Shown piece after piece: positions 1 to 45,120 of a stretch of 45,120 nucleotides of DNA. The translations under genes and the position numbers were made by a program. The notes under the pieces were generated by a model that did not search any database, was not told the origin of the DNA, and was given only the letters and a program-made list of their open reading frames with translations. The number at the start of each line of letters is the position of its first letter. The first letter of the stretch is position 1. This stretch comes from Myxococcales bacterium (GTDB lineage: Bacteria > Myxococcota_A > Polyangia > Palsa-1104 > SHYY01): positions 1-45,120 of the forward strand of contig SHYY01000022.1 in the NCBI GenBank assembly GCA_009692555.1. The letters are read 5' to 3'.

Positions 1-229
1 ACTCCATCGCGGAGCCCCGGGCGATGCTGTAGAAGCGGGCGCCATCCGGCGCTCCGAAGCGGCCCGCTCCCTCGGCGATGTTCCAGGGGAGGGAGAGCGC
101 CGCACGTTTGAGCTCTTCGGTGAGAAACGAGTTCCCCCTGGGGGCGCTCGTCGCGGTCTGCGACGCAAGGGCGAGGAGCTCGATGGCGCGGCGATAGACG
201 TCGAGCTTCTGGTCGGCCAGCAGGGGCAT
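1..229 (-). CDS. S23-type four-helix-bundle protein, partial
   Basis: This is the N-terminal 76 codons of a protein of the four-helix-bundle family that includes the proteins encoded in 23S rRNA intervening sequences (S23/IVP) and the related bAvd proteins. It starts MPLLADQKLDVYRRAIE and contains the family-typical segment LSLPWNIAEGAGR followed by FYSIARGSAME. ATG at 229 follows a strong AGGAGG with no real spacer. The frame is intact as far as it goes and runs off the window edge. A near-identical but frameshifted copy lies at 38538-38944 on the other strand. Family members are basic helical bundles, and RNA or protein partners are known only for a few. The function here is not known. The gene sits inside an inverted-repeat element rather than a normal operon. 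Confidence 0.75.
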   Translation of the reverse strand, partial: MPLLADQKLDVYRRAIELLALASQTATSAPRGNSFLTEELKRAALSLPWNIAEGAGRFGAPDGARFYSIARGSAME

Positions 230-311
230 CCTCCTGTGTGGCCAGGGTGGTCGGTTGGCAGTAGGAATTTGTTGCGGGAGGAAGTTCGATTGCCGTCGCT
301 GCGGAGGGGAC

Positions 312-359
312 GACTACGACTACGACTACGACTACGACTACGACTACGACTACGACTAC
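312..359. repeat. Hexanucleotide array, 8 x GACTAC
   Basis: Eight perfect tandem GACTAC units lie between the terminal repeat of the S23 element and the gene's ribosome-binding site. The second element copy (38426-38455) has five units in the same relative place, so the array is variable in number. Confidence 0.9.
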
Positions 360-491
360 GTGACGAGCAAGAGCCAGCAAGAGGGCCCCCTCCGCCGTTA
401 AGCACCCCGCCGCCCCGGGATGCAGGGATCGGGAAGGGCGCCCACCGGATGGCGTAGACTCGCGGCAGACTTCCTCCCACGGAGACCCGCC

Positions 492-1385
492 ATGGAGCCC
501 CTGTCCCTCCCCGCTACCAACGGCCCGTCCGGCGCCGCACCCCGCTTCTGGGGGCGCGAGCGCACCTTCGGCCAGCTCTTCGGCGCGGCGTTCGGGATGT
601 TCAATGCCCACACCCGCTGGCTGGTGCCGCTGGTGGTGACCGCGGCGGTCCCGGGGATCACCTGGTCGCTGATCGCGATGAATTTCTTCGGGATGGGCGA
701 TCCCAATCGGATGGTGCAGCGGATGCTGCGGTCGTCGCACCCGGGGTCGATGCTCGGGATGTTCATGATCCACCTGCTGATATCGATGGTGATCATGGTG
801 GCGGCCCAGTCCTTCACCCACGCGGCGATCTTCGGCACGCTGACGGCGGCGGGGCGCGGGGAGCCGCTCTCGCTCGGCCTGGCCTTCGATCGCGGCCTGA
901 GGGGCTTCTGGACCTACCTCGGCGCGTCGCTGTGGCTCGGCCTCCGGCTGCTCCCGTGGATGCTCCTCTTCCTCGTCCCGGGGATCATCAAGGCCTACGC
1001 CTGGATCTTCGCGCTTCCGGCACGGATGGCGGGGGACGCTCCGGATGCCGAGGCAGCGATCGCGATGTCGGCCGAGGCCACCAACGGCCGCAAGGCCTAC
1101 CTCTTCGGCTTCAACATCCTGATGGCGCTGATCATCGGCGGCGCCACCCTCCTCCTCTCGGGGATCAGCGCCGGGCTCACCTACGTCGCCGGCCGCTTCG
1201 GCGCGCAGGGGATGCTGATCGTCACGACGATGTTCGCGTCGCTGGCGGGGGTGATCGTCCAGCTCGGGATCTGGCTGTGCTACGCCGACGCGGTCGCCGG
1301 GTGGAACCCGCAGTCGGCCGCGGCCGCCTACGCCCTCGGCGTGACCGGCCGCCCGTTTCCCATCCCGACCTGGCGCCGCGTCTGA
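492..1385 (+). CDS. Multi-pass membrane protein of unknown function
   Basis: A 297-residue protein with a short polar N-terminus and about six hydrophobic segments: near residues 40-65, 90-115, 145-175, 205-230, 240-265 and 265-285. The pattern, with a conserved-looking AMSAEATNGRKAYLFGF stretch between helices, resembles the loosely defined DUF975/YciC-type membrane proteins. I would not assign a function. ATG 492 is chosen over an in-frame ATG at 420 because GGAG sits 7 nt before it and a plausible -10 (TAGACT) lies upstream at about 455. The gene stands alone and is followed by decayed sequence. Its last codons (GRP...PTWRR) are part of a short repeat also found at about 4490-4560. Confidence 0.7.
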   Translation: MEPLSLPATNGPSGAAPRFWGRERTFGQLFGAAFGMFNAHTRWLVPLVVTAAVPGITWSLIAMNFFGMGDPNRMVQRMLRSSHPGSMLGMFMIHLLISMVIMVAAQSFTHAAIFGTLTAAGRGEPLSLGLAFDRGLRGFWTYLGASLWLGLRLLPWMLLFLVPGIIKAYAWIFALPARMAGDAPDAEAAIAMSAEATNGRKAYLFGFNILMALIIGGATLLLSGISAGLTYVAGRFGAQGMLIVTTMFASLAGVIVQLGIWLCYADAVAGWNPQSAAAAYALGVTGRPFPIPTWRRV

Positions 1386-1434
1386 AATTCCTCGGGCGCC
1401 TCCCCGGCCGCGCCCGATCGCTGCTGCTCGGACT

Positions 1435-1849
1435 TCAGAGGCTGCACTCTCCGGCCGTACATGCGCCGCTGTGGCAGTCGGCTGCCGCGCCGCACGCCTT
1501 CTTCAGCGCGCACGGCGGGCAGGTTCCGCCGCAATCCACGTCACTCTCTCCGCCGCTCAGCGATCCGTCTCGGCAGTGTGGGTGCGGTGTAGGGATGTTG
1601 AGTAGCACCGAGAGTTTTCCGGTCTCCCCTCCAATAATCAAGTCGGGGAGGCCATCGCCGTTCAGGTCGCCGGTCGCGAGCCCGGAACCCGGCGAGCGCG
1701 TACGAACGCAGCGCCTCATCGCAGAATAGCCTGATATCGCCGAGCATTTGCGCCTCACGGAACCCGGCGGCGAAGGCGGGCGAGCCCGATCCGACGAGGA
1801 CCAGATCGCCCCCCGCCGCGCGCAGCTGTCGGCACCGCGCGCGCCTCAC
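1435..1849 (-). pseudogene. Mosaic of two gene fragments (peroxiredoxin-like and FG-GAP)
   Basis: Two unrelated protein fragments are joined here. Minus-strand codons from about 1849 to 1710 read LRAAGGDLVLVGSGSPAFAAG and continue with FREAQMLGD and LFCDEALRSYALAGF. This matches the middle of AhpC/TSA_2-type (PF13911-like) peroxiredoxins. In another frame, about 1710 to 1435, comes an FG-GAP repeat (GDLNGDGLPDLIIGG) followed by a Cys-rich tail with DVDCGGTCPPC, a C-terminal motif common on myxobacterial surface proteins. Neither piece has its own beginning. I read this as decayed remnants downstream of the frameshifted FG-GAP gene. The peroxiredoxin match rests on pattern recognition only. 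Confidence 0.55.
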
Positions 1850-2571
1850 TTGGCGAGGAGAACGATCAATCCGTCCACGTCGGCGAGTACGATATCGGGC
1901 TTGGCGTCGCCGTTCAGGTCCCCGAGAGCCACCTCGTAGGCGCCCTTCCCGACCTGGCAGACGGTCGCCGGTCCAAATCCGCCCATCCCGCTCCCCTTCA
2001 AGATCGAGATCTTGCTGGTCTTGAAATTCGTCGTGACGAGATCGACGTTCTTGTCGCCATCGAGATCGGCCGCGGCGATTCCGCCGTTGTCCTTCTCCGT
2101 CGGAAAGAGCACGGGGGGGCCGAAATCGCCATTCCCCTTTCCCATCGCGACCGTGACACCGTTCTTCTCCGCAACCACCCGGTCGACCTTGCCATCCTTG
2201 TTGAGATCTTTCAGGAGGAGGCCCTCGGGCACATCAGCGTTGATCGTTCCGAACTTGAGGAGGTCACCATTACCTTTCCCTTGACGGATGAGAACGTGCC
2301 CCAGAAGAGGGTCGGAAAAAACAAGGTCGAGCATACCGTCATTGTCGAAATCGGCGATCGCGAGCCAAGACGGGTACGCCACACCTCCGAAATACCGGGG
2401 GTCTTCGAATTGCCCCTTGCCCTTCCCAAGCAGAACAGCCACCGTGTTGAATCCTGCCTTGGTGTGTTGGTTAACCGAAACCAGGTCGGGTATGCCATCG
2501 CCGTTGAAGTCTCCAATCCCGACATCCGAGGGGAGGTCCCCGGCAGAGGCAGCCAGATCTCGGGTGAGAAC
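1846..2571 (-). pseudogene. C-terminal half of FG-GAP lipoprotein, displaced by a frameshift
   Basis: This frame carries the continuation of the FG-GAP (integrin/VCBS-like beta-propeller) protein that begins in the neighbouring entry. It starts near SDVGIGDFNGDGIPDLV and continues through four more repeats with the Ca-binding-type signature D-x-D/N-x-D-G, for example ADFDNDGMLDLVF, KDLNKDGKVDRVV, ADLDGDKNVDLVT and GDLNGDAKPDIVL. It ends at a TGA at 1846. The upstream half is in a different frame and the switch must lie around 2558-2575. With one indel corrected, a single FG-GAP lipoprotein would run from about 3341 to 1846. Either the gene is broken or the sequence has an error. Confidence 0.7.
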
Positions 2572-3920
2572 GCACCGTTTCCCTTCCCCAGGAGAACGGA
2601 CAGACCGAGAGAGTTCTCGTAGGAGGTGGCGACGTCAACCCAACCATCCAGGTTGAGATCGGCTACTGCGAGACGCCGAATGTCCTGCCATCTCGGAGAC
2701 CCACCAGCCAATGTGAGTGCGCCGTTGCCTTGTCCGAGAAAGAGAAGGATACTCTTCCCCGAATAACCATGCGCCACGCAGTCCAGCTTCCCGGCGTTGT
2801 TGAAGTCCGCCAGAGCTACCGGACCGAACATGTGCCCACCCAAATAGCGGGTCGGCGGCAGAAATCCCAGACATGGAGCTACCATCATCAGATCGCCAGC
2901 CAGGTCCGCAGGCGCTGTCTGATCGATTGCCTTCAGGTCCAAGGGAACTGACAGGTCGTTCTTGGCGTCCACAGGGACCGTCTGGTCGCTCTTGGCGTCC
3001 AAGGGAGCGGACTGGTCGTTGTTCAGGTCCAGCGGAACTGACTGGTCATGCGCCATGTCCAGTGGTGTCGATTGGTCACCTGCCGAATAGAAGTCTCGAT
3101 TGCCGTCACCCGCCGCCAGATCGACAACCGCCGCTCCGAGGTCGCCTCCCCCGTCGACCACGCTTGGGGAACCGAGGTCCGGCATCGATGGGTGAGTATC
3201 CATCGACGCGTCCCGTGGCGCGTCCGAATCGTATTCGGCCACCGCCGGAGCGTCGCATGCTGCCGGCGCCCAACCGAGGAGTGACGCGAAGAGCACGGGC
3301 CGCAAGGCGGTTCGATGCTTCGGGTGGCAGGCGTTCCTCACGTAACCGCATCCCGTCTGCGTCGAGACGGCTTGCCCCATGGACGATCCGCTCGCACTTC
3401 GCGCCGAGCCATCCGCCGTCAGCGCAGCGGAGTGGCCGGTCATCGCCGCCAGCCTCGTCTCTTGGGTCTCCTCACTGGCGAGGTACTGCCAACTCTGCGG
3501 CGACTGCACCGGCCCGGCCGGCGCGGCCATCTCTGCCAATCTGGAAGCCTGCATCTCCTCGCCGGGCAGGTACTTCCACTGCCCCGTTGCCTGGCCTGCC
3601 GGGTAGCTGCTCTTGAGCGGTTGAGAATCTTGAGGGGAGAACCAGTATGCAGCCGCCCGGGACCGCTGCGCGTCCAACCAGAACCGGCTCCTGATCCGCC
3701 GTCCCATGGTGCGGCCCCGTCCGTCCCTGACCAGCACGTCGATCGTTCCCGTGCCCTTGCAAATCGGGCACTGGGCCTCGTCGACCAGTTTCGCGGCCAT
3801 CACCTGCAGCAACTCCGCGGGCCGGAAGTCGCTCCGCTTGTGCTTACCGAGCGGGCTCGTGTAGACCACCTTCGCACCGAGGCAGTTGCAGCACGTCGCC
3901 GGGATCTTCAGTTGCGCCAT
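2211..3920 (-). CDS. Zinc-ribbon protein reading through into an FG-GAP lipoprotein (frameshifted)
   Basis: ATG 3920 follows GAGGAG and opens a 569-codon frame. Residues 10-13 (CCNC) and 51-58 (CPICKGTG) form a DnaJ-like pair of CxxC motifs, probably one zinc site. Residues about 105-160 hold two copies of a motif like QxWxYLxxEExQxxRLAxM. From residue 194 the frame becomes a lipoprotein: a basic n-region, the hydrophobic LRPVLFASLLGWAPAAC, a long DQS-P-LD rich linker, then FG-GAP repeats. No stop separates the two parts. GTG 3341 is a plausible independent lipoprotein start, so these may be two genes whose stop was lost, or a true fusion. After about 2570 the frame is wrong (see the 1846-2571 entry), so the annotated C-terminus is an artefact of the frameshift. 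Confidence 0.55.
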   Translation of the reverse strand: MAQLKIPATCCNCLGAKVVYTSPLGKHKRSDFRPAELLQVMAAKLVDEAQCPICKGTGTIDVLVRDGRGRTMGRRIRSRFWLDAQRSRAAAYWFSPQDSQPLKSSYPAGQATGQWKYLPGEEMQASRLAEMAAPAGPVQSPQSWQYLASEETQETRLAAMTGHSAALTADGSARSASGSSMGQAVSTQTGCGYVRNACHPKHRTALRPVLFASLLGWAPAACDAPAVAEYDSDAPRDASMDTHPSMPDLGSPSVVDGGGDLGAAVVDLAAGDGNRDFYSAGDQSTPLDMAHDQSVPLDLNNDQSAPLDAKSDQTVPVDAKNDLSVPLDLKAIDQTAPADLAGDLMMVAPCLGFLPPTRYLGGHMFGPVALADFNNAGKLDCVAHGYSGKSILLFLGQGNGALTLAGGSPRWQDIRRLAVADLNLDGWVDVATSYENSLGLSVLLGKGNGAFSPEIWLPLPGTSPRMSGLETSTAMAYPTWFRLTNTPRQDSTRWLFCLGRARGNSKTPGISEVWRTRLGSRSPISTMTVCSTLFFPTLFWGTFSSVKGKVMVTSSSSERSTLMCPRASS

Positions 3921-4080
3921 CTTGGCTCGGCTCCTCGGTGCGCGCCCTACGGCGTGTTGTAATGGATGATGCAACCCACCTCGTAGGTGAGCACCGATGC
4001 TTCGGTCACGTCGGCTGACCATTGGCCACATCTCCGAGTTCCCGTCGCTGAGCATGAGCCGCGCCCTTCGAATTCTGTTC

Positions 4081-4205
4081 CCCTCTCCCGCTGGAGGGAG
4101 AGGGTGAGGGTGAGGGTGGGCGCCTGCCCACGCAGCGACGGCGGAAGCGAAAATATCACGTGCGGTCCACCCTTACCCCGACCCTCTCCCGCCAGCGGGA
4201 GAGGG
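4081..4205. repeat. Inverted pair of REP-like palindromes
   Basis: CCCTCTCCC at 4081-4089 pairs with GGGAGAGGG at 4096-4104 and is followed by TGAGGGTGAGGGTGGG. In the opposite orientation, CCCTCTCCCGC at 4182-4192 pairs with GCGGGAGAGGG at 4195-4205. The two copies point in opposite directions with about 75 bp between, an arrangement like a REP doublet. A third single copy lies at 40020-40043. This palindrome family is widespread in bacterial intergenic DNA. Confidence 0.8.
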
Positions 4206-4240
4206 AGACGATCACCAGTCGAGAGCCCACCGCGCTGACC

Positions 4241-4450
4241 TCCATCCCCGTCCTTGACGCCACGACGCGGGTGCTGAAATCCGCCAGGCCCGTCCATGAC
4301 CGACAGATGCGCGGCGCTGGAATCCCCAGGCCCCCCCTTGCAGGTCAAGAAAGCGTCCGGGAGTTCGCATGCCGGCTCCGTGGCGAACAGGGAGCTGCCT
4401 GGGCGTTTCTCGATCACCTCCTCGGCACTCAAGAAGGCGTCTGGGCGTTT
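4241..4450 (-). repeat. Degenerate 42-bp minisatellite (five units)
   Basis: Reading the minus strand, five consecutive 42-bp units can be laid out: 4450-4409, 4408-4367, 4366-4325, 4324-4283 and 4282-4241. The first three translate to 14-residue peptides of one type (KRPDAFLSAEEVIE, KRPGSSLFATEPAC, ELPDAFLTCKGGPG). The last two are more decayed. There is no credible start codon or ribosome-binding site, so this looks like a non-coding or dead repeat. The rest of the 3921-4585 gap shows nothing else recognisable. Confidence 0.5.
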
Positions 4451-4585
4451 GTGGACCGCGTCATTGAGGCACAGCAAGCCGACTTCCGGCCGCCCCGGCT
4501 CCGAATCGAATCCGACCTGGCGCCGCGCTTGAAATCGCAGGGCGCTTCCCCGCCCGTCCCCGATCTCTGCTACTCCTTCGCGGGC

Positions 4586-5995
4586 ATGAAGGGCCACCTG
4601 CTGCGCGCGCTCATCGTCGTGATGACCCTCGTGGTGCTGGGCGAGTTCCTCGCCCTCGGCATGCGCGTGCGCCTCGCGATCGCCGCGGACTGGCACGCCC
4701 CCGCCGGCGACGGCGTGCAATACCACGACCTCGCCAACAACTGGATGAAGACGCGCCGGTTCGGCTTCGGCACGACCAAGAACAGCTACGCGCGCCCGCC
4801 GCTCTACCCGCTCTTCCTCGCCCACGTCGTTGACCTCAAGCCGCTGCCGATGCAGGAGCACCTGGTGCGGGCGACGCGCTGGAACGCCTACCTCGACGGG
4901 CTCACCGCGCTCCTGGTCTTCGCCATCGCCTGGCGCCTCGGGCTCCGCGCAGCCGGGTGGCTGGCGCTGATCGGCGTGCTCGCCTGCCCGGTCCTGACCC
5001 TGATCCAGTGCTACGCGCTCACCGAGTCGCTGGCGACGATGCTCACCACCGCGACGCTGCTCTTCACGGTGCTCGCTCTCGACGGCAAGGTGCTGCGCTT
5101 CGCGATCGCCGCGGGGTTCACCGGCGGGCTGATCATGCTCACCCGCCTCGACGGGATCACCATCGTGCCGCCGGTGCTGTTCGGGATCGCGCTCGCCACC
5201 GCCTCGCGCAAGCGCCGCCTCGCCGGGATGGCGCTGTTCGTGGCGACGTTCGCCCTCACCTTTTCGCCGTGGGCCTATCGAAACTACAAATTCTTCGGGA
5301 CGACCCACATCTTCGGCGTGAAGTGGATCGCCAAGAGCGGCAAGCCGATGCTCACCGGGCCCGAGGAGTGGATGTGGACCTGGGAGCGCCACGGATCGGG
5401 CGGGCTGATCAACCTGCGGATGCTGTCGCGCTCGCGGCTCGAGCTGTCGCTGATGCCGCCGGATGTGCTGCGCACCGACGAGGAGCGGGGCGCCGTGGCC
5501 CGGGCCTTCCAGCGCTGCAACGCCGTCGGGGTGACCGACGCGGTGGCGCGCGAGTTCGGGGATCTGGCGAGGAAGCGCAAGCGCGACTACCCGTTCGAGA
5601 GCTACGTGGCGGTGCCGCTCGGTCGCGTGCTCGACCTGTTCGCCGACACGATCCAGGAGGGCGACTTCCCGATGAAGGTGGGGCCCTTTGGCCTCGGGGA
5701 TCGCAGGACCTTCACGCGGTGGAATCACCGGCTCTACCTGCTCGCGGCAGCGGGGCTGGCGCTGGCGCTGCTGCTGGCGCGTCGCTACCGGCGGGTGGCG
5801 CTGATCATCGTCGCGGCGACGGCGACACGGGCGCTGGTCGACGGGTACGTCCAGGCGCATGTCACGCAGCGCTACATCGTGGAGATCTTCCCGCTCCTGA
5901 TCCTGCTCGCCGCGATGGCGCCGGAGCTGGCGGTGAGGCGGCTGTGGGCGACGTGGCGGGCCCTTATCCTCCAGGAACGCGATCGAGGAGCCTGA
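4586..5995 (+). CDS. GT39/ArnT-like membrane glycosyltransferase
   Basis: A 469-residue integral membrane protein of the Dol-P-Man/ArnT-like (GT-C fold, PMT_2) kind. Such enzymes move a sugar from a polyprenyl-linked donor to lipid or protein on the outer face of the inner membrane. After the first helix comes a periplasmic loop with GDGVQYHDLANN; the acidic residue there is in the usual place of the GT-C catalytic Asp. NSYARPPLYPLF and about nine further hydrophobic segments follow, with a soluble loop near residues 225-375 and final helices at about 380-450. ATG 4586 begins just before the first helix; the open frame upstream runs through intergenic repeats and is ignored. The acceptor is unknown. 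It is followed after 56 bp by the pirin gene on the same strand. Confidence 0.75.
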   Translation: MKGHLLRALIVVMTLVVLGEFLALGMRVRLAIAADWHAPAGDGVQYHDLANNWMKTRRFGFGTTKNSYARPPLYPLFLAHVVDLKPLPMQEHLVRATRWNAYLDGLTALLVFAIAWRLGLRAAGWLALIGVLACPVLTLIQCYALTESLATMLTTATLLFTVLALDGKVLRFAIAAGFTGGLIMLTRLDGITIVPPVLFGIALATASRKRRLAGMALFVATFALTFSPWAYRNYKFFGTTHIFGVKWIAKSGKPMLTGPEEWMWTWERHGSGGLINLRMLSRSRLELSLMPPDVLRTDEERGAVARAFQRCNAVGVTDAVAREFGDLARKRKRDYPFESYVAVPLGRVLDLFADTIQEGDFPMKVGPFGLGDRRTFTRWNHRLYLLAAAGLALALLLARRYRRVALIIVAATATRALVDGYVQAHVTQRYIVEIFPLLILLAAMAPELAVRRLWATWRALILQERDRGA

Positions 5996-6051
5996 CGGGG
6001 CGACGATTCGCGCCGCACCGGCATCCCAGCGCCATGAACCGAGGAATCGCC

Positions 6052-7077
6052 ATGAACGAGGACCCCGTGCTCCGCGTCGCGCCGCTCGGCACCCCCTGGG
6101 AGGCGGCCGATCCGTTCCTCTTTTGCATGCACCACGTCGATCACTACCCGGCCGGGAACGAGCGGATGGGACCGCCCGCGTCGTCGCTGGCGGGGCGCGA
6201 CATCGGGCAGGATTTCGCGGGCCGGGACGGCTGGAGCATGTACCACGGCGACATCGTGCCGGGCTTCCCGCAGCACCCGCACCGCGGCTTCGAGACGGTG
6301 ACCATCGTCCGTCGCGGTCTGATCGATCACTCGGACTCGCTTGGCGCGGCGGCGCGCTTTGGCCCCGGCGACGTCCAGTGGCTCACCGCGGGCAAGGGGA
6401 TCGTCCACTCGGAGATGTTTCCGCTGCTCGACCGGAGCGGACCGAATCCGGCCGAGCTGTTCCAGATCTGGCTGAACCTCCCGGCGGCCGACAAGCTGGT
6501 GGATCCGCACTTCTCGATGCTGTGGAGCCGCGAGGTCCCGACCCACCGAGAGCACGACAGCGACGGGAACGCCACCGAAGTGACGATCGTCGCCGGCCAG
6601 GTCGGCGATCTGCGGGCGCCCGCGCCGCCGCCGCGATCGTGGGCCGCGCGCACCGATTCGGACGTGGCGATCTGGCTGCTCCGGATGGCGCCCGGCGCGC
6701 GCTTCACCCTGCCGCCCGCGACCCGCGGCACGAGTCGGACGCTCTACTTCTTCGCCGGGAGCTCGTTGAGAATCGGCGATCGCACGATTCCGCCGCGCCA
6801 CCGCGTGGTGCTGCGCGCCGACGCCGCTCCGTCGCTCTTGGGCGGCGACCACGAGAGCGAGATCCTGCTCCTCCAGGGGCGCCCGATCGGAGAGCCGGTG
6901 GCGCAGCATGGTCCGTTCGTGATGAACACGCGCGCCGAGATCCAGCAGGCGTTCGTCGACTACCGGAGCACCCAGTTCGGCGGCTGGCCCTGGCCGAGCA
7001 ACGGGCCGGTCCACCCGCGCGACGAGCGCCGCTTCGCACGGCACGAAGACGGCCGGATCGAACGTCCGGGCGAGTAG
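6052..7077 (+). CDS. Pirin-family bicupin protein
   Basis: A 341-residue two-domain cupin of the pirin family, whose members bind Fe or another metal and include quercetin dioxygenases and redox sensors. The N-terminal cupin has the metal-site signatures HPHRGFETVT and KGIVHSE, giving His, His, His and Glu ligands. The C-terminal cupin (from about residue 215) has lost most of these, as usual in pirins. The start is ATG 6052 with GAGGA 6 nt upstream; an ATG at 6034 in the same frame has no such site. It ends 7 bp from the convergent mutS2 stop, so the two transcripts probably overlap. The substrate cannot be told from sequence. Confidence 0.9.
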   Translation: MNEDPVLRVAPLGTPWEAADPFLFCMHHVDHYPAGNERMGPPASSLAGRDIGQDFAGRDGWSMYHGDIVPGFPQHPHRGFETVTIVRRGLIDHSDSLGAAARFGPGDVQWLTAGKGIVHSEMFPLLDRSGPNPAELFQIWLNLPAADKLVDPHFSMLWSREVPTHREHDSDGNATEVTIVAGQVGDLRAPAPPPRSWAARTDSDVAIWLLRMAPGARFTLPPATRGTSRTLYFFAGSSLRIGDRTIPPRHRVVLRADAAPSLLGGDHESEILLLQGRPIGEPVAQHGPFVMNTRAEIQQAFVDYRSTQFGGWPWPSNGPVHPRDERRFARHEDGRIERPGE

Positions 7078-7084
7078 CTCTCCC

Positions 7085-9580
7085 TTACGCCAGCGTCACC
7101 ACCGTCACCCCGTCGCCGCCCTCGTCGCGGGTCCCGGCGCGCACCGCGTCGACGGCGGGCGATCCGCTGAGCCGCTCCCGCAAGGCCGCCCGGAGCGCGC
7201 CCGTCCCGTGGCCGTGGACGAAGAACACCACGTCCTGTGCGTCGCGGAGGGCTTCGTCGATGAACTTCTCCGCGATGCCGCACGCCGCGTCGACGCGCTC
7301 GCCACGCAGGTCGCAGGTGTTGCCGACGGTCCGCATCAGTCCCGCCTTCACGCCCGAGCCGGGTGCCATCGCGGCCGCGGCTCGATCGAGATCATCGGCC
7401 GGCCGCATCTTGCGCGACGGCGGCGCCTTCGGGGCCGGACGATCGGGCAGCAGCAGCTCGCCCACCTCGACGGTGAGCCGGAGCGCGCCCACCTGCAGGG
7501 CGACCTTCCCATCGCGCGGCGCGGCGGTGACGATCCCCCGCCCGCCGAGGCGCGGCACCAGCACCTCGGTCCCGGCGGAGAGCTCCGCCGCCGTCGCCAC
7601 CCGGCCCGCCGCGGCCGGAAGCGCGGGGGCGAGCTCGTGCACTTCGCGACCCGCCCGATCGATCTGCTGGCGCACCTCGGCCAGCTCGCTCTCCGTCGCT
7701 CTGCCCTTCAGCTGGCGGCGCGCGCGATCGAGCTCGACGCGCGCCTTCTGGAGCGCCGCGACCGCCTCGTCGTGCGCCGACTTGCGCGCCGAGGAGAGCC
7801 GCTCCTTGGCCTCCACCGCCAGCGTCTCGGCGCGCCGCCTCTCCACCACCGCGGCGGCTCGCTCCTCCACCGCGGCGGCCACCTCGATCTCCAGACGCCG
7901 TCGCTCTCCGTCGACGGCGCGCAACAGCTCCTCGAGCCCCTTGGGCCCCTCCCCGCAGAGCGCGCTCGCTCGCGCCGCGATCGCGACCGGCAGTCCGAGT
8001 CGCCGCGCGACCACGATCGCCCCCGACGCGCCGGGCACGCCGAGGTGCAGCCGGTAGGTCGGCTCGAGGTGCTCGAGATCGAACCCCACCGACGCATTCG
8101 CGAAGCGCGGCGAGCCGAGCGGAGTGAGGGGAGGTGCTCCGCGGCCGAGGATACCCGGGTCGATCCAGCCGCGCGCTCCGAGGGCCTTCAGGCGGTCGTA
8201 GTGGGTGGTCACCACCACCGTCGCGCCGCGCTCGGCGAGCGCCTCGAGCACCGCCTGGGCGAGCGCCGCGCCCTGCTCGGGATCGGTGCCCACCGCCACC
8301 TCGTCGAGCAGCACCAGCGTCCCCGGTCCGGCGACGGCGAGGAAGCGGTTGAGGTGCCCGACGTGGGCCGAGAAGGTCGAGAGGTTCTGCTCCAGCGACT
8401 GATCGTCCCCCACGTCCGTCAGGACGCGATCGAAGATCGGCAGCGACGAGCCCTCCTGCGCCGGCAGGTGCAGCCCGGCCCGCAGCATCAGCGCGAGCAG
8501 CCCGGAGGTCTTGAGCGCCACGGTCTTTCCACCCGCGTTGGGCCCCGAGACGATCAGCGTCCCGCCGCGCGCGAGCACGATGTCGTTCGGCACGCAGGCG
8601 GCGCCGGAGAGGACCATCAGCGGGTGACGCGCGTTGCGGAGATCGATGCGCGCGCCCTCCCCTTCCGCGATCAGTGGCAGGCGGGCGGTGAGATCGATCG
8701 CCAGGCGCGCCGCGCCGTCGAGCAGGTCGAGCGCGGCCATCACCTCGAGGTTCACCCGCAGCGGCCCGAGCGCGTCGGTCACCAGCCGCGTCAGCTCACC
8801 TAGGATCCGTCGCTCCTCGTCGACCACCTCGAGCTCGGCGAGCTTCAGACGGTTGTTGAGATCGACGATCTCCTCCGGCTCGATGAACACCGTCTGTCCG
8901 GAGCCCGACGTCCCGTGGACGATCCCCTTCACCCGGCTGCGCGCGTCGGCGCGGATCGGCACCACGTAGCGCTCCTCGCGCTGGGTGTAGAAGGTGTCCT
9001 GGAGGTGCGGCGCGATCAGAGGATTCTCGAGCAGCGAGCGAGCGCGGCGCGAGAGCTCCTCGTGCAGCAGCGCGGCCCGCCTCCGCAGCCCGCCCAGCGA
9101 CGGTGACGCGGTGTCGCGCAGGCGCGCACCATCATCGAAGGCGTCCTCGATCGGGCCGGCGACGTCGGCGAGCTCGGCGAGCAGGGCGGCGCGACCGGCG
9201 AGCCGCGGGGTGCGCTCCCGGGCCCGCAGGAGCTGCTTGCGGAGGCGCGCCGCGGTGGCGATCGTTTCGCCGATCTCGCGCAGCGCCGGACCCTCGAGGT
9301 GACCTCCCTTCTCGGCCCGCTCCAGCGACGGCTCGACGTCCACCGCGCCGCCGAACAGCATCGGCGAGCCGGTGTCGTGAAGGTCGCGTGCCTCGGCCAC
9401 CTCGTCGAGGCGGGCCCGGATCGCGTCGGGGTCCGTCGCGAGCGGGAGAAGGCGCGCCGAGGCCGTGCCGCGCGCGGTGTGGCAGCGCGAGGCGAGGTGC
9501 TCGATCAGGGTGTCCCAGCCGAGGTCGGCGCGCGCCTTCGCCCAGCCGTGTGCGCCCTCTGGATGCGTTTCGGAGGCCAT
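7085..9580 (-). CDS. mutS2: MutS2 family protein with Smr domain
   Basis: An 831-residue MutS2. The family lacks the mismatch-recognition domain of MutS and acts on branched DNA (anti-recombination) or on collided ribosomes. Visible features: the family segment RYVVPIRADARSRVKG near residue 205, a HGTSGSGQTVFIEP motif, Walker A GPNAGGKT at 346-353, Walker B TLVLLDE at 421-427, a long charged coiled-coil at about 520-640, and a C-terminal Smr domain (last ~75 residues) with TCDLRGERVDAA and HGHGTGAL. All key motifs are intact. ATG 9580 lies 10 nt after a TATAGT box, so its leader is at most a few bases. It is divergent from the antiporter gene. Confidence 0.95.
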   Translation of the reverse strand: MASETHPEGAHGWAKARADLGWDTLIEHLASRCHTARGTASARLLPLATDPDAIRARLDEVAEARDLHDTGSPMLFGGAVDVEPSLERAEKGGHLEGPALREIGETIATAARLRKQLLRARERTPRLAGRAALLAELADVAGPIEDAFDDGARLRDTASPSLGGLRRRAALLHEELSRRARSLLENPLIAPHLQDTFYTQREERYVVPIRADARSRVKGIVHGTSGSGQTVFIEPEEIVDLNNRLKLAELEVVDEERRILGELTRLVTDALGPLRVNLEVMAALDLLDGAARLAIDLTARLPLIAEGEGARIDLRNARHPLMVLSGAACVPNDIVLARGGTLIVSGPNAGGKTVALKTSGLLALMLRAGLHLPAQEGSSLPIFDRVLTDVGDDQSLEQNLSTFSAHVGHLNRFLAVAGPGTLVLLDEVAVGTDPEQGAALAQAVLEALAERGATVVVTTHYDRLKALGARGWIDPGILGRGAPPLTPLGSPRFANASVGFDLEHLEPTYRLHLGVPGASGAIVVARRLGLPVAIAARASALCGEGPKGLEELLRAVDGERRRLEIEVAAAVEERAAAVVERRRAETLAVEAKERLSSARKSAHDEAVAALQKARVELDRARRQLKGRATESELAEVRQQIDRAGREVHELAPALPAAAGRVATAAELSAGTEVLVPRLGGRGIVTAAPRDGKVALQVGALRLTVEVGELLLPDRPAPKAPPSRKMRPADDLDRAAAAMAPGSGVKAGLMRTVGNTCDLRGERVDAACGIAEKFIDEALRDAQDVVFFVHGHGTGALRAALRERLSGSPAVDAVRAGTRDEGGDGVTVVTLA

Positions 9581-9590
9581 CGGACCGGCG

Positions 9591-9623
9591 ACTATAATCT
9601 TCGCCGGCCTGCGCGGCTATACT
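9591..9623. promoter_or_regulatory. Overlapping divergent promoters mutS2 / antiporter
   Basis: On the minus strand TATAGT (9596-9591) lies 10 nt before the mutS2 ATG. On the plus strand TATAAT (9593-9598) overlaps it, and TATACT (9618-9623) lies exactly 6 nt before the antiporter GTG at 9630. That last box would place transcription start at or next to the start codon, giving a leaderless mRNA. No clear -35 boxes are seen. Confidence 0.5.
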
Positions 9624-9629
9624 CCGCCG

Positions 9630-10862
9630 GTGGATCTCCATCCCCCCTGGCTCGCGCTGGCGATCGCACTGGCGCTGGCGAAGCTGCTCGGCGAGGTCTT
9701 CCACCGGCTCCGCCTGCCCCCGGTGCTGGGCGAGATCGGCGCCGGGATCCTGCTCGGCAACCTGGGCCACCTGATCAGCGCACCGTCGCTGCGCGGGCTG
9801 ACCGGGATCGGCCACAGCCCGGAGATCGGCCTGCTCGCCGAGATCGGCGCGGTGATGCTGCTGTTCCAGGTGGGCCTCGAGTCGGATGCGCGCGAGCTGA
9901 TCCGCGCCGGCATGGCGGCGACGCGGGTGGCGGTGGTCGGGGTGATCGTCCCGTTCGTCCTCGGCTACCTCGTCGTCGGCTGGCTGCGGCCCGATGCCAC
10001 CGGGCTGGTCAAGGCGTTCGTCGGCGCGGTGCTCTGTGCGACGTCGGTGGGCATCACGGCGCGGGTGCTGAAGGATCTCGGGCGCCTCGACACCGCCGAG
10101 GCGCGGGTGATCCTCGGGGCCGCGGTGATCGACGATGTGCTCGGGCTGGTGGTGCTGGCGGTGGTGCTCGGGATGGCGGGGCAGGCCGGGCCCGACCCGT
10201 TCACCATCGGCAAGCTGATCCTCCTCTCGACGCTGTTTCTCGGAGGCGGCTTCGTCATCGGCCGGCTGATCGCCGAGCGACTGCTCCGCTGGACCGCGCG
10301 CGGCAAGGTGGCGGGACGCTCATTGGTCGCGGCGCTCTTGCTCTGCTTCGGCGCCGCCGAGGGGGCCCACGCCGTCGGACTGGCGCCGATCGTCGGAGCC
10401 TTCGCCGCCGGGCTGATCCTCGATCCCCTCTACGAGCGCGCGTCGGTGGCGGCGGGCGAGGAGGAGATCCGCAGCCGCGTGGAGGCGCTCGGCGGCTTCC
10501 TGATCCCGCTCTTCTTCGTGCACATGGGGGCGTCGTGCGACCTGTCGCTGCTCGGACCGAAGACGCTGTTGCTGGCCGGGGCGCTGACCGCCGCCGCGGT
10601 GGTGGGCAAGCAGGCCACCGCGCTGGTCGCGGGCGCCGGCGTCGATCGCTGGGCGATCGGCTTTGGGATGATCCCGCGCGGCGAGGTCGGGCTGATCGTC
10701 GCCTACCAGGGATCGGTGGCGCGCGTCGACGGGCGCCCGCTGGTCGACGAGGCCACCTTCGCCGCGGTGGTGATGATGGTGCTCCTCTCGACGGTGCTCA
10801 CCCCGCCCCTCCTGGCGTGGCGCATGAAACGCCTGCCGGGCTCGGCGCCGCCGCCGACGTAG
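9630..10862 (+). CDS. CPA2-type cation:proton antiporter
   Basis: A 410-residue membrane protein matching the Na+/H+ exchanger (KefB/CPA2) transporter domain. It has about 12 hydrophobic helices, the early RLPPVLGEIGAGILLGN segment, and ARVILGAAVIDDVLGLVVLA with the paired Asp residues expected in the ion-binding helix. PRGEVGLIVA comes near the C-terminus. It has no C-terminal RCK/TrkA-N domain, so it is the short, ungated-looking type. GTG 9630 is chosen because upstream sequence is intergenic and the hydrophobic start fits; there is no Shine-Dalgarno, consistent with leaderless initiation. Monovalent cation extrusion or pH control is the likely role. Confidence 0.9.
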   Translation: MDLHPPWLALAIALALAKLLGEVFHRLRLPPVLGEIGAGILLGNLGHLISAPSLRGLTGIGHSPEIGLLAEIGAVMLLFQVGLESDARELIRAGMAATRVAVVGVIVPFVLGYLVVGWLRPDATGLVKAFVGAVLCATSVGITARVLKDLGRLDTAEARVILGAAVIDDVLGLVVLAVVLGMAGQAGPDPFTIGKLILLSTLFLGGGFVIGRLIAERLLRWTARGKVAGRSLVAALLLCFGAAEGAHAVGLAPIVGAFAAGLILDPLYERASVAAGEEEIRSRVEALGGFLIPLFFVHMGASCDLSLLGPKTLLLAGALTAAAVVGKQATALVAGAGVDRWAIGFGMIPRGEVGLIVAYQGSVARVDGRPLVDEATFAAVVMMVLLSTVLTPPLLAWRMKRLPGSAPPPT

Positions 10863-10946
10863 CGTCGCCTTCGCGGTGGTCGCCTCCAGGCCTGGCTCGC
10901 CAACGTTTCGAGGACGTTAGCGATCGCTTCTGCGCCGACGCGAGCG

Positions 10947-11157
10947 CTATTTCTTCTTCAGTGGCGCTGCAACCAAAGGCGGAATGAACTCGCTCTCGAT
11001 GGCCAACGACTCAGCCGCCATCCTGAGGACGACCGGATCAAGTCCATCTCGGAAAACGAGGTTGCCGTGGTGGAGGTTGTCCGTAGTCTGCTTTCGTTCC
11101 CAGGAGAGTGAGGTTGCGGTATTTGCCCCGCGGTTGATGTGCTCTAGAATGGCTAGT
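10947..11157 (-). pseudogene. Orphan coding fragment without start codon
   Basis: A minus-strand frame from about 11157 to a TAG at 10947 reads as a normal, low-bias protein piece (starting LKLAILEHINRG and ending VVAAPLKKK-like, with FRDGLDPVVLRMAAESLA inside). No ATG, GTG or TTG is available near its beginning, and upstream it runs into the PIN-domain fragment in another frame. I do not recognise the family. It is most likely the 3' part of a gene lost in the same decay event. Confidence 0.3.
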
Positions 11158-11158
11158 T

Positions 11159-11284
11159 TCAGACGGCCTGCACCATGCGCAGCGCGGCCCCCGCGAGCGG
11201 TCGCACCTTCGCGATGTTGTCGAAGTCACCGTCGTCGTGGAGGAGTGTTCCTTCGTGTTCGATCACCTGGGCGGCGATCCACAT
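11159..11284 (-). pseudogene. VapC-like PIN-domain toxin, C-terminal fragment
   Basis: The 41 codons read MWIAAQVIEHEGTLLHDDGD then FDNIAKV, which is the C-terminal part of a PIN-domain ribonuclease: the WIAA helix and the acidic D-x-DF motif. A stop codon lies directly before this ATG, and the first two thirds of the domain and any VapB antitoxin are absent. It is a remnant of a toxin-antitoxin locus, not a functional gene. The remaining gap (10863-11341) holds only this and the adjacent orphan fragment. Confidence 0.6.
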
Positions 11285-11341
11285 CTACGGATACACCACG
11301 GCGGTGTATGGGCAAGGGAGGGACATGAACGGACGACCGCC

Positions 11342-14296
11342 TCAGCGAGGGCTCTTCTTCATCTCTGGCCGCAGCGCCGCCGCGAGCTGCTTCTTCGCGC
11401 GGCCATCGCGCGGGTTGACGGCTAGCACCTTGCGGTACTCCAGGGCCGCGCGCTCGCGCTCCCCATTCGCCAGCAGCGCATCGCCGAAGGCGGAATGAAC
11501 CTTCGGGTTCTCGGGGTCGAGGTCGGCGGCGGCCGCGGCATCGGCGAGGGCAGCGGCGGGCTGCTTCCTGGCGGCGGCGCGCGTGGCCCGCGCAGCGAGG
11601 GTCAGCGCGAGCCGGGCCTGCGCCGGGGAGTCGGTGGGATCGATCTCCCACAGCGCGCGGTAATCGGCCACGGCCTCGTCGAGCTTGCCCCGCTTCGCCT
11701 CGTCCCCCGCCCGCGTTCGCAGCGTCGCCGTCAGGCGAGCCCGCAGCGCCGCCGCGGGGACGCTGCCTGGCTCGACGGCGGCGATCCGATCGAGCAGCTC
11801 CTTCAGGTTATCGCCGGGCGGCGCGATCAGCCGACCCCCATCGGCGGCGCGGCGCGCCCACTCGAGGAGCGAGGCGACGTCCTCGCGCTTCCCCTCCTGC
11901 CGGTTCCCCTCCGACGGTGGCGGCCCCGCGCTGCTGGCGGGCGACAGGAGCGGGAGGGACGGCCGCTCGGGGCTGCGAACATCGGTCCACTTCGGCGGTC
12001 CCTTCTCGGGCTCGGGCCACAGCGCCACCGCCACACCGCCGGCGATGAGCAGCCCGGCGGCGACCGCACCAGCGACGAGCAGGCGCCTGCGCAGCTTTCC
12101 CTGGCCCGGGATCTCCCCGTGGATCAACGCCAGCGGCTCGGCCGCCGCCGTCGGAGTCACCAGCTCGAGCTCCCCGGTCGCGGGCGAGGGCGAAGTGGCC
12201 TCCCGTCGCACGAGATCGAGCGAGCGCGTGGACGGATCATGCGCCGCCATCGCGATGCGCTCCGCCGCCGTCGTCGGGAGACCGCGGATCCCGGGCAGCC
12301 CGGCGCTCCACGACTGATCGCCATCGCCCGCCTTGATCCCGAGCAGCGCCGCCACCGCGGTGCCTCGCCCGCGCACGCTCTTGGTGAGCTCGTATTCGAG
12401 CGCGCCCATCGTCGGTGGGCGGCGATCCGGGTCGATCTCCAGGCAGGCGTGGATCACCCGTTCGATCGCCTCGGGCACATCCGGGTTCAGCGCGCGCACC
12501 GGGCGCGGCGCCTCGGACGCCTTGCGGGTCAGGATGTCGAGAACATTGTCGCCCGAATGCGGCGGCTTTCCCGTCACCATCTCGTAGAGGATCGCACCGA
12601 CGGCGTAGATATCGATCCGCGTGTCGATCGGGCGGCCCGCCGCCTGCTCCGGCGCCATGTACTCCGGCGTGCCCATCGCCACCCCCGGGCTGGAGAGGTT
12701 CAGGGCGGCCTCGTCGCGCGACTTGGCGATCCCGAAGTCGAGGATCTTCACGAAGTCCGCATCGCCATCGCGGCTGGTCAGGTAGACGTTCTCCGGCTTC
12801 AGGTCGCGGTGGATGATCCCCACGGCGTGCGCGGCGGCGAGGCCGCGGCAGAGCTGGATCGCGATATGGACCGCCCGCTCCGGGGCGAGGCGCCGCTCGG
12901 CGTGCAGGGCGTTGCCGAGTTCCACGCCGTCGAGGCGCTCCATCACGAAGAAGAAGCTCCCGTCGCGGGTGGTGCCCGAGTCGGTCACATCGACGATGTT
13001 GGGGTGGCCGATGGTCGAGGCGGCGCGGGCCTCGCTGCGGAAGCGCTGCACGAGATCGGCCTCGCGGGAGTAGCGCGGCAGCAGCACCTTGAGCGCGAGC
13101 TTCTTGCGCAGCTCGATGTGTTCGACCTCGTAGACCCAGCCCATCCCGCCCACGCCGAGCACCCGCTCCACGCGGTAGCGCCCGTCGACCACCTGGCCGA
13201 TGTAGGCGTCGGCGTCGGGCTCCACCTCCTCCTCGGCGAATTCGGGGGCCGGCGAGGGATCGGTCTTGCCCGGACGCGGCGGGTCCACCACCATCGGTGG
13301 CTCATCGATCGGCGGCGGCCCCGGGCGGGGCCCGCGGGTCTCAGTGGGCCCCTCCCTGCGCGGCCCGCCCTTGCGCATTCTCTCGAGCTCGGCGCGCTCG
13401 CGATCGATCTCCGCACCCCACAGGTCGCGAAGCAGGGCAACTAGCGCGGCACCGTCGGGGGCGGACGAGTTCGCGGGCGCGGCAACGGGCGCGAGAGCCG
13501 CTGCCTCTCGCCCGATCGCGTCGCCCAGCACCTCGGCGCTCGACCAGCGACCGCCGCGCTCCACCGCCAGGGCGCGCAGCAGCGTGGCCTCCAGCGCGCG
13601 GGACACGCCGGCGACCGTCAGCGACGGGATCCTCGCGGCGCGCACGTCGGCCAGGAGCGAGGTGCGGTCGAGCGCCGGATCGTGCAGCGCGCGGCCGGCG
13701 AGCAGCTCCCAGAGCATCACGCCGACCGCCCACAGGTCGGCTCCCGCGTCGCCCTCCTGCCCGAGCGCCTCCTCGGGCGACATCCACGCCACGTGCTCGC
13801 GGCGCCCCGGCAACGCCCCGAGCGCGAAGTCGGTCAGCTTCACCTCGCCGCTCCACGACAGGAGCACATTCGAAGGCGCCAGGTTGCGATGCAGGATCCC
13901 GAGCCCGTGGGCGTGGGCGAGGCCGCGGCAGATCTCCCGGACGATCCGCAGCGCGAGCGGGACCGGGAGCCGCCGCCCGCGCTCGGCGAGGCGCGCCGAG
14001 AGGGCGCCGAGGTCGCGCCCCTCGACCAGCTCACCGACGAGGTAGAGTTCGCCGTAGACCTGCCCCGCGTCGAACGTTCGCGCGAGGTTCGGGTGATCGA
14101 GGCCCGCCAGCGCGCGCGTCTCGTCGCGGAAGCGCACGGCGAGGGCGGTCGGCGCGACGCCGGCCACCTTCTTCAGCACGCACGGACGCGCGCCCGGTCC
14201 GCTGCTGGCGAGGAACACCCGCCCCTCCCCGCCCGGCGACAGCGGCCCGAGCAGCGTGTACTTCCCGAATCCGACGGGAAACCGCAAGGTCGCCAT
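11342..14296 (-). CDS. Tandem pseudokinase-Ser/Thr kinase with TM helix and TPR region
   Basis: A 984-residue protein with two Hanks-type kinase folds. Domain 1 (about 10-260) keeps the lysine in VLKKV (42-43) and Glu59. Its catalytic loop reads HRNLAPSN with Asn138 for the catalytic Asp, and DFG is DFA (156-158), so it is probably inactive. Domain 2 (about 374-640) is complete: GVGGMG loop, Lys403, HRDLKPEN at 497-504, DFG at 520-522 and GTPEYMAPE. One membrane helix follows near 738-760, then an extracytoplasmic region with TPR-like helices. The kinases would be cytoplasmic. It is the last gene of a three-gene minus-strand operon, 13 bp after the Asp-rich lipoprotein gene. ATG 14296 is the only good start. 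Confidence 0.9.
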   Translation of the reverse strand: MATLRFPVGFGKYTLLGPLSPGGEGRVFLASSGPGARPCVLKKVAGVAPTALAVRFRDETRALAGLDHPNLARTFDAGQVYGELYLVGELVEGRDLGALSARLAERGRRLPVPLALRIVREICRGLAHAHGLGILHRNLAPSNVLLSWSGEVKLTDFALGALPGRREHVAWMSPEEALGQEGDAGADLWAVGVMLWELLAGRALHDPALDRTSLLADVRAARIPSLTVAGVSRALEATLLRALAVERGGRWSSAEVLGDAIGREAAALAPVAAPANSSAPDGAALVALLRDLWGAEIDRERAELERMRKGGPRREGPTETRGPRPGPPPIDEPPMVVDPPRPGKTDPSPAPEFAEEEVEPDADAYIGQVVDGRYRVERVLGVGGMGWVYEVEHIELRKKLALKVLLPRYSREADLVQRFRSEARAASTIGHPNIVDVTDSGTTRDGSFFFVMERLDGVELGNALHAERRLAPERAVHIAIQLCRGLAAAHAVGIIHRDLKPENVYLTSRDGDADFVKILDFGIAKSRDEAALNLSSPGVAMGTPEYMAPEQAAGRPIDTRIDIYAVGAILYEMVTGKPPHSGDNVLDILTRKASEAPRPVRALNPDVPEAIERVIHACLEIDPDRRPPTMGALEYELTKSVRGRGTAVAALLGIKAGDGDQSWSAGLPGIRGLPTTAAERIAMAAHDPSTRSLDLVRREATSPSPATGELELVTPTAAAEPLALIHGEIPGQGKLRRRLLVAGAVAAGLLIAGGVAVALWPEPEKGPPKWTDVRSPERPSLPLLSPASSAGPPPSEGNRQEGKREDVASLLEWARRAADGGRLIAPPGDNLKELLDRIAAVEPGSVPAAALRARLTATLRTRAGDEAKRGKLDEAVADYRALWEIDPTDSPAQARLALTLAARATRAAARKQPAAALADAAAAADLDPENPKVHSAFGDALLANGERERAALEYRKVLAVNPRDGRAKKQLAAALRPEMKKSPR

Positions 14297-14309
14297 CCGC
14301 CGCGGCGTG

Positions 14310-14870
14310 CTAGTCCGCCGCCAGGTCGGGCAGCGTGGCCAGATCCGGGGACATCGCCTGATCCGGGGACATCGCCTGATCCGGGGACATCGCCTGATCC
14401 GGGGACATCGCCTGATCCGGGGACATCGCCTGATCGGGAGACTTCGCCTGATCGGGGGCGATCGACTGATCGGCTGCCACCGACTGATCGGGCGCCATCA
14501 CCAGGTCGGGAACGCTCATGTCCATCGCCAGATCGGGCATCCCCTGATCCGCGCCGCCGTCGCTGGCGCCACCGTCGAGGGGCCCGCCATCGCCCCCCTT
14601 CGCGAGGTCGACGCCACCGTCCGCGACGGCCCCATCCGCGGGCTTTCCGTCGGGCAGGGCGGCGTCTCCGACGCTCAGGTCGATCTGCGGGAAGGGACAC
14701 CGCCCCTTGAAGTCCACGCGGTGGCAATAGTGATCGTCCATGTTGCAGGTGTAGTCCTGCGGGCAATGGAAGGAGTTGAATTCGCCGCAGGTGTAGGCGC
14801 ACGAGGGGTTCTCCGGCGAGAAGCAGCCGGGCAGCGCCACCAGGACGACGAGCAGAATGCCAGGGCGCAT
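14310..14870 (-). CDS. Asp-rich repeat lipoprotein
   Basis: A 186-residue predicted lipoprotein. Signal peptide MRPGILLVVLVALPGC has a lipobox with Cys16. It is followed by a small Cys-rich module (SCAYTCGEFNSFHCPQDYTC, then a few more Cys) and a long acidic tail of SPDQAM-type hexapeptides and related D-rich units. The tail's DNA is an 18-bp tandem array (14343-14486). No known function; the Cys-rich head probably forms disulfides outside the cell. It starts one base after the stop of the upstream gene and ends 13 bp before the kinase, so it is surely co-transcribed with both. A partner or sensor role for the kinase is a guess. Confidence 0.75.
   Translation of the reverse strand: MRPGILLVVLVALPGCFSPENPSCAYTCGEFNSFHCPQDYTCNMDDHYCHRVDFKGRCPFPQIDLSVGDAALPDGKPADGAVADGGVDLAKGGDGGPLDGGASDGGADQGMPDLAMDMSVPDLVMAPDQSVAADQSIAPDQAKSPDQAMSPDQAMSPDQAMSPDQAMSPDQAMSPDLATLPDLAAD
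14343..14486 (-). repeat. 18-bp tandem repeat inside lipoprotein gene
   Basis: Five perfect copies of ATCCGGGGACATCGCCTG (14343-14432, plus-strand view) are followed by three degenerate ones to 14486. Each unit encodes a hexapeptide of SPDQAM type. The units are a multiple of three, so copy-number change would alter tail length without breaking the frame. Confidence 0.9.
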
Positions 14871-14871
14871 C

Positions 14872-15867
14872 TCAGAACTCCCAGCAGAGGGCGATCGCTG
14901 CGTGACGGGGCCCGATCGAAGGCGCGACGTACGCGCGCTTGCCTTCGGCCGCCTTGCGCCGGCCGCGGTGGTCGACGTAGAACAGCACCCCCGAGGTGAC
15001 CGCCACCACGCCCGCCGCGGTCATCATCGCGATCGCCACGGTGTCGAAGGTCTGCCCGTCGGAGCGCAGCTCCTTGAACTGGTCCTCGGTGGCCTTGTCG
15101 AACTTGGGCGGCTGGCCATCCGGACCGACCACCAGCTCGCGGCGCGTGATCTCATCGGAGCGCGACTGGGCCGCGAGGCCAAGGATGCCACCGGCGGTCA
15201 GGAGAGCGACCGCGGAGGCGACGCCGATCCAGGCGATCGTCTTGGTGCGGGAGGGCTTGTCGTCGTCGAGCAGGCCCCCGGGCGCAACACGCGGCATCTC
15301 CTCGTCGACGGCGGGCGTCGGAATGGGCTTCTCCGGCTGCGGGTGGACCAGCACCGGCGCCGGCGGCGGGATGATCGAAACGGGAGGAACCGGCGGAGCC
15401 GGCGGAGCCGGCGGAACGGGCGACACCGGCGCCGGGACGGGAGGCGGGGCCACCGGCGCCACCACCAGGGGAGGAGCAGGCGCGCGCGGCGGCGGGGCGA
15501 TAAGCGGCACCGGAGGCGGCGGGCGGAGCCCGTACTTGTCCTCCAGCCCCGCGATCTTCCGCTCCACATCTACCCGGTCGGCTGCCTGGGGCGCGTCGGT
15601 GAGATAGCCGCGGTAGCTGCGCACCGCGGCGCGTCCGTTGCCACCGCGCTCGTTGGCCTCGCCAATGTTGTAGAGCAGGACGGGGTCCTTGGTGATCTGG
15701 TACGCCGCCTCGAACTCGTCGGCCGCGCGGTTGTACTGGCCCCTGCTGAAGGCCTCCTGGCCGGCGGTGAAGTGGCGGCCCGCCGCCTCGTAGTCCTGGG
15801 CCAGCGCCGGTGCCGCGAGCCCGATTCCAGTTGCCAGCACCACGCCGAAAATGGTCGCTCTGAGCAC
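14872..15867 (-). CDS. Secreted/membrane Pro-rich protein with TPR-like head
   Basis: A 331-residue protein starting at GTG 15867, chosen because GAGGAG lies upstream and the sequence then reads as a clean signal peptide ending in APALAQ. The head (about 25-105) is helical and TPR-like (AGQEAFSRGQYNRAADEFEAAY, LLYNIGEANERGG). Next comes a long Pro/Ala/Val linker (about 115-190) and two hydrophobic helices near 220-245 and 280-305. This layout is common in myxobacterial envelope proteins next to kinases; its exact function is unknown. It is the first gene of the operon with the lipoprotein and kinase. A TAGAAT -10 box lies near 15893-15898 on the minus strand. Confidence 0.7.
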   Translation of the reverse strand: MLRATIFGVVLATGIGLAAPALAQDYEAAGRHFTAGQEAFSRGQYNRAADEFEAAYQITKDPVLLYNIGEANERGGNGRAAVRSYRGYLTDAPQAADRVDVERKIAGLEDKYGLRPPPPVPLIAPPPRAPAPPLVVAPVAPPPVPAPVSPVPPAPPAPPVPPVSIIPPPAPVLVHPQPEKPIPTPAVDEEMPRVAPGGLLDDDKPSRTKTIAWIGVASAVALLTAGGILGLAAQSRSDEITRRELVVGPDGQPPKFDKATEDQFKELRSDGQTFDTVAIAMMTAAGVVAVTSGVLFYVDHRGRRKAAEGKRAYVAPSIGPRHAAIALCWEF

Positions 15868-15931
15868 GAAAAGGTCTCCTCGAAGGCGGGATTCTACATC
15901 AGAAACGCGGCCCGGTGGTGTACCTGCGAGC

Positions 15932-17833
15932 CTACCTGCGCTTCCGGCGCCGCCCGCCAGTCTTGCGATCGGGACTCGTTGCCGGCGCGGCCGGCGGCGA
16001 GGCAACCGCGACGACGGGCGCGACCCGCGGCGCACCGAGCTTTACCCCGAGCAGCGCCATCCCCACCCCGCCCAGGGCGGTGAAGACCAGCGACGCCGTC
16101 TCCCCTTCGAGGCGGCCCAGCAGGAGCGGCGGCGCGAGCAGTGTGGCCACCGCCGCCACGCCTGCTTCCAGCCGCGGTCTGCCAGCAGCGCGGCGGGCCA
16201 GCAGTGCACCCATCGCCACGCACGCCGCGGCGCCGAACAGAAGGAGGCCTCCACCGACGGTGAACGCGCGCGCCGCATCGGCTGGAGACGGGGCGCGATG
16301 GGCGAACAGATCGAGCGCGAGGCCGAGCTTCGCGGGACCTGCGATCGCCGTCGCACCGACGAGCAGCGCCGCCGCCAGCGCCCCCATGCCGACGGCGACC
16401 TGCTGCCAGCCCACCGGCCGTCCGAGGCGCCTTCTGGCCCACGCGCCGAGCCCGAGCAGCGCCACCAGGTTCAGCGCGCCGAAGAGATCGCCCACCGCGC
16501 CGTAAAGCCCGCCCGCGTCGAGCATCGCCACCTCCTCGAGCAGCGCCAGCGGCTTCGCGTCGCGATTCCGCTCGGGATCGACCGCCGGCCCATCCCGGTA
16601 GACCCGCCCCGTCGCGTCGACGTAGGCCGAGACGCGGGTGTTCACCGCGCGCACCAGATCGAGGCGGTGCTCGACGGCACGGTAGACCGCCAGCGCGAGG
16701 TGCTCGTAGGGCTCCGAGGTGGCGCCGAACCAATCGTCGTTGGTGATGTTGACGAGAAGATTTGGCCGCTTTTCGACGAGGCGCCGGCCGAAGGCGGGGA
16801 TGATGTCCTCGTAGCAGATCATCGGGCCGATCTTCCAATCGCGAAACGGGAAGGTGGTCACGCCGTCGCCGCGCGCGAAGTTGGACGCCTCGGGGATGTA
16901 GTCGCGCACCCAGCGGATGTGCTCGTAGAACGGGATGTACTCGCCGAACACGAGCAGGAAGTTCTTGTCGAAGGTCGCCGTGATCTGTCCGCCCGGGTCC
17001 ATCATCAGCGCGGTGTTGAACGGATAGGGCGAGTCGTCACCGACGGTCAGCGCGCCGAAGAGAATGGGCGTGGTGAAGCCGCGCTGCACCTGCCGCGCAT
17101 CGGTGAAGTCGGCACGCTGGGTGCGCTGGAAGGCGTAGGGATAGGACGACTCGGGCCACACGATCAGGTCGGCGCCGCGCCGCTCAAGGTCGGCCGACAG
17201 ACGCTCGTGAAGCGCCAGCTGCCGCTCCCGCAGCCCGGGGACGAACTTCTCGGTGATGCCGATGTTGGCCTGCACCACGCCGACCTGGATGTGCGGCGCC
17301 GCCGCCCGCCGCGCCTCGACCTGATGGATCCGCACCTGCCCGTACGCGAGGGCGAGGCCGATCACCCCGGCAGCGATGGCGCCGCGGCGAAGCGGAAGCG
17401 GCTGTTTCGCGCGCCAGGCGGCGAACAATTCGTACAGCGCGCCGTTGGCCAGCACCAGCAGGAACGTGACGCCAAGCGGCCCGGTGAGGTCCGCGATCTG
17501 GATCACCGGGCGCACCCAGGGCTGGGTGATCGCGAGGTACCAGGGAAAAAGGAAGGGGACCACCAGCTCGAGGGCGGTCATCGCGATCGGCGCGAGCAGC
17601 GTCACCGGCAGCGCGGTCCCGGCGCGCAGACGCCGGAGCGCCCAGGCGAACAGCCCGAAGGTGATCGCCTGGTAGGCGATGAGGAGCAGGTAGAGCGGCA
17701 CGGCAGCGACGAGCGGCATGTGCCCGAAGCGCGTCAGCAGGTGATTGATCCAGTAGAAGCCGCCGCCGTTGGCGAACAGGCCGGCGATCCACCCGTAGAG
17801 GAACGAGCGCTCGCACTTCTCGTCGAGGACCAC
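15932..17833 (-). CDS. lnt: Apolipoprotein N-acyltransferase with C-terminal membrane extension
   Basis: Lnt adds the third acyl chain to lipoproteins in the inner membrane, which fits the many lipoproteins here. The N-terminal half is membrane-spanning. The nitrilase-like domain shows VWPESSYP (Glu), FDKNFLLVFGEYIPF (Lys) and MICYED (Cys), the three catalytic residues, plus NITNDDWFG. About 150 residues with extra hydrophobic helices and a basic tail follow the usual end, making 633 residues against about 510 typical. GTG 17833 is the first standard start. However, the same frame upstream to 17950 encodes a good first Lnt helix (ACADFDIWPLCWFGLLPLL), so the true start may be upstream at a non-standard codon or hidden by an error. 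It follows the lipid kinase gene on the same strand. Confidence 0.9.
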   Translation of the reverse strand: MVLDEKCERSFLYGWIAGLFANGGGFYWINHLLTRFGHMPLVAAVPLYLLLIAYQAITFGLFAWALRRLRAGTALPVTLLAPIAMTALELVVPFLFPWYLAITQPWVRPVIQIADLTGPLGVTFLLVLANGALYELFAAWRAKQPLPLRRGAIAAGVIGLALAYGQVRIHQVEARRAAAPHIQVGVVQANIGITEKFVPGLRERQLALHERLSADLERRGADLIVWPESSYPYAFQRTQRADFTDARQVQRGFTTPILFGALTVGDDSPYPFNTALMMDPGGQITATFDKNFLLVFGEYIPFYEHIRWVRDYIPEASNFARGDGVTTFPFRDWKIGPMICYEDIIPAFGRRLVEKRPNLLVNITNDDWFGATSEPYEHLALAVYRAVEHRLDLVRAVNTRVSAYVDATGRVYRDGPAVDPERNRDAKPLALLEEVAMLDAGGLYGAVGDLFGALNLVALLGLGAWARRRLGRPVGWQQVAVGMGALAAALLVGATAIAGPAKLGLALDLFAHRAPSPADAARAFTVGGGLLLFGAAACVAMGALLARRAAGRPRLEAGVAAVATLLAPPLLLGRLEGETASLVFTALGGVGMALLGVKLGAPRVAPVVAVASPPAAPATSPDRKTGGRRRKRR

Positions 17834-17960
17834 GGTCAGGAGCGGCAGCAGGCCGAACCAGCACAGCGGCCAGATATCGAAGTCGGCGCAGGCGAGGAAG
17901 AGCAGCGTGCCCGTGGCGGCGGAGAGCGCGGCGCGCTTCCCGAAGAGCTTTCAGGAGGGG

Positions 17961-18893
17961 CTAGCCAACGACGGAGATCGCGCCCGGCAGGAGTTCGAAG
18001 GTTGCCGGCAGGCGCCCCGGCTGCTCGCCATCGACGTCGAGCAGGACCTCCTCGCCGTCCGTCGCCTCCGCGTCCACCCGGGTGGCGTGCTCGACGGTGA
18101 CGAAGGGCAACGCGATGTGGGTGCCGGCGTAGATCTTCGAGGTGTTGAGGAACATCGTGGCCACCGAGACGTCGCCGATCGTGACCACGTCGAAGCGCCC
18201 GTCGTCGAGCTTGGCTCCCGGCGCGATGTGCATCCCGCCGCCGAAGTAGCGCCCGTTCGCCACCGCCACGCTGTAGATTTTCCGCTCGACCGGCTCGCCC
18301 CCGTCGAGACGAATGCGGCAGCGGGCGTTCTTGTACGCGAAGCTCGCGCGCACCGTGGCGAGCAGGAAGGAGGCCTTCCCGCCGAGTTTTTTCGACGACC
18401 GGTTGACGTAGCGATCGACCAGCCCGCCGACGCCGAACGAGGCGATGTTGATGAAGTGGCGCATGGCGCTCGCGCCGTCGCTGTCGAGGTAGGTCAGGCG
18501 GGCCGCGTCGATGACGCGCGGGTGCGCGCGCTGCTGGGCGATTCCGCGCGCCGCGTCGGCGAGGAGGCGCGGCGAACCGGTGGTCTTGATGAAGTCGCCG
18601 CCGGTGCCCGCGGGGAGCACCGCGAACGACGCGCCCGGTCGCACCCGCTCGGTGCCGTCGAAGAACCCGTTGACCACCTCGTTGGTGGTGCCGTCGCCGC
18701 CCATCGCGATCACCAGGTCGGCGCCCTCGCGAAGCGCCGCGCGTGCAAGCTCGGTGGCGTGCCCGGGGCGCTCGGTGAACAGCGCCCGGAACTCGCCCAT
18801 CGCGTCACCGATCGAGGCCTCGAGCTGCGACCAGCGGCGCCGCGTCTGCCCTCCTGCGGAGTTGGGATTGACGATCACGACGGGGAGCGACAT
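17961..18893 (-). CDS. Diacylglycerol kinase-like lipid kinase (YegS/LCB5 type)
   Basis: A 310-residue DAGK-catalytic-domain protein: IVNPNSAGG near the start, GGDGTTNEVVNG (the nucleotide-binding loop), LPAGTGGDF, and C-terminal DGRFDVV and DGE motifs of the beta-sandwich domain. It probably phosphorylates a lipid alcohol such as diacylglycerol at the membrane. ATG 18893 is the only methionine fitting the family N-terminus. An extended -10 box TGGTATCCT ends 8 nt before it and there is no Shine-Dalgarno, so translation is likely leaderless. It lies just upstream of lnt on the same strand; recycling of lipid by-products of lipoprotein acylation is a possible link. Confidence 0.9.
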   Translation of the reverse strand: MSLPVVIVNPNSAGGQTRRRWSQLEASIGDAMGEFRALFTERPGHATELARAALREGADLVIAMGGDGTTNEVVNGFFDGTERVRPGASFAVLPAGTGGDFIKTTGSPRLLADAARGIAQQRAHPRVIDAARLTYLDSDGASAMRHFINIASFGVGGLVDRYVNRSSKKLGGKASFLLATVRASFAYKNARCRIRLDGGEPVERKIYSVAVANGRYFGGGMHIAPGAKLDDGRFDVVTIGDVSVATMFLNTSKIYAGTHIALPFVTVEHATRVDAEATDGEEVLLDVDGEQPGRLPATFELLPGAISVVG

Positions 18894-18901
18894 GGCCGCG
18901 C

Positions 18902-18910
18902 AGGATACCA
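18902..18910 (-). promoter_or_regulatory. Extended -10 for lipid kinase, leaderless layout
   Basis: Minus strand TGGTATCCT ends 8 nt before ATG 18893. A TGn extension and TAnnnT core are present; no ribosome-binding site fits between it and the start. Confidence 0.5.
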
Positions 18911-18932
18911 GAATTGTGAGGGCGCGGCCGTC

Positions 18933-18962
18933 TTGACACACCGAGGTACGCCGCTGTAGGCT
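18933..18962 (+). promoter_or_regulatory. Sigma70-type promoter of the RHH gene
   Basis: A consensus -35 TTGACA (18933-18938) and a TAGGCT -10 (18957-18962) are separated by 18 bp. The gene's ATG is at 18998 with GAGGA upstream, giving a leader of about 30 nt. Confidence 0.6.
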
Positions 18963-18997
18963 CATGTATCTATTCAGCACCAACGAGGACTGCGAAA

Positions 18998-19201
18998 ATG
19001 GCCGGCTCCGACAAGCGCAAGCAGAGTCTCTACTTCCCCGAAGAGATGCTCCGGGAGATCCAGGAGGAGGCGACGCGGCAGGACCGCTCGCTCTCGTGGA
19101 TCGTCCAGAAGGCGTGGAAGATCGCGCGCAAGGACATCATGAAGTATCCCTCGGTGAACGAGTTCCCGGGAGAAGAGGACGAGCGGGGTGCCGCGGAGTA
19201 G
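18998..19201 (+). CDS. Small ribbon-helix-helix-like protein (TIGR04563-like)
   Basis: A 67-residue protein beginning MAGSDKRKQSLYFPEEMLRE. The pattern is a short beta strand (QSLYF) followed by two helices (PEEMLREIQEEATRQ, SLSWIVQKAWKIAR), as in ribbon-helix-helix DNA-binding proteins. It resembles the small deltaproteobacterial family TIGR04563. Probably a DNA-binding regulator acting as a dimer; the target is unknown. ATG 18998 follows GAGGACTGCGAAA and a good promoter. It stands divergent to the lipid kinase, and a strong stem-loop follows 62 bp after its stop. Confidence 0.8.
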   Translation: MAGSDKRKQSLYFPEEMLREIQEEATRQDRSLSWIVQKAWKIARKDIMKYPSVNEFPGEEDERGAAE

Positions 19202-20276
19202 CCCGCCCAGGCCCAGGACGGCCCGCGCCGCCGCCGCTCCCAGAGAGTCCGGCCCGAAAAATGAGACCCCGGCCGCCGCGTCGGGGTCTCGCGTTCCGGA
19301 GAGCGCAACGCCGGACGACGGGCAGGGCGAGCGGCCGAGCGAAGAGCCGCGCGCGCTGGTGAAGCGTCCGGGCGCGCCGGTCGCAACGCCTGGGCGCCAT
19401 CCGCGCCAGCGCCAGGGCTTCGCCGTGGCCCGCGACGGGAGCGCGCTGTTCTATCGAGTCCACGAGCCGGCCGAGGGCGTGCCACAGGCGTTGCCGGTGG
19501 TGTTCAACGACGGGATCGGGTGCGACGGCTACGTCTGGAAGTACCTCGAGCCGGAGCTGACCCAGGGCCGCGCCATCATCCACTGGCACTATCGCGGGCA
19601 CGGCCGCACGCCGATGCCGCGCGACCTCGATCGGGTGAGCATCGCCGACTCCGCCGACGACCTCGTCTCGGTGCTGGACACGGTGGGGGTCGACCGGGCG
19701 GTGCTGGCGGGCCACTCGATGGGGGTGCAGGTGTGCCTGGAGGCCTACCGCCGCGCGCCCGAGCGGATCGCCGGCTTCGTGCTGATGTGCGGCAGCTACG
19801 GCAACCCGCTGCGCACGTTCAAGGGCAAGCGCACCCTCGAGGACGTGCTCCCGGCGGTGCGCTTCGCGATCCACCGCATCCCGCGCCTGGTCACCGCGTT
19901 CTGGCGCAACGTGATCCCGACCGACCTCGCCTACCAGATCGCGACGCGGATGGAGATCAACGGCGCGCTGATCCGCCGCGAGGACTTCTTCCCCTACCTC
20001 GAGCACATCGCCAGCGTCGATGTGCGGCTGTTCGTCGACATGCTCTCGGCCGCCGGGCGCCACACCGCGCGCGAGATCCTGCCGACGATCGCGGTGCCCA
20101 CCTTCATCCTCGCGGGCGACCGCGACTCGTTCACGCCGCTCTCGCTGTCCGAGGAGATGCACCGCCTGATCCCGGGGAGCGAGCTGATGGTGGTGAAGGA
20201 CGGATCGCACACCACGCCGATCGAGAAGCCGGGCGAGGTGTGCGAGGCGATCGCGGCGTTCCTCCGCGGCATCTGA
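19188..20276 (+). CDS. Alpha/beta hydrolase
   Basis: A 362-codon frame whose core (from about residue 66) is an alpha/beta hydrolase. The nucleophile is GHSMG, the acid AGDRDSFTP and the histidine DGSHTTP near the C-terminus; an HYRGHGRT segment lies before the nucleophile. Substrate unknown (esterase, lactonase or haloperoxidase-like). The first 57 residues are Ala/Pro/Arg-rich and disordered-looking, and overlap a terminator-like hairpin. GTG 19359 is therefore a reasonable alternative start, and 19188, which overlaps the RHH stop, is only the longest option. Its stop overlaps the ATG of the next gene (TGATG), implying translational coupling. Confidence 0.8.
   Translation: MPRSSPPRPRTARAAAAPRESGPKNETPAAASGSRVPESATPDDGQGERPSEEPRALVKRPGAPVATPGRHPRQRQGFAVARDGSALFYRVHEPAEGVPQALPVVFNDGIGCDGYVWKYLEPELTQGRAIIHWHYRGHGRTPMPRDLDRVSIADSADDLVSVLDTVGVDRAVLAGHSMGVQVCLEAYRRAPERIAGFVLMCGSYGNPLRTFKGKRTLEDVLPAVRFAIHRIPRLVTAFWRNVIPTDLAYQIATRMEINGALIRREDFFPYLEHIASVDVRLFVDMLSAAGRHTAREILPTIAVPTFILAGDRDSFTPLSLSEEMHRLIPGSELMVVKDGSHTTPIEKPGEVCEAIAAFLRGI
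19263..19290 (+). terminator. Stem-loop after RHH gene
   Basis: GAGACCCCG (19263-19271) pairs perfectly with CGGGGTCTC (19282-19290) across a 10-nt loop. There is no T-run, so intrinsic termination is uncertain; attenuation or RNA stabilisation is also possible. Confidence 0.45.
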
Positions 20277-20812
20277 TGGAGCTGCAGGGCCCCCGTCGCG
20301 GCTGGCTGATCTGGACGCTGCGGGTGCTCTCGCTGGCGATGGCGATCGGTGGGGCGATCTGGGGCTGGAAGAAGTTCCGCCCGTCGGAGGAGCAGGTCGA
20401 GTTGACCACCTACGTCGAGCTGCAGGTGCCGTCGTACCTGGAGCGCGAGCGGGCGATCCACGGGCGACTCGATCGGCTCTCGAGCGCGCCGGGGCCCTCT
20501 CCCGCCGAGGCGCGAAAGCTGCTGGTCGAGGATGTGATCCCGCGGCTGATCGCGCTCCGCAAGGTGGGGGAGTCGGTGCAGCCGCGCACGCCGACGGTAC
20601 GATCGGTCAACGGCGAGTACCTCGCGGCGGTGGACAAGCTGATCGACGCCTGCCGCTCGTCGGTGCGGGCGATTGACGACCCGGGGCTGTCGGCCGAGGC
20701 GGGCCACCACCTGGTGCGGCAGCGCTTCCTCGATGCGGGCAGCGCGGCGAAGGCGTGGTCGACCCACCTGCGCGATGCGTGCGTGAAGGCGAAGCTGGCG
20801 CCGCCGCAGTAG
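20276..20812 (+). CDS. Membrane-anchored hypothetical protein
   Basis: A 178-residue protein with a short N-terminus, one membrane helix at about residues 10-30 (WLIWTLRVLSLAMAIGGAIW), then a helical, charged soluble region with two Cys. I do not recognise the family. ATG 20276 overlaps the hydrolase stop by one base, so it is translated from the same message. It could be an anchored helper or a separate envelope protein. The gene ends directly before a CCGTT-type repeat tract. Confidence 0.65.
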   Translation: MELQGPRRGWLIWTLRVLSLAMAIGGAIWGWKKFRPSEEQVELTTYVELQVPSYLERERAIHGRLDRLSSAPGPSPAEARKLLVEDVIPRLIALRKVGESVQPRTPTVRSVNGEYLAAVDKLIDACRSSVRAIDDPGLSAEAGHHLVRQRFLDAGSAAKAWSTHLRDACVKAKLAPPQ

Positions 20813-20818
20813 GCCGCT

Positions 20819-20894
20819 TCCGTTCCCGTTCCGTTCCCGTTCCGTTCCGTTCCGTTCCGTTGCCGCTGCCGTTGCCGTTCCCGTTTCCGTTTCC
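20819..20894. repeat. CCGTT / CCCGTT short tandem repeat
   Basis: About 75 bp made almost entirely of CCGTT and CCCGTT units with some variants fill the gap between two convergent genes. The next gene's stop codon is at its right edge. The tract is related in sequence to the hexamer tract at 28984-29097. Confidence 0.85.
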
Positions 20895-21140
20895 TCACCG
20901 CGACGCGACGTCGATCCCGCGCCTCTTTGCTGCCTTCGCCTTCGGCCTGCTCGCCTTCGCACCGTCGCTGTCGGAGCCCAGGGTGAAGATCGCGAACGGA
21001 AGCCAGAATACCGACGCGAGATCACGCCCTGTCAGGCGGCGCTGCCGGGTCTCTCGCCGCGGGGCCGGATCGGCGTAGGCCGAGGGGGCCGCGAGCGCGA
21101 GGGCAAGAGCGACCGCAATTGCGTGTGTGATCCGGGTCAT
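20895..21140 (-). CDS. Small secreted basic protein
   Basis: An 81-residue protein with a clear signal peptide: MTRITHAIAVALALALAAPS then AYADP, cleaved about residue 24. The mature part is short with one hydrophobic stretch (LASVFWLPFAIFTLG) and a strongly basic tail (KASRPKAKAAKRRG). The function is not recognised. ATG 21140 is preferred over upstream starts because GAGGTG lies 5 nt before it and the signal peptide begins there. Its stop abuts the CCGTT repeat, so copy-number changes in the repeat could reach the 3' end. Confidence 0.6.
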   Translation of the reverse strand: MTRITHAIAVALALALAAPSAYADPAPRRETRQRRLTGRDLASVFWLPFAIFTLGSDSDGAKASRPKAKAAKRRGIDVASR

Positions 21141-21276
21141 TTCAGCACCTCTCGACGCGGGATTGAGCAAGCCCCGCGCCGTGCGCCGGCTTCGCGATCT
21201 GCGCGCCCGGCCCCGGCTTTCGATGCCGCCGCGACGCAAGCGTGAACTTCGGGCCACACCCGCGGTGAGGATGCCG

Positions 21277-21285
21277 TGCTAGGCT
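21277..21285 (+). promoter_or_regulatory. Extended -10, leaderless layout
   Basis: TGCTAGGCT (21277-21285) ends exactly 6 nt before GTG 21292. No Shine-Dalgarno is present. Confidence 0.5.
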
Positions 21286-21291
21286 GCGACG

Positions 21292-21546
21292 GTGGATTCA
21301 AAGACGGCGGTGCTTCGCTGGCGGCGCGGGCAGGAGGCGGCTGCGGAGCGCATCCGGGACTTGACCCGTGCGGAGGGGCCCCTGCCCGAACGGGCGGTCA
21401 GCGAATCGCTGGCCGCGCTCGACACCCTGGCGACCATGGGGATGTGGCCGGGGCCGCGCGACCCGGTGAGCGAATCCATGGTCGAGGCTGTGCGCCAACG
21501 GTGGGTGCGCATCGAGCGTCGTGCCCGGCAGACGCCGACGCGCTGA
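21292..21546 (+). CDS. Small protein upstream of nucleotidyltransferase
   Basis: An 84-residue, mostly helical protein with the segment RAVSESLAALDTLATMGMW. It overlaps the next gene by 26 bp and is preceded by a leaderless-type promoter. Small helical proteins placed and overlapped this way often pair with nucleotidyltransferases of the MNT/AbiEii kind, so it may be the partner (antitoxin-like) of the next gene. I do not recognise a family and the pairing is inferred from the overlap alone. Confidence 0.6.
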   Translation: MDSKTAVLRWRRGQEAAAERIRDLTRAEGPLPERAVSESLAALDTLATMGMWPGPRDPVSESMVEAVRQRWVRIERRARQTPTR

Positions 21547-22150
21547 CCGGCCGATCGAGGAGGCTCTCTCGGCCCTCGACCAGACGCTCTCCACGGCAGA
21601 CGTGCCGTGGATGATCATCGGCGGCATCGCGATCATCGCCCGCGGGGTACGGCGCCTCACGACGGACATCGACGCGCTGGTGCGAGGCGACGCGATCACC
21701 ATCGAGGCGCTGCTCCGGGCATTCGCCCGGCAAAAGATCGTACCGCGCCTCCCCGGTGCCGCGGCGTTCGCGCGCGAGAACCTGGTGCTGCTCCTTCGCC
21801 ACGCGCCCACCGGCGTCGACCTGGATGTCTCGTTGGGTTGGTCGGAGTTCGAGCACGAGGCGATCGCGGCGCGGAGCCCGGTCGCCTACGGCCGGGTGAC
21901 GGCGCCCATGGCCTCGCCGGACGATCTGGTGGTCTTCAAGGCGGTCGCGGCGCGGCCGAGGGATCTGGTCGATGCGGAGGCGCTCCTGGTTCTTCATCCC
22001 GCCATCGATATCGCGCGCGTGCGCCGCCGGCTCGCTCAGCTGGCCGAGCTGGCCGACGCGCCGGAGCTGCTCGCCGGACTCGACGGCGTGCTGGCGCGGG
22101 CGAAGCTGCACACCAGCAAGGCGATCCGGAAGCCACGACCACGCCGCTGA
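21521..22150 (+). CDS. Nucleotidyltransferase (AbiEii/MNT-like)
   Basis: A 209-residue protein of the minimal nucleotidyltransferase superfamily. IIGGIAIIARG then LTTDIDALV gives the GG and D-x-D of the active site. VDLDVSLG supplies the third Asp, and FKAVAARPRDLVDAEAL is the helix typical of AbiEii/NTP_transf_5 proteins. Such enzymes transfer a nucleotide to tRNA or protein, and many are toxins of type IV or type VII toxin-antitoxin systems. The start is GTG 21521, inside the preceding gene. It is convergent with the phosphofructokinase, 16 bp between stops. All catalytic residues look intact. Confidence 0.8.
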   Translation: MPGRRRRADRPIEEALSALDQTLSTADVPWMIIGGIAIIARGVRRLTTDIDALVRGDAITIEALLRAFARQKIVPRLPGAAAFARENLVLLLRHAPTGVDLDVSLGWSEFEHEAIAARSPVAYGRVTAPMASPDDLVVFKAVAARPRDLVDAEALLVLHPAIDIARVRRRLAQLAELADAPELLAGLDGVLARAKLHTSKAIRKPRPRR

Positions 22151-22166
22151 TCCCGCGCCGCGCGCG

Positions 22167-23279
22167 CTACGCGCCCCCGAATACCTGTCGCGCGGCGCAG
22201 TAGTGATCGACGTCGTAGTGCCGCTTCACGTCGACCAGATTGAGGCCCTTCACCGCCTCGTCCAGCGCCACCAGCGAGAAATCGCACGCCGGCGCGATCC
22301 CGCGCGCCGACACCATCTTTCCCCACTCGCCGCGCTCGACCGCCTCCACGCCCGCCACCCCGAACAGGTAGCCCATCAGCCGGTCGATCGCCGACGGTGA
22401 GCCGCCCCGCTGCGGGTGGCCGAGCGCCACCGCCCGCGCATCCCACGGCGTGCGCTGCCGGATCTCGTCGGCCAGCCACGCCCCGATCCCGCCCAGCCGC
22501 ATGTGGCCGAATTCATCCTTTTTTCCATCGACGGTGACCTCGCGCCGGCCGGCCGGCGACGCCCCCTCGGCGATCACCACCACCGCGTAGCGCGGAAAGC
22601 GCCGATCGCGGCTGCCGCGGGCCAGCCGCTCGTCGAGGAGCCGCACCACGCGTTCGATATCGAACGGGTGCTCCGGGATCAGCGTCATGAACGCCCCGCC
22701 GGCCAGCCCCGACCAGAGCGCGAGGTGGCCCGCGTGGCGCCCCATCACCTCCACCACCTGCACCCAGTGATGCGACCCCGCGGGCGTCGCCGAGCGCTCG
22801 ATGATCTCCGCGCACACCCGCATCGAGGTGTCGAAGCCGAGCGTGTACTCGGTCGAGCCGAGATCCTTGTCGATCGTCTTGGGCAGCCCCACCACCGGGG
22901 CGCCCTTCTTCGCCAGCCGCGCCGCCACGCCGAGGGTGTCCTCGCCGCCGATCGCCACCAGCGCGTCGATCCCGAGGCGCCTGAGGTTCGCCAAGACCTC
23001 ATCGGAGCGGTCGACCTTCTGCGCCCCCGCCTTCGACGAGAACGGGTTGGTGCGCGACGATCCGATGTGGGTCCCGCCGTCGCGCTCCCACGACTGGACG
23101 GTCACCTCGTCGAGCTCCCACACCTCGGGCGACTCGCCGAGCAGCCCCTGCCAGCCGTCGTAGATCCCGACGGTGGCGATCCCCCGCTCGGCGGCCTTCA
23201 GCACCACCGATCGGATCGCGGGATTGAGGCCCGGCGCGTCGCCACCGCCGGTGAGGACGCCAATGCGCTTGATCGCCAT
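22167..23279 (-). CDS. 6-phosphofructokinase, PPi-type active site
   Basis: A 370-residue PfkA-fold enzyme that phosphorylates fructose 6-phosphate in glycolysis. GVLTGGGDAPGLN opens the protein. The two donor-specificity sites read GGEDT (111-115) and PKTIDKD (133-139). ATP enzymes have Gly at the fourth position of the first and the second position of the other; here Asp and Lys match the pyrophosphate-dependent type, so the reaction is probably reversible and PPi-linked. MGRHAGHLAL and PEHPFDIERV are also typical. ATG 23279 lies 9 bp after the asd stop, so the two are an operon. Confidence 0.9.
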   Translation of the reverse strand: MAIKRIGVLTGGGDAPGLNPAIRSVVLKAAERGIATVGIYDGWQGLLGESPEVWELDEVTVQSWERDGGTHIGSSRTNPFSSKAGAQKVDRSDEVLANLRRLGIDALVAIGGEDTLGVAARLAKKGAPVVGLPKTIDKDLGSTEYTLGFDTSMRVCAEIIERSATPAGSHHWVQVVEVMGRHAGHLALWSGLAGGAFMTLIPEHPFDIERVVRLLDERLARGSRDRRFPRYAVVVIAEGASPAGRREVTVDGKKDEFGHMRLGGIGAWLADEIRQRTPWDARAVALGHPQRGGSPSAIDRLMGYLFGVAGVEAVERGEWGKMVSARGIAPACDFSLVALDEAVKGLNLVDVKRHYDVDHYCAARQVFGGA

Positions 23280-23288
23280 GGGCGAATC

Positions 23289-24395
23289 CTACTTCACGTA
23301 GCCCTTGTGGAGCAGGTACTCCGCGACCAGCACGCCGCCCTTCGCCGCGCCCATCCGCGTGTTGTGCGAGACCAGCACGTACTTCACGCCCCATGCGCCG
23401 CCGAGAGTGGTCTCCTCGCGCAGCCGCCCGACCACGGTGGTCATCCCCGATCCGGCGTCGCGATCGAGCCGCGGCTGCGGACGGTAGGGATCGTCCGACA
23501 CCGCGATCAGCCGGGCCGGCGCCGACGGCAGCCCGAGATCGAGGAACGACCGCCCGAATCCTTCCAGCGCCTCCCTGGCCTCGGCGAGCGATCCCCTGCG
23601 CTTGGTGGCCACGAACACCGCCTCGGTGTGCCCCTCGAGGACATTGACCCGCGTGCAGGTGCAGGAGACTCCGATCGCGGCCGGCCGGATCGCGTCCCCC
23701 TCGAGCAGCCCGAGGATCTTCTTCGTCTCTCGTTCGACCTTCTCTTCTTCACCAGCGATGTACGGGATCACGTTGTCGACGATATCGAGCGCCGACACCC
23801 CGGGCGTGCGCCCCGCCCCCGACACCGCCTGCAAGGAGGTCATCACGACCTTCTCGACCCCGAAGGCGTCGTGGAGCGGCTTCAAGGTGATCGCCATCCC
23901 GGTGGTGGTGCAGTTCGGGCCGGGGGTGATGAAGCCCTTCCAGCCGCGTCGCCGCCGCTGCACATCGATCAGCCGCGTGTGGTCATCGGGACCCGGCGCA
24001 CCGAGGTTCACCGCCGGGAGGAACACCGGGACGTCGGCCTCGTAGCGATAGGCGCTGGCGGTCGAGATCACCGGGACTCTTTCGGCGAAGCGCGGCTCGA
24101 GCTCGCGCGCCGCGTCGCTCTCCACCGCGGCGAACACGATATCGATCCCGTCGCTGGACATCTTCGACGCATCCTCCACCATCAGCCGCGCGTGCTCCTC
24201 GGAGAGCGCCTCCTTGCAGTACCAGGAGGTTCGCCCCGAGGCGTCGCGGAGCGCGTCGGCGTAGCGCTTCCCCGCCGAGCGCTCCGAGGCGGCCAGCCGC
24301 ACCAACTCGAAGCTCGGATGGCCATCGAGCGCGACCAGGAACTGCTGGCCCGCGACGCCCGTGGCGCCAAGGACCGCTGCGCGAATCCGCTCCAT
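23289..24395 (-). CDS. asd: Aspartate-semialdehyde dehydrogenase
   Basis: A 368-residue enzyme of the archaeal/yeast-like ASADH branch. It reduces aspartyl phosphate to the semialdehyde on the route to lysine, threonine, methionine and diaminopimelate. Motifs: N-terminal NADP loop LGATGVAGQQF, catalytic Cys in TPGPNCTTTG, SGAGRTPG, and the RVNVLEGHTEAVF segment with the catalytic His. ATG 24395 follows AAGGAG. It is first in a two-gene minus-strand operon with the phosphofructokinase, an unusual pairing with no obvious shared pathway. Confidence 0.93.
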   Translation of the reverse strand: MERIRAAVLGATGVAGQQFLVALDGHPSFELVRLAASERSAGKRYADALRDASGRTSWYCKEALSEEHARLMVEDASKMSSDGIDIVFAAVESDAARELEPRFAERVPVISTASAYRYEADVPVFLPAVNLGAPGPDDHTRLIDVQRRRRGWKGFITPGPNCTTTGMAITLKPLHDAFGVEKVVMTSLQAVSGAGRTPGVSALDIVDNVIPYIAGEEEKVERETKKILGLLEGDAIRPAAIGVSCTCTRVNVLEGHTEAVFVATKRRGSLAEAREALEGFGRSFLDLGLPSAPARLIAVSDDPYRPQPRLDRDAGSGMTTVVGRLREETTLGGAWGVKYVLVSHNTRMGAAKGGVLVAEYLLHKGYVK

Positions 24396-24466
24396 CAGTC
24401 ATTCTCCTTTTTCGTAGCCCGCGACTCTAGCGACGGGCGGCGCGGCCCGCAAGCCCGGTGGCGAGG

Positions 24467-24475
24467 TGCTATACT
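24467..24475 (+). promoter_or_regulatory. Extended -10 of the 24497 gene
   Basis: TGCTATACT (24467-24475) has the same TGnTAnnnT form as the leaderless promoters here, but this gene has a 5' leader containing GGTAGG before its ATG. Confidence 0.5.
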
Positions 24476-24496
24476 GGCGAAAAAGGTAGGTAGCCC

Positions 24497-25189
24497 ATGC
24501 GGAAGACCCTTCGCCTCCTCGCGCCGCTGCTCGTCGGTGGCTGTCTGATGCTCGACTCCAGCGCGATCTCGATCGAGTACGCGCTCCAGCCGCAGCACTT
24601 CCCGCAGGACTTCGGCGCCCTGATGGGCACCGTGAAGGACATCCCCTGCGCCAGCGACGCTGTCTGCGCGGTGATCCCGCTCCCCGCCGTCGCGAACGGC
24701 AAGGCCCAGGCGAAGTGCGACGCCGGGAAGTGCGCCATCCACGCCGACGTGACCATCGTCCAGACCATCGATCTGAGCAAGGAGCAGAGCTTCCCCTCGT
24801 CGGTGGCCAACTCGTCGGTGGTCAACGCGGTGGTGGTCAACGCGGTCCGCTTCTGGGCCCCCACCAACACCCTCTCCTTCGACACCCCGCCGATCGATCT
24901 CTTCGTCGGCTCCACCGCGGTCAACGCCGACACCGATCCGGGAGCGCAGCGGATGGGCACCGTCCCGGTCATCCCGCAGGGTCAGACCACCGCCCAGGCC
25001 AGCCCGAAGAACGTCACCCTCACCGAGGCCGGCAAGGGCGCCCTCGCCACCTTCGCCAAGAGCTTCCGCACCCCGTTCCACGTCCTCGCCGTCGCCCACG
25101 TCGTCGTCGCTGCCGGCCAGCCCGTGCCGGCGGGCAAGATCGACCTCTACGTCCAGCCGGTGGTCGCCTTCAAGATCCCGCTCAAATAG
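24497..25189 (+). CDS. Hypothetical lipoprotein
   Basis: A 230-residue predicted lipoprotein: MRKTLRLLAPLLVGGC gives a lipobox ending at Cys16. The rest is mostly beta-type, with two Cys pairs (PCASDAVCAVIP; KCDAGKCAI) near residues 50-80 and Val/Asn-rich strands later. I do not recognise a family. ATG 24497 follows GGTAGG and a -10 box. It lies just before the Cys-rich lectin-like lipoprotein on the same strand, but that gene has its own promoter-like sequence. Confidence 0.7.
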   Translation: MRKTLRLLAPLLVGGCLMLDSSAISIEYALQPQHFPQDFGALMGTVKDIPCASDAVCAVIPLPAVANGKAQAKCDAGKCAIHADVTIVQTIDLSKEQSFPSSVANSSVVNAVVVNAVRFWAPTNTLSFDTPPIDLFVGSTAVNADTDPGAQRMGTVPVIPQGQTTAQASPKNVTLTEAGKGALATFAKSFRTPFHVLAVAHVVVAAGQPVPAGKIDLYVQPVVAFKIPLK

Positions 25190-25258
25190 ACTTTCCCCCC
25201 CCTCGCCCCCGGTGATAGTGTGCCGCCGTCTACCACTGAATCCGCGGAGGATTTGCCC

Positions 25259-27484
25259 ATGCTGCGCACGCTTTGCCGCTCCCTTTTGCCCCTCCTCGTC
25301 GTCTCCTTCTCCTTCACTGCCACCGGCTGCGACGAGGAGGTCATCGAGGAGGACATGACGATCCAGCCCAAGCCCGACCTCGCCTCCAAGAAGGATCTCT
25401 CGATGGGCGGCGCCGACAAAGGCATGGTCGAGGAGGACATGGCCGAGGAAGAGGCCGACATGGCGCCCGGGGAGGATGGCGGCGGCGGCGCCTGCATGGC
25501 CGACGGCGACTGCATGGATCCGGCGAAGCCGCGCTGCGACAAGAACGGCGTGTGCCAGGCCTGCCTGGCCGACATGGACAACTGCCCCGACGGCGAGTAC
25601 TGCGACGAGGCGAACGGCTTCGTGTGCGCCAAGGGCTGCAAGGACGACAAGGCGTGCAACGGCGGCGGCGGCGCTGACGCCGGCACCGACGACGGCGGCG
25701 TCGACGGTGGCATGATGGGCGGCGCGCTCGCTTGCTGCGATCACAAGTGCATCGACGTGGCGATGGATAACGCCAACTGCGGCAAGTGCGGCGGCGCCTG
25801 CAACATGGGCGATTCGTGCTGCGCGGCGGCCTGCATCGACAGCCAGGCCGACATCAAGAACTGCGGCGGCTGCGGCATGGCGTGCGCCTTCGCCAACGGC
25901 AGCGGCACCTGCGGCAAGGGAATGTGCGCGTTCGACAAGTGCACCATGGGCTTCGACGACTGCGACAAAGATCTCAAGAACGGCTGCGAGGCCGACGTGG
26001 CAGGCGACGCCAAGAACTGCGGCGCGTGCGGCACGGCGTGCGACCCGGTCCCGAATGGCATGGCTGCGTGCATGGGCGGCAAGTGCGCCGCGGGCACCTG
26101 CAACATGGGCTTTGGCGACTGCGACAAGGACGCCAAGAACGGCTGCGAGGAGGACCTCGCGGTGAGCGCCGGGAACTGCGGCGCGTGCGGCACCTCCTGC
26201 ATGGCGGTCGCGAACGGGATGCCCGCCTGCATGGGCGGGATGTGCACCGCCGGCACCTGCAACAAGGGCTTCGCCGACTGCGACATGGACGACAAGACCG
26301 GCTGCGAGACCGACGTCACGACGGTGAAGGATTGCGGCGCCTGCGGCACGGTGTGCGCGGCGGTGGCCAACGGCTCGGCCGCCTGCACCGCCGGCAAGTG
26401 CGCCTCGGCCTGCAACGTCGGCTTCGACGACTGCGACCTGGACGCGAAGAACGGCTGCGAGATCGACACCGGCAGCGACGGCAAGAACTGCGGCGCGTGC
26501 GGCACGGTGTGCGGCGCGGTGGCGAACGGCAGCTCGACCTGCACCAAGGGCGCCTGCGTGGCGACCTGCAGCGCGGGCTACGCCGACTGCGACAAGGACC
26601 CGAAGAACGGCTGCGAGATCAACACCAACACCGACCTCAACAACTGCGGCGCGTGCGCCGCGAAGTGCGGCGCGGTCGCCAACGGCGTTTCCGGCTGCGC
26701 GGCCGGCAAGTGCGCGGTCGCCTCCTGCAACGGCAATTTCGCCGACTGCGACAAGGACGCGGCGACCGGCTGCGAGGCCAACACCGACACCGACGTCAAG
26801 AACTGCGGCGCCTGCGGCAACGCCTGTGCCGGCACCTGCGGTACCGCGGTCAGCGAGACCATGGCGGTGCTCCCGACCGGCTGGAACTTCAACGGGAACG
26901 CCTCCTACGACGCGGCGGCGAAGACCGGTGTGCTGACTCCGGTGCTGACCAACCAGGCCGGCACCATCCTCTACAAGAGGCCGATCAAGACCGACTCGTT
27001 CGACGTCAGCTACGACTTCCTGATCGGCGGCGGCACGGGCGGCGACGGGATCGGCTTCATCATCCAGAAGAACAACGCGGTGGCGGTCGGCACCGGCGGC
27101 GGCGGCCTCGGCATCTCCGGCTTCACAGGCTTCGGCGTCGAGCTCGACACCTACGACAACGGCGTGTGCGGCGACGCGAGCTCGAATCACGTCGCGATCG
27201 ACAACCTCACGCCCTGCGGCGGCGGGCCCCCGACCCCGCTCTACGTGAACAACAACCTGCCGTTCCAGCTCCGCAACAGCGGCTGGCACACCTGCACCAT
27301 CAAGAACGACGCCGGCGTCTTCACCGTCACCCTCGACGGAACCACCGTCGTCTCGCTCCAGAAGGTCGACGGCTACGCCCCCGGCACGTTCTACTACGGC
27401 TTCGGCGGAGCCACCGGCGGCTCGACGGATCGCCAGGAGATCCGCAACGTGAAGATCACCTTCCCGTCGCCGCGCTGCCTCTAG
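25259..27484 (+). CDS. Cys-rich repeat lipoprotein with lectin-like C-terminus
   Basis: A 741-residue surface lipoprotein. A signal peptide with lipobox TATGC is followed by an acidic Asp/Met-rich linker (about 25-80), a Cys-rich segment, and then eight units of about 35-50 residues. Each unit contains NCGACGT-C and DCD-D-KNGCE type motifs, which probably form disulfide-locked, possibly Ca-binding, rods. The last 210 residues (from MAVLPTGWNFNG) look like a legume/bacterial L-type lectin fold: SYDFLIGGGTGGDGIGFII, GFGVELDTYDN and a terminal NVKITFPS strand. The likely role is adhesion or carbohydrate binding at the surface. ATG 25259 is chosen for GGAGG at the right distance. Its 3' end is duplicated at 28267. 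Confidence 0.85.
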   Translation: MLRTLCRSLLPLLVVSFSFTATGCDEEVIEEDMTIQPKPDLASKKDLSMGGADKGMVEEDMAEEEADMAPGEDGGGGACMADGDCMDPAKPRCDKNGVCQACLADMDNCPDGEYCDEANGFVCAKGCKDDKACNGGGGADAGTDDGGVDGGMMGGALACCDHKCIDVAMDNANCGKCGGACNMGDSCCAAACIDSQADIKNCGGCGMACAFANGSGTCGKGMCAFDKCTMGFDDCDKDLKNGCEADVAGDAKNCGACGTACDPVPNGMAACMGGKCAAGTCNMGFGDCDKDAKNGCEEDLAVSAGNCGACGTSCMAVANGMPACMGGMCTAGTCNKGFADCDMDDKTGCETDVTTVKDCGACGTVCAAVANGSAACTAGKCASACNVGFDDCDLDAKNGCEIDTGSDGKNCGACGTVCGAVANGSSTCTKGACVATCSAGYADCDKDPKNGCEINTNTDLNNCGACAAKCGAVANGVSGCAAGKCAVASCNGNFADCDKDAATGCEANTDTDVKNCGACGNACAGTCGTAVSETMAVLPTGWNFNGNASYDAAAKTGVLTPVLTNQAGTILYKRPIKTDSFDVSYDFLIGGGTGGDGIGFIIQKNNAVAVGTGGGGLGISGFTGFGVELDTYDNGVCGDASSNHVAIDNLTPCGGGPPTPLYVNNNLPFQLRNSGWHTCTIKNDAGVFTVTLDGTTVVSLQKVDGYAPGTFYYGFGGATGGSTDRQEIRNVKITFPSPRCL

Positions 27485-27584
27485 TGTCAAGTAGCTCTCC
27501 GCCGCCGGCCCCGAGCCGGCGGCCGGAGAGTGCAATGTCGCGCACCGCCCTCATCCACCTCAAGCGTTCCGATCCCGTCCTGGC
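27458..27584 (+). repeat. 127-bp direct repeat, left copy
   Basis: It holds the last codons of the lectin-like gene, the intergenic region, and the first about 17 codons of the glycosylase gene (MSRTALIHLKRSDPVLA), after which it diverges. The right copy at 28267-28393 is about 92 percent identical by eye and leads into the intact glycosylase gene. Confidence 0.85.
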
Positions 27585-27666
27585 CCCCGCGCTCGCGACG
27601 GACATGGACCACGACCCGTTTTGGGTCCACATTCAGGTCGAGTCCAGACCCTCGAGGAGCACCCCC

Positions 27667-27945
27667 GTGAAGCCCAGCCATGCGATCAAGCCGATCAGCT
27701 ACCTCAAGGCACACGCCGCGGAGATGATCCGCGAGGTCGCCGACCAGCACGCGACGATCATCATCACCCAGAACGGCGAGGCGCGGGCGGTCCTCCAGGA
27801 CATCGGCGCGTACGAGCGGCTCCAGGACAGCGTCGCGCTACTCAAGATCCTCGCGCTCAGCCAGAAGAGCGTGCGCGACGGACGAGTCGCCCCGGCCGGC
27901 GAGGTGTTCCGCCGGGTTCGCAAGCGGCTGAAGGCCAACCCGTGA
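27667..27945 (+). CDS. Phd/YefM-family antitoxin
   Basis: A 92-residue antitoxin: KPISYLKAHAAEMIREV, TIIITQNGEARAVLQDIGAYE and a charged C-terminal tail, the classic Phd/YefM layout (N-terminal DNA-binding dimer, C-terminal toxin-binding tail). It should bind and neutralise the RelE-like toxin and repress the operon. GTG 27667 follows GAGGAG. Its stop overlaps the toxin start (GTGA). The gene lies between two direct repeats, so it arrived as a cassette. The window gives no direct evidence about activity. Confidence 0.85.
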   Translation: MKPSHAIKPISYLKAHAAEMIREVADQHATIIITQNGEARAVLQDIGAYERLQDSVALLKILALSQKSVRDGRVAPAGEVFRRVRKRLKANP

Positions 27946-28265
27946 AGTACGCCGTCCTCCTCTCCCGAGACCCGGAGGACGATCTCGTCGACCTCTACCG
28001 CTACGTCGCCCAGGTCGAATCGGTGGAGCGGGCCGAGCACCTGCTGAGCCGCCTCGAGCGTGCGTGCCTCGCGCCGGGACAGTTCCCGAATCGAGGCCGG
28101 GCTTCTCCCGAGCTGGAGTCGGTCGGCGTGATGGAATTCCGCCAGATCGCCGAGCCGCCCTACCGCATCCTCTATCGCCTCACCGGCCAGACGGTCCACG
28201 TACACGCCGTGCTGGACGGCCGCCGCGACCTCTCCGATCTCCTCGCGCGGCGACTGCTCCGGTAG
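27942..28265 (+). CDS. RelE/ParE-family toxin
   Basis: A 107-residue RelE/ParE-fold protein: KYAVLLSRDPEDDLVDLYRYV, then RAEHLLSRLERACL and the C-terminal EFRQIAEPPYRILYRLTGQTVHVHAVLDGRRDL strands. Members are ribosome-dependent mRNA nucleases or gyrase poisons; the sequence does not decide which. It overlaps the antitoxin by 4 bp (GTGA), implying coupled translation. The stop (28265) is next to the right direct repeat. Confidence 0.85.
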   Translation: MKYAVLLSRDPEDDLVDLYRYVAQVESVERAEHLLSRLERACLAPGQFPNRGRASPELESVGVMEFRQIAEPPYRILYRLTGQTVHVHAVLDGRRDLSDLLARRLLR

Positions 28266-28266
28266 G

Positions 28267-28393
28267 ACCTTCCCGTCGCCGCGCTGCCTCTGGTGTAGAG
28301 TAGCGCTCCGCCGCCGTCCCCAAGCCGGCGGCCGGAGAGTGCAATGTCCCGCACCGCCCTCCTCCACCTCAAACGTTCCGATCCCGTCCTGGC
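28267..28393 (+). repeat. 127-bp direct repeat, right copy
   Basis: It starts with the last codons of the lectin-like gene, out of context here, includes a TAGAGT -10-like box and GGAGAG, and runs into the real start of the glycosylase gene at 28344. It pairs with the copy at 27458-27584; together they bracket the toxin-antitoxin module. Confidence 0.85.
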
Positions 28394-28955
28394 GCGCGTC
28401 ATCGCCGAGGTCGGCCCCTGCCGCTTTCGCGCCCGCAGCGAGGGCACGCACTTCGACGCGATCGTCCGCGCGATCATCTACCAGCAGCTCTCGGGCAAGG
28501 CCGCGGCGACCATCCACGCGCGCTTCGACGGGCTCCACGGCGGTCCGCCGACGCCCGCGCAGGTGCTCGCCACCAGCGACGAGAAACTGCGCGCGGTCGG
28601 CCTCTCACGGCAGAAGCTGGGCTACCTGAAAGACCTCGCCGAGCGCGCGCTCTCGAGCGAGGTGGCGATCGATCGGCTGCAGGATCTCGACGATACGGCG
28701 GTGATCGCCGCGCTGACGCGGGTGAAGGGCATCGGACTCTGGACCGCGCAGATGTTCCTCCTCTTCCGCCTCGGCCGCCCGGACGTACTCCCCGACGGCG
28801 ACCTCGGGATTCGCAAGGCGGTAAAGCGGGCGTACCAGCTGCGGACGCTCCCCGAGCCGGCGCGCGTCCTGGCGATCGGCGCGAAGTGGCGCCCCTACGC
28901 GAGCATCGCCGCCTGGTACCTGTGGCGTTCGCTCGACGGCGACGGCGAGGCCTGA
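28344..28955 (+). CDS. DNA-3-methyladenine glycosylase II (AlkA-like)
   Basis: A 203-residue HhH-GPD base-excision glycosylase that removes alkylated bases from DNA. Seen: AIVRAIIYQQLSGKAA, the helix-hairpin-helix LTRVKGIGLWTAQMF, and VLPDGDLGIRKA with the catalytic Asp of the GPD motif. It has the short AlkA form without the N-terminal domain of the E. coli enzyme. ATG 28344 follows GGAGAG. Upstream lies the direct repeat, so the promoter region itself is duplicated. Confidence 0.9.
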   Translation: MSRTALLHLKRSDPVLARVIAEVGPCRFRARSEGTHFDAIVRAIIYQQLSGKAAATIHARFDGLHGGPPTPAQVLATSDEKLRAVGLSRQKLGYLKDLAERALSSEVAIDRLQDLDDTAVIAALTRVKGIGLWTAQMFLLFRLGRPDVLPDGDLGIRKAVKRAYQLRTLPEPARVLAIGAKWRPYASIAAWYLWRSLDGDGEA

Positions 28956-28983
28956 TCCGTGATCTTCCGGCGGCCGCGCGGCG

Positions 28984-29097
28984 TTTCCGTTTCCGTTTCC
29001 GTTCCCGTTCCCGTTTCCGTTTCCGTTCCCGTTCCCGTTTCCGTTCCCGTTTCCGTTCCCGTTCCCGTTTCCGTTCCCGTTCCCGTTCCCGTTCCCG
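28984..29097. repeat. Hexanucleotide VNTR, 19 units of TTTCCG/TTCCCG
   Basis: Nineteen tandem hexamers, each TTTCCG or TTCCCG, fill the space between the glycosylase stop (28955) and the next gene start (about 29132). It is purine/pyrimidine-strand-biased. The tract replaces the expected promoter/leader region of the oxidoreductase gene. Confidence 0.92.
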
Positions 29098-29131
29098 TTT
29101 CGGTGTCGCGGGCGGAGGGGGGTGCGCCCCG

Positions 29132-30406
29132 TTGCGCCATGAAGTAGTCATCGCCGGCGCCGGCCCAGGCGGGGTCGCCACCGCGGTCGCGATCTTGCGG
29201 GCCGACCCGTCGCTGCGCGGGCGGGTGCTGCTTTGTGATCGCGCGCGCTTCCCGCGGCCGAAGCCATGCGGCGGCGGCCTCACCGGCCACGTCGACGAGG
29301 CGCTCGCGGCTCTCGGACTGGAGCTCACCGTGCCCTCGTTCCCCTCGCCGCGGGCGATCGTCCGCTACGGGGCGATGGCGCGGGAGGTGGGTCTCGCGCG
29401 GCCGGTGAACGTGGTGCGGCGCGAGGAGTTCGACGCCAGCCTGGTCGCGCAGGCCCGCGATCTCGGCGCCGAGGTCCGCGAGAGCACGGCGATCACCGAC
29501 TTCACCGTCGAGGAGGGGTGCGTGCGGGTCGCGCTGCCTTCGGGCGCGATCGAGACGCGCATCCTGGTCGGCGCCGACGGAGCGGGCAGCCTGGTGCGCA
29601 AGCGCCTGGTCGGCCACCGCTCCGGAACCGACGGGCCGCGTCCGATCCGATTCTTCCGCGCCGAGCTCCCCGCCCGCGGCGCGGCGACCGACGCGATGCT
29701 CTACGACTTCACCCCGATGGTCGACGGCCTGCGCGGCTACCTGTGGGTCTTCCCGGTCCCGGGCGATCGGATCAACGTCGGCCTGATGCACTCACCGCAG
29801 GTCAGCCGCACCGGGGCCGAGCTGGCCACGCTGTGCCGGGCGCGCCTGCTCGATCACGGGATCCAGCTCGGCGCCGCGCCGCTCCGCGGATGGCCGGCGT
29901 GGGGCTACCATCCCGCGTCCCCGGTCGCCGGGCCGCGCCTTTGCACCGTCGGTGACGCCGCCGGGATCGACGGACTGACCGGGGAGGGGATCGCGGTCGC
30001 GCTCGAGCACGGGGTGCTCGCGGGCGCGGCGATCGCGAACGCGCTCGCGACGGGAGACTTCTCCTTCTCCGGCTACCGCAAGGCGCTCCGGCGGGCCACG
30101 GTAGGCCGCGAGCTGGCACTCGACCGCTGGCTCGCCAAGCTCCTCTACGGCCCCGGGTACCGCCGCTGGCTCTCGCTCGTCCTGTGCGACCCCGAGGTGC
30201 TCGACCTGTACGCCGCGCGCGTCTCGGGCACCCTCGTCCTCGCCGACCGCAAGCTCACCCTCGTCGCCGCCCTCCTCCGCCACCTCGCCGCCTCCTCCTC
30301 GCGCCAGCGCTCCCTCCGCGACTCGGCGCGCCCGCTGTCCCTTCCTTCGGGGTGCGGCCGAATACCCTGTACGAATTCGGGATGCTGCCCATCAGCGCGG
30401 AGATGA
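29132..30406 (+). CDS. Geranylgeranyl-reductase-family FAD oxidoreductase
   Basis: About 424 residues of the GGR/FixC-like flavoprotein family, which reduces isoprenoid chains or related lipids. N-terminal FAD loop VVIAGAGPGGVATAV, then CDRARFPRPKPCGGGLTG (the family's PxxKxCGG motif), LVGADGAGSLVRKRL, and GDAAGIDGLTGEGI near residue 275. The start is probably TTG 29132, right before the FAD strand, with GGAGGGGGG upstream; no ATG or GTG fits. Residues after about 395 are out of character (RIPCTNSGCCPSARR), suggesting the original end was lost. The 5' flank is the hexamer VNTR. Confidence 0.85.
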   Translation: MRHEVVIAGAGPGGVATAVAILRADPSLRGRVLLCDRARFPRPKPCGGGLTGHVDEALAALGLELTVPSFPSPRAIVRYGAMAREVGLARPVNVVRREEFDASLVAQARDLGAEVRESTAITDFTVEEGCVRVALPSGAIETRILVGADGAGSLVRKRLVGHRSGTDGPRPIRFFRAELPARGAATDAMLYDFTPMVDGLRGYLWVFPVPGDRINVGLMHSPQVSRTGAELATLCRARLLDHGIQLGAAPLRGWPAWGYHPASPVAGPRLCTVGDAAGIDGLTGEGIAVALEHGVLAGAAIANALATGDFSFSGYRKALRRATVGRELALDRWLAKLLYGPGYRRWLSLVLCDPEVLDLYAARVSGTLVLADRKLTLVAALLRHLAASSSRQRSLRDSARPLSLPSGCGRIPCTNSGCCPSARR

Positions 30407-30768
30407 AGCTCACCGTCGCGAAGAACATCGACGTCTCGCAGTACACGGAAGGGACGCTGAAGCTTCGGCTGCACGCAGTCGATGTGTCGGGCGCCGCGAC
30501 CAATGATTGGGAGTTTGAGGTGATCCTGCAAGTCGACGCGACGACCGTCGAAGATCCTGCGGTCAACTGGCAGCCAGGGGGAGGCATGGCCGACCCCGCC
30601 TCGATCACGCTGCCCGTAACAAGCGCCGGGGCTGGGCAGGTCTTCTACGTCGAGATCACGAAGCCGTTTGGGGCGGTGCTGAAGCTGCTGGTCCGTGCGA
30701 AACAAGGTACCGCGGCCTACACGACCTTCAACGTCACGATCAGCGCCGACATCGAGGCCAAGTACTAG
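30382..30768 (+). CDS. Hypothetical beta-rich protein, possibly 5'-truncated
   Basis: From ATG 30382, 128 residues, low in Arg and rich in Thr/Val/Asp, quite unlike neighbours (segments LRLHAVDVSG, EFEVILQVDA, TFNVTISADIEAKY). The same frame upstream continues sensibly for about 13 codons (RPNTLYEFG) into the end of the reductase frame, so the real gene may have begun further upstream and been cut. It overlaps the reductase by 25 bp in another frame. Not recognised. Confidence 0.5.
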   Translation: MLPISAEMKLTVAKNIDVSQYTEGTLKLRLHAVDVSGAATNDWEFEVILQVDATTVEDPAVNWQPGGGMADPASITLPVTSAGAGQVFYVEITKPFGAVLKLLVRAKQGTAAYTTFNVTISADIEAKY

Positions 30769-31319
30769 CCCGCTGGCGAATTCCGTTTTGACGATCGCTC
30801 CCCTCGTGATCAGCCCTGACCCGTTCGGGTGGCGCCGCGGAGACAACCCTTCGCCTCAGGCTGCCGGCCCCAGGAAATCGCCGACGTCCTACTTCCGCCC
30901 CTGGTCTCCAATCTCCGACGTGCCGATCTACGACCGCCCACGATGGGTACGCGCATAACTCGCCCGGTACAAGGCACTGCTCGCGACGAACCCCCGGCAG
31001 CGTCCCACGCTTTCGGAATTCATCGGGGACGGAAGGCTCGATCCGGCGCTCCCCAGGGGGGGCGAACCTTCGCTCGTGCGCGGAGCCGTCTCTGCCGGCG
31101 CGGAGTGCTCTCACGATGGCGCGCCAGCGCTCTCCGGTAGCGACTCCCGAGCGACCCAACCATGGATCCCCTCGCCGCTCGTGCTCAGGGAACCGTGGCC
31201 GGGCGTGCCCTGGCCGCCTTCCAACGGCGAGGGCTTGCGGGAGGGCAAGCCGAAGAAGCGACCCTTTGGCCACGACAATAAGGCGCTACTCGGGATCGCA
31301 TCGATGAATTTCGTGGGAA
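30769..31319. other. Gap without a convincing gene
   Basis: There is no convincing gene. One frame from 30959 (after a TAA) reads LARYKALLATNPRQRPTLSE then FIGDGRLDPALPRG, which looks like real protein for about 34 codons before degenerating; it may be a gene remnant. I found no RNA gene or clear terminator. Confidence 0.35.
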
Positions 31320-32759
31320 ATGCACCGGAGGTGTTCTTTGACAATCGATGCCCTGACTGGGACGGTCATTAGGCCTCAAAATCAGAAGCAGCACCACTGG
31401 TTGCTTTCCACGCTCTTGGTGCTCGGCTGCAATCAGAACGCCATCCCGGGAGATGGGCAGGAAATGGGCGCGGATGCGGCCGTGCGTGCCGACGACGCCT
31501 CACCGTCGGACGCCGCTTTCGGCGACCCTGCGGGGGACACCGCTTCGGGCCACCCACAAGATCTGAGCTTCAGAGACAGCGCGAATCGGGACCTGCTGGT
31601 GGAGATGGACCTCGGCATGGGCGATCTGGCGAACCTCTGGATGGGAGACTTGAGCGTGGCCCCTACCAAGGATTTCGGCGCCTTCGATGCGGCCATCGCT
31701 CCTGCGTGCCTGCTCTTCAATCCTCCAGTCGTGCTGCCACCGTCTGCGCACCGCGTGCTCATCGCGGACTTCAACGGGGATAAGAAGCCGGACCTCATAG
31801 CCGAGGACCTCGGCGGTAACCTGCCAAGTAACATTGCTATTTTTGTCGGAGATGGTGAAGGCAAGTTTGCAGCCCCACTTTTCGCCGCAGTCGGGCAGAC
31901 AGCAGATTCTTTTGACGTTGGTGATTTCAACGCCGATGGCATCCTGGATGTTGCGGCCGGAAACTTCGAGGACGACACGGTGTCAATCTTGCGCGGAAAA
32001 GGCAACGGTACGTTCCAACCGCAGGTAACATATCCGACGGGGCGGAATCCCGTAGAGGTGATTGCGGCAGACCTGAGAAAGACCGGGGTCTCGGATCTGA
32101 TCATCGTGGATCAGAACATTAATGACAATGGGATGGGAGGCGCTACCGGGTTCGACGTCCTTCTCGGGACCGGAAAGGGCACCTTCATGCCCTTGAAGCA
32201 CATCAATTCATCATCCTCACTGCACGCCGCGGTAGGCGATCTCAACGGCGACGGCTGGCTGGACGTGGCGCAGCAACTCGGGATTGTTGGCAAGGTCGGC
32301 CTTTACTACGGAGATGGCCAGGGTGGCTTTACGCTTGGCCCAGAGCTGACGGTCGGGCCGGTGGAGGGCGTTACCGTCGCTGACGTCAAGCAGGACGGCA
32401 AGATGGACATCCTCTCCGGCGAACGGGGGAATGTGGTGGAGCGCGTATTCGTCTCGCTCGGAAAAGGAAAGGGCACTTTCGGGCTTCCGCAGCCGTTTAC
32501 TACGGGCAGGAGTCCGTACCGGATCCGCGTGGTGGACATGGATGGTGACGGCAAGCTCGACATGGTCGTTTCCAATTTCAACGGCAAGTCCATCTCGACA
32601 TTGAAGGGAGACGGCCTCGGCGGCTTCGGTCCGCACGAGGATTGCGCGGTTGGAGGGCTGTACGCAGCCGATTTTTCCGTTGGCGACCTCAACGGCGACG
32701 GGAAGCCGGACGTCGCGGTTGGCAACGCGAACAGCGTTGTCCTTCTCTTCCACAAGTGA
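31320..32759 (+). CDS. FG-GAP repeat lipoprotein
   Basis: A 479-residue predicted surface lipoprotein. An unusually long n-region leads to a hydrophobic core and lipobox LVLGC (Cys 37), then a D-rich linker (about 40-125) and about six or seven FG-GAP/VCBS units with D-x-N/D-x-D-G signatures, for example ADFNGDKKPDLIA, GDFNADGILDVAA, GDLNGDGWLDVAQ, VDMDGDGKLDMVV and GDLNGDGKPDVAV. These fold into a Ca-binding beta-propeller. It is an intact paralogue of the frameshifted gene at 1846-3920. ATG 31320 is the longest start; TTG 31338 is an alternative. Confidence 0.8.
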   Translation: MHRRCSLTIDALTGTVIRPQNQKQHHWLLSTLLVLGCNQNAIPGDGQEMGADAAVRADDASPSDAAFGDPAGDTASGHPQDLSFRDSANRDLLVEMDLGMGDLANLWMGDLSVAPTKDFGAFDAAIAPACLLFNPPVVLPPSAHRVLIADFNGDKKPDLIAEDLGGNLPSNIAIFVGDGEGKFAAPLFAAVGQTADSFDVGDFNADGILDVAAGNFEDDTVSILRGKGNGTFQPQVTYPTGRNPVEVIAADLRKTGVSDLIIVDQNINDNGMGGATGFDVLLGTGKGTFMPLKHINSSSSLHAAVGDLNGDGWLDVAQQLGIVGKVGLYYGDGQGGFTLGPELTVGPVEGVTVADVKQDGKMDILSGERGNVVERVFVSLGKGKGTFGLPQPFTTGRSPYRIRVVDMDGDGKLDMVVSNFNGKSISTLKGDGLGGFGPHEDCAVGGLYAADFSVGDLNGDGKPDVAVGNANSVVLLFHK

Positions 32760-32808
32760 GGCCCGCTCTCAGCCGAGAAGCTTCGCCTTGTCCCACTCCA
32801 CAATTGAC

Positions 32809-32900
32809 CGAGGTTGATGCCGATGAGCGCGCCCATGTCCCCGCAAAGCCACGACGCCGCCCCGCACGGAGACGCGGTCGTTGTGTTGTTCCACAAGTGA
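32809..32900 (+). pseudogene. Duplicated tail of an FG-GAP gene
   Basis: The end reads AVVVLFHK then stop, against SVVLLFHK stop for the intact gene just upstream. EVDADERAHVPAK before it resembles a degenerate FG-GAP motif. It has no start and no further repeats, so it is a remnant of a tandem paralogue. Confidence 0.5.
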
Positions 32901-32997
32901 GTGCTCAGGCTCATCCGCGGCACCCGAGCGGCTGATCGAGCGGCTGACCGCCCCCAAGCCCCGGGCCCCCCCCCGGCGGGACGTTCACCTGCACGCT

Positions 32998-34011
32998 TCA
33001 GCCCGACGTCGTCGTCGCCGTCGTCGCCCCCGCCCGCGCCAGCCGCTCCCGCGCCAGGTGCGCCGCCCCGACGATCGGCGCGACCTCGCCGAGCTGGGTC
33101 GCCACCACCCGCACCCGGTCGAGATCGCGCTTCGACAGCAGGTGGGCGTGCGCCACCTCGCGGATCGGCGCCACGAAGCGCTCGCCGAGGCGCTCGGCGA
33201 TCCCGCCCCCGAACACCACCACCTCGGGATCGAGCGTATTGATCAAGTTCGCGGTGAACCGCCCGAGCGCCCCTTGCGCCCGCGCGAACACCTTCATCAT
33301 CGCGGGATCCTCGTCGCTGAGCAGCCGATCGATGATGCCGCTGGTGAGCTGCTCGCGCCCCTTCTTCTTGATCCGCTTGAGCGCGCTGCTCTTCAGCCCA
33401 TCGGCGATCGCCACCCGCAGATCGCGCTCGATCGACGTCCGGCTGGCCAGCGCCTCGATGCAGCCGCGGTTGCCACATTTGCACTTCGGTCCCCGCGGGT
33501 CGACCATCGAATGGCCGATCTCGCCGGCCACGCCGCGCGCCCCCTGGTGCAGCTTGCCGTCGATGATCACCCCACCGCCGATCCCCGTCCCCACCCACAC
33601 CCCGACCATCGTCTTGGTCCCCCGCCCGACCCCGTGCGCGTGTTCGCCGAGCACCGCCACCCGCACATCGTTGTCGAGGAACACCCGCGCGCCCAGCCGC
33701 TTCTCGAGCTCCGCGGCGAGCGGAACATCGACCCACCCCAGGTTCGGCGCCTTGTCGACCACGCCGGCCACGATGTCCACCCCGCCCGGCACACCGACCG
33801 ACACCGCAGCGACGGGGCGTCCCGGTCCGAGCGCCTCGCGCACCCGCCGGCACAGCGCCGCCAGCCGATCGATCACCGCCTCCGCCCCCTCCTCGGCGTG
33901 GGTGAGATCGCGCATCACGTGCTCCACTTTGCCCTGCCCGTCGACGGCGCCGACCAGCATCTTGGTCCCGCCAAGATCGACTCCGATGATCGTCCCGCGC
34001 TGCTCCGACAT
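32998..34011 (-). CDS. ROK-family sugar kinase (glucokinase-like)
   Basis: A 337-residue ROK kinase: IIGVDLGGTKMLVGAVD (ATP loop), FLDNDVRVAVLGEH with the catalytic Asp, GTGIGGGVIIDGKL, GEIGHSMVDP and the zinc-binding CKCGNRGCIEALAS. It has no N-terminal helix-turn-helix, so it is an enzyme rather than a NagC-type repressor. ATP-dependent phosphorylation of glucose or a related sugar is the likely reaction, feeding the phosphofructokinase step. ATG 34011 follows AGGAG. It lies 15 bp after the upstream hydrolase gene on the same strand. Confidence 0.92.
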   Translation of the reverse strand: MSEQRGTIIGVDLGGTKMLVGAVDGQGKVEHVMRDLTHAEEGAEAVIDRLAALCRRVREALGPGRPVAAVSVGVPGGVDIVAGVVDKAPNLGWVDVPLAAELEKRLGARVFLDNDVRVAVLGEHAHGVGRGTKTMVGVWVGTGIGGGVIIDGKLHQGARGVAGEIGHSMVDPRGPKCKCGNRGCIEALASRTSIERDLRVAIADGLKSSALKRIKKKGREQLTSGIIDRLLSDEDPAMMKVFARAQGALGRFTANLINTLDPEVVVFGGGIAERLGERFVAPIREVAHAHLLSKRDLDRVRVVATQLGEVAPIVGAAHLARERLARAGATTATTTSG

Positions 34012-34026
34012 GTGGTCTCCTGGTTC

Positions 34027-34770
34027 TTAGGGGCCGGCGTGCTTTCCGATCCAGCCCGCGACACGCTCCGCCACCTCGCGCCAGCGGGGCTGCCCGATGA
34101 TGTAGTGGGTGCGCCCGGGAAACTGCTCGAAGTCCGTCACCAGCTCCTTCGCGTAGCGCGCCCGGTTCTTCTGGTTCAGCGCCGCGGGGATGATCCGATC
34201 GTCGCTGCCGGCGATGAACAGCAGCGGCGGTCGCGGCTTCGCAAAGTCGGTCTTCGCCGCGTCGGTGGTGGTCCCACGGCCGACCCGCCGCGACTCGGGA
34301 ACCACCGGCGCTTCGTAGGCGGCGCGCTGCTCCGCGAGCGGCAGGGTGTGCACGAAGGTGTACTGGAAGTGCTCGAACGGCATCAGGTAGGGCTCACCGG
34401 CGCCGACGAACGGGTTCAGCACCGGCCAGTTGCTCTTCAGGAACGAGCCCTTGAGCGACAGCACGCCCTTCGGCGGCGCCGAGTCGATCGCCACGCCGCA
34501 GGATCCCTGCCCGCGCTGGAGCAGCAGCTGCACGATCAGCCCGCCCATCGAGTGTCCGACCAGCGCCGGCCGCTCGCGCATCCCGGCTGGGACCGCCTCG
34601 TAGCGCGCCACCACCGCCCCGAGCGTCAGCTTGCCGAGCTCGGGATCGGGGTGGCGCCCGCGCAGCTCCGCGACCGTGCCGTCACGCCCCGGCCGCCCCC
34701 GTGCTGCGAAGTCGTCGACCCACTCCCGCCAGCACGCCAGCGTCACGAACATGCCGTGGATGAAGACCAC
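34027..34770 (-). CDS. Alpha/beta hydrolase
   Basis: A 247-residue alpha/beta hydrolase: oxyanion strand VVFIHGMFVT at the very start, nucleophile in VGHSMGGLIVQ, acid GSDDRIIP and histidine in GRTHYIIG. GTG 34770 is the only in-frame start; a TGATATAGT extended -10 box ends 18 nt before it. The N-terminus is about 15-20 residues shorter than usual for the family, so the start may be wrong or the gene trimmed. Probably a lipase/esterase; co-transcribed with the ROK kinase. Confidence 0.8.
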   Translation of the reverse strand: MVFIHGMFVTLACWREWVDDFAARGRPGRDGTVAELRGRHPDPELGKLTLGAVVARYEAVPAGMRERPALVGHSMGGLIVQLLLQRGQGSCGVAIDSAPPKGVLSLKGSFLKSNWPVLNPFVGAGEPYLMPFEHFQYTFVHTLPLAEQRAAYEAPVVPESRRVGRGTTTDAAKTDFAKPRPPLLFIAGSDDRIIPAALNQKNRARYAKELVTDFEQFPGRTHYIIGQPRWREVAERVAGWIGKHAGP

Positions 34771-35589
34771 CGAACGCTCATCCGCGGGACTATATCAGCA
34801 GAAGGACGGGAGGTCGTCAGGCGCCGTTTCGCCGGGCGCGGTTCCCGGTTGCAGGGAAAGCGGACGAGGACGGATTAGCTGCCGATTGGCGGGACCTGGC
34901 CCAGGCACTTCCAGGATGGTCGGCGAGGCCAGGGCGGCGCGCGGCCCTGGGCACGGGGTCGCGACCCTGGCCGCCGGCCGCAGGATCGCGAGGAGCACGC
35001 GCGATCGCGCGGCCAGCTTGCCCGGCGTTTCACGCGGCCAGTCAAGCATGCCTGCGCCGGCGCCCGTGCAGCGCTCGCTCCAGGCCCCGAGTCGGCCCGT
35101 CCGCCCCGCCTCCACGAGGCGCAGCCAGTTCGTCGACAGCGAGACCACCGTCAGCGCGCCGCCCGCCTTCGGGTTCGACGAGCCGACCGGCCGGACCACG
35201 ATGCCCGAGCACTCCCCGTGCAAGCGGCGCTGAGGCACCTGCCGTCGTAAGGTGGTGACCAGCAAGGTGGCCCTTGACGTCGAAGAGCTCAGGATCGCCC
35301 TGGCACCGGTGACCCTTGAGGCCGCTTCCGGGGCTTCGGGTGCCGGCCCGGGATGCACTTGCAGGTCCTTCCGGGCCCTCCTGCGCCATCCAGGTTGGGC
35401 CTTGCAGCCGCTGCAATCGCCTCCGCGCCCGTCCCGGTCCGCGTGATCGTCACGGCATCCGACAGTCGAGCCGCCATTCTTGACGTCGTGACGCCCGGCA
35501 AGCCACGCATCTCCGCGCTCCACCATGCCGGACCGTTGGCGCACCGCTTGCCCTGGGGGAACGCATCAACCACTCACCGGAGGCCGCAC
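34771..35589. other. Gap without a convincing gene
   Basis: Several long GC-driven frames overlap on both strands, but none has a recognisable domain, signal peptide or good start. One minus-strand frame around 35230-34900 has protein-like stretches (GIVVRPVGSSNPKAGG, LTVVSLSTNWLRLVEAG) without a family match. It may be decayed coding sequence. Confidence 0.3.
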
Positions 35590-36291
35590 ATGGGTATGCG
35601 CACGATTCAGGAAGGCACGTCATGGGAGGACTGCTTCTTTCAGGCCGCGTACACCGCCGACGCCCTCGCCGCGGCGATCGCCGAGGGCGAAAAGGAGATC
35701 GGTGAGATCGTCCCGCGCATCGAGGCGGCGCTCGATCAGTGGATCCCGATTGACGCCGAGCGCCGGGACCGCCGCCGCGCCGTCGGCCGCGGCAACGCGG
35801 TGGTCCGGATCTGCGACGGCGGCGCCGACCGCCTGGTGGTCGCCCTCCACAACGACACCCTCGGCAACGTCAAGCAGAACCGCGCGCACCCGGTGTTCGT
35901 CCGCCTCTTCCCGGTCGGCAAGGGGCCGATCGTCCGGCTCGGACTCGAGAGCCAGCTCCCCGAGATGCGCAAGATCCAGATCAAGCTCGGCGAAGCGCAG
36001 TCGCCGGCCGACCTGAAGCGCGCCTACGGAAAGCCCTTCGCCGATGCGATCGCCCGCGGCGAGGCGGCGGTGCGCGGCCGCGAGACCGCGCAGGCGGCGC
36101 TCGGTCAGACCGGCGTCAAGATGGCGGCGTGGCGCGAGCAGGCCAACGGCGCCCTGCTGGTCGTGGAGGGCATGCTGAAGAAGATCGCCGGCGAGCGCGG
36201 GCTCGGCCGCGGCTGGGTGGAGGCGTTCTTCCCGAGCGCGCCGAAGAAGGCCAAGGCGAAGCCGGTCGAGATCGCCGCGCAGGTGGCGTAG
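35590..36291 (+). CDS. Hypothetical cytosolic protein
   Basis: A 233-residue soluble protein, helical and charged at the ends with a strand-rich middle (GNAVVRICDGGADRLVVALH, HPVFVRLFP). It starts MGMRTIQEGTSWEDCFFQAA, with ATG 35590 preceded by GGAGG, so it is probably a real gene with good expression. It carries no signal peptide or membrane helix and ends with a Lys/Ala-rich segment (PKKAKAKPVEIAA). I do not recognise a family. Confidence 0.6.
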   Translation: MGMRTIQEGTSWEDCFFQAAYTADALAAAIAEGEKEIGEIVPRIEAALDQWIPIDAERRDRRRAVGRGNAVVRICDGGADRLVVALHNDTLGNVKQNRAHPVFVRLFPVGKGPIVRLGLESQLPEMRKIQIKLGEAQSPADLKRAYGKPFADAIARGEAAVRGRETAQAALGQTGVKMAAWREQANGALLVVEGMLKKIAGERGLGRGWVEAFFPSAPKKAKAKPVEIAAQVA

Positions 36292-36472
36292 TCAAGCCGC
36301 GTGCCGGATGCTACCTCGATCAGCAGTGCGAGTTCGTGGCGTCTCCGACGAGCCCGAGCCCAGGCCGAAGGCTGGAGCCCGAGCCCGATCTGCGGCTCGT
36401 CGGGCGCGGTCGCGGGCTCGGGCTCGGAACAACGCGCACGGCCGAGCTACCAAGACGCCCGTCCCGGGCCCG

Positions 36473-36481
36473 TGCTAGGTT
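36473..36481 (+). promoter_or_regulatory. Extended -10, leaderless layout
   Basis: TGCTAGGTT (36473-36481) ends exactly 6 nt before ATG 36488 and nearly matches the box before 21292. No ribosome-binding site is present. Confidence 0.5.
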
Positions 36482-36487
36482 GTGTCC

Positions 36488-36849
36488 ATGGGGCTCACGT
36501 ATGTCACCGTGGAGGTCAAACATCTCAGCGGGCGACGGCGCAGCTTCGAAAGCCAGTTCCTCGTCGACACGGGCGCCATCGATTGCCTGGCCCCGGCGAG
36601 CGCGCTGCGCAAGGTCGGCTTGAGGGTGGAAGGGAAGAACGTCTACGAGCTCGCCAACGGCACCACGGTCGAGTACCCGTACGGCCACGCCAGGATCGTG
36701 TTCATGGGCGAAGAGACGGTCAGCCGGATCATTTTCGGCCCCGAGGGCGCCGAGCCGATCCTCGGGGTCGTGGCGCTGAGAGCACCGGCATCGGCGTCGA
36801 CCCCGTCACCAGGCAGCTGAAGCGCATGGCGGCAAAGCCCCTGAAATAG
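36488..36849 (+). pseudogene. Clan AA aspartyl protease-like gene, one frameshift
   Basis: A retroviral-type aspartyl protease of the small bacterial family starting MGLTYV: the active site is FLVDTGAIDCLAPASAL (D-T-G), then LANGTTVEYP and FGPEGAEPILGVVAL. In the given sequence the frame stops at 36820 with an unrelated tail. In the +1 frame the family-typical ending continues as ESTGIGVDPVTRQLKRM to a TAG at 36849. Adding one G in the GCTGAGAG stretch at about 36778 would restore a 121-residue protein. It is therefore either a recent mutation or a sequencing error. Confidence 0.7.
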
Positions 36850-36974
36850 GTGAAGGTCGCGGGCCGATCAACGCCAGCGATCCGCCCGGGTGAGGTTCCC
36901 GAAAGTAGGGATCGCCGAGAAACACCCACCATGGCGGACAGAGTGGCAGGGGAACCGGACAGGGCTGGATTCTT

Positions 36975-38237
36975 TCAGCGCCCGGTGAGTCGCTGCAGCA
37001 GGCCCGCGGCGATCTGGCGCTGGACGAGCCGCTCGTAGACCTCGTAGGGCTGGCTGCCCGGCACCAGGATGCCGTTGATGATCGCGCTCCCCGGCCACGG
37101 AATGTTCAGGCGCCGCGCCTCGTTGGTGTCGCGCTGCAAAAGCGGCCGGTGCTCCCCCGCCTTCACCTCGCGCTCGACGCGCGCCACATCGAGCCCGGCG
37201 GTCGCGCAGTGGGCGAGGAGATCGCGGCCGGTGCGGATCGCCACCGTCGATGGGACCAGCGCGAGGTCGTAGAGCTTCCAGAAGCCGCCCTGGGCATGGG
37301 CGGCCGCCGCGAATTCGGCCGCCTGCTGCCCGCTCGAGGTCCCCGGGAGGTGCTTCCAGACCAGGCGGATCGAGCGCGGAAAGCGCTCCTCGAGGCGCCT
37401 CGCCGTCGCAGCGAGCGCCACGCAGGGGGTGGCCAGGAGGTGGCAGAACATCACCAGCGTCACGGGCGCCATCTCCGGTCCCCGCGCGGGTGAGCCGACG
37501 AGATCGACCGTCAGGCGGCCGCGACCGCCCTGCGCCGCGGCGACCCGCAGCTCCTCGCGCTCCTCGACCAGGCGCTCGTGGAGGCGGGTCAGCGGCACGC
37601 CCGCGTCGAGCAGCGCCTGGGCGCTTTGACGCTCGCCTTCGATCGTGCGGAGCAGCTCCAGTTCGCTGGTCCGCACCGGGACCCGCACCCCGTTGACCCA
37701 CAGGTCGTTGCCCCCGCGTCCCGAGGCGCGGGTCTCGGCGGTCAGCCGGAGGGCCTCGCCACGGTGGCGGTGGTCCAAGAGCGCGGCCGCCAGGTGCTCC
37801 CCGATCAGCCCTGCGTCGCGGCCGACGCGCACGAGCTCCTCCGTCGACGGTGGGCTGGCGCGAACCTCCGCGCCGCGGGCGCACAGCGCGTCGACGAGCG
37901 GAAAGAAACGCTCCTGGCGCGCCGCCTCGAGCAGCGCCTCCACCTGGGCCACCGAGGCGGGTGATCCGTTGCTCGCGAGGTGCACCGACAGGCGCGCCTC
38001 GCCCGCGTTCGCCAGGCGACGGAGGAGCGGCATCGCGTCGGCCACCGACGACGGCACCGGCAGCGGGAGGTAAAGGTCGATGGTCACAGCCGAATACCGC
38101 GGCCCACGCAGCGGGAGCGAAAGGGTGGGCGCGAAGCGAAGCTCGCTGGTGCGGTCCCCCGGCAGCGGCGTCGCGAGGGCGGACACGCTCCCCGCCAGAA
38201 GCCCGGCGCACGCTCCCAGGGCCAGCCGGCCGCTCAC
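36975..38237 (-). CDS. Secreted thioredoxin-fold (DsbA-like) protein without CXXC
   Basis: A 420-residue exported protein: GTG 38237 after GGAGAGG, then a signal peptide ending near SALA. The C-terminal half (about 240-420) looks like a DsbA/Thioredoxin_4 domain: PVTLVMFCHLLATPC at the active-site position, AAEFAAAAHAQGGFWKLYD, and AIINGILVPGSQPYE with the cis-Pro region. There is no CXXC; Cys residues are seven apart, so classic oxidoreductase activity is unlikely. The N-terminal half may be a second, more diverged copy of the fold (VTIDLYLPLPVPSSVAD). It overlaps the upstream 38-residue gene by 4 bp. Confidence 0.65.
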   Translation of the reverse strand: MSGRLALGACAGLLAGSVSALATPLPGDRTSELRFAPTLSLPLRGPRYSAVTIDLYLPLPVPSSVADAMPLLRRLANAGEARLSVHLASNGSPASVAQVEALLEAARQERFFPLVDALCARGAEVRASPPSTEELVRVGRDAGLIGEHLAAALLDHRHRGEALRLTAETRASGRGGNDLWVNGVRVPVRTSELELLRTIEGERQSAQALLDAGVPLTRLHERLVEEREELRVAAAQGGRGRLTVDLVGSPARGPEMAPVTLVMFCHLLATPCVALAATARRLEERFPRSIRLVWKHLPGTSSGQQAAEFAAAAHAQGGFWKLYDLALVPSTVAIRTGRDLLAHCATAGLDVARVEREVKAGEHRPLLQRDTNEARRLNIPWPGSAIINGILVPGSQPYEVYERLVQRQIAAGLLQRLTGR

Positions 38238-38350
38238 TGCCCTCTCCAGCGGAGAAGCAGGTAGAGGATGCCGGCGAGAACGACGATCGCGTAGACGGCC
38301 ACCGGCCACGAGGGGCGCTCGGGAGGCCTGCGCGCGTCGTCCGTCGCCAT
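38234..38350 (-). CDS. Tiny single-pass membrane protein
   Basis: A 38-residue protein: a short charged N-terminus (MATDDARRPPERPSW) and one helix (VAVYAIVVLAGILYLLL). ATG 38350 lies 8 nt after a TGGTATCGT extended -10 box, the leaderless layout. The TGA overlaps the GTG of the thioredoxin-fold gene (GTGA), so the tiny gene likely drives coupled translation of the larger one. It looks real because of the promoter, spacing and overlap; its function is unknown. Confidence 0.55.
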   Translation of the reverse strand: MATDDARRPPERPSWPVAVYAIVVLAGILYLLLRWRGQ

Positions 38351-38358
38351 CGCCGCCG

Positions 38359-38367
38359 ACGATACCA
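38359..38367 (-). promoter_or_regulatory. Extended -10, leaderless layout
   Basis: Minus strand TGGTATCGT ends 8 nt before ATG 38350, the same spacing and form as the lipid-kinase promoter at 18902-18910. Confidence 0.5.
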
Positions 38368-38379
38368 CACCGGGACCGG

Positions 38380-38973
38380 GTGCTTGACAGCGGAGGGGGC
38401 CCTCTTGCTGGCTCTTGCTCGTCACGTAGTCGTAGTCGTAGTCGTAGTCGTAGTCGTCCCGTCCGCAGCGACGGCAATCGAGCTTCCTTCCGCAACAAAT
38501 TCCTCCTGCCAACCGACCCCCCTGGCCCCAAAGGAGGATGCCCCTGCTGGCCGACCAGAAGCTCGACGTCTATCGCCGCGCCATCGAGTTCCTCGCCCTG
38601 GCGTCGCAGATCGCGACGAGCGCCCCCAGGGGGAACTCGTTTCTCACCGATCAGCTCAAAACGTGCGGCGCTCTCCCTCCCCTGGAACATCGCCGAGGGA
38701 GCGGGCCGCTTCGGAGCGCCGGATGGCGCCCGCTTCTACAGCATCGCCCGGGGCTCCGCGATGGAGTGCAAGGCGATCGTGGATGCCTTTGCGGTCTTGC
38801 AACTCGCCTTGGAAGACACTCGGGCGACAGGCCATGGAGCTGCTGACCCGCATCGTGGAGATGCTCACGCGCATGTGCCGGAGAGCTGATCCCCCGCGCG
38901 AGAGTGCCCCTGAATCGACTACGACCACGACTACGACTCCGTGAGCGGAGGGACCCCCTTCTCCGTTAAGCAC
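38380..38973 (+). mobile_element. S23 inverted-repeat element, copy 2 (complete)
   Basis: This 594-bp unit begins GTGCTTGACAGCGGAGGGGG and ends, on the opposite strand, GTGCTTAACGGAGAAGGGGG. Inside the left end are five GTAGTC units (38426-38455); inside the right end are four GACTAC-type units (38917-38940). Thus both the terminal repeats and the hexamer tracts are mutually complementary, and the four-helix-bundle gene lies between. Copy 1 (1-405) has the same left end. No transposase is encoded. I saw no clear target-site duplication. Confidence 0.6.
38538..38944 (+). pseudogene. S23-type four-helix-bundle gene with two frameshifts
   Basis: ATG 38538 follows GGAGG directly. The protein matches the intact copy at 1-229 for 41 codons, then an extra A in the AAAA run at 38658-38661 shifts the frame. 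The next part (RAALSLPWNIAEGAGR, then FYSIARGSAMECKAIVDAFA) continues in a second frame, and after about 38825 the last helix (QAMELLTRIVEMLTRM) is in a third, ending in a Thr run encoded by the hexamer tract. Corrected, it would be a 120-130 residue four-helix bundle. It is either a dead copy or carries homopolymer errors. Confidence 0.75.
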
Positions 38974-38991
38974 ACACCGGGGCGTTGTTCC

Positions 38992-39020
38992 TTGACATCG
39001 GCGGTCCGCTTTGCTACCAA
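38992..39020 (+). promoter_or_regulatory. Sigma70-type promoter of the cupredoxin gene
   Basis: TTGACA (38992-38997) and TACCAA (39015-39020) are separated by 17 bp. The gene's ATG is at 39096, with AAGGAA just upstream of it. The promoter begins only 19 bp beyond the S23 element end. Confidence 0.5.
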
Positions 39021-39095
39021 ACGCGCGCAACTGCTTGGTGGTTCGGCCCCGGGCTGCGCCAGCGACGGCGCCGCCCCAAAGCGCAAGGAAATCCC

Positions 39096-39953
39096 ATGAC
39101 GAGATCGCTCCTGTCCGTGTCCCTGCTTGGCGCACTGGTCTCCTTCGGCACCGGTTGCCCCGAGGACAAGCCGGCCCCTCCGCCGCCTGCGCCCGTGGTC
39201 GCCCCGCCGCCCGCCGCGCCCCCGGTGGCTCCTGCAGTCGCTCCGACGGCACCTCCGACGACCGCCCCGACTGGCGCCCCGGCTGGCGCTCCGACGGCGG
39301 TTCCGGCCGCCGGCGGCACCGGAAGCGTCAAGGGTCAGGTCGGCTTCAGCGGCAAGGCCCCCGAGCTCGCCCGGATCAGCCGGAAGGCCGACGCCTTCTG
39401 CGGCAAGACCCCCGACATGGCGGACGAGTCGATCGTCGTCAACAAGAACAACACGCTGAAGAATGTCCTGGTGCGCGTCAAGGGCGTCACCGGCACCTTC
39501 GCCGCGCCGGCCGCCGCCGCCACCATCACCCAGGACAACTGCGCCTATCTGCCGCGCGTGCAGGGGGTCGTCGCCGGCCAGTCGGTCGCGATCAAGAACG
39601 GCGATCAGACCCTTCACAACGTCCACACCTACAAGGGCTCGGCGACGCTCTTCAACCAGGCGCAGCTGGCGGGCTCCGCGGCGATCGAGAAGAAGTTCTC
39701 CGACGCCGGCGCGGTGATCAAGTTCAAGTGCGACGTCCACCCCTGGATGATCGGCTTCGTCGCGGTCAACGACAGCCCCTTCTTCGCGGTCACCGGCGAC
39801 GACGGCGCGTTCGAGATCAAGGACGTCCCGGCCGGGAAGTACACCGTCGAGACGTGGCACGAGAAGTTCGGCATGAAGTCCGCCGAGGTCACCGTGGGCG
39901 GCGCCGCCGCCGAGGCGAAGTTCGCCTACGACGGCTCGGAGAAGGCGCAGTAG
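39096..39953 (+). CDS. Cupredoxin-like lipoprotein
   Basis: A 285-residue predicted lipoprotein: signal peptide with lipobox FGTGC (Cys21), a Pro/Ala/Val/Thr-rich linker (about 25-75), then a plastocyanin-like domain. Probable type 1 copper ligands are His in GDQTLHNVH and Cys, His, Met in KCDVHPWM. The last 55 residues look like a carboxypeptidase-regulatory-type beta sandwich (TGDDGAFEIKDVPAGKYTVETWHEKFG). It probably carries electrons or copper outside the inner membrane. It precedes ctaA, ctaB and a DUF420 gene, consistent with a role around cytochrome oxidase. Confidence 0.85.
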   Translation: MTRSLLSVSLLGALVSFGTGCPEDKPAPPPPAPVVAPPPAAPPVAPAVAPTAPPTTAPTGAPAGAPTAVPAAGGTGSVKGQVGFSGKAPELARISRKADAFCGKTPDMADESIVVNKNNTLKNVLVRVKGVTGTFAAPAAAATITQDNCAYLPRVQGVVAGQSVAIKNGDQTLHNVHTYKGSATLFNQAQLAGSAAIEKKFSDAGAVIKFKCDVHPWMIGFVAVNDSPFFAVTGDDGAFEIKDVPAGKYTVETWHEKFGMKSAEVTVGGAAAEAKFAYDGSEKAQ

Positions 39954-40019
39954 GCTTCACCCCCTCCGGAAATTCCGCTGTTGTCCGCAACACCCGCAAC
40001 TCCTTCGCCCTCACCCCGA

Positions 40020-40043
40020 CCCTCTCCCGCCAGCGGGAGAGGG
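40020..40043. repeat. REP-like palindrome, single copy
   Basis: CCCTCTCCCGC (40020-40030) pairs perfectly with GCGGGAGAGGG (40033-40043) across a 2-nt loop, and CCCTCACCCCGA precedes it. It is the same family as the pair at 4081-4205. Its place between the cupredoxin and ctaA genes means it may also act as a processing or stabilising hairpin. Confidence 0.85.
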
Positions 40044-40090
40044 AGGCAATCCGCCCTCAAGACATTCACGGGCGCAAGGCGGTGGGCGGC

Positions 40091-41029
40091 GTGAAGCTCC
40101 AGACCGCTCGCCGGCTGGCGATCACCACCGCCTGCGCCACCTTCGGCCTGCTGCTGATCGGCGGCCTGGTGCACAACACCCGCTCGTCGCTGGCGTGCCC
40201 CGACTGGCCGCTCTGCTTCGGCAGCGCCTTCCCGAAGATGGTCGGCGGGGTGTTCTACGAGCACAGCCACCGGCTGGCGGCGACGACGGTGGGGCTGCTG
40301 ACAGTGGCGCTCGCGGTGCTGCTCGGTCTGCGCGGGCGGCGGATGCTGTGGCTGGGGTTGGGCGCGGTGGGGCTGGTGGTCTTCCAGGGTGTGCTGGGAG
40401 GGCTCACGGTGATCTACCGGCTCCCCACGATGGTGTCGACCAGCCACCTCGCCGTGTCGCTGATCTTCTTCTGCCTGCTCCTCTACATCGCCTTCCAGCT
40501 GCGCGAGCCGGATGCCGCTCCGCTCGCCGTTTCACCGTCGCTGCGGCGGCTGATCGCGATCGCCGCCGGGGCGGTCTTCCTGCAGTCCCTGGTGGGCGCG
40601 CTGATGCGCCACCTCGGCGCCGGTCTGGCCTGCATCGACTTCCCGATGTGCCGGGGCGCGCTCTGGCCGACCGGGGTCCACCCGTCGGTGCAGCTGCACG
40701 CGGCGCACCGGCTGTTCGCGGTGGTGGCCGGGGCGCTGGTGTGCGGGGTCGCGGTGAAGGCGTGGCGCGCCGCCGAGGGTCGCAGGGCGCTGCGGGCGCT
40801 GGCCGTGGCGTTGCCGGTGGTGGTGCTGTTCCAGATCGCGCTCGGCGTGGCGAGCATCCTGACCTTCCTCGCGGTGGTGCCGGTGACCGCCCACCTCGGC
40901 GGGGCCGCGCTGTTGCTCGGTGATCTCGTGGTGCTCTTCCTCGCCACGCGCAGCGCAGCGACGGTGACGGTGACGGCGCCCCAGCGCGCTCTGCCAGACT
41001 CGCTTCCTGAGCGGGAGTTTCACGCGTGA
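40091..41029 (+). CDS. ctaA: Heme A synthase
   Basis: A 312-residue, eight-helix COX15/CtaA protein, which oxidises the methyl group of heme O to make heme A in the inner membrane. It has the four heme-ligand histidine sites (YEHSHRL, VSTSHLAV, LHAAHRL, VTAHLGG) in two pseudo-repeated halves and the paired-Cys loops CPDWPLC and CIDFPMC. GTG 40091 starts just before helix 1; there is no strong ribosome-binding site. Its stop overlaps the ctaB start (GTGA). Confidence 0.92.
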   Translation: MKLQTARRLAITTACATFGLLLIGGLVHNTRSSLACPDWPLCFGSAFPKMVGGVFYEHSHRLAATTVGLLTVALAVLLGLRGRRMLWLGLGAVGLVVFQGVLGGLTVIYRLPTMVSTSHLAVSLIFFCLLLYIAFQLREPDAAPLAVSPSLRRLIAIAAGAVFLQSLVGALMRHLGAGLACIDFPMCRGALWPTGVHPSVQLHAAHRLFAVVAGALVCGVAVKAWRAAEGRRALRALAVALPVVVLFQIALGVASILTFLAVVPVTAHLGGAALLLGDLVVLFLATRSAATVTVTAPQRALPDSLPEREFHA

Positions 41030-41907
41030 CCGCCGTCGCTGCCACCGCCACCGCGCCGTCCACGCTGCGCGATCTGATCACGCTCACCAAGCCGCGGATC
41101 ACGCTGCTGGTCCTCATCACCACCGCCGGCGGGATGTGGCTCGCCGGGCGCCCGTCGATGGTGCGCGTGATCCTCACGCTGCTCGGCACGGCGCTGGTGG
41201 TCGCCGGCGCCAACACGCTGAACATGTACCTCGAGCGCGATATCGACGGGCGGATGGCCCGCACCCGCGACCGCCCGCTGCCCACGCGCCGCCTGCGACC
41301 CGAGGTGGCGCTGGCGATGGGGCTCGCCCTCGGCGCGGTGGCGGTGCCGCTGCTCACCCTCGGGGTGAACCGCCTGACCGGCCTGCTGGCGGCGATCTCC
41401 CTGATCCTCTACGTGCTGGTCTACACTCCATTGAAGCAGCGGTCGCCGATCGCGCTGCTCGTCGGTGCGATCCCCGGCGCGATGCCGCCGCTGATGGGCT
41501 GGACCGCCACCACCGGCGCGCTCGAGGCGCCCGGGCTGATCCTGTTCGGGATCCTGTTCTTCTGGCAGCTCCCCCATTTCCTGGCGATCACCCTGTTCCG
41601 CACCGACGATTACGCCCGCGCCGGCTTCAAGATCCTCGCCGCCGAGCGCGGAGCCCGCGTCGCCAAGATCCACGTCGTGATCTACCTCGCGGTGCTGGTC
41701 CCGGTGAGCCTGCTGCTGGTGCCGGTCGGCGTGGCGCGCACACCGTATCTCGTCGCTGCGCCCGTGCTGGGAGCGGCGCTGTTCGCCTGGGGCCTGCTCG
41801 GGCTGCGCAAGAGCGCCGGCGAGCAGTGGGCGCGCCGGATGTTCATCGGATCGCTGATCTACCTGACCCTGCTCTTTGGCGCGCTGGTGGCGGGCGGCGC
41901 CGGATGA
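41026..41907 (+). CDS. ctaB: Protoheme IX farnesyltransferase (heme O synthase)
   Basis: A 293-residue UbiA-superfamily prenyltransferase that adds a farnesyl group to protoheme to form heme O, the substrate of CtaA. LTKPRITLLVLITTAGG opens it; the prenyl-PP/Mg site is NTLNMYLERDIDGRMARTRD (N-x3-D-x3 pattern). YTPLKQRSPIALLVGAIPGA and FFWQLPHFLAI follow, all typical. Nine helices are visible. GTG 41026 overlaps the ctaA stop by 4 bp, giving translational coupling. Confidence 0.95.
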   Translation: MTAVAATATAPSTLRDLITLTKPRITLLVLITTAGGMWLAGRPSMVRVILTLLGTALVVAGANTLNMYLERDIDGRMARTRDRPLPTRRLRPEVALAMGLALGAVAVPLLTLGVNRLTGLLAAISLILYVLVYTPLKQRSPIALLVGAIPGAMPPLMGWTATTGALEAPGLILFGILFFWQLPHFLAITLFRTDDYARAGFKILAAERGARVAKIHVVIYLAVLVPVSLLLVPVGVARTPYLVAAPVLGAALFAWGLLGLRKSAGEQWARRMFIGSLIYLTLLFGALVAGGAG

Positions 41908-41929
41908 TCTGCCGCCCGGTATTCCCGGC

Positions 41930-42358
41930 GTGACGCGCGGCGAGCTGGGCGATCTCCTCGCCGCCGTCAACGCCTGCCTGAACGGCACCGCGGGCGTGCT
42001 GCTGCTCCTCGGGCGCTGCGCGATCAAACGCAAGCTGGTCGCGCTGCACCGCAAGCTGATGGTGTCGGCGTTCGTCGTCTCGTCGGTGTTCCTGGTCTGC
42101 TACCTGACCCGGGTCTACCTGACGGGCACCCACAAGTTCCCCGGCACCGGCTGGTCGAAGACGCTCTACCTCGCCGTGCTGCTCTCGCACATGGCGCTCG
42201 CGTCGGTGACGCCGTTCCTGGCGATCCGCTCTCTCCAGCTCGCGCTCACCCGTCGCATCGAGCAGCACCGCCGCCTGGTCCGCTTCACCTGGCCGATCTG
42301 GATGTACGTCTCGGTGACCGGGGTGATCGTCTACCTGATGCTGTACCGCCCGATCTGA
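41930..42358 (+). CDS. DUF420 membrane protein
   Basis: A 142-residue, four-helix membrane protein of family DUF420, often next to cytochrome oxidase assembly genes (CtaM-like). Seen: LLAAVNACLNGTAGVLLLLG, LHRKLMVSAFVVSSVFLVCY, GTGWSKTLYLAVLLSHM, and HRRLVRFTWPIWMYVSVTG. GTG 41930 begins just before helix 1; the frame is open further upstream but without a fitting start. It is 22 bp after ctaB and completes the heme A/oxidase biogenesis group. No oxidase subunit genes are in the window. Confidence 0.88.
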   Translation: MTRGELGDLLAAVNACLNGTAGVLLLLGRCAIKRKLVALHRKLMVSAFVVSSVFLVCYLTRVYLTGTHKFPGTGWSKTLYLAVLLSHMALASVTPFLAIRSLQLALTRRIEQHRRLVRFTWPIWMYVSVTGVIVYLMLYRPI

Positions 42359-42365
42359 TCAGGGC

Positions 42366-42998
42366 CTATCGGCCGAGCGCGTCGAGGCGGTCGACCAGGG
42401 TCTTGCGCATATCGGTCGAGATCGGCTTCGCGCCCAGCCAGATCCCCCAGATCGCCCGCGCCACTTTCGGGTTCTGCCCGAGCGCGCGCTTCTGCCCGGC
42501 GATCGACGCCTCGATCTTTCCGTCGCCGGTGGTGCGGATGTGGATCTCCTGCCCCTCGGTCATGTCGCGATCGAACGCCGCGATGAACCCCTCGGCCGCC
42601 TGCCGCACGTCGGCCGGCGCCCTGTCCGAGAGCTCGTCCTCCAGCCCCTCGCGGAAGGCGTCCCGGATCTTCGACGAGTCGACCGAGCGGGCAAAGTGCA
42701 GCACGCCGAGCTTGCCGAACTGCCCCGCCATCACGAAGCCCTGGGCGTCCCCCCTTCCCGCCGCGAAACCCTTCCGCGCGCCCGCGTCCTCCACGTAGAT
42801 CGCCATCGCGTAGACCTTGATGATGAACTTCTTCCGCACCCCGGTGCCAACCAGCGTGTAGGGCTTGCCGTCGATGGAGCGGGGGGACTCGAAGCCGTGG
42901 CCGGTGGAGGGCTCGGCGATCGTCTCGGCGCGCACGGTGCCCGCCAGCGGGAGCGCGCACAGCGACGACAGAAGGGCAGTTCGAAGGAGCGTGTTCAT
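42366..42998 (-). CDS. Secreted chalcone-isomerase-like protein
   Basis: A 210-residue exported protein: signal peptide MNTLLRTALLSSLCALPLAG then TVRAE, followed by a chalcone-isomerase-like fold (YTLVGTGVRKKFIIKVYAMAIYVE, DAFREGLEDEL, ISTDMRKTLVDRL). Bacterial members lack flavonoid activity; lipid or fatty-acid binding is more likely. ATG 42998 is chosen for the signal peptide, with GAGG directly before it. It is convergent with DUF420, and the MITE lies just upstream. Confidence 0.8.
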   Translation of the reverse strand: MNTLLRTALLSSLCALPLAGTVRAETIAEPSTGHGFESPRSIDGKPYTLVGTGVRKKFIIKVYAMAIYVEDAGARKGFAAGRGDAQGFVMAGQFGKLGVLHFARSVDSSKIRDAFREGLEDELSDRAPADVRQAAEGFIAAFDRDMTEGQEIHIRTTGDGKIEASIAGQKRALGQNPKVARAIWGIWLGAKPISTDMRKTLVDRLDALGR

Positions 42999-43019
42999 CC
43001 TCGTTGCTTACCACACATA

Positions 43020-43218
43020 GGAGCCTGTTGGGGTGACGCGCCTACTGCGGCAGCCGATCCTTTCGGCCATGCTTCGTCGGCAATCGCCGACGTGCAGCAA
43101 GCTCGGACAGCAACGTCGCTCTTCCTTAAAGTATTGCAGAAAGCAGTCCGGCGTCGTCGCTCCTCGCCTGGCCTCGGTCTCGGCTGCCTCGCTACGGCGC
43201 CTTACCCCAACAGGCTCC
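43020..43218. mobile_element. 199-bp MITE-like element with TA duplication
   Basis: The ends are GGAGCCTGTTGGGGT on the left and its exact complement on the right, with similarity extending to about 23 bp. TA flanks both sides (43018-43019 and 43219-43220), as expected for insertion into a TA target. Internal perfect hairpins such as CGTCGGC-AATC-GCCGACG suggest a structured RNA. No coding frame is inside. It resembles a miniature inverted-repeat element mobilised in trans, perhaps by an IS630-like transposase (inferred from the TA target). Confidence 0.75.
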
Positions 43219-44885
43219 TACAGGCTGAACTTCACCTGGTAGGTGATCGCCTCCTGGGTCTTCAGATCGCACACCTTCTCGATCTTGAAGTAGAGCGTCG
43301 AGTTGTTGCTGTACTGGGTGAAGTTGTTGGTGCTCATCGAGGCGGTGCCGCTGCCGCTGACCGTGACATTGTTCGTCACCTTGTCGGTCTTGAGGGTCAC
43401 CTTGTAGCAGGGGTTCTGGGTGCCGCCGGCGGTGGTGATGGTGACGTTGTAGTTGTTGACGCAGGGGAGCGGGTCGAACTGGGACTTGCCGGTGCCGATG
43501 ATCGACCAGAAGTCGGGCGCCGAGCCGACGGTGTTGTCGAACGCGTCGATCGGCGGGTTTTGGTGCAGCCGCCCGTCGGAGAACAGCTTTCCGTTGAAGG
43601 TGGTGTTGGTGCTGTCGTCGCACCCGACGCTGCCCAGCTTGGGCGCGGTGGCCTCGGTGTGGCCGGGCGAGGCGCCGTGGTTCTGCTCGCAGCCGGTTGC
43701 CTCCTTGCCATCGACGTCGTAGTTCTCGCCCTTGCAGGTGAAGACGCACTTCTCGCTGTTGCACGCCACCTCCGCTCCCGCCGAGCCGATCCCGGGGCAC
43801 TTCATCCCGCAGGCGCCGCAGTTGTTCACGTCGCTGAGCGCCGCGCAGCCGCCGTTGCAGCAGCCGAGGCCCATCCCGCAGGTCTTGCCGCAGGCGCCGC
43901 AGTTGTTGGCGCCGTCGAGCTTGGTGCAGGCCATGTTGCAGCAGTCCTCGCCGTTCGCGCACGCCTTGCCGCACATCCCGCAGTTGAGCTTGTCGCTGGC
44001 GACGTTGGGGGCGAACGCCAGCATGCAGCCGGCGGGATCGAGGTCGAGGCAGCTCTTCTTGAACTGCGGGGCGAGGGCGCCGCACTTGTCGTAGCGACGG
44101 GTGTTCATGATGCAGACGCGCTGGCCGGTGCACGTGCCCGCCGCGTTTGTCCGCGCGCAGGGCTGGGGCGCGGTGACGCGATCGCAGAACCCGCCGAGCG
44201 AGTCGAGGCACACCGCGTTCTTGCCCTGGAACTGCGGGACGCACAGCTTCCGGGCCATGTTCCCGTCGACGACATCCACGCAGGCGTAGTCGGGCGGGCA
44301 GGCCGCGGCGCCGGCGAGGGCGCAGTCGACGTGGCAGGCGGGCGCGATGTCGTCGGGGGCCTGCATGCAACGCTCGGCGAGCGAGCCGCAGTCGATGTCC
44401 TTGCCGCAGGAGGTGCAGTGGGCCGGGCTGCGCGGGATGCAGTAGCCGTCGGGGGAGCCCGGGGTGATCGCCTCGCAGAAGAGGTCCAGCCACTTCACGC
44501 AGTCCGCCTGCGACTTGCACGGCGCGACGCACACCTTCTGGTTCGAGCCGGCGACCACCGCCTTGCACAGCTTGGAGGCGCAGTCCGCGTCGAGCGCGCA
44601 GTTCTCGCCGGGCGTCTTTCCGGGGTCGATGAGATCGGGCGGCGCGACCAGGTCCGCCATCGCGAGGTCGGCGGGAGCGGTCATGTCGACCCCCGCCTTG
44701 GCCTGATCGACCTGGGCCTGTGCGAGGTCCTTGGTGCTGCCCGCCAGGTCCTGCGGGGTGCCCCCACCATCGTCGCTGCCGGCCGCCGCGGAGTCCCGGC
44801 TGCTGCCGTTCCCGGCGCCGGCGCAGCCGAGGGCAAAGAGGGCGGGAAGGAGGGCCGGAAAAAAGAGCGTCTTGCGATAGTCCAT
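43218..44885 (-). CDS. Large Cys-rich lipoprotein
   Basis: A 555-residue predicted surface lipoprotein. ATG 44885 starts a signal peptide with lipobox FALGC (Cys18). A Gly/Asp/Ala-rich linker follows, then a long Cys-rich region (about 95-410) with many CxxC-type pairs and four units like NCGACGKTC / NNCGACGMKC, related to those of the gene at 25259. The last 140 residues are beta-rich with few Cys. Likely a disulfide-rich stalk or adhesin. A TACAAT box ends exactly 6 nt before the ATG (leaderless layout). The TAG stop is completed by the edge of the MITE, so the C-terminus may have been altered by the insertion. Confidence 0.8.
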   Translation of the reverse strand: MDYRKTLFFPALLPALFALGCAGAGNGSSRDSAAAGSDDGGGTPQDLAGSTKDLAQAQVDQAKAGVDMTAPADLAMADLVAPPDLIDPGKTPGENCALDADCASKLCKAVVAGSNQKVCVAPCKSQADCVKWLDLFCEAITPGSPDGYCIPRSPAHCTSCGKDIDCGSLAERCMQAPDDIAPACHVDCALAGAAACPPDYACVDVVDGNMARKLCVPQFQGKNAVCLDSLGGFCDRVTAPQPCARTNAAGTCTGQRVCIMNTRRYDKCGALAPQFKKSCLDLDPAGCMLAFAPNVASDKLNCGMCGKACANGEDCCNMACTKLDGANNCGACGKTCGMGLGCCNGGCAALSDVNNCGACGMKCPGIGSAGAEVACNSEKCVFTCKGENYDVDGKEATGCEQNHGASPGHTEATAPKLGSVGCDDSTNTTFNGKLFSDGRLHQNPPIDAFDNTVGSAPDFWSIIGTGKSQFDPLPCVNNYNVTITTAGGTQNPCYKVTLKTDKVTNNVTVSGSGTASMSTNNFTQYSNNSTLYFKIEKVCDLKTQEAITYQVKFSL

Positions 44886-44891
44886 CGGCCG

Positions 44892-44897
44892 ATTGTA
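44892..44897 (-). promoter_or_regulatory. -10 box, leaderless layout
   Basis: TACAAT on the minus strand ends 6 nt before ATG 44885. No Shine-Dalgarno fits in the space. Confidence 0.5.
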
Positions 44898-44939
44898 GCG
44901 AAGAAGGCGACGGGGGCCGCGGAAATCTCCGCCTGCGGT

Positions 44940-44960
44940 GTACCCCTGCTGGCGGGGTAC
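44940..44960. promoter_or_regulatory. Perfect inverted repeat, operator or hairpin
   Basis: GTACCCC and GGGGTAC flank a 7-nt spacer. It lies in the divergent region upstream of the lipoprotein gene, followed on the plus strand by TTTA. Regulator binding site or RNA hairpin are both possible. Confidence 0.4.
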
Positions 44961-44974
44961 TTTAGGGCCCGCGA

Positions 44975-45120
44975 ATGGACAACTCAGTCGCTCTCGCGGC
45001 CGATCCATTCCGGCAGGCTTCGGGGGGCTTGCCCCCCTTCTGTAGTCTTGGGGGGAAGCTCCTCCGTCAAATACAGAGAGTATTCTCCGTCGTCGCGCCT
45101 CGCCATCCGGGCGCCTCGGC
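44975..45120 (+). CDS. Possible start of a divergent gene, cut by the window
   Basis: ATG 44975 opens a frame (MDNSVALAADPFRQASGG) that stays open to the window end, 48 codons. A GGGGGGC/GCCCCCC hairpin at 45022-45037 inside it, and the lack of a ribosome-binding site, argue against coding. It is listed because the divergent position is plausible. Confidence 0.2.
   Translation, partial: MDNSVALAADPFRQASGGLPPFCSLGGKLLRQIQRVFSVVAPRHPGAS

What the first reader, a model, noticed from the sequence alone, without database searches (positions are those of the whole stretch)
27458..28393. Toxin-antitoxin cassette bracketed by a 127-bp duplication of its insertion junction
The end of the lectin-like gene plus the start of the glycosylase gene occurs on both sides of the Phd/RelE pair, with a truncated glycosylase start left behind upstream of the antitoxin. 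Insertion thus duplicated about 127 bp, far more than a normal transposon target duplication, and kept the downstream gene and its promoter intact. The roughly 8 percent divergence says it is not very recent. It could delete cleanly by recombination, which the toxin would select against.
Basis: partly seen in the sequence, partly recalled or inferred. Interest (0 to 1): 0.7.

Follow-up and report, generated by a model that had tools for sequence, protein, structure and literature searches.

The report
Toxin-antitoxin pair inserted with duplicated junction
A small toxin-antitoxin gene pair sits between two copies of the DNA at its landing site, a scar seen at other such pairs in this and another genome (two of those sites are empty in relatives), suggesting these selfish genes hop into chromosomes by a cut that duplicates tens to about a hundred bases of the target.

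Summary
Bases 27458-27584 (end of the lectin gene, spacer, first 50 bp of the glycosylase gene) recur at 28267-28393: 127 bp, 118 identical, no gaps. Between them is a 682-bp unit: upstream region, Phd/YefM antitoxin, ParE/RelE-family toxin; the toxin stop ends one base before the right copy. There is no transposase, terminal inverted repeat or attC motif. No relative searched carries the lectin gene, so this site's empty form could not be shown. But the same scar occurs elsewhere. In this genome, two other toxin loci (of 77 usable in all) are bracketed by duplicated ends of the preceding gene (42 and 31 bp). In another family of the class, a Phd/ParE pair is bracketed by a ~107-bp duplicated gene end. 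Two of these sites are empty in relatives: one continuous alignment across joined flanks (G006), and four congeners with a single gene end and no pair. This matches 'insertion with long target duplication', described in 2000 for restriction-modification genes in Helicobacter, here extended to type II toxin-antitoxin pairs. The repair mechanism (staggered-break fill-in or homology-anchored joining) and selection against deletion remain inference. The left glycosylase start is in frame with the antitoxin.

The parts
25220..27484 (+). Lectin-like secreted protein gene (L-type lectin domain, Cys-rich repeats); its 3' end is the left part of the duplicated target
27458..27584 (+). Left copy of the duplicated target (127 bp): lectin 3' end with intact TAG stop, spacer, first 50 bp of the glycosylase ORF
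27495..27530 (+). Strong hairpin in the left spacer (the 68-nt stretch folds at -36.6 kcal/mol, z -4.0); its 3' arm holds the GGAGAG ribosome-site-like motif
27535..27584 (+). Truncated duplicate of the glycosylase start; in frame with the antitoxin (open frame 27535-27945, 136 codons), so a possible N-terminally extended antitoxin
27585..28266 (+). Inserted unit, 682 bp: upstream region + antitoxin + toxin; no transposase, no terminal inverted repeat, no attC-like core at its boundaries
27605..27629 (.). Short inverted repeat TGGACC-N13-GGTCCA upstream of the antitoxin, possible operator (weak evidence; 6-bp arms)
27667..27945 (+). Phd/YefM-family antitoxin, 92 aa, GTG start preceded by GGAG
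27942..28265 (+). ParE/RelE-superfamily toxin, 107 aa, overlaps the antitoxin stop by 4 bases
28267..28393 (+). Right copy of the duplicated target: dead lectin tail (stop changed to TGG), spacer with weaker hairpin (-27.5 kcal/mol), intact glycosylase start
28344..28955 (+). Intact HhH-GPD (AlkA-like) DNA glycosylase gene

Best explanation
A self-contained toxin-antitoxin unit (own upstream region, Phd/YefM antitoxin, ParE/RelE toxin; 682 bp) was inserted at the lectin-glycosylase junction, and the 127 bp of target were duplicated on either side: 'insertion with long target duplication'. Because the duplication spans the end of one gene and the start of the next, both neighbours stayed whole. 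Most likely step (inferred): the target was opened by two nicks about 127 nt apart on opposite strands, the TA fragment was captured there, and fill-in of the overhangs made the two copies. The copies then drifted apart to 9 differences.
For: Repeat and anatomy, with each neighbouring gene whole in one copy and broken in the other. No terminal inverted repeats (score reached by 54% of shuffles), no attC cores; only the two TA genes lie in the insert. Same scar at other TA pairs: G000 contig C1, Phd + PIN toxin, 42-bp copy of the preceding gene's 3' end 23 bp after the toxin stop; contig C87, antitoxin + PIN toxin, 31 bp; genome G275, Phd/YefM + ParE, ~107 bp, right copy 6 bp after the toxin stop. 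Empty sites: C1 joined flanks align continuously to G006, gene stop then 8 bp then the convergent neighbour; four congeners of G275 have the gene without pair or second end. Frequency: 4 of 77 own-genome toxin loci (window included) reach score 45, against 12 of 12,000 random placements whose copies do not lie in one long ORF (Poisson about 1e-6 for 4, 7e-5 for 3). A Ku homologue, in two contig fragments, is present.
Against: The empty form of this very site was not found. No reads or second strain were available. No microhomology or break signature at the junctions points to one repair route. In G275 the codons that differ between the copies carry the state of the closest congener (G290) in the right copy, so the left copy, fused to the working gene, is the changed one; plain duplication followed by decay of the dead copy does not predict that. 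The control statistic was designed after the first cases were seen.
Confidence: 0.8

Rival explanations
1. Homology-anchored integration: incoming DNA from a diverged relative carried a copy of the junction plus the TA pair, entered by one homologous crossover (Campbell-type circle, or homology-facilitated illegitimate recombination with the other end joined without homology), and so left a donor copy and a resident copy on either side.
For: Copies are roughly 4-10% diverged and, over five loci, 10 of 15 coding differences fall at third codon positions, none at second (hand count; chance 0.009 under no constraint), as if both had been working genes. In G275 the left copy is the odd one against relatives. 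An event with one homologous and one non-homologous junction was described in H. pylori ELS37 (PMC4615327).
Against: In C1 the right copy is the decayed one (stop lost, frameshift, Asn to His), and in the window the right copy has lost the lectin stop. No donor arrangement (gene end + TA) was found. In the window a donor would have to carry the TA pair 50 bp inside a glycosylase gene.
Confidence: 0.3
2. Tandem duplication first, insertion later: the 127 bp were duplicated independently and the TA pair entered between the copies, or the left copy is an independent regulatory element.
For: Duplication and insertion cannot be separated at this site without relatives. The left spacer keeps the stronger hairpin and could still serve the lectin gene as a terminator.
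Against: It needs the coincidence at several loci of the second copy starting 1-50 bp after the toxin stop; no repeat-without-TA form was seen, and the C1 and G275 relatives have neither.
Confidence: 0.07
3. Assembly artefact: strain variants of a metagenome-assembled genome were joined at the junction.
For: The genome is a fragmented draft (283 contigs, 80% complete) and 127 is a common assembler k-mer length (own knowledge).
Against: The copies differ at 9 sites, so they are not an exact k-mer overlap; each copy carries a whole gene on one side; the toxin end and the lectin tail share no overlap; the same architecture with other lengths (31, 42, 107) occurs elsewhere, including another genome.
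Confidence: 0.04
4. Mobilisation by a dispersed repeat or miniature element flanking the TA pair.
For: Two other ParE loci are bracketed by what look like dispersed repeats: G000 contig C266 (72-160 bp family) and G049 contig C479 (68 bp beginning with the palindrome GGGGTCAGACCCC).
Against: The window's repeat has no third copy in the window or elsewhere in the genome and consists of host gene ends.
Confidence: 0.03

Closest known systems
Insertion with long target duplication (Nobusato et al. 2000, Gene 259:99-108; summarised in PMC3874152, PMC1643837 and PMC3031569)
   Same: Addiction-type gene unit without mobility genes, bracketed by long, variable (order of 100 bp) direct repeats of the target; single copy in genomes lacking the unit.
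   Different: Described for restriction-modification genes, first in Helicobacter pylori; here type II toxin-antitoxin pairs in an unrelated, high-GC, TA-rich lineage. The original paper was not readable here, only descriptions of it.
Type II toxin-antitoxin modules, Phd/YefM antitoxin with ParE/RelE-superfamily toxin
   Same: Gene order, overlap, sizes and Pfam families.
   Different: The left duplicate gives the antitoxin an in-frame upstream ATG taken from a host gene.
Flanking direct repeats of transposed Arabidopsis genes (Woodhouse et al. 2010, PMC2869330)
   Same: Non-transposon genes bracketed by direct repeats that often also occur at the empty orthologous site.
   Different: Eukaryote, and explained there mainly by circles and ectopic recombination.
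Integron gene cassettes carrying TA pairs
   Same: Small TA units bracketed by direct repeats of about 60-130 bp (own knowledge).
   Different: No attC core motifs; repeats are host gene ends, different at each locus.

Membership tests
Insertion with long target duplication | Insert bracketed by direct repeats of target sequence, long and variable between loci | tested here: met
   127 bp here; 42, 31 and ~107 bp at the other loci
Insertion with long target duplication | Empty site with a single copy in a related genome | tested here: inconclusive
   Not found for the window; met for C1 and G275; no informative relative for C87 and C17
Insertion with long target duplication | No mobility gene or terminal inverted repeat in the insert | tested here: met
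   Only the two TA genes; inverted-repeat test at chance
Insertion with long target duplication | Unit is a restriction-modification system (the type cases) | tested here: not met
   Unit is a toxin-antitoxin pair; hence a variant, not a member of the original set
Type II TA, Phd/YefM - ParE/RelE | Phd/YefM antitoxin followed by overlapping ParE/RelE-fold toxin gene | tested here: met
   PF02604 59.3 bits (cut-off 29.8), PF05016 51.7 bits (cut-off 23); 4-base overlap
Type II TA, Phd/YefM - ParE/RelE | Toxin inhibits growth and antitoxin neutralises it | not testable with these tools
   needs expression in a laboratory strain
Classical DNA transposon | Transposase, terminal inverted repeats, short fixed target duplication | tested here: not met
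   none in the insert; duplication 127 bp and variable between loci
Integron cassette | attC sites with RYYYAAC / GTTRRRY cores at the boundaries | tested here: not met
   no such core in either copy

The most novel reading that the evidence does not exclude
Type II toxin-antitoxin pairs of different families move as bare gene units, without any transposase, by a host-repair route that duplicates 30 to 130 bp of target. Insertions are seen where the duplication spares the neighbouring genes, and TA-rich genomes such as this one (71 PIN matches, against 4 in its congener) are filled in this way.
Probability: 0.35. Interest if true: 0.75.

Novelty: new variant of a known kind. Interest (0 to 1): 0.55.

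Why it matters
How chromosomal toxin-antitoxin pairs get from place to place without obvious mobile elements is an open question. Scars with empty sites in relatives make it testable: the duplications give the exact target, the exact unit that moved and the order of events. They also tie TA pairs to the insertion mode known for restriction-modification systems, the other addiction genes.

Tried and rejected
Integron cassette and transposon readings: no attC core, no inverted ends, no mobility gene. Dispersed repeat: the junction is single-copy in the genome. k-mer assembly artefact: the copies differ at 9 sites. Empty site for the window: lectin domain absent from the 14 other near genomes; the glycosylase homologue of the family member has another upstream neighbour. 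Empty sites for C87 and C17: no match across the joined flanks. Ancestral state of the glycosylase-start differences: the N-terminus is too variable among homologues. Other genomes: no hit among 29 usable PIN loci of G001, G002 and G059. A shared 15-mer CTTCCCGTCGCCGCG downstream of the toxins of the window and C87 is rare in the sampled genome, but no meaning was found. The first flank scan missed the G275 case because of how short loci were cut; the later scan corrected it.

Full report
OBSERVATION. The repeat is real: 27458-27584 and 28267-28393 match at 118 of 127 positions without gaps, 809 bp apart, and the junction is single-copy in the 6.1-Mb draft genome. Left copy: lectin end with its TAG stop, spacer, and the first 50 bp of the glycosylase gene. 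Right copy: lectin tail with the stop changed to TGG, spacer, and the intact glycosylase start. The enclosed 682 bp hold a Phd/YefM antitoxin (27667-27945) and a ParE/RelE-superfamily toxin (27942-28265), both above Pfam cut-offs. The toxin stop ends one base before the right copy. The left spacer keeps a strong hairpin (68-nt stretch -36.6 kcal/mol) that is weakened in the right copy (-27.5). The left glycosylase ATG is in frame with the antitoxin, giving an open frame of 136 codons; the antitoxin also has its own GTG preceded by GGAG.

THE SITE IN RELATIVES. The nearest genomes held are one congener and one other family member. The glycosylase has a 60% identical homologue in the family member, followed by the same oxidoreductase gene, but its upstream neighbour is not the lectin. 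The lectin domain was absent from all 14 other genomes searched. The empty form of this site therefore could not be shown.

THE SAME SCAR ELSEWHERE. The genome is rich in TA genes: 26 Phd/YefM, 7 ParE and 71 PIN matches, against 4 PIN matches in its congener. Each toxin locus was scanned for a match between the 550 bp ahead of the pair and the 250 bp after the toxin stop. Of 77 usable loci, four scored 45 or more: the window; C1 (42 bp); C87 (31 bp); and C266, which lies among dispersed repeats. Random placements of the same geometry reached 45 in about 1% of draws, but nearly all of those lay inside one repetitive gene. Only 12 of 12,000 draws did not lie within one long ORF, and the window itself contributes to those. 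In C1 a Phd + PIN pair follows a porin-like gene, and 23 bp after the toxin stop comes a copy of that gene's last ~40 bp. In C87 the duplicated 31 bp end 9 bp before the end of the preceding gene. A non-TA case is C17, where a 49-bp copy of a small gene's end follows a single 436-bp ORF. Among 29 usable PIN loci of three other genomes none scored. Among the ParE-like loci of the class examined, G275 has a Phd/YefM-ParE pair bracketed by ~107-bp copies of the end of a gene that reads like a 2-oxoacid dehydrogenase E1 subunit (gene name by eye), and G049 has a pair bracketed by what looks like a dispersed palindromic repeat.

EMPTY SITES. The joined flanks of C1 (gene end + downstream flank, TA removed) align as one piece, 26-820 of 820, to G006, where the porin stop is followed after 8 bp by the convergent neighbour gene; one junction copy, no TA. 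Four congeners of G275 carry the gene with a single 3' end and no TA. Shown, for those two sites: insertion of the pair goes with duplication of the target. For the window the same history is inferred from identical anatomy.

MECHANISM. Shown: long, variable duplication; no transposase, terminal inverted repeat or attC core; no shared bases at the junctions; unit ending at or within about 50 bp of the toxin stop. Inferred: capture of a linear TA fragment at a staggered break with fill-in. A Ku homologue, split over two contig fragments, is present, so end joining may be available. The main rival is homology-anchored entry of DNA that already carried a diverged copy of the junction. In G275 the left copy carries the states that differ from the closest congener, which favours the rival; in C1 the right copy carries the decay, which favours plain duplication. 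Over five loci, 10 of 15 coding differences are at third positions (hand count; for the probability), which fits either a mixture of constrained and free copies or divergence before entry. Confidence is 0.8 for insertion with long target duplication as the history and about 0.45 for the staggered-break step.

KNOWN OR NEW. [quoted passage not shown] PMC1643837; PMC3031569). The passages read there do not report it for type II TA pairs; a 2009 TA review cites that work only as a parallel in restriction-modification systems (PMC2654758). The literature search was limited to open papers; the original article could not be read and Furuta et al. 2010 was not held. Hence 'new variant of a known kind'.

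LIMITS.

Noticed in passing
27535-27945: The left duplicate of the glycosylase start is in frame with the antitoxin (136-codon open frame with a GGAGAG motif ahead of its ATG); the insertion may have given the antitoxin an N-terminal extension and a host translation start.
   Followed up: partly
L200 (G000:C17) 2204-2252 and 2731-2779: A 49-bp, 96% identical copy of a small gene's end (stop included) brackets a single 436-bp ORF (2278-2713) that is not obviously a TA gene, just downstream of a PIN toxin pair: the same scar for a non-TA gene.
   Followed up: partly
L277 (G000:C68) 780-827 and about 2450-2497: After a PIN toxin lies a 48-bp, 90% copy of a stretch inside the preceding gene, about 1 kb before that gene's end; perhaps a longer duplication that later shrank.
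   Followed up: no
L179/L222 (G000:C266) 1-3700: ParE-like toxin among several 70-160 bp dispersed repeats (GGGCGGGCCGCAGAACGCGGAGCCG...), with fragments that by eye look like reverse transcriptase of a group II intron.
   Followed up: no
L327 (G049:C479:11268-11519 and flanks): ParE-like toxin bracketed by a 68-bp direct repeat that begins with the palindrome GGGGTCAGACCCC and looks like a dispersed element.
   Followed up: no
G000 whole genome: 71 PIN-domain matches in this draft against 4 in the congeneric genome G001 and 14 in a family member: a striking difference in VapC-like toxins between near relatives.
   Followed up: no
L062 (G059:C157) 5080-8257: A 60% identical homologue of this TA pair lies two genes upstream of a 46% identical homologue of the same glycosylase, same strand, in a distant genome of the class; coincidence or linkage not resolved.
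   Followed up: partly
28982-29107: Array of CGTTTC/CGTTCC-type hexamer repeats between the glycosylase and the FAD oxidoreductase genes.
   Followed up: no
26406-26876: 156-bp Cys-rich repeats within the lectin gene (3 copies, 63-76% identical to the first).
   Followed up: no
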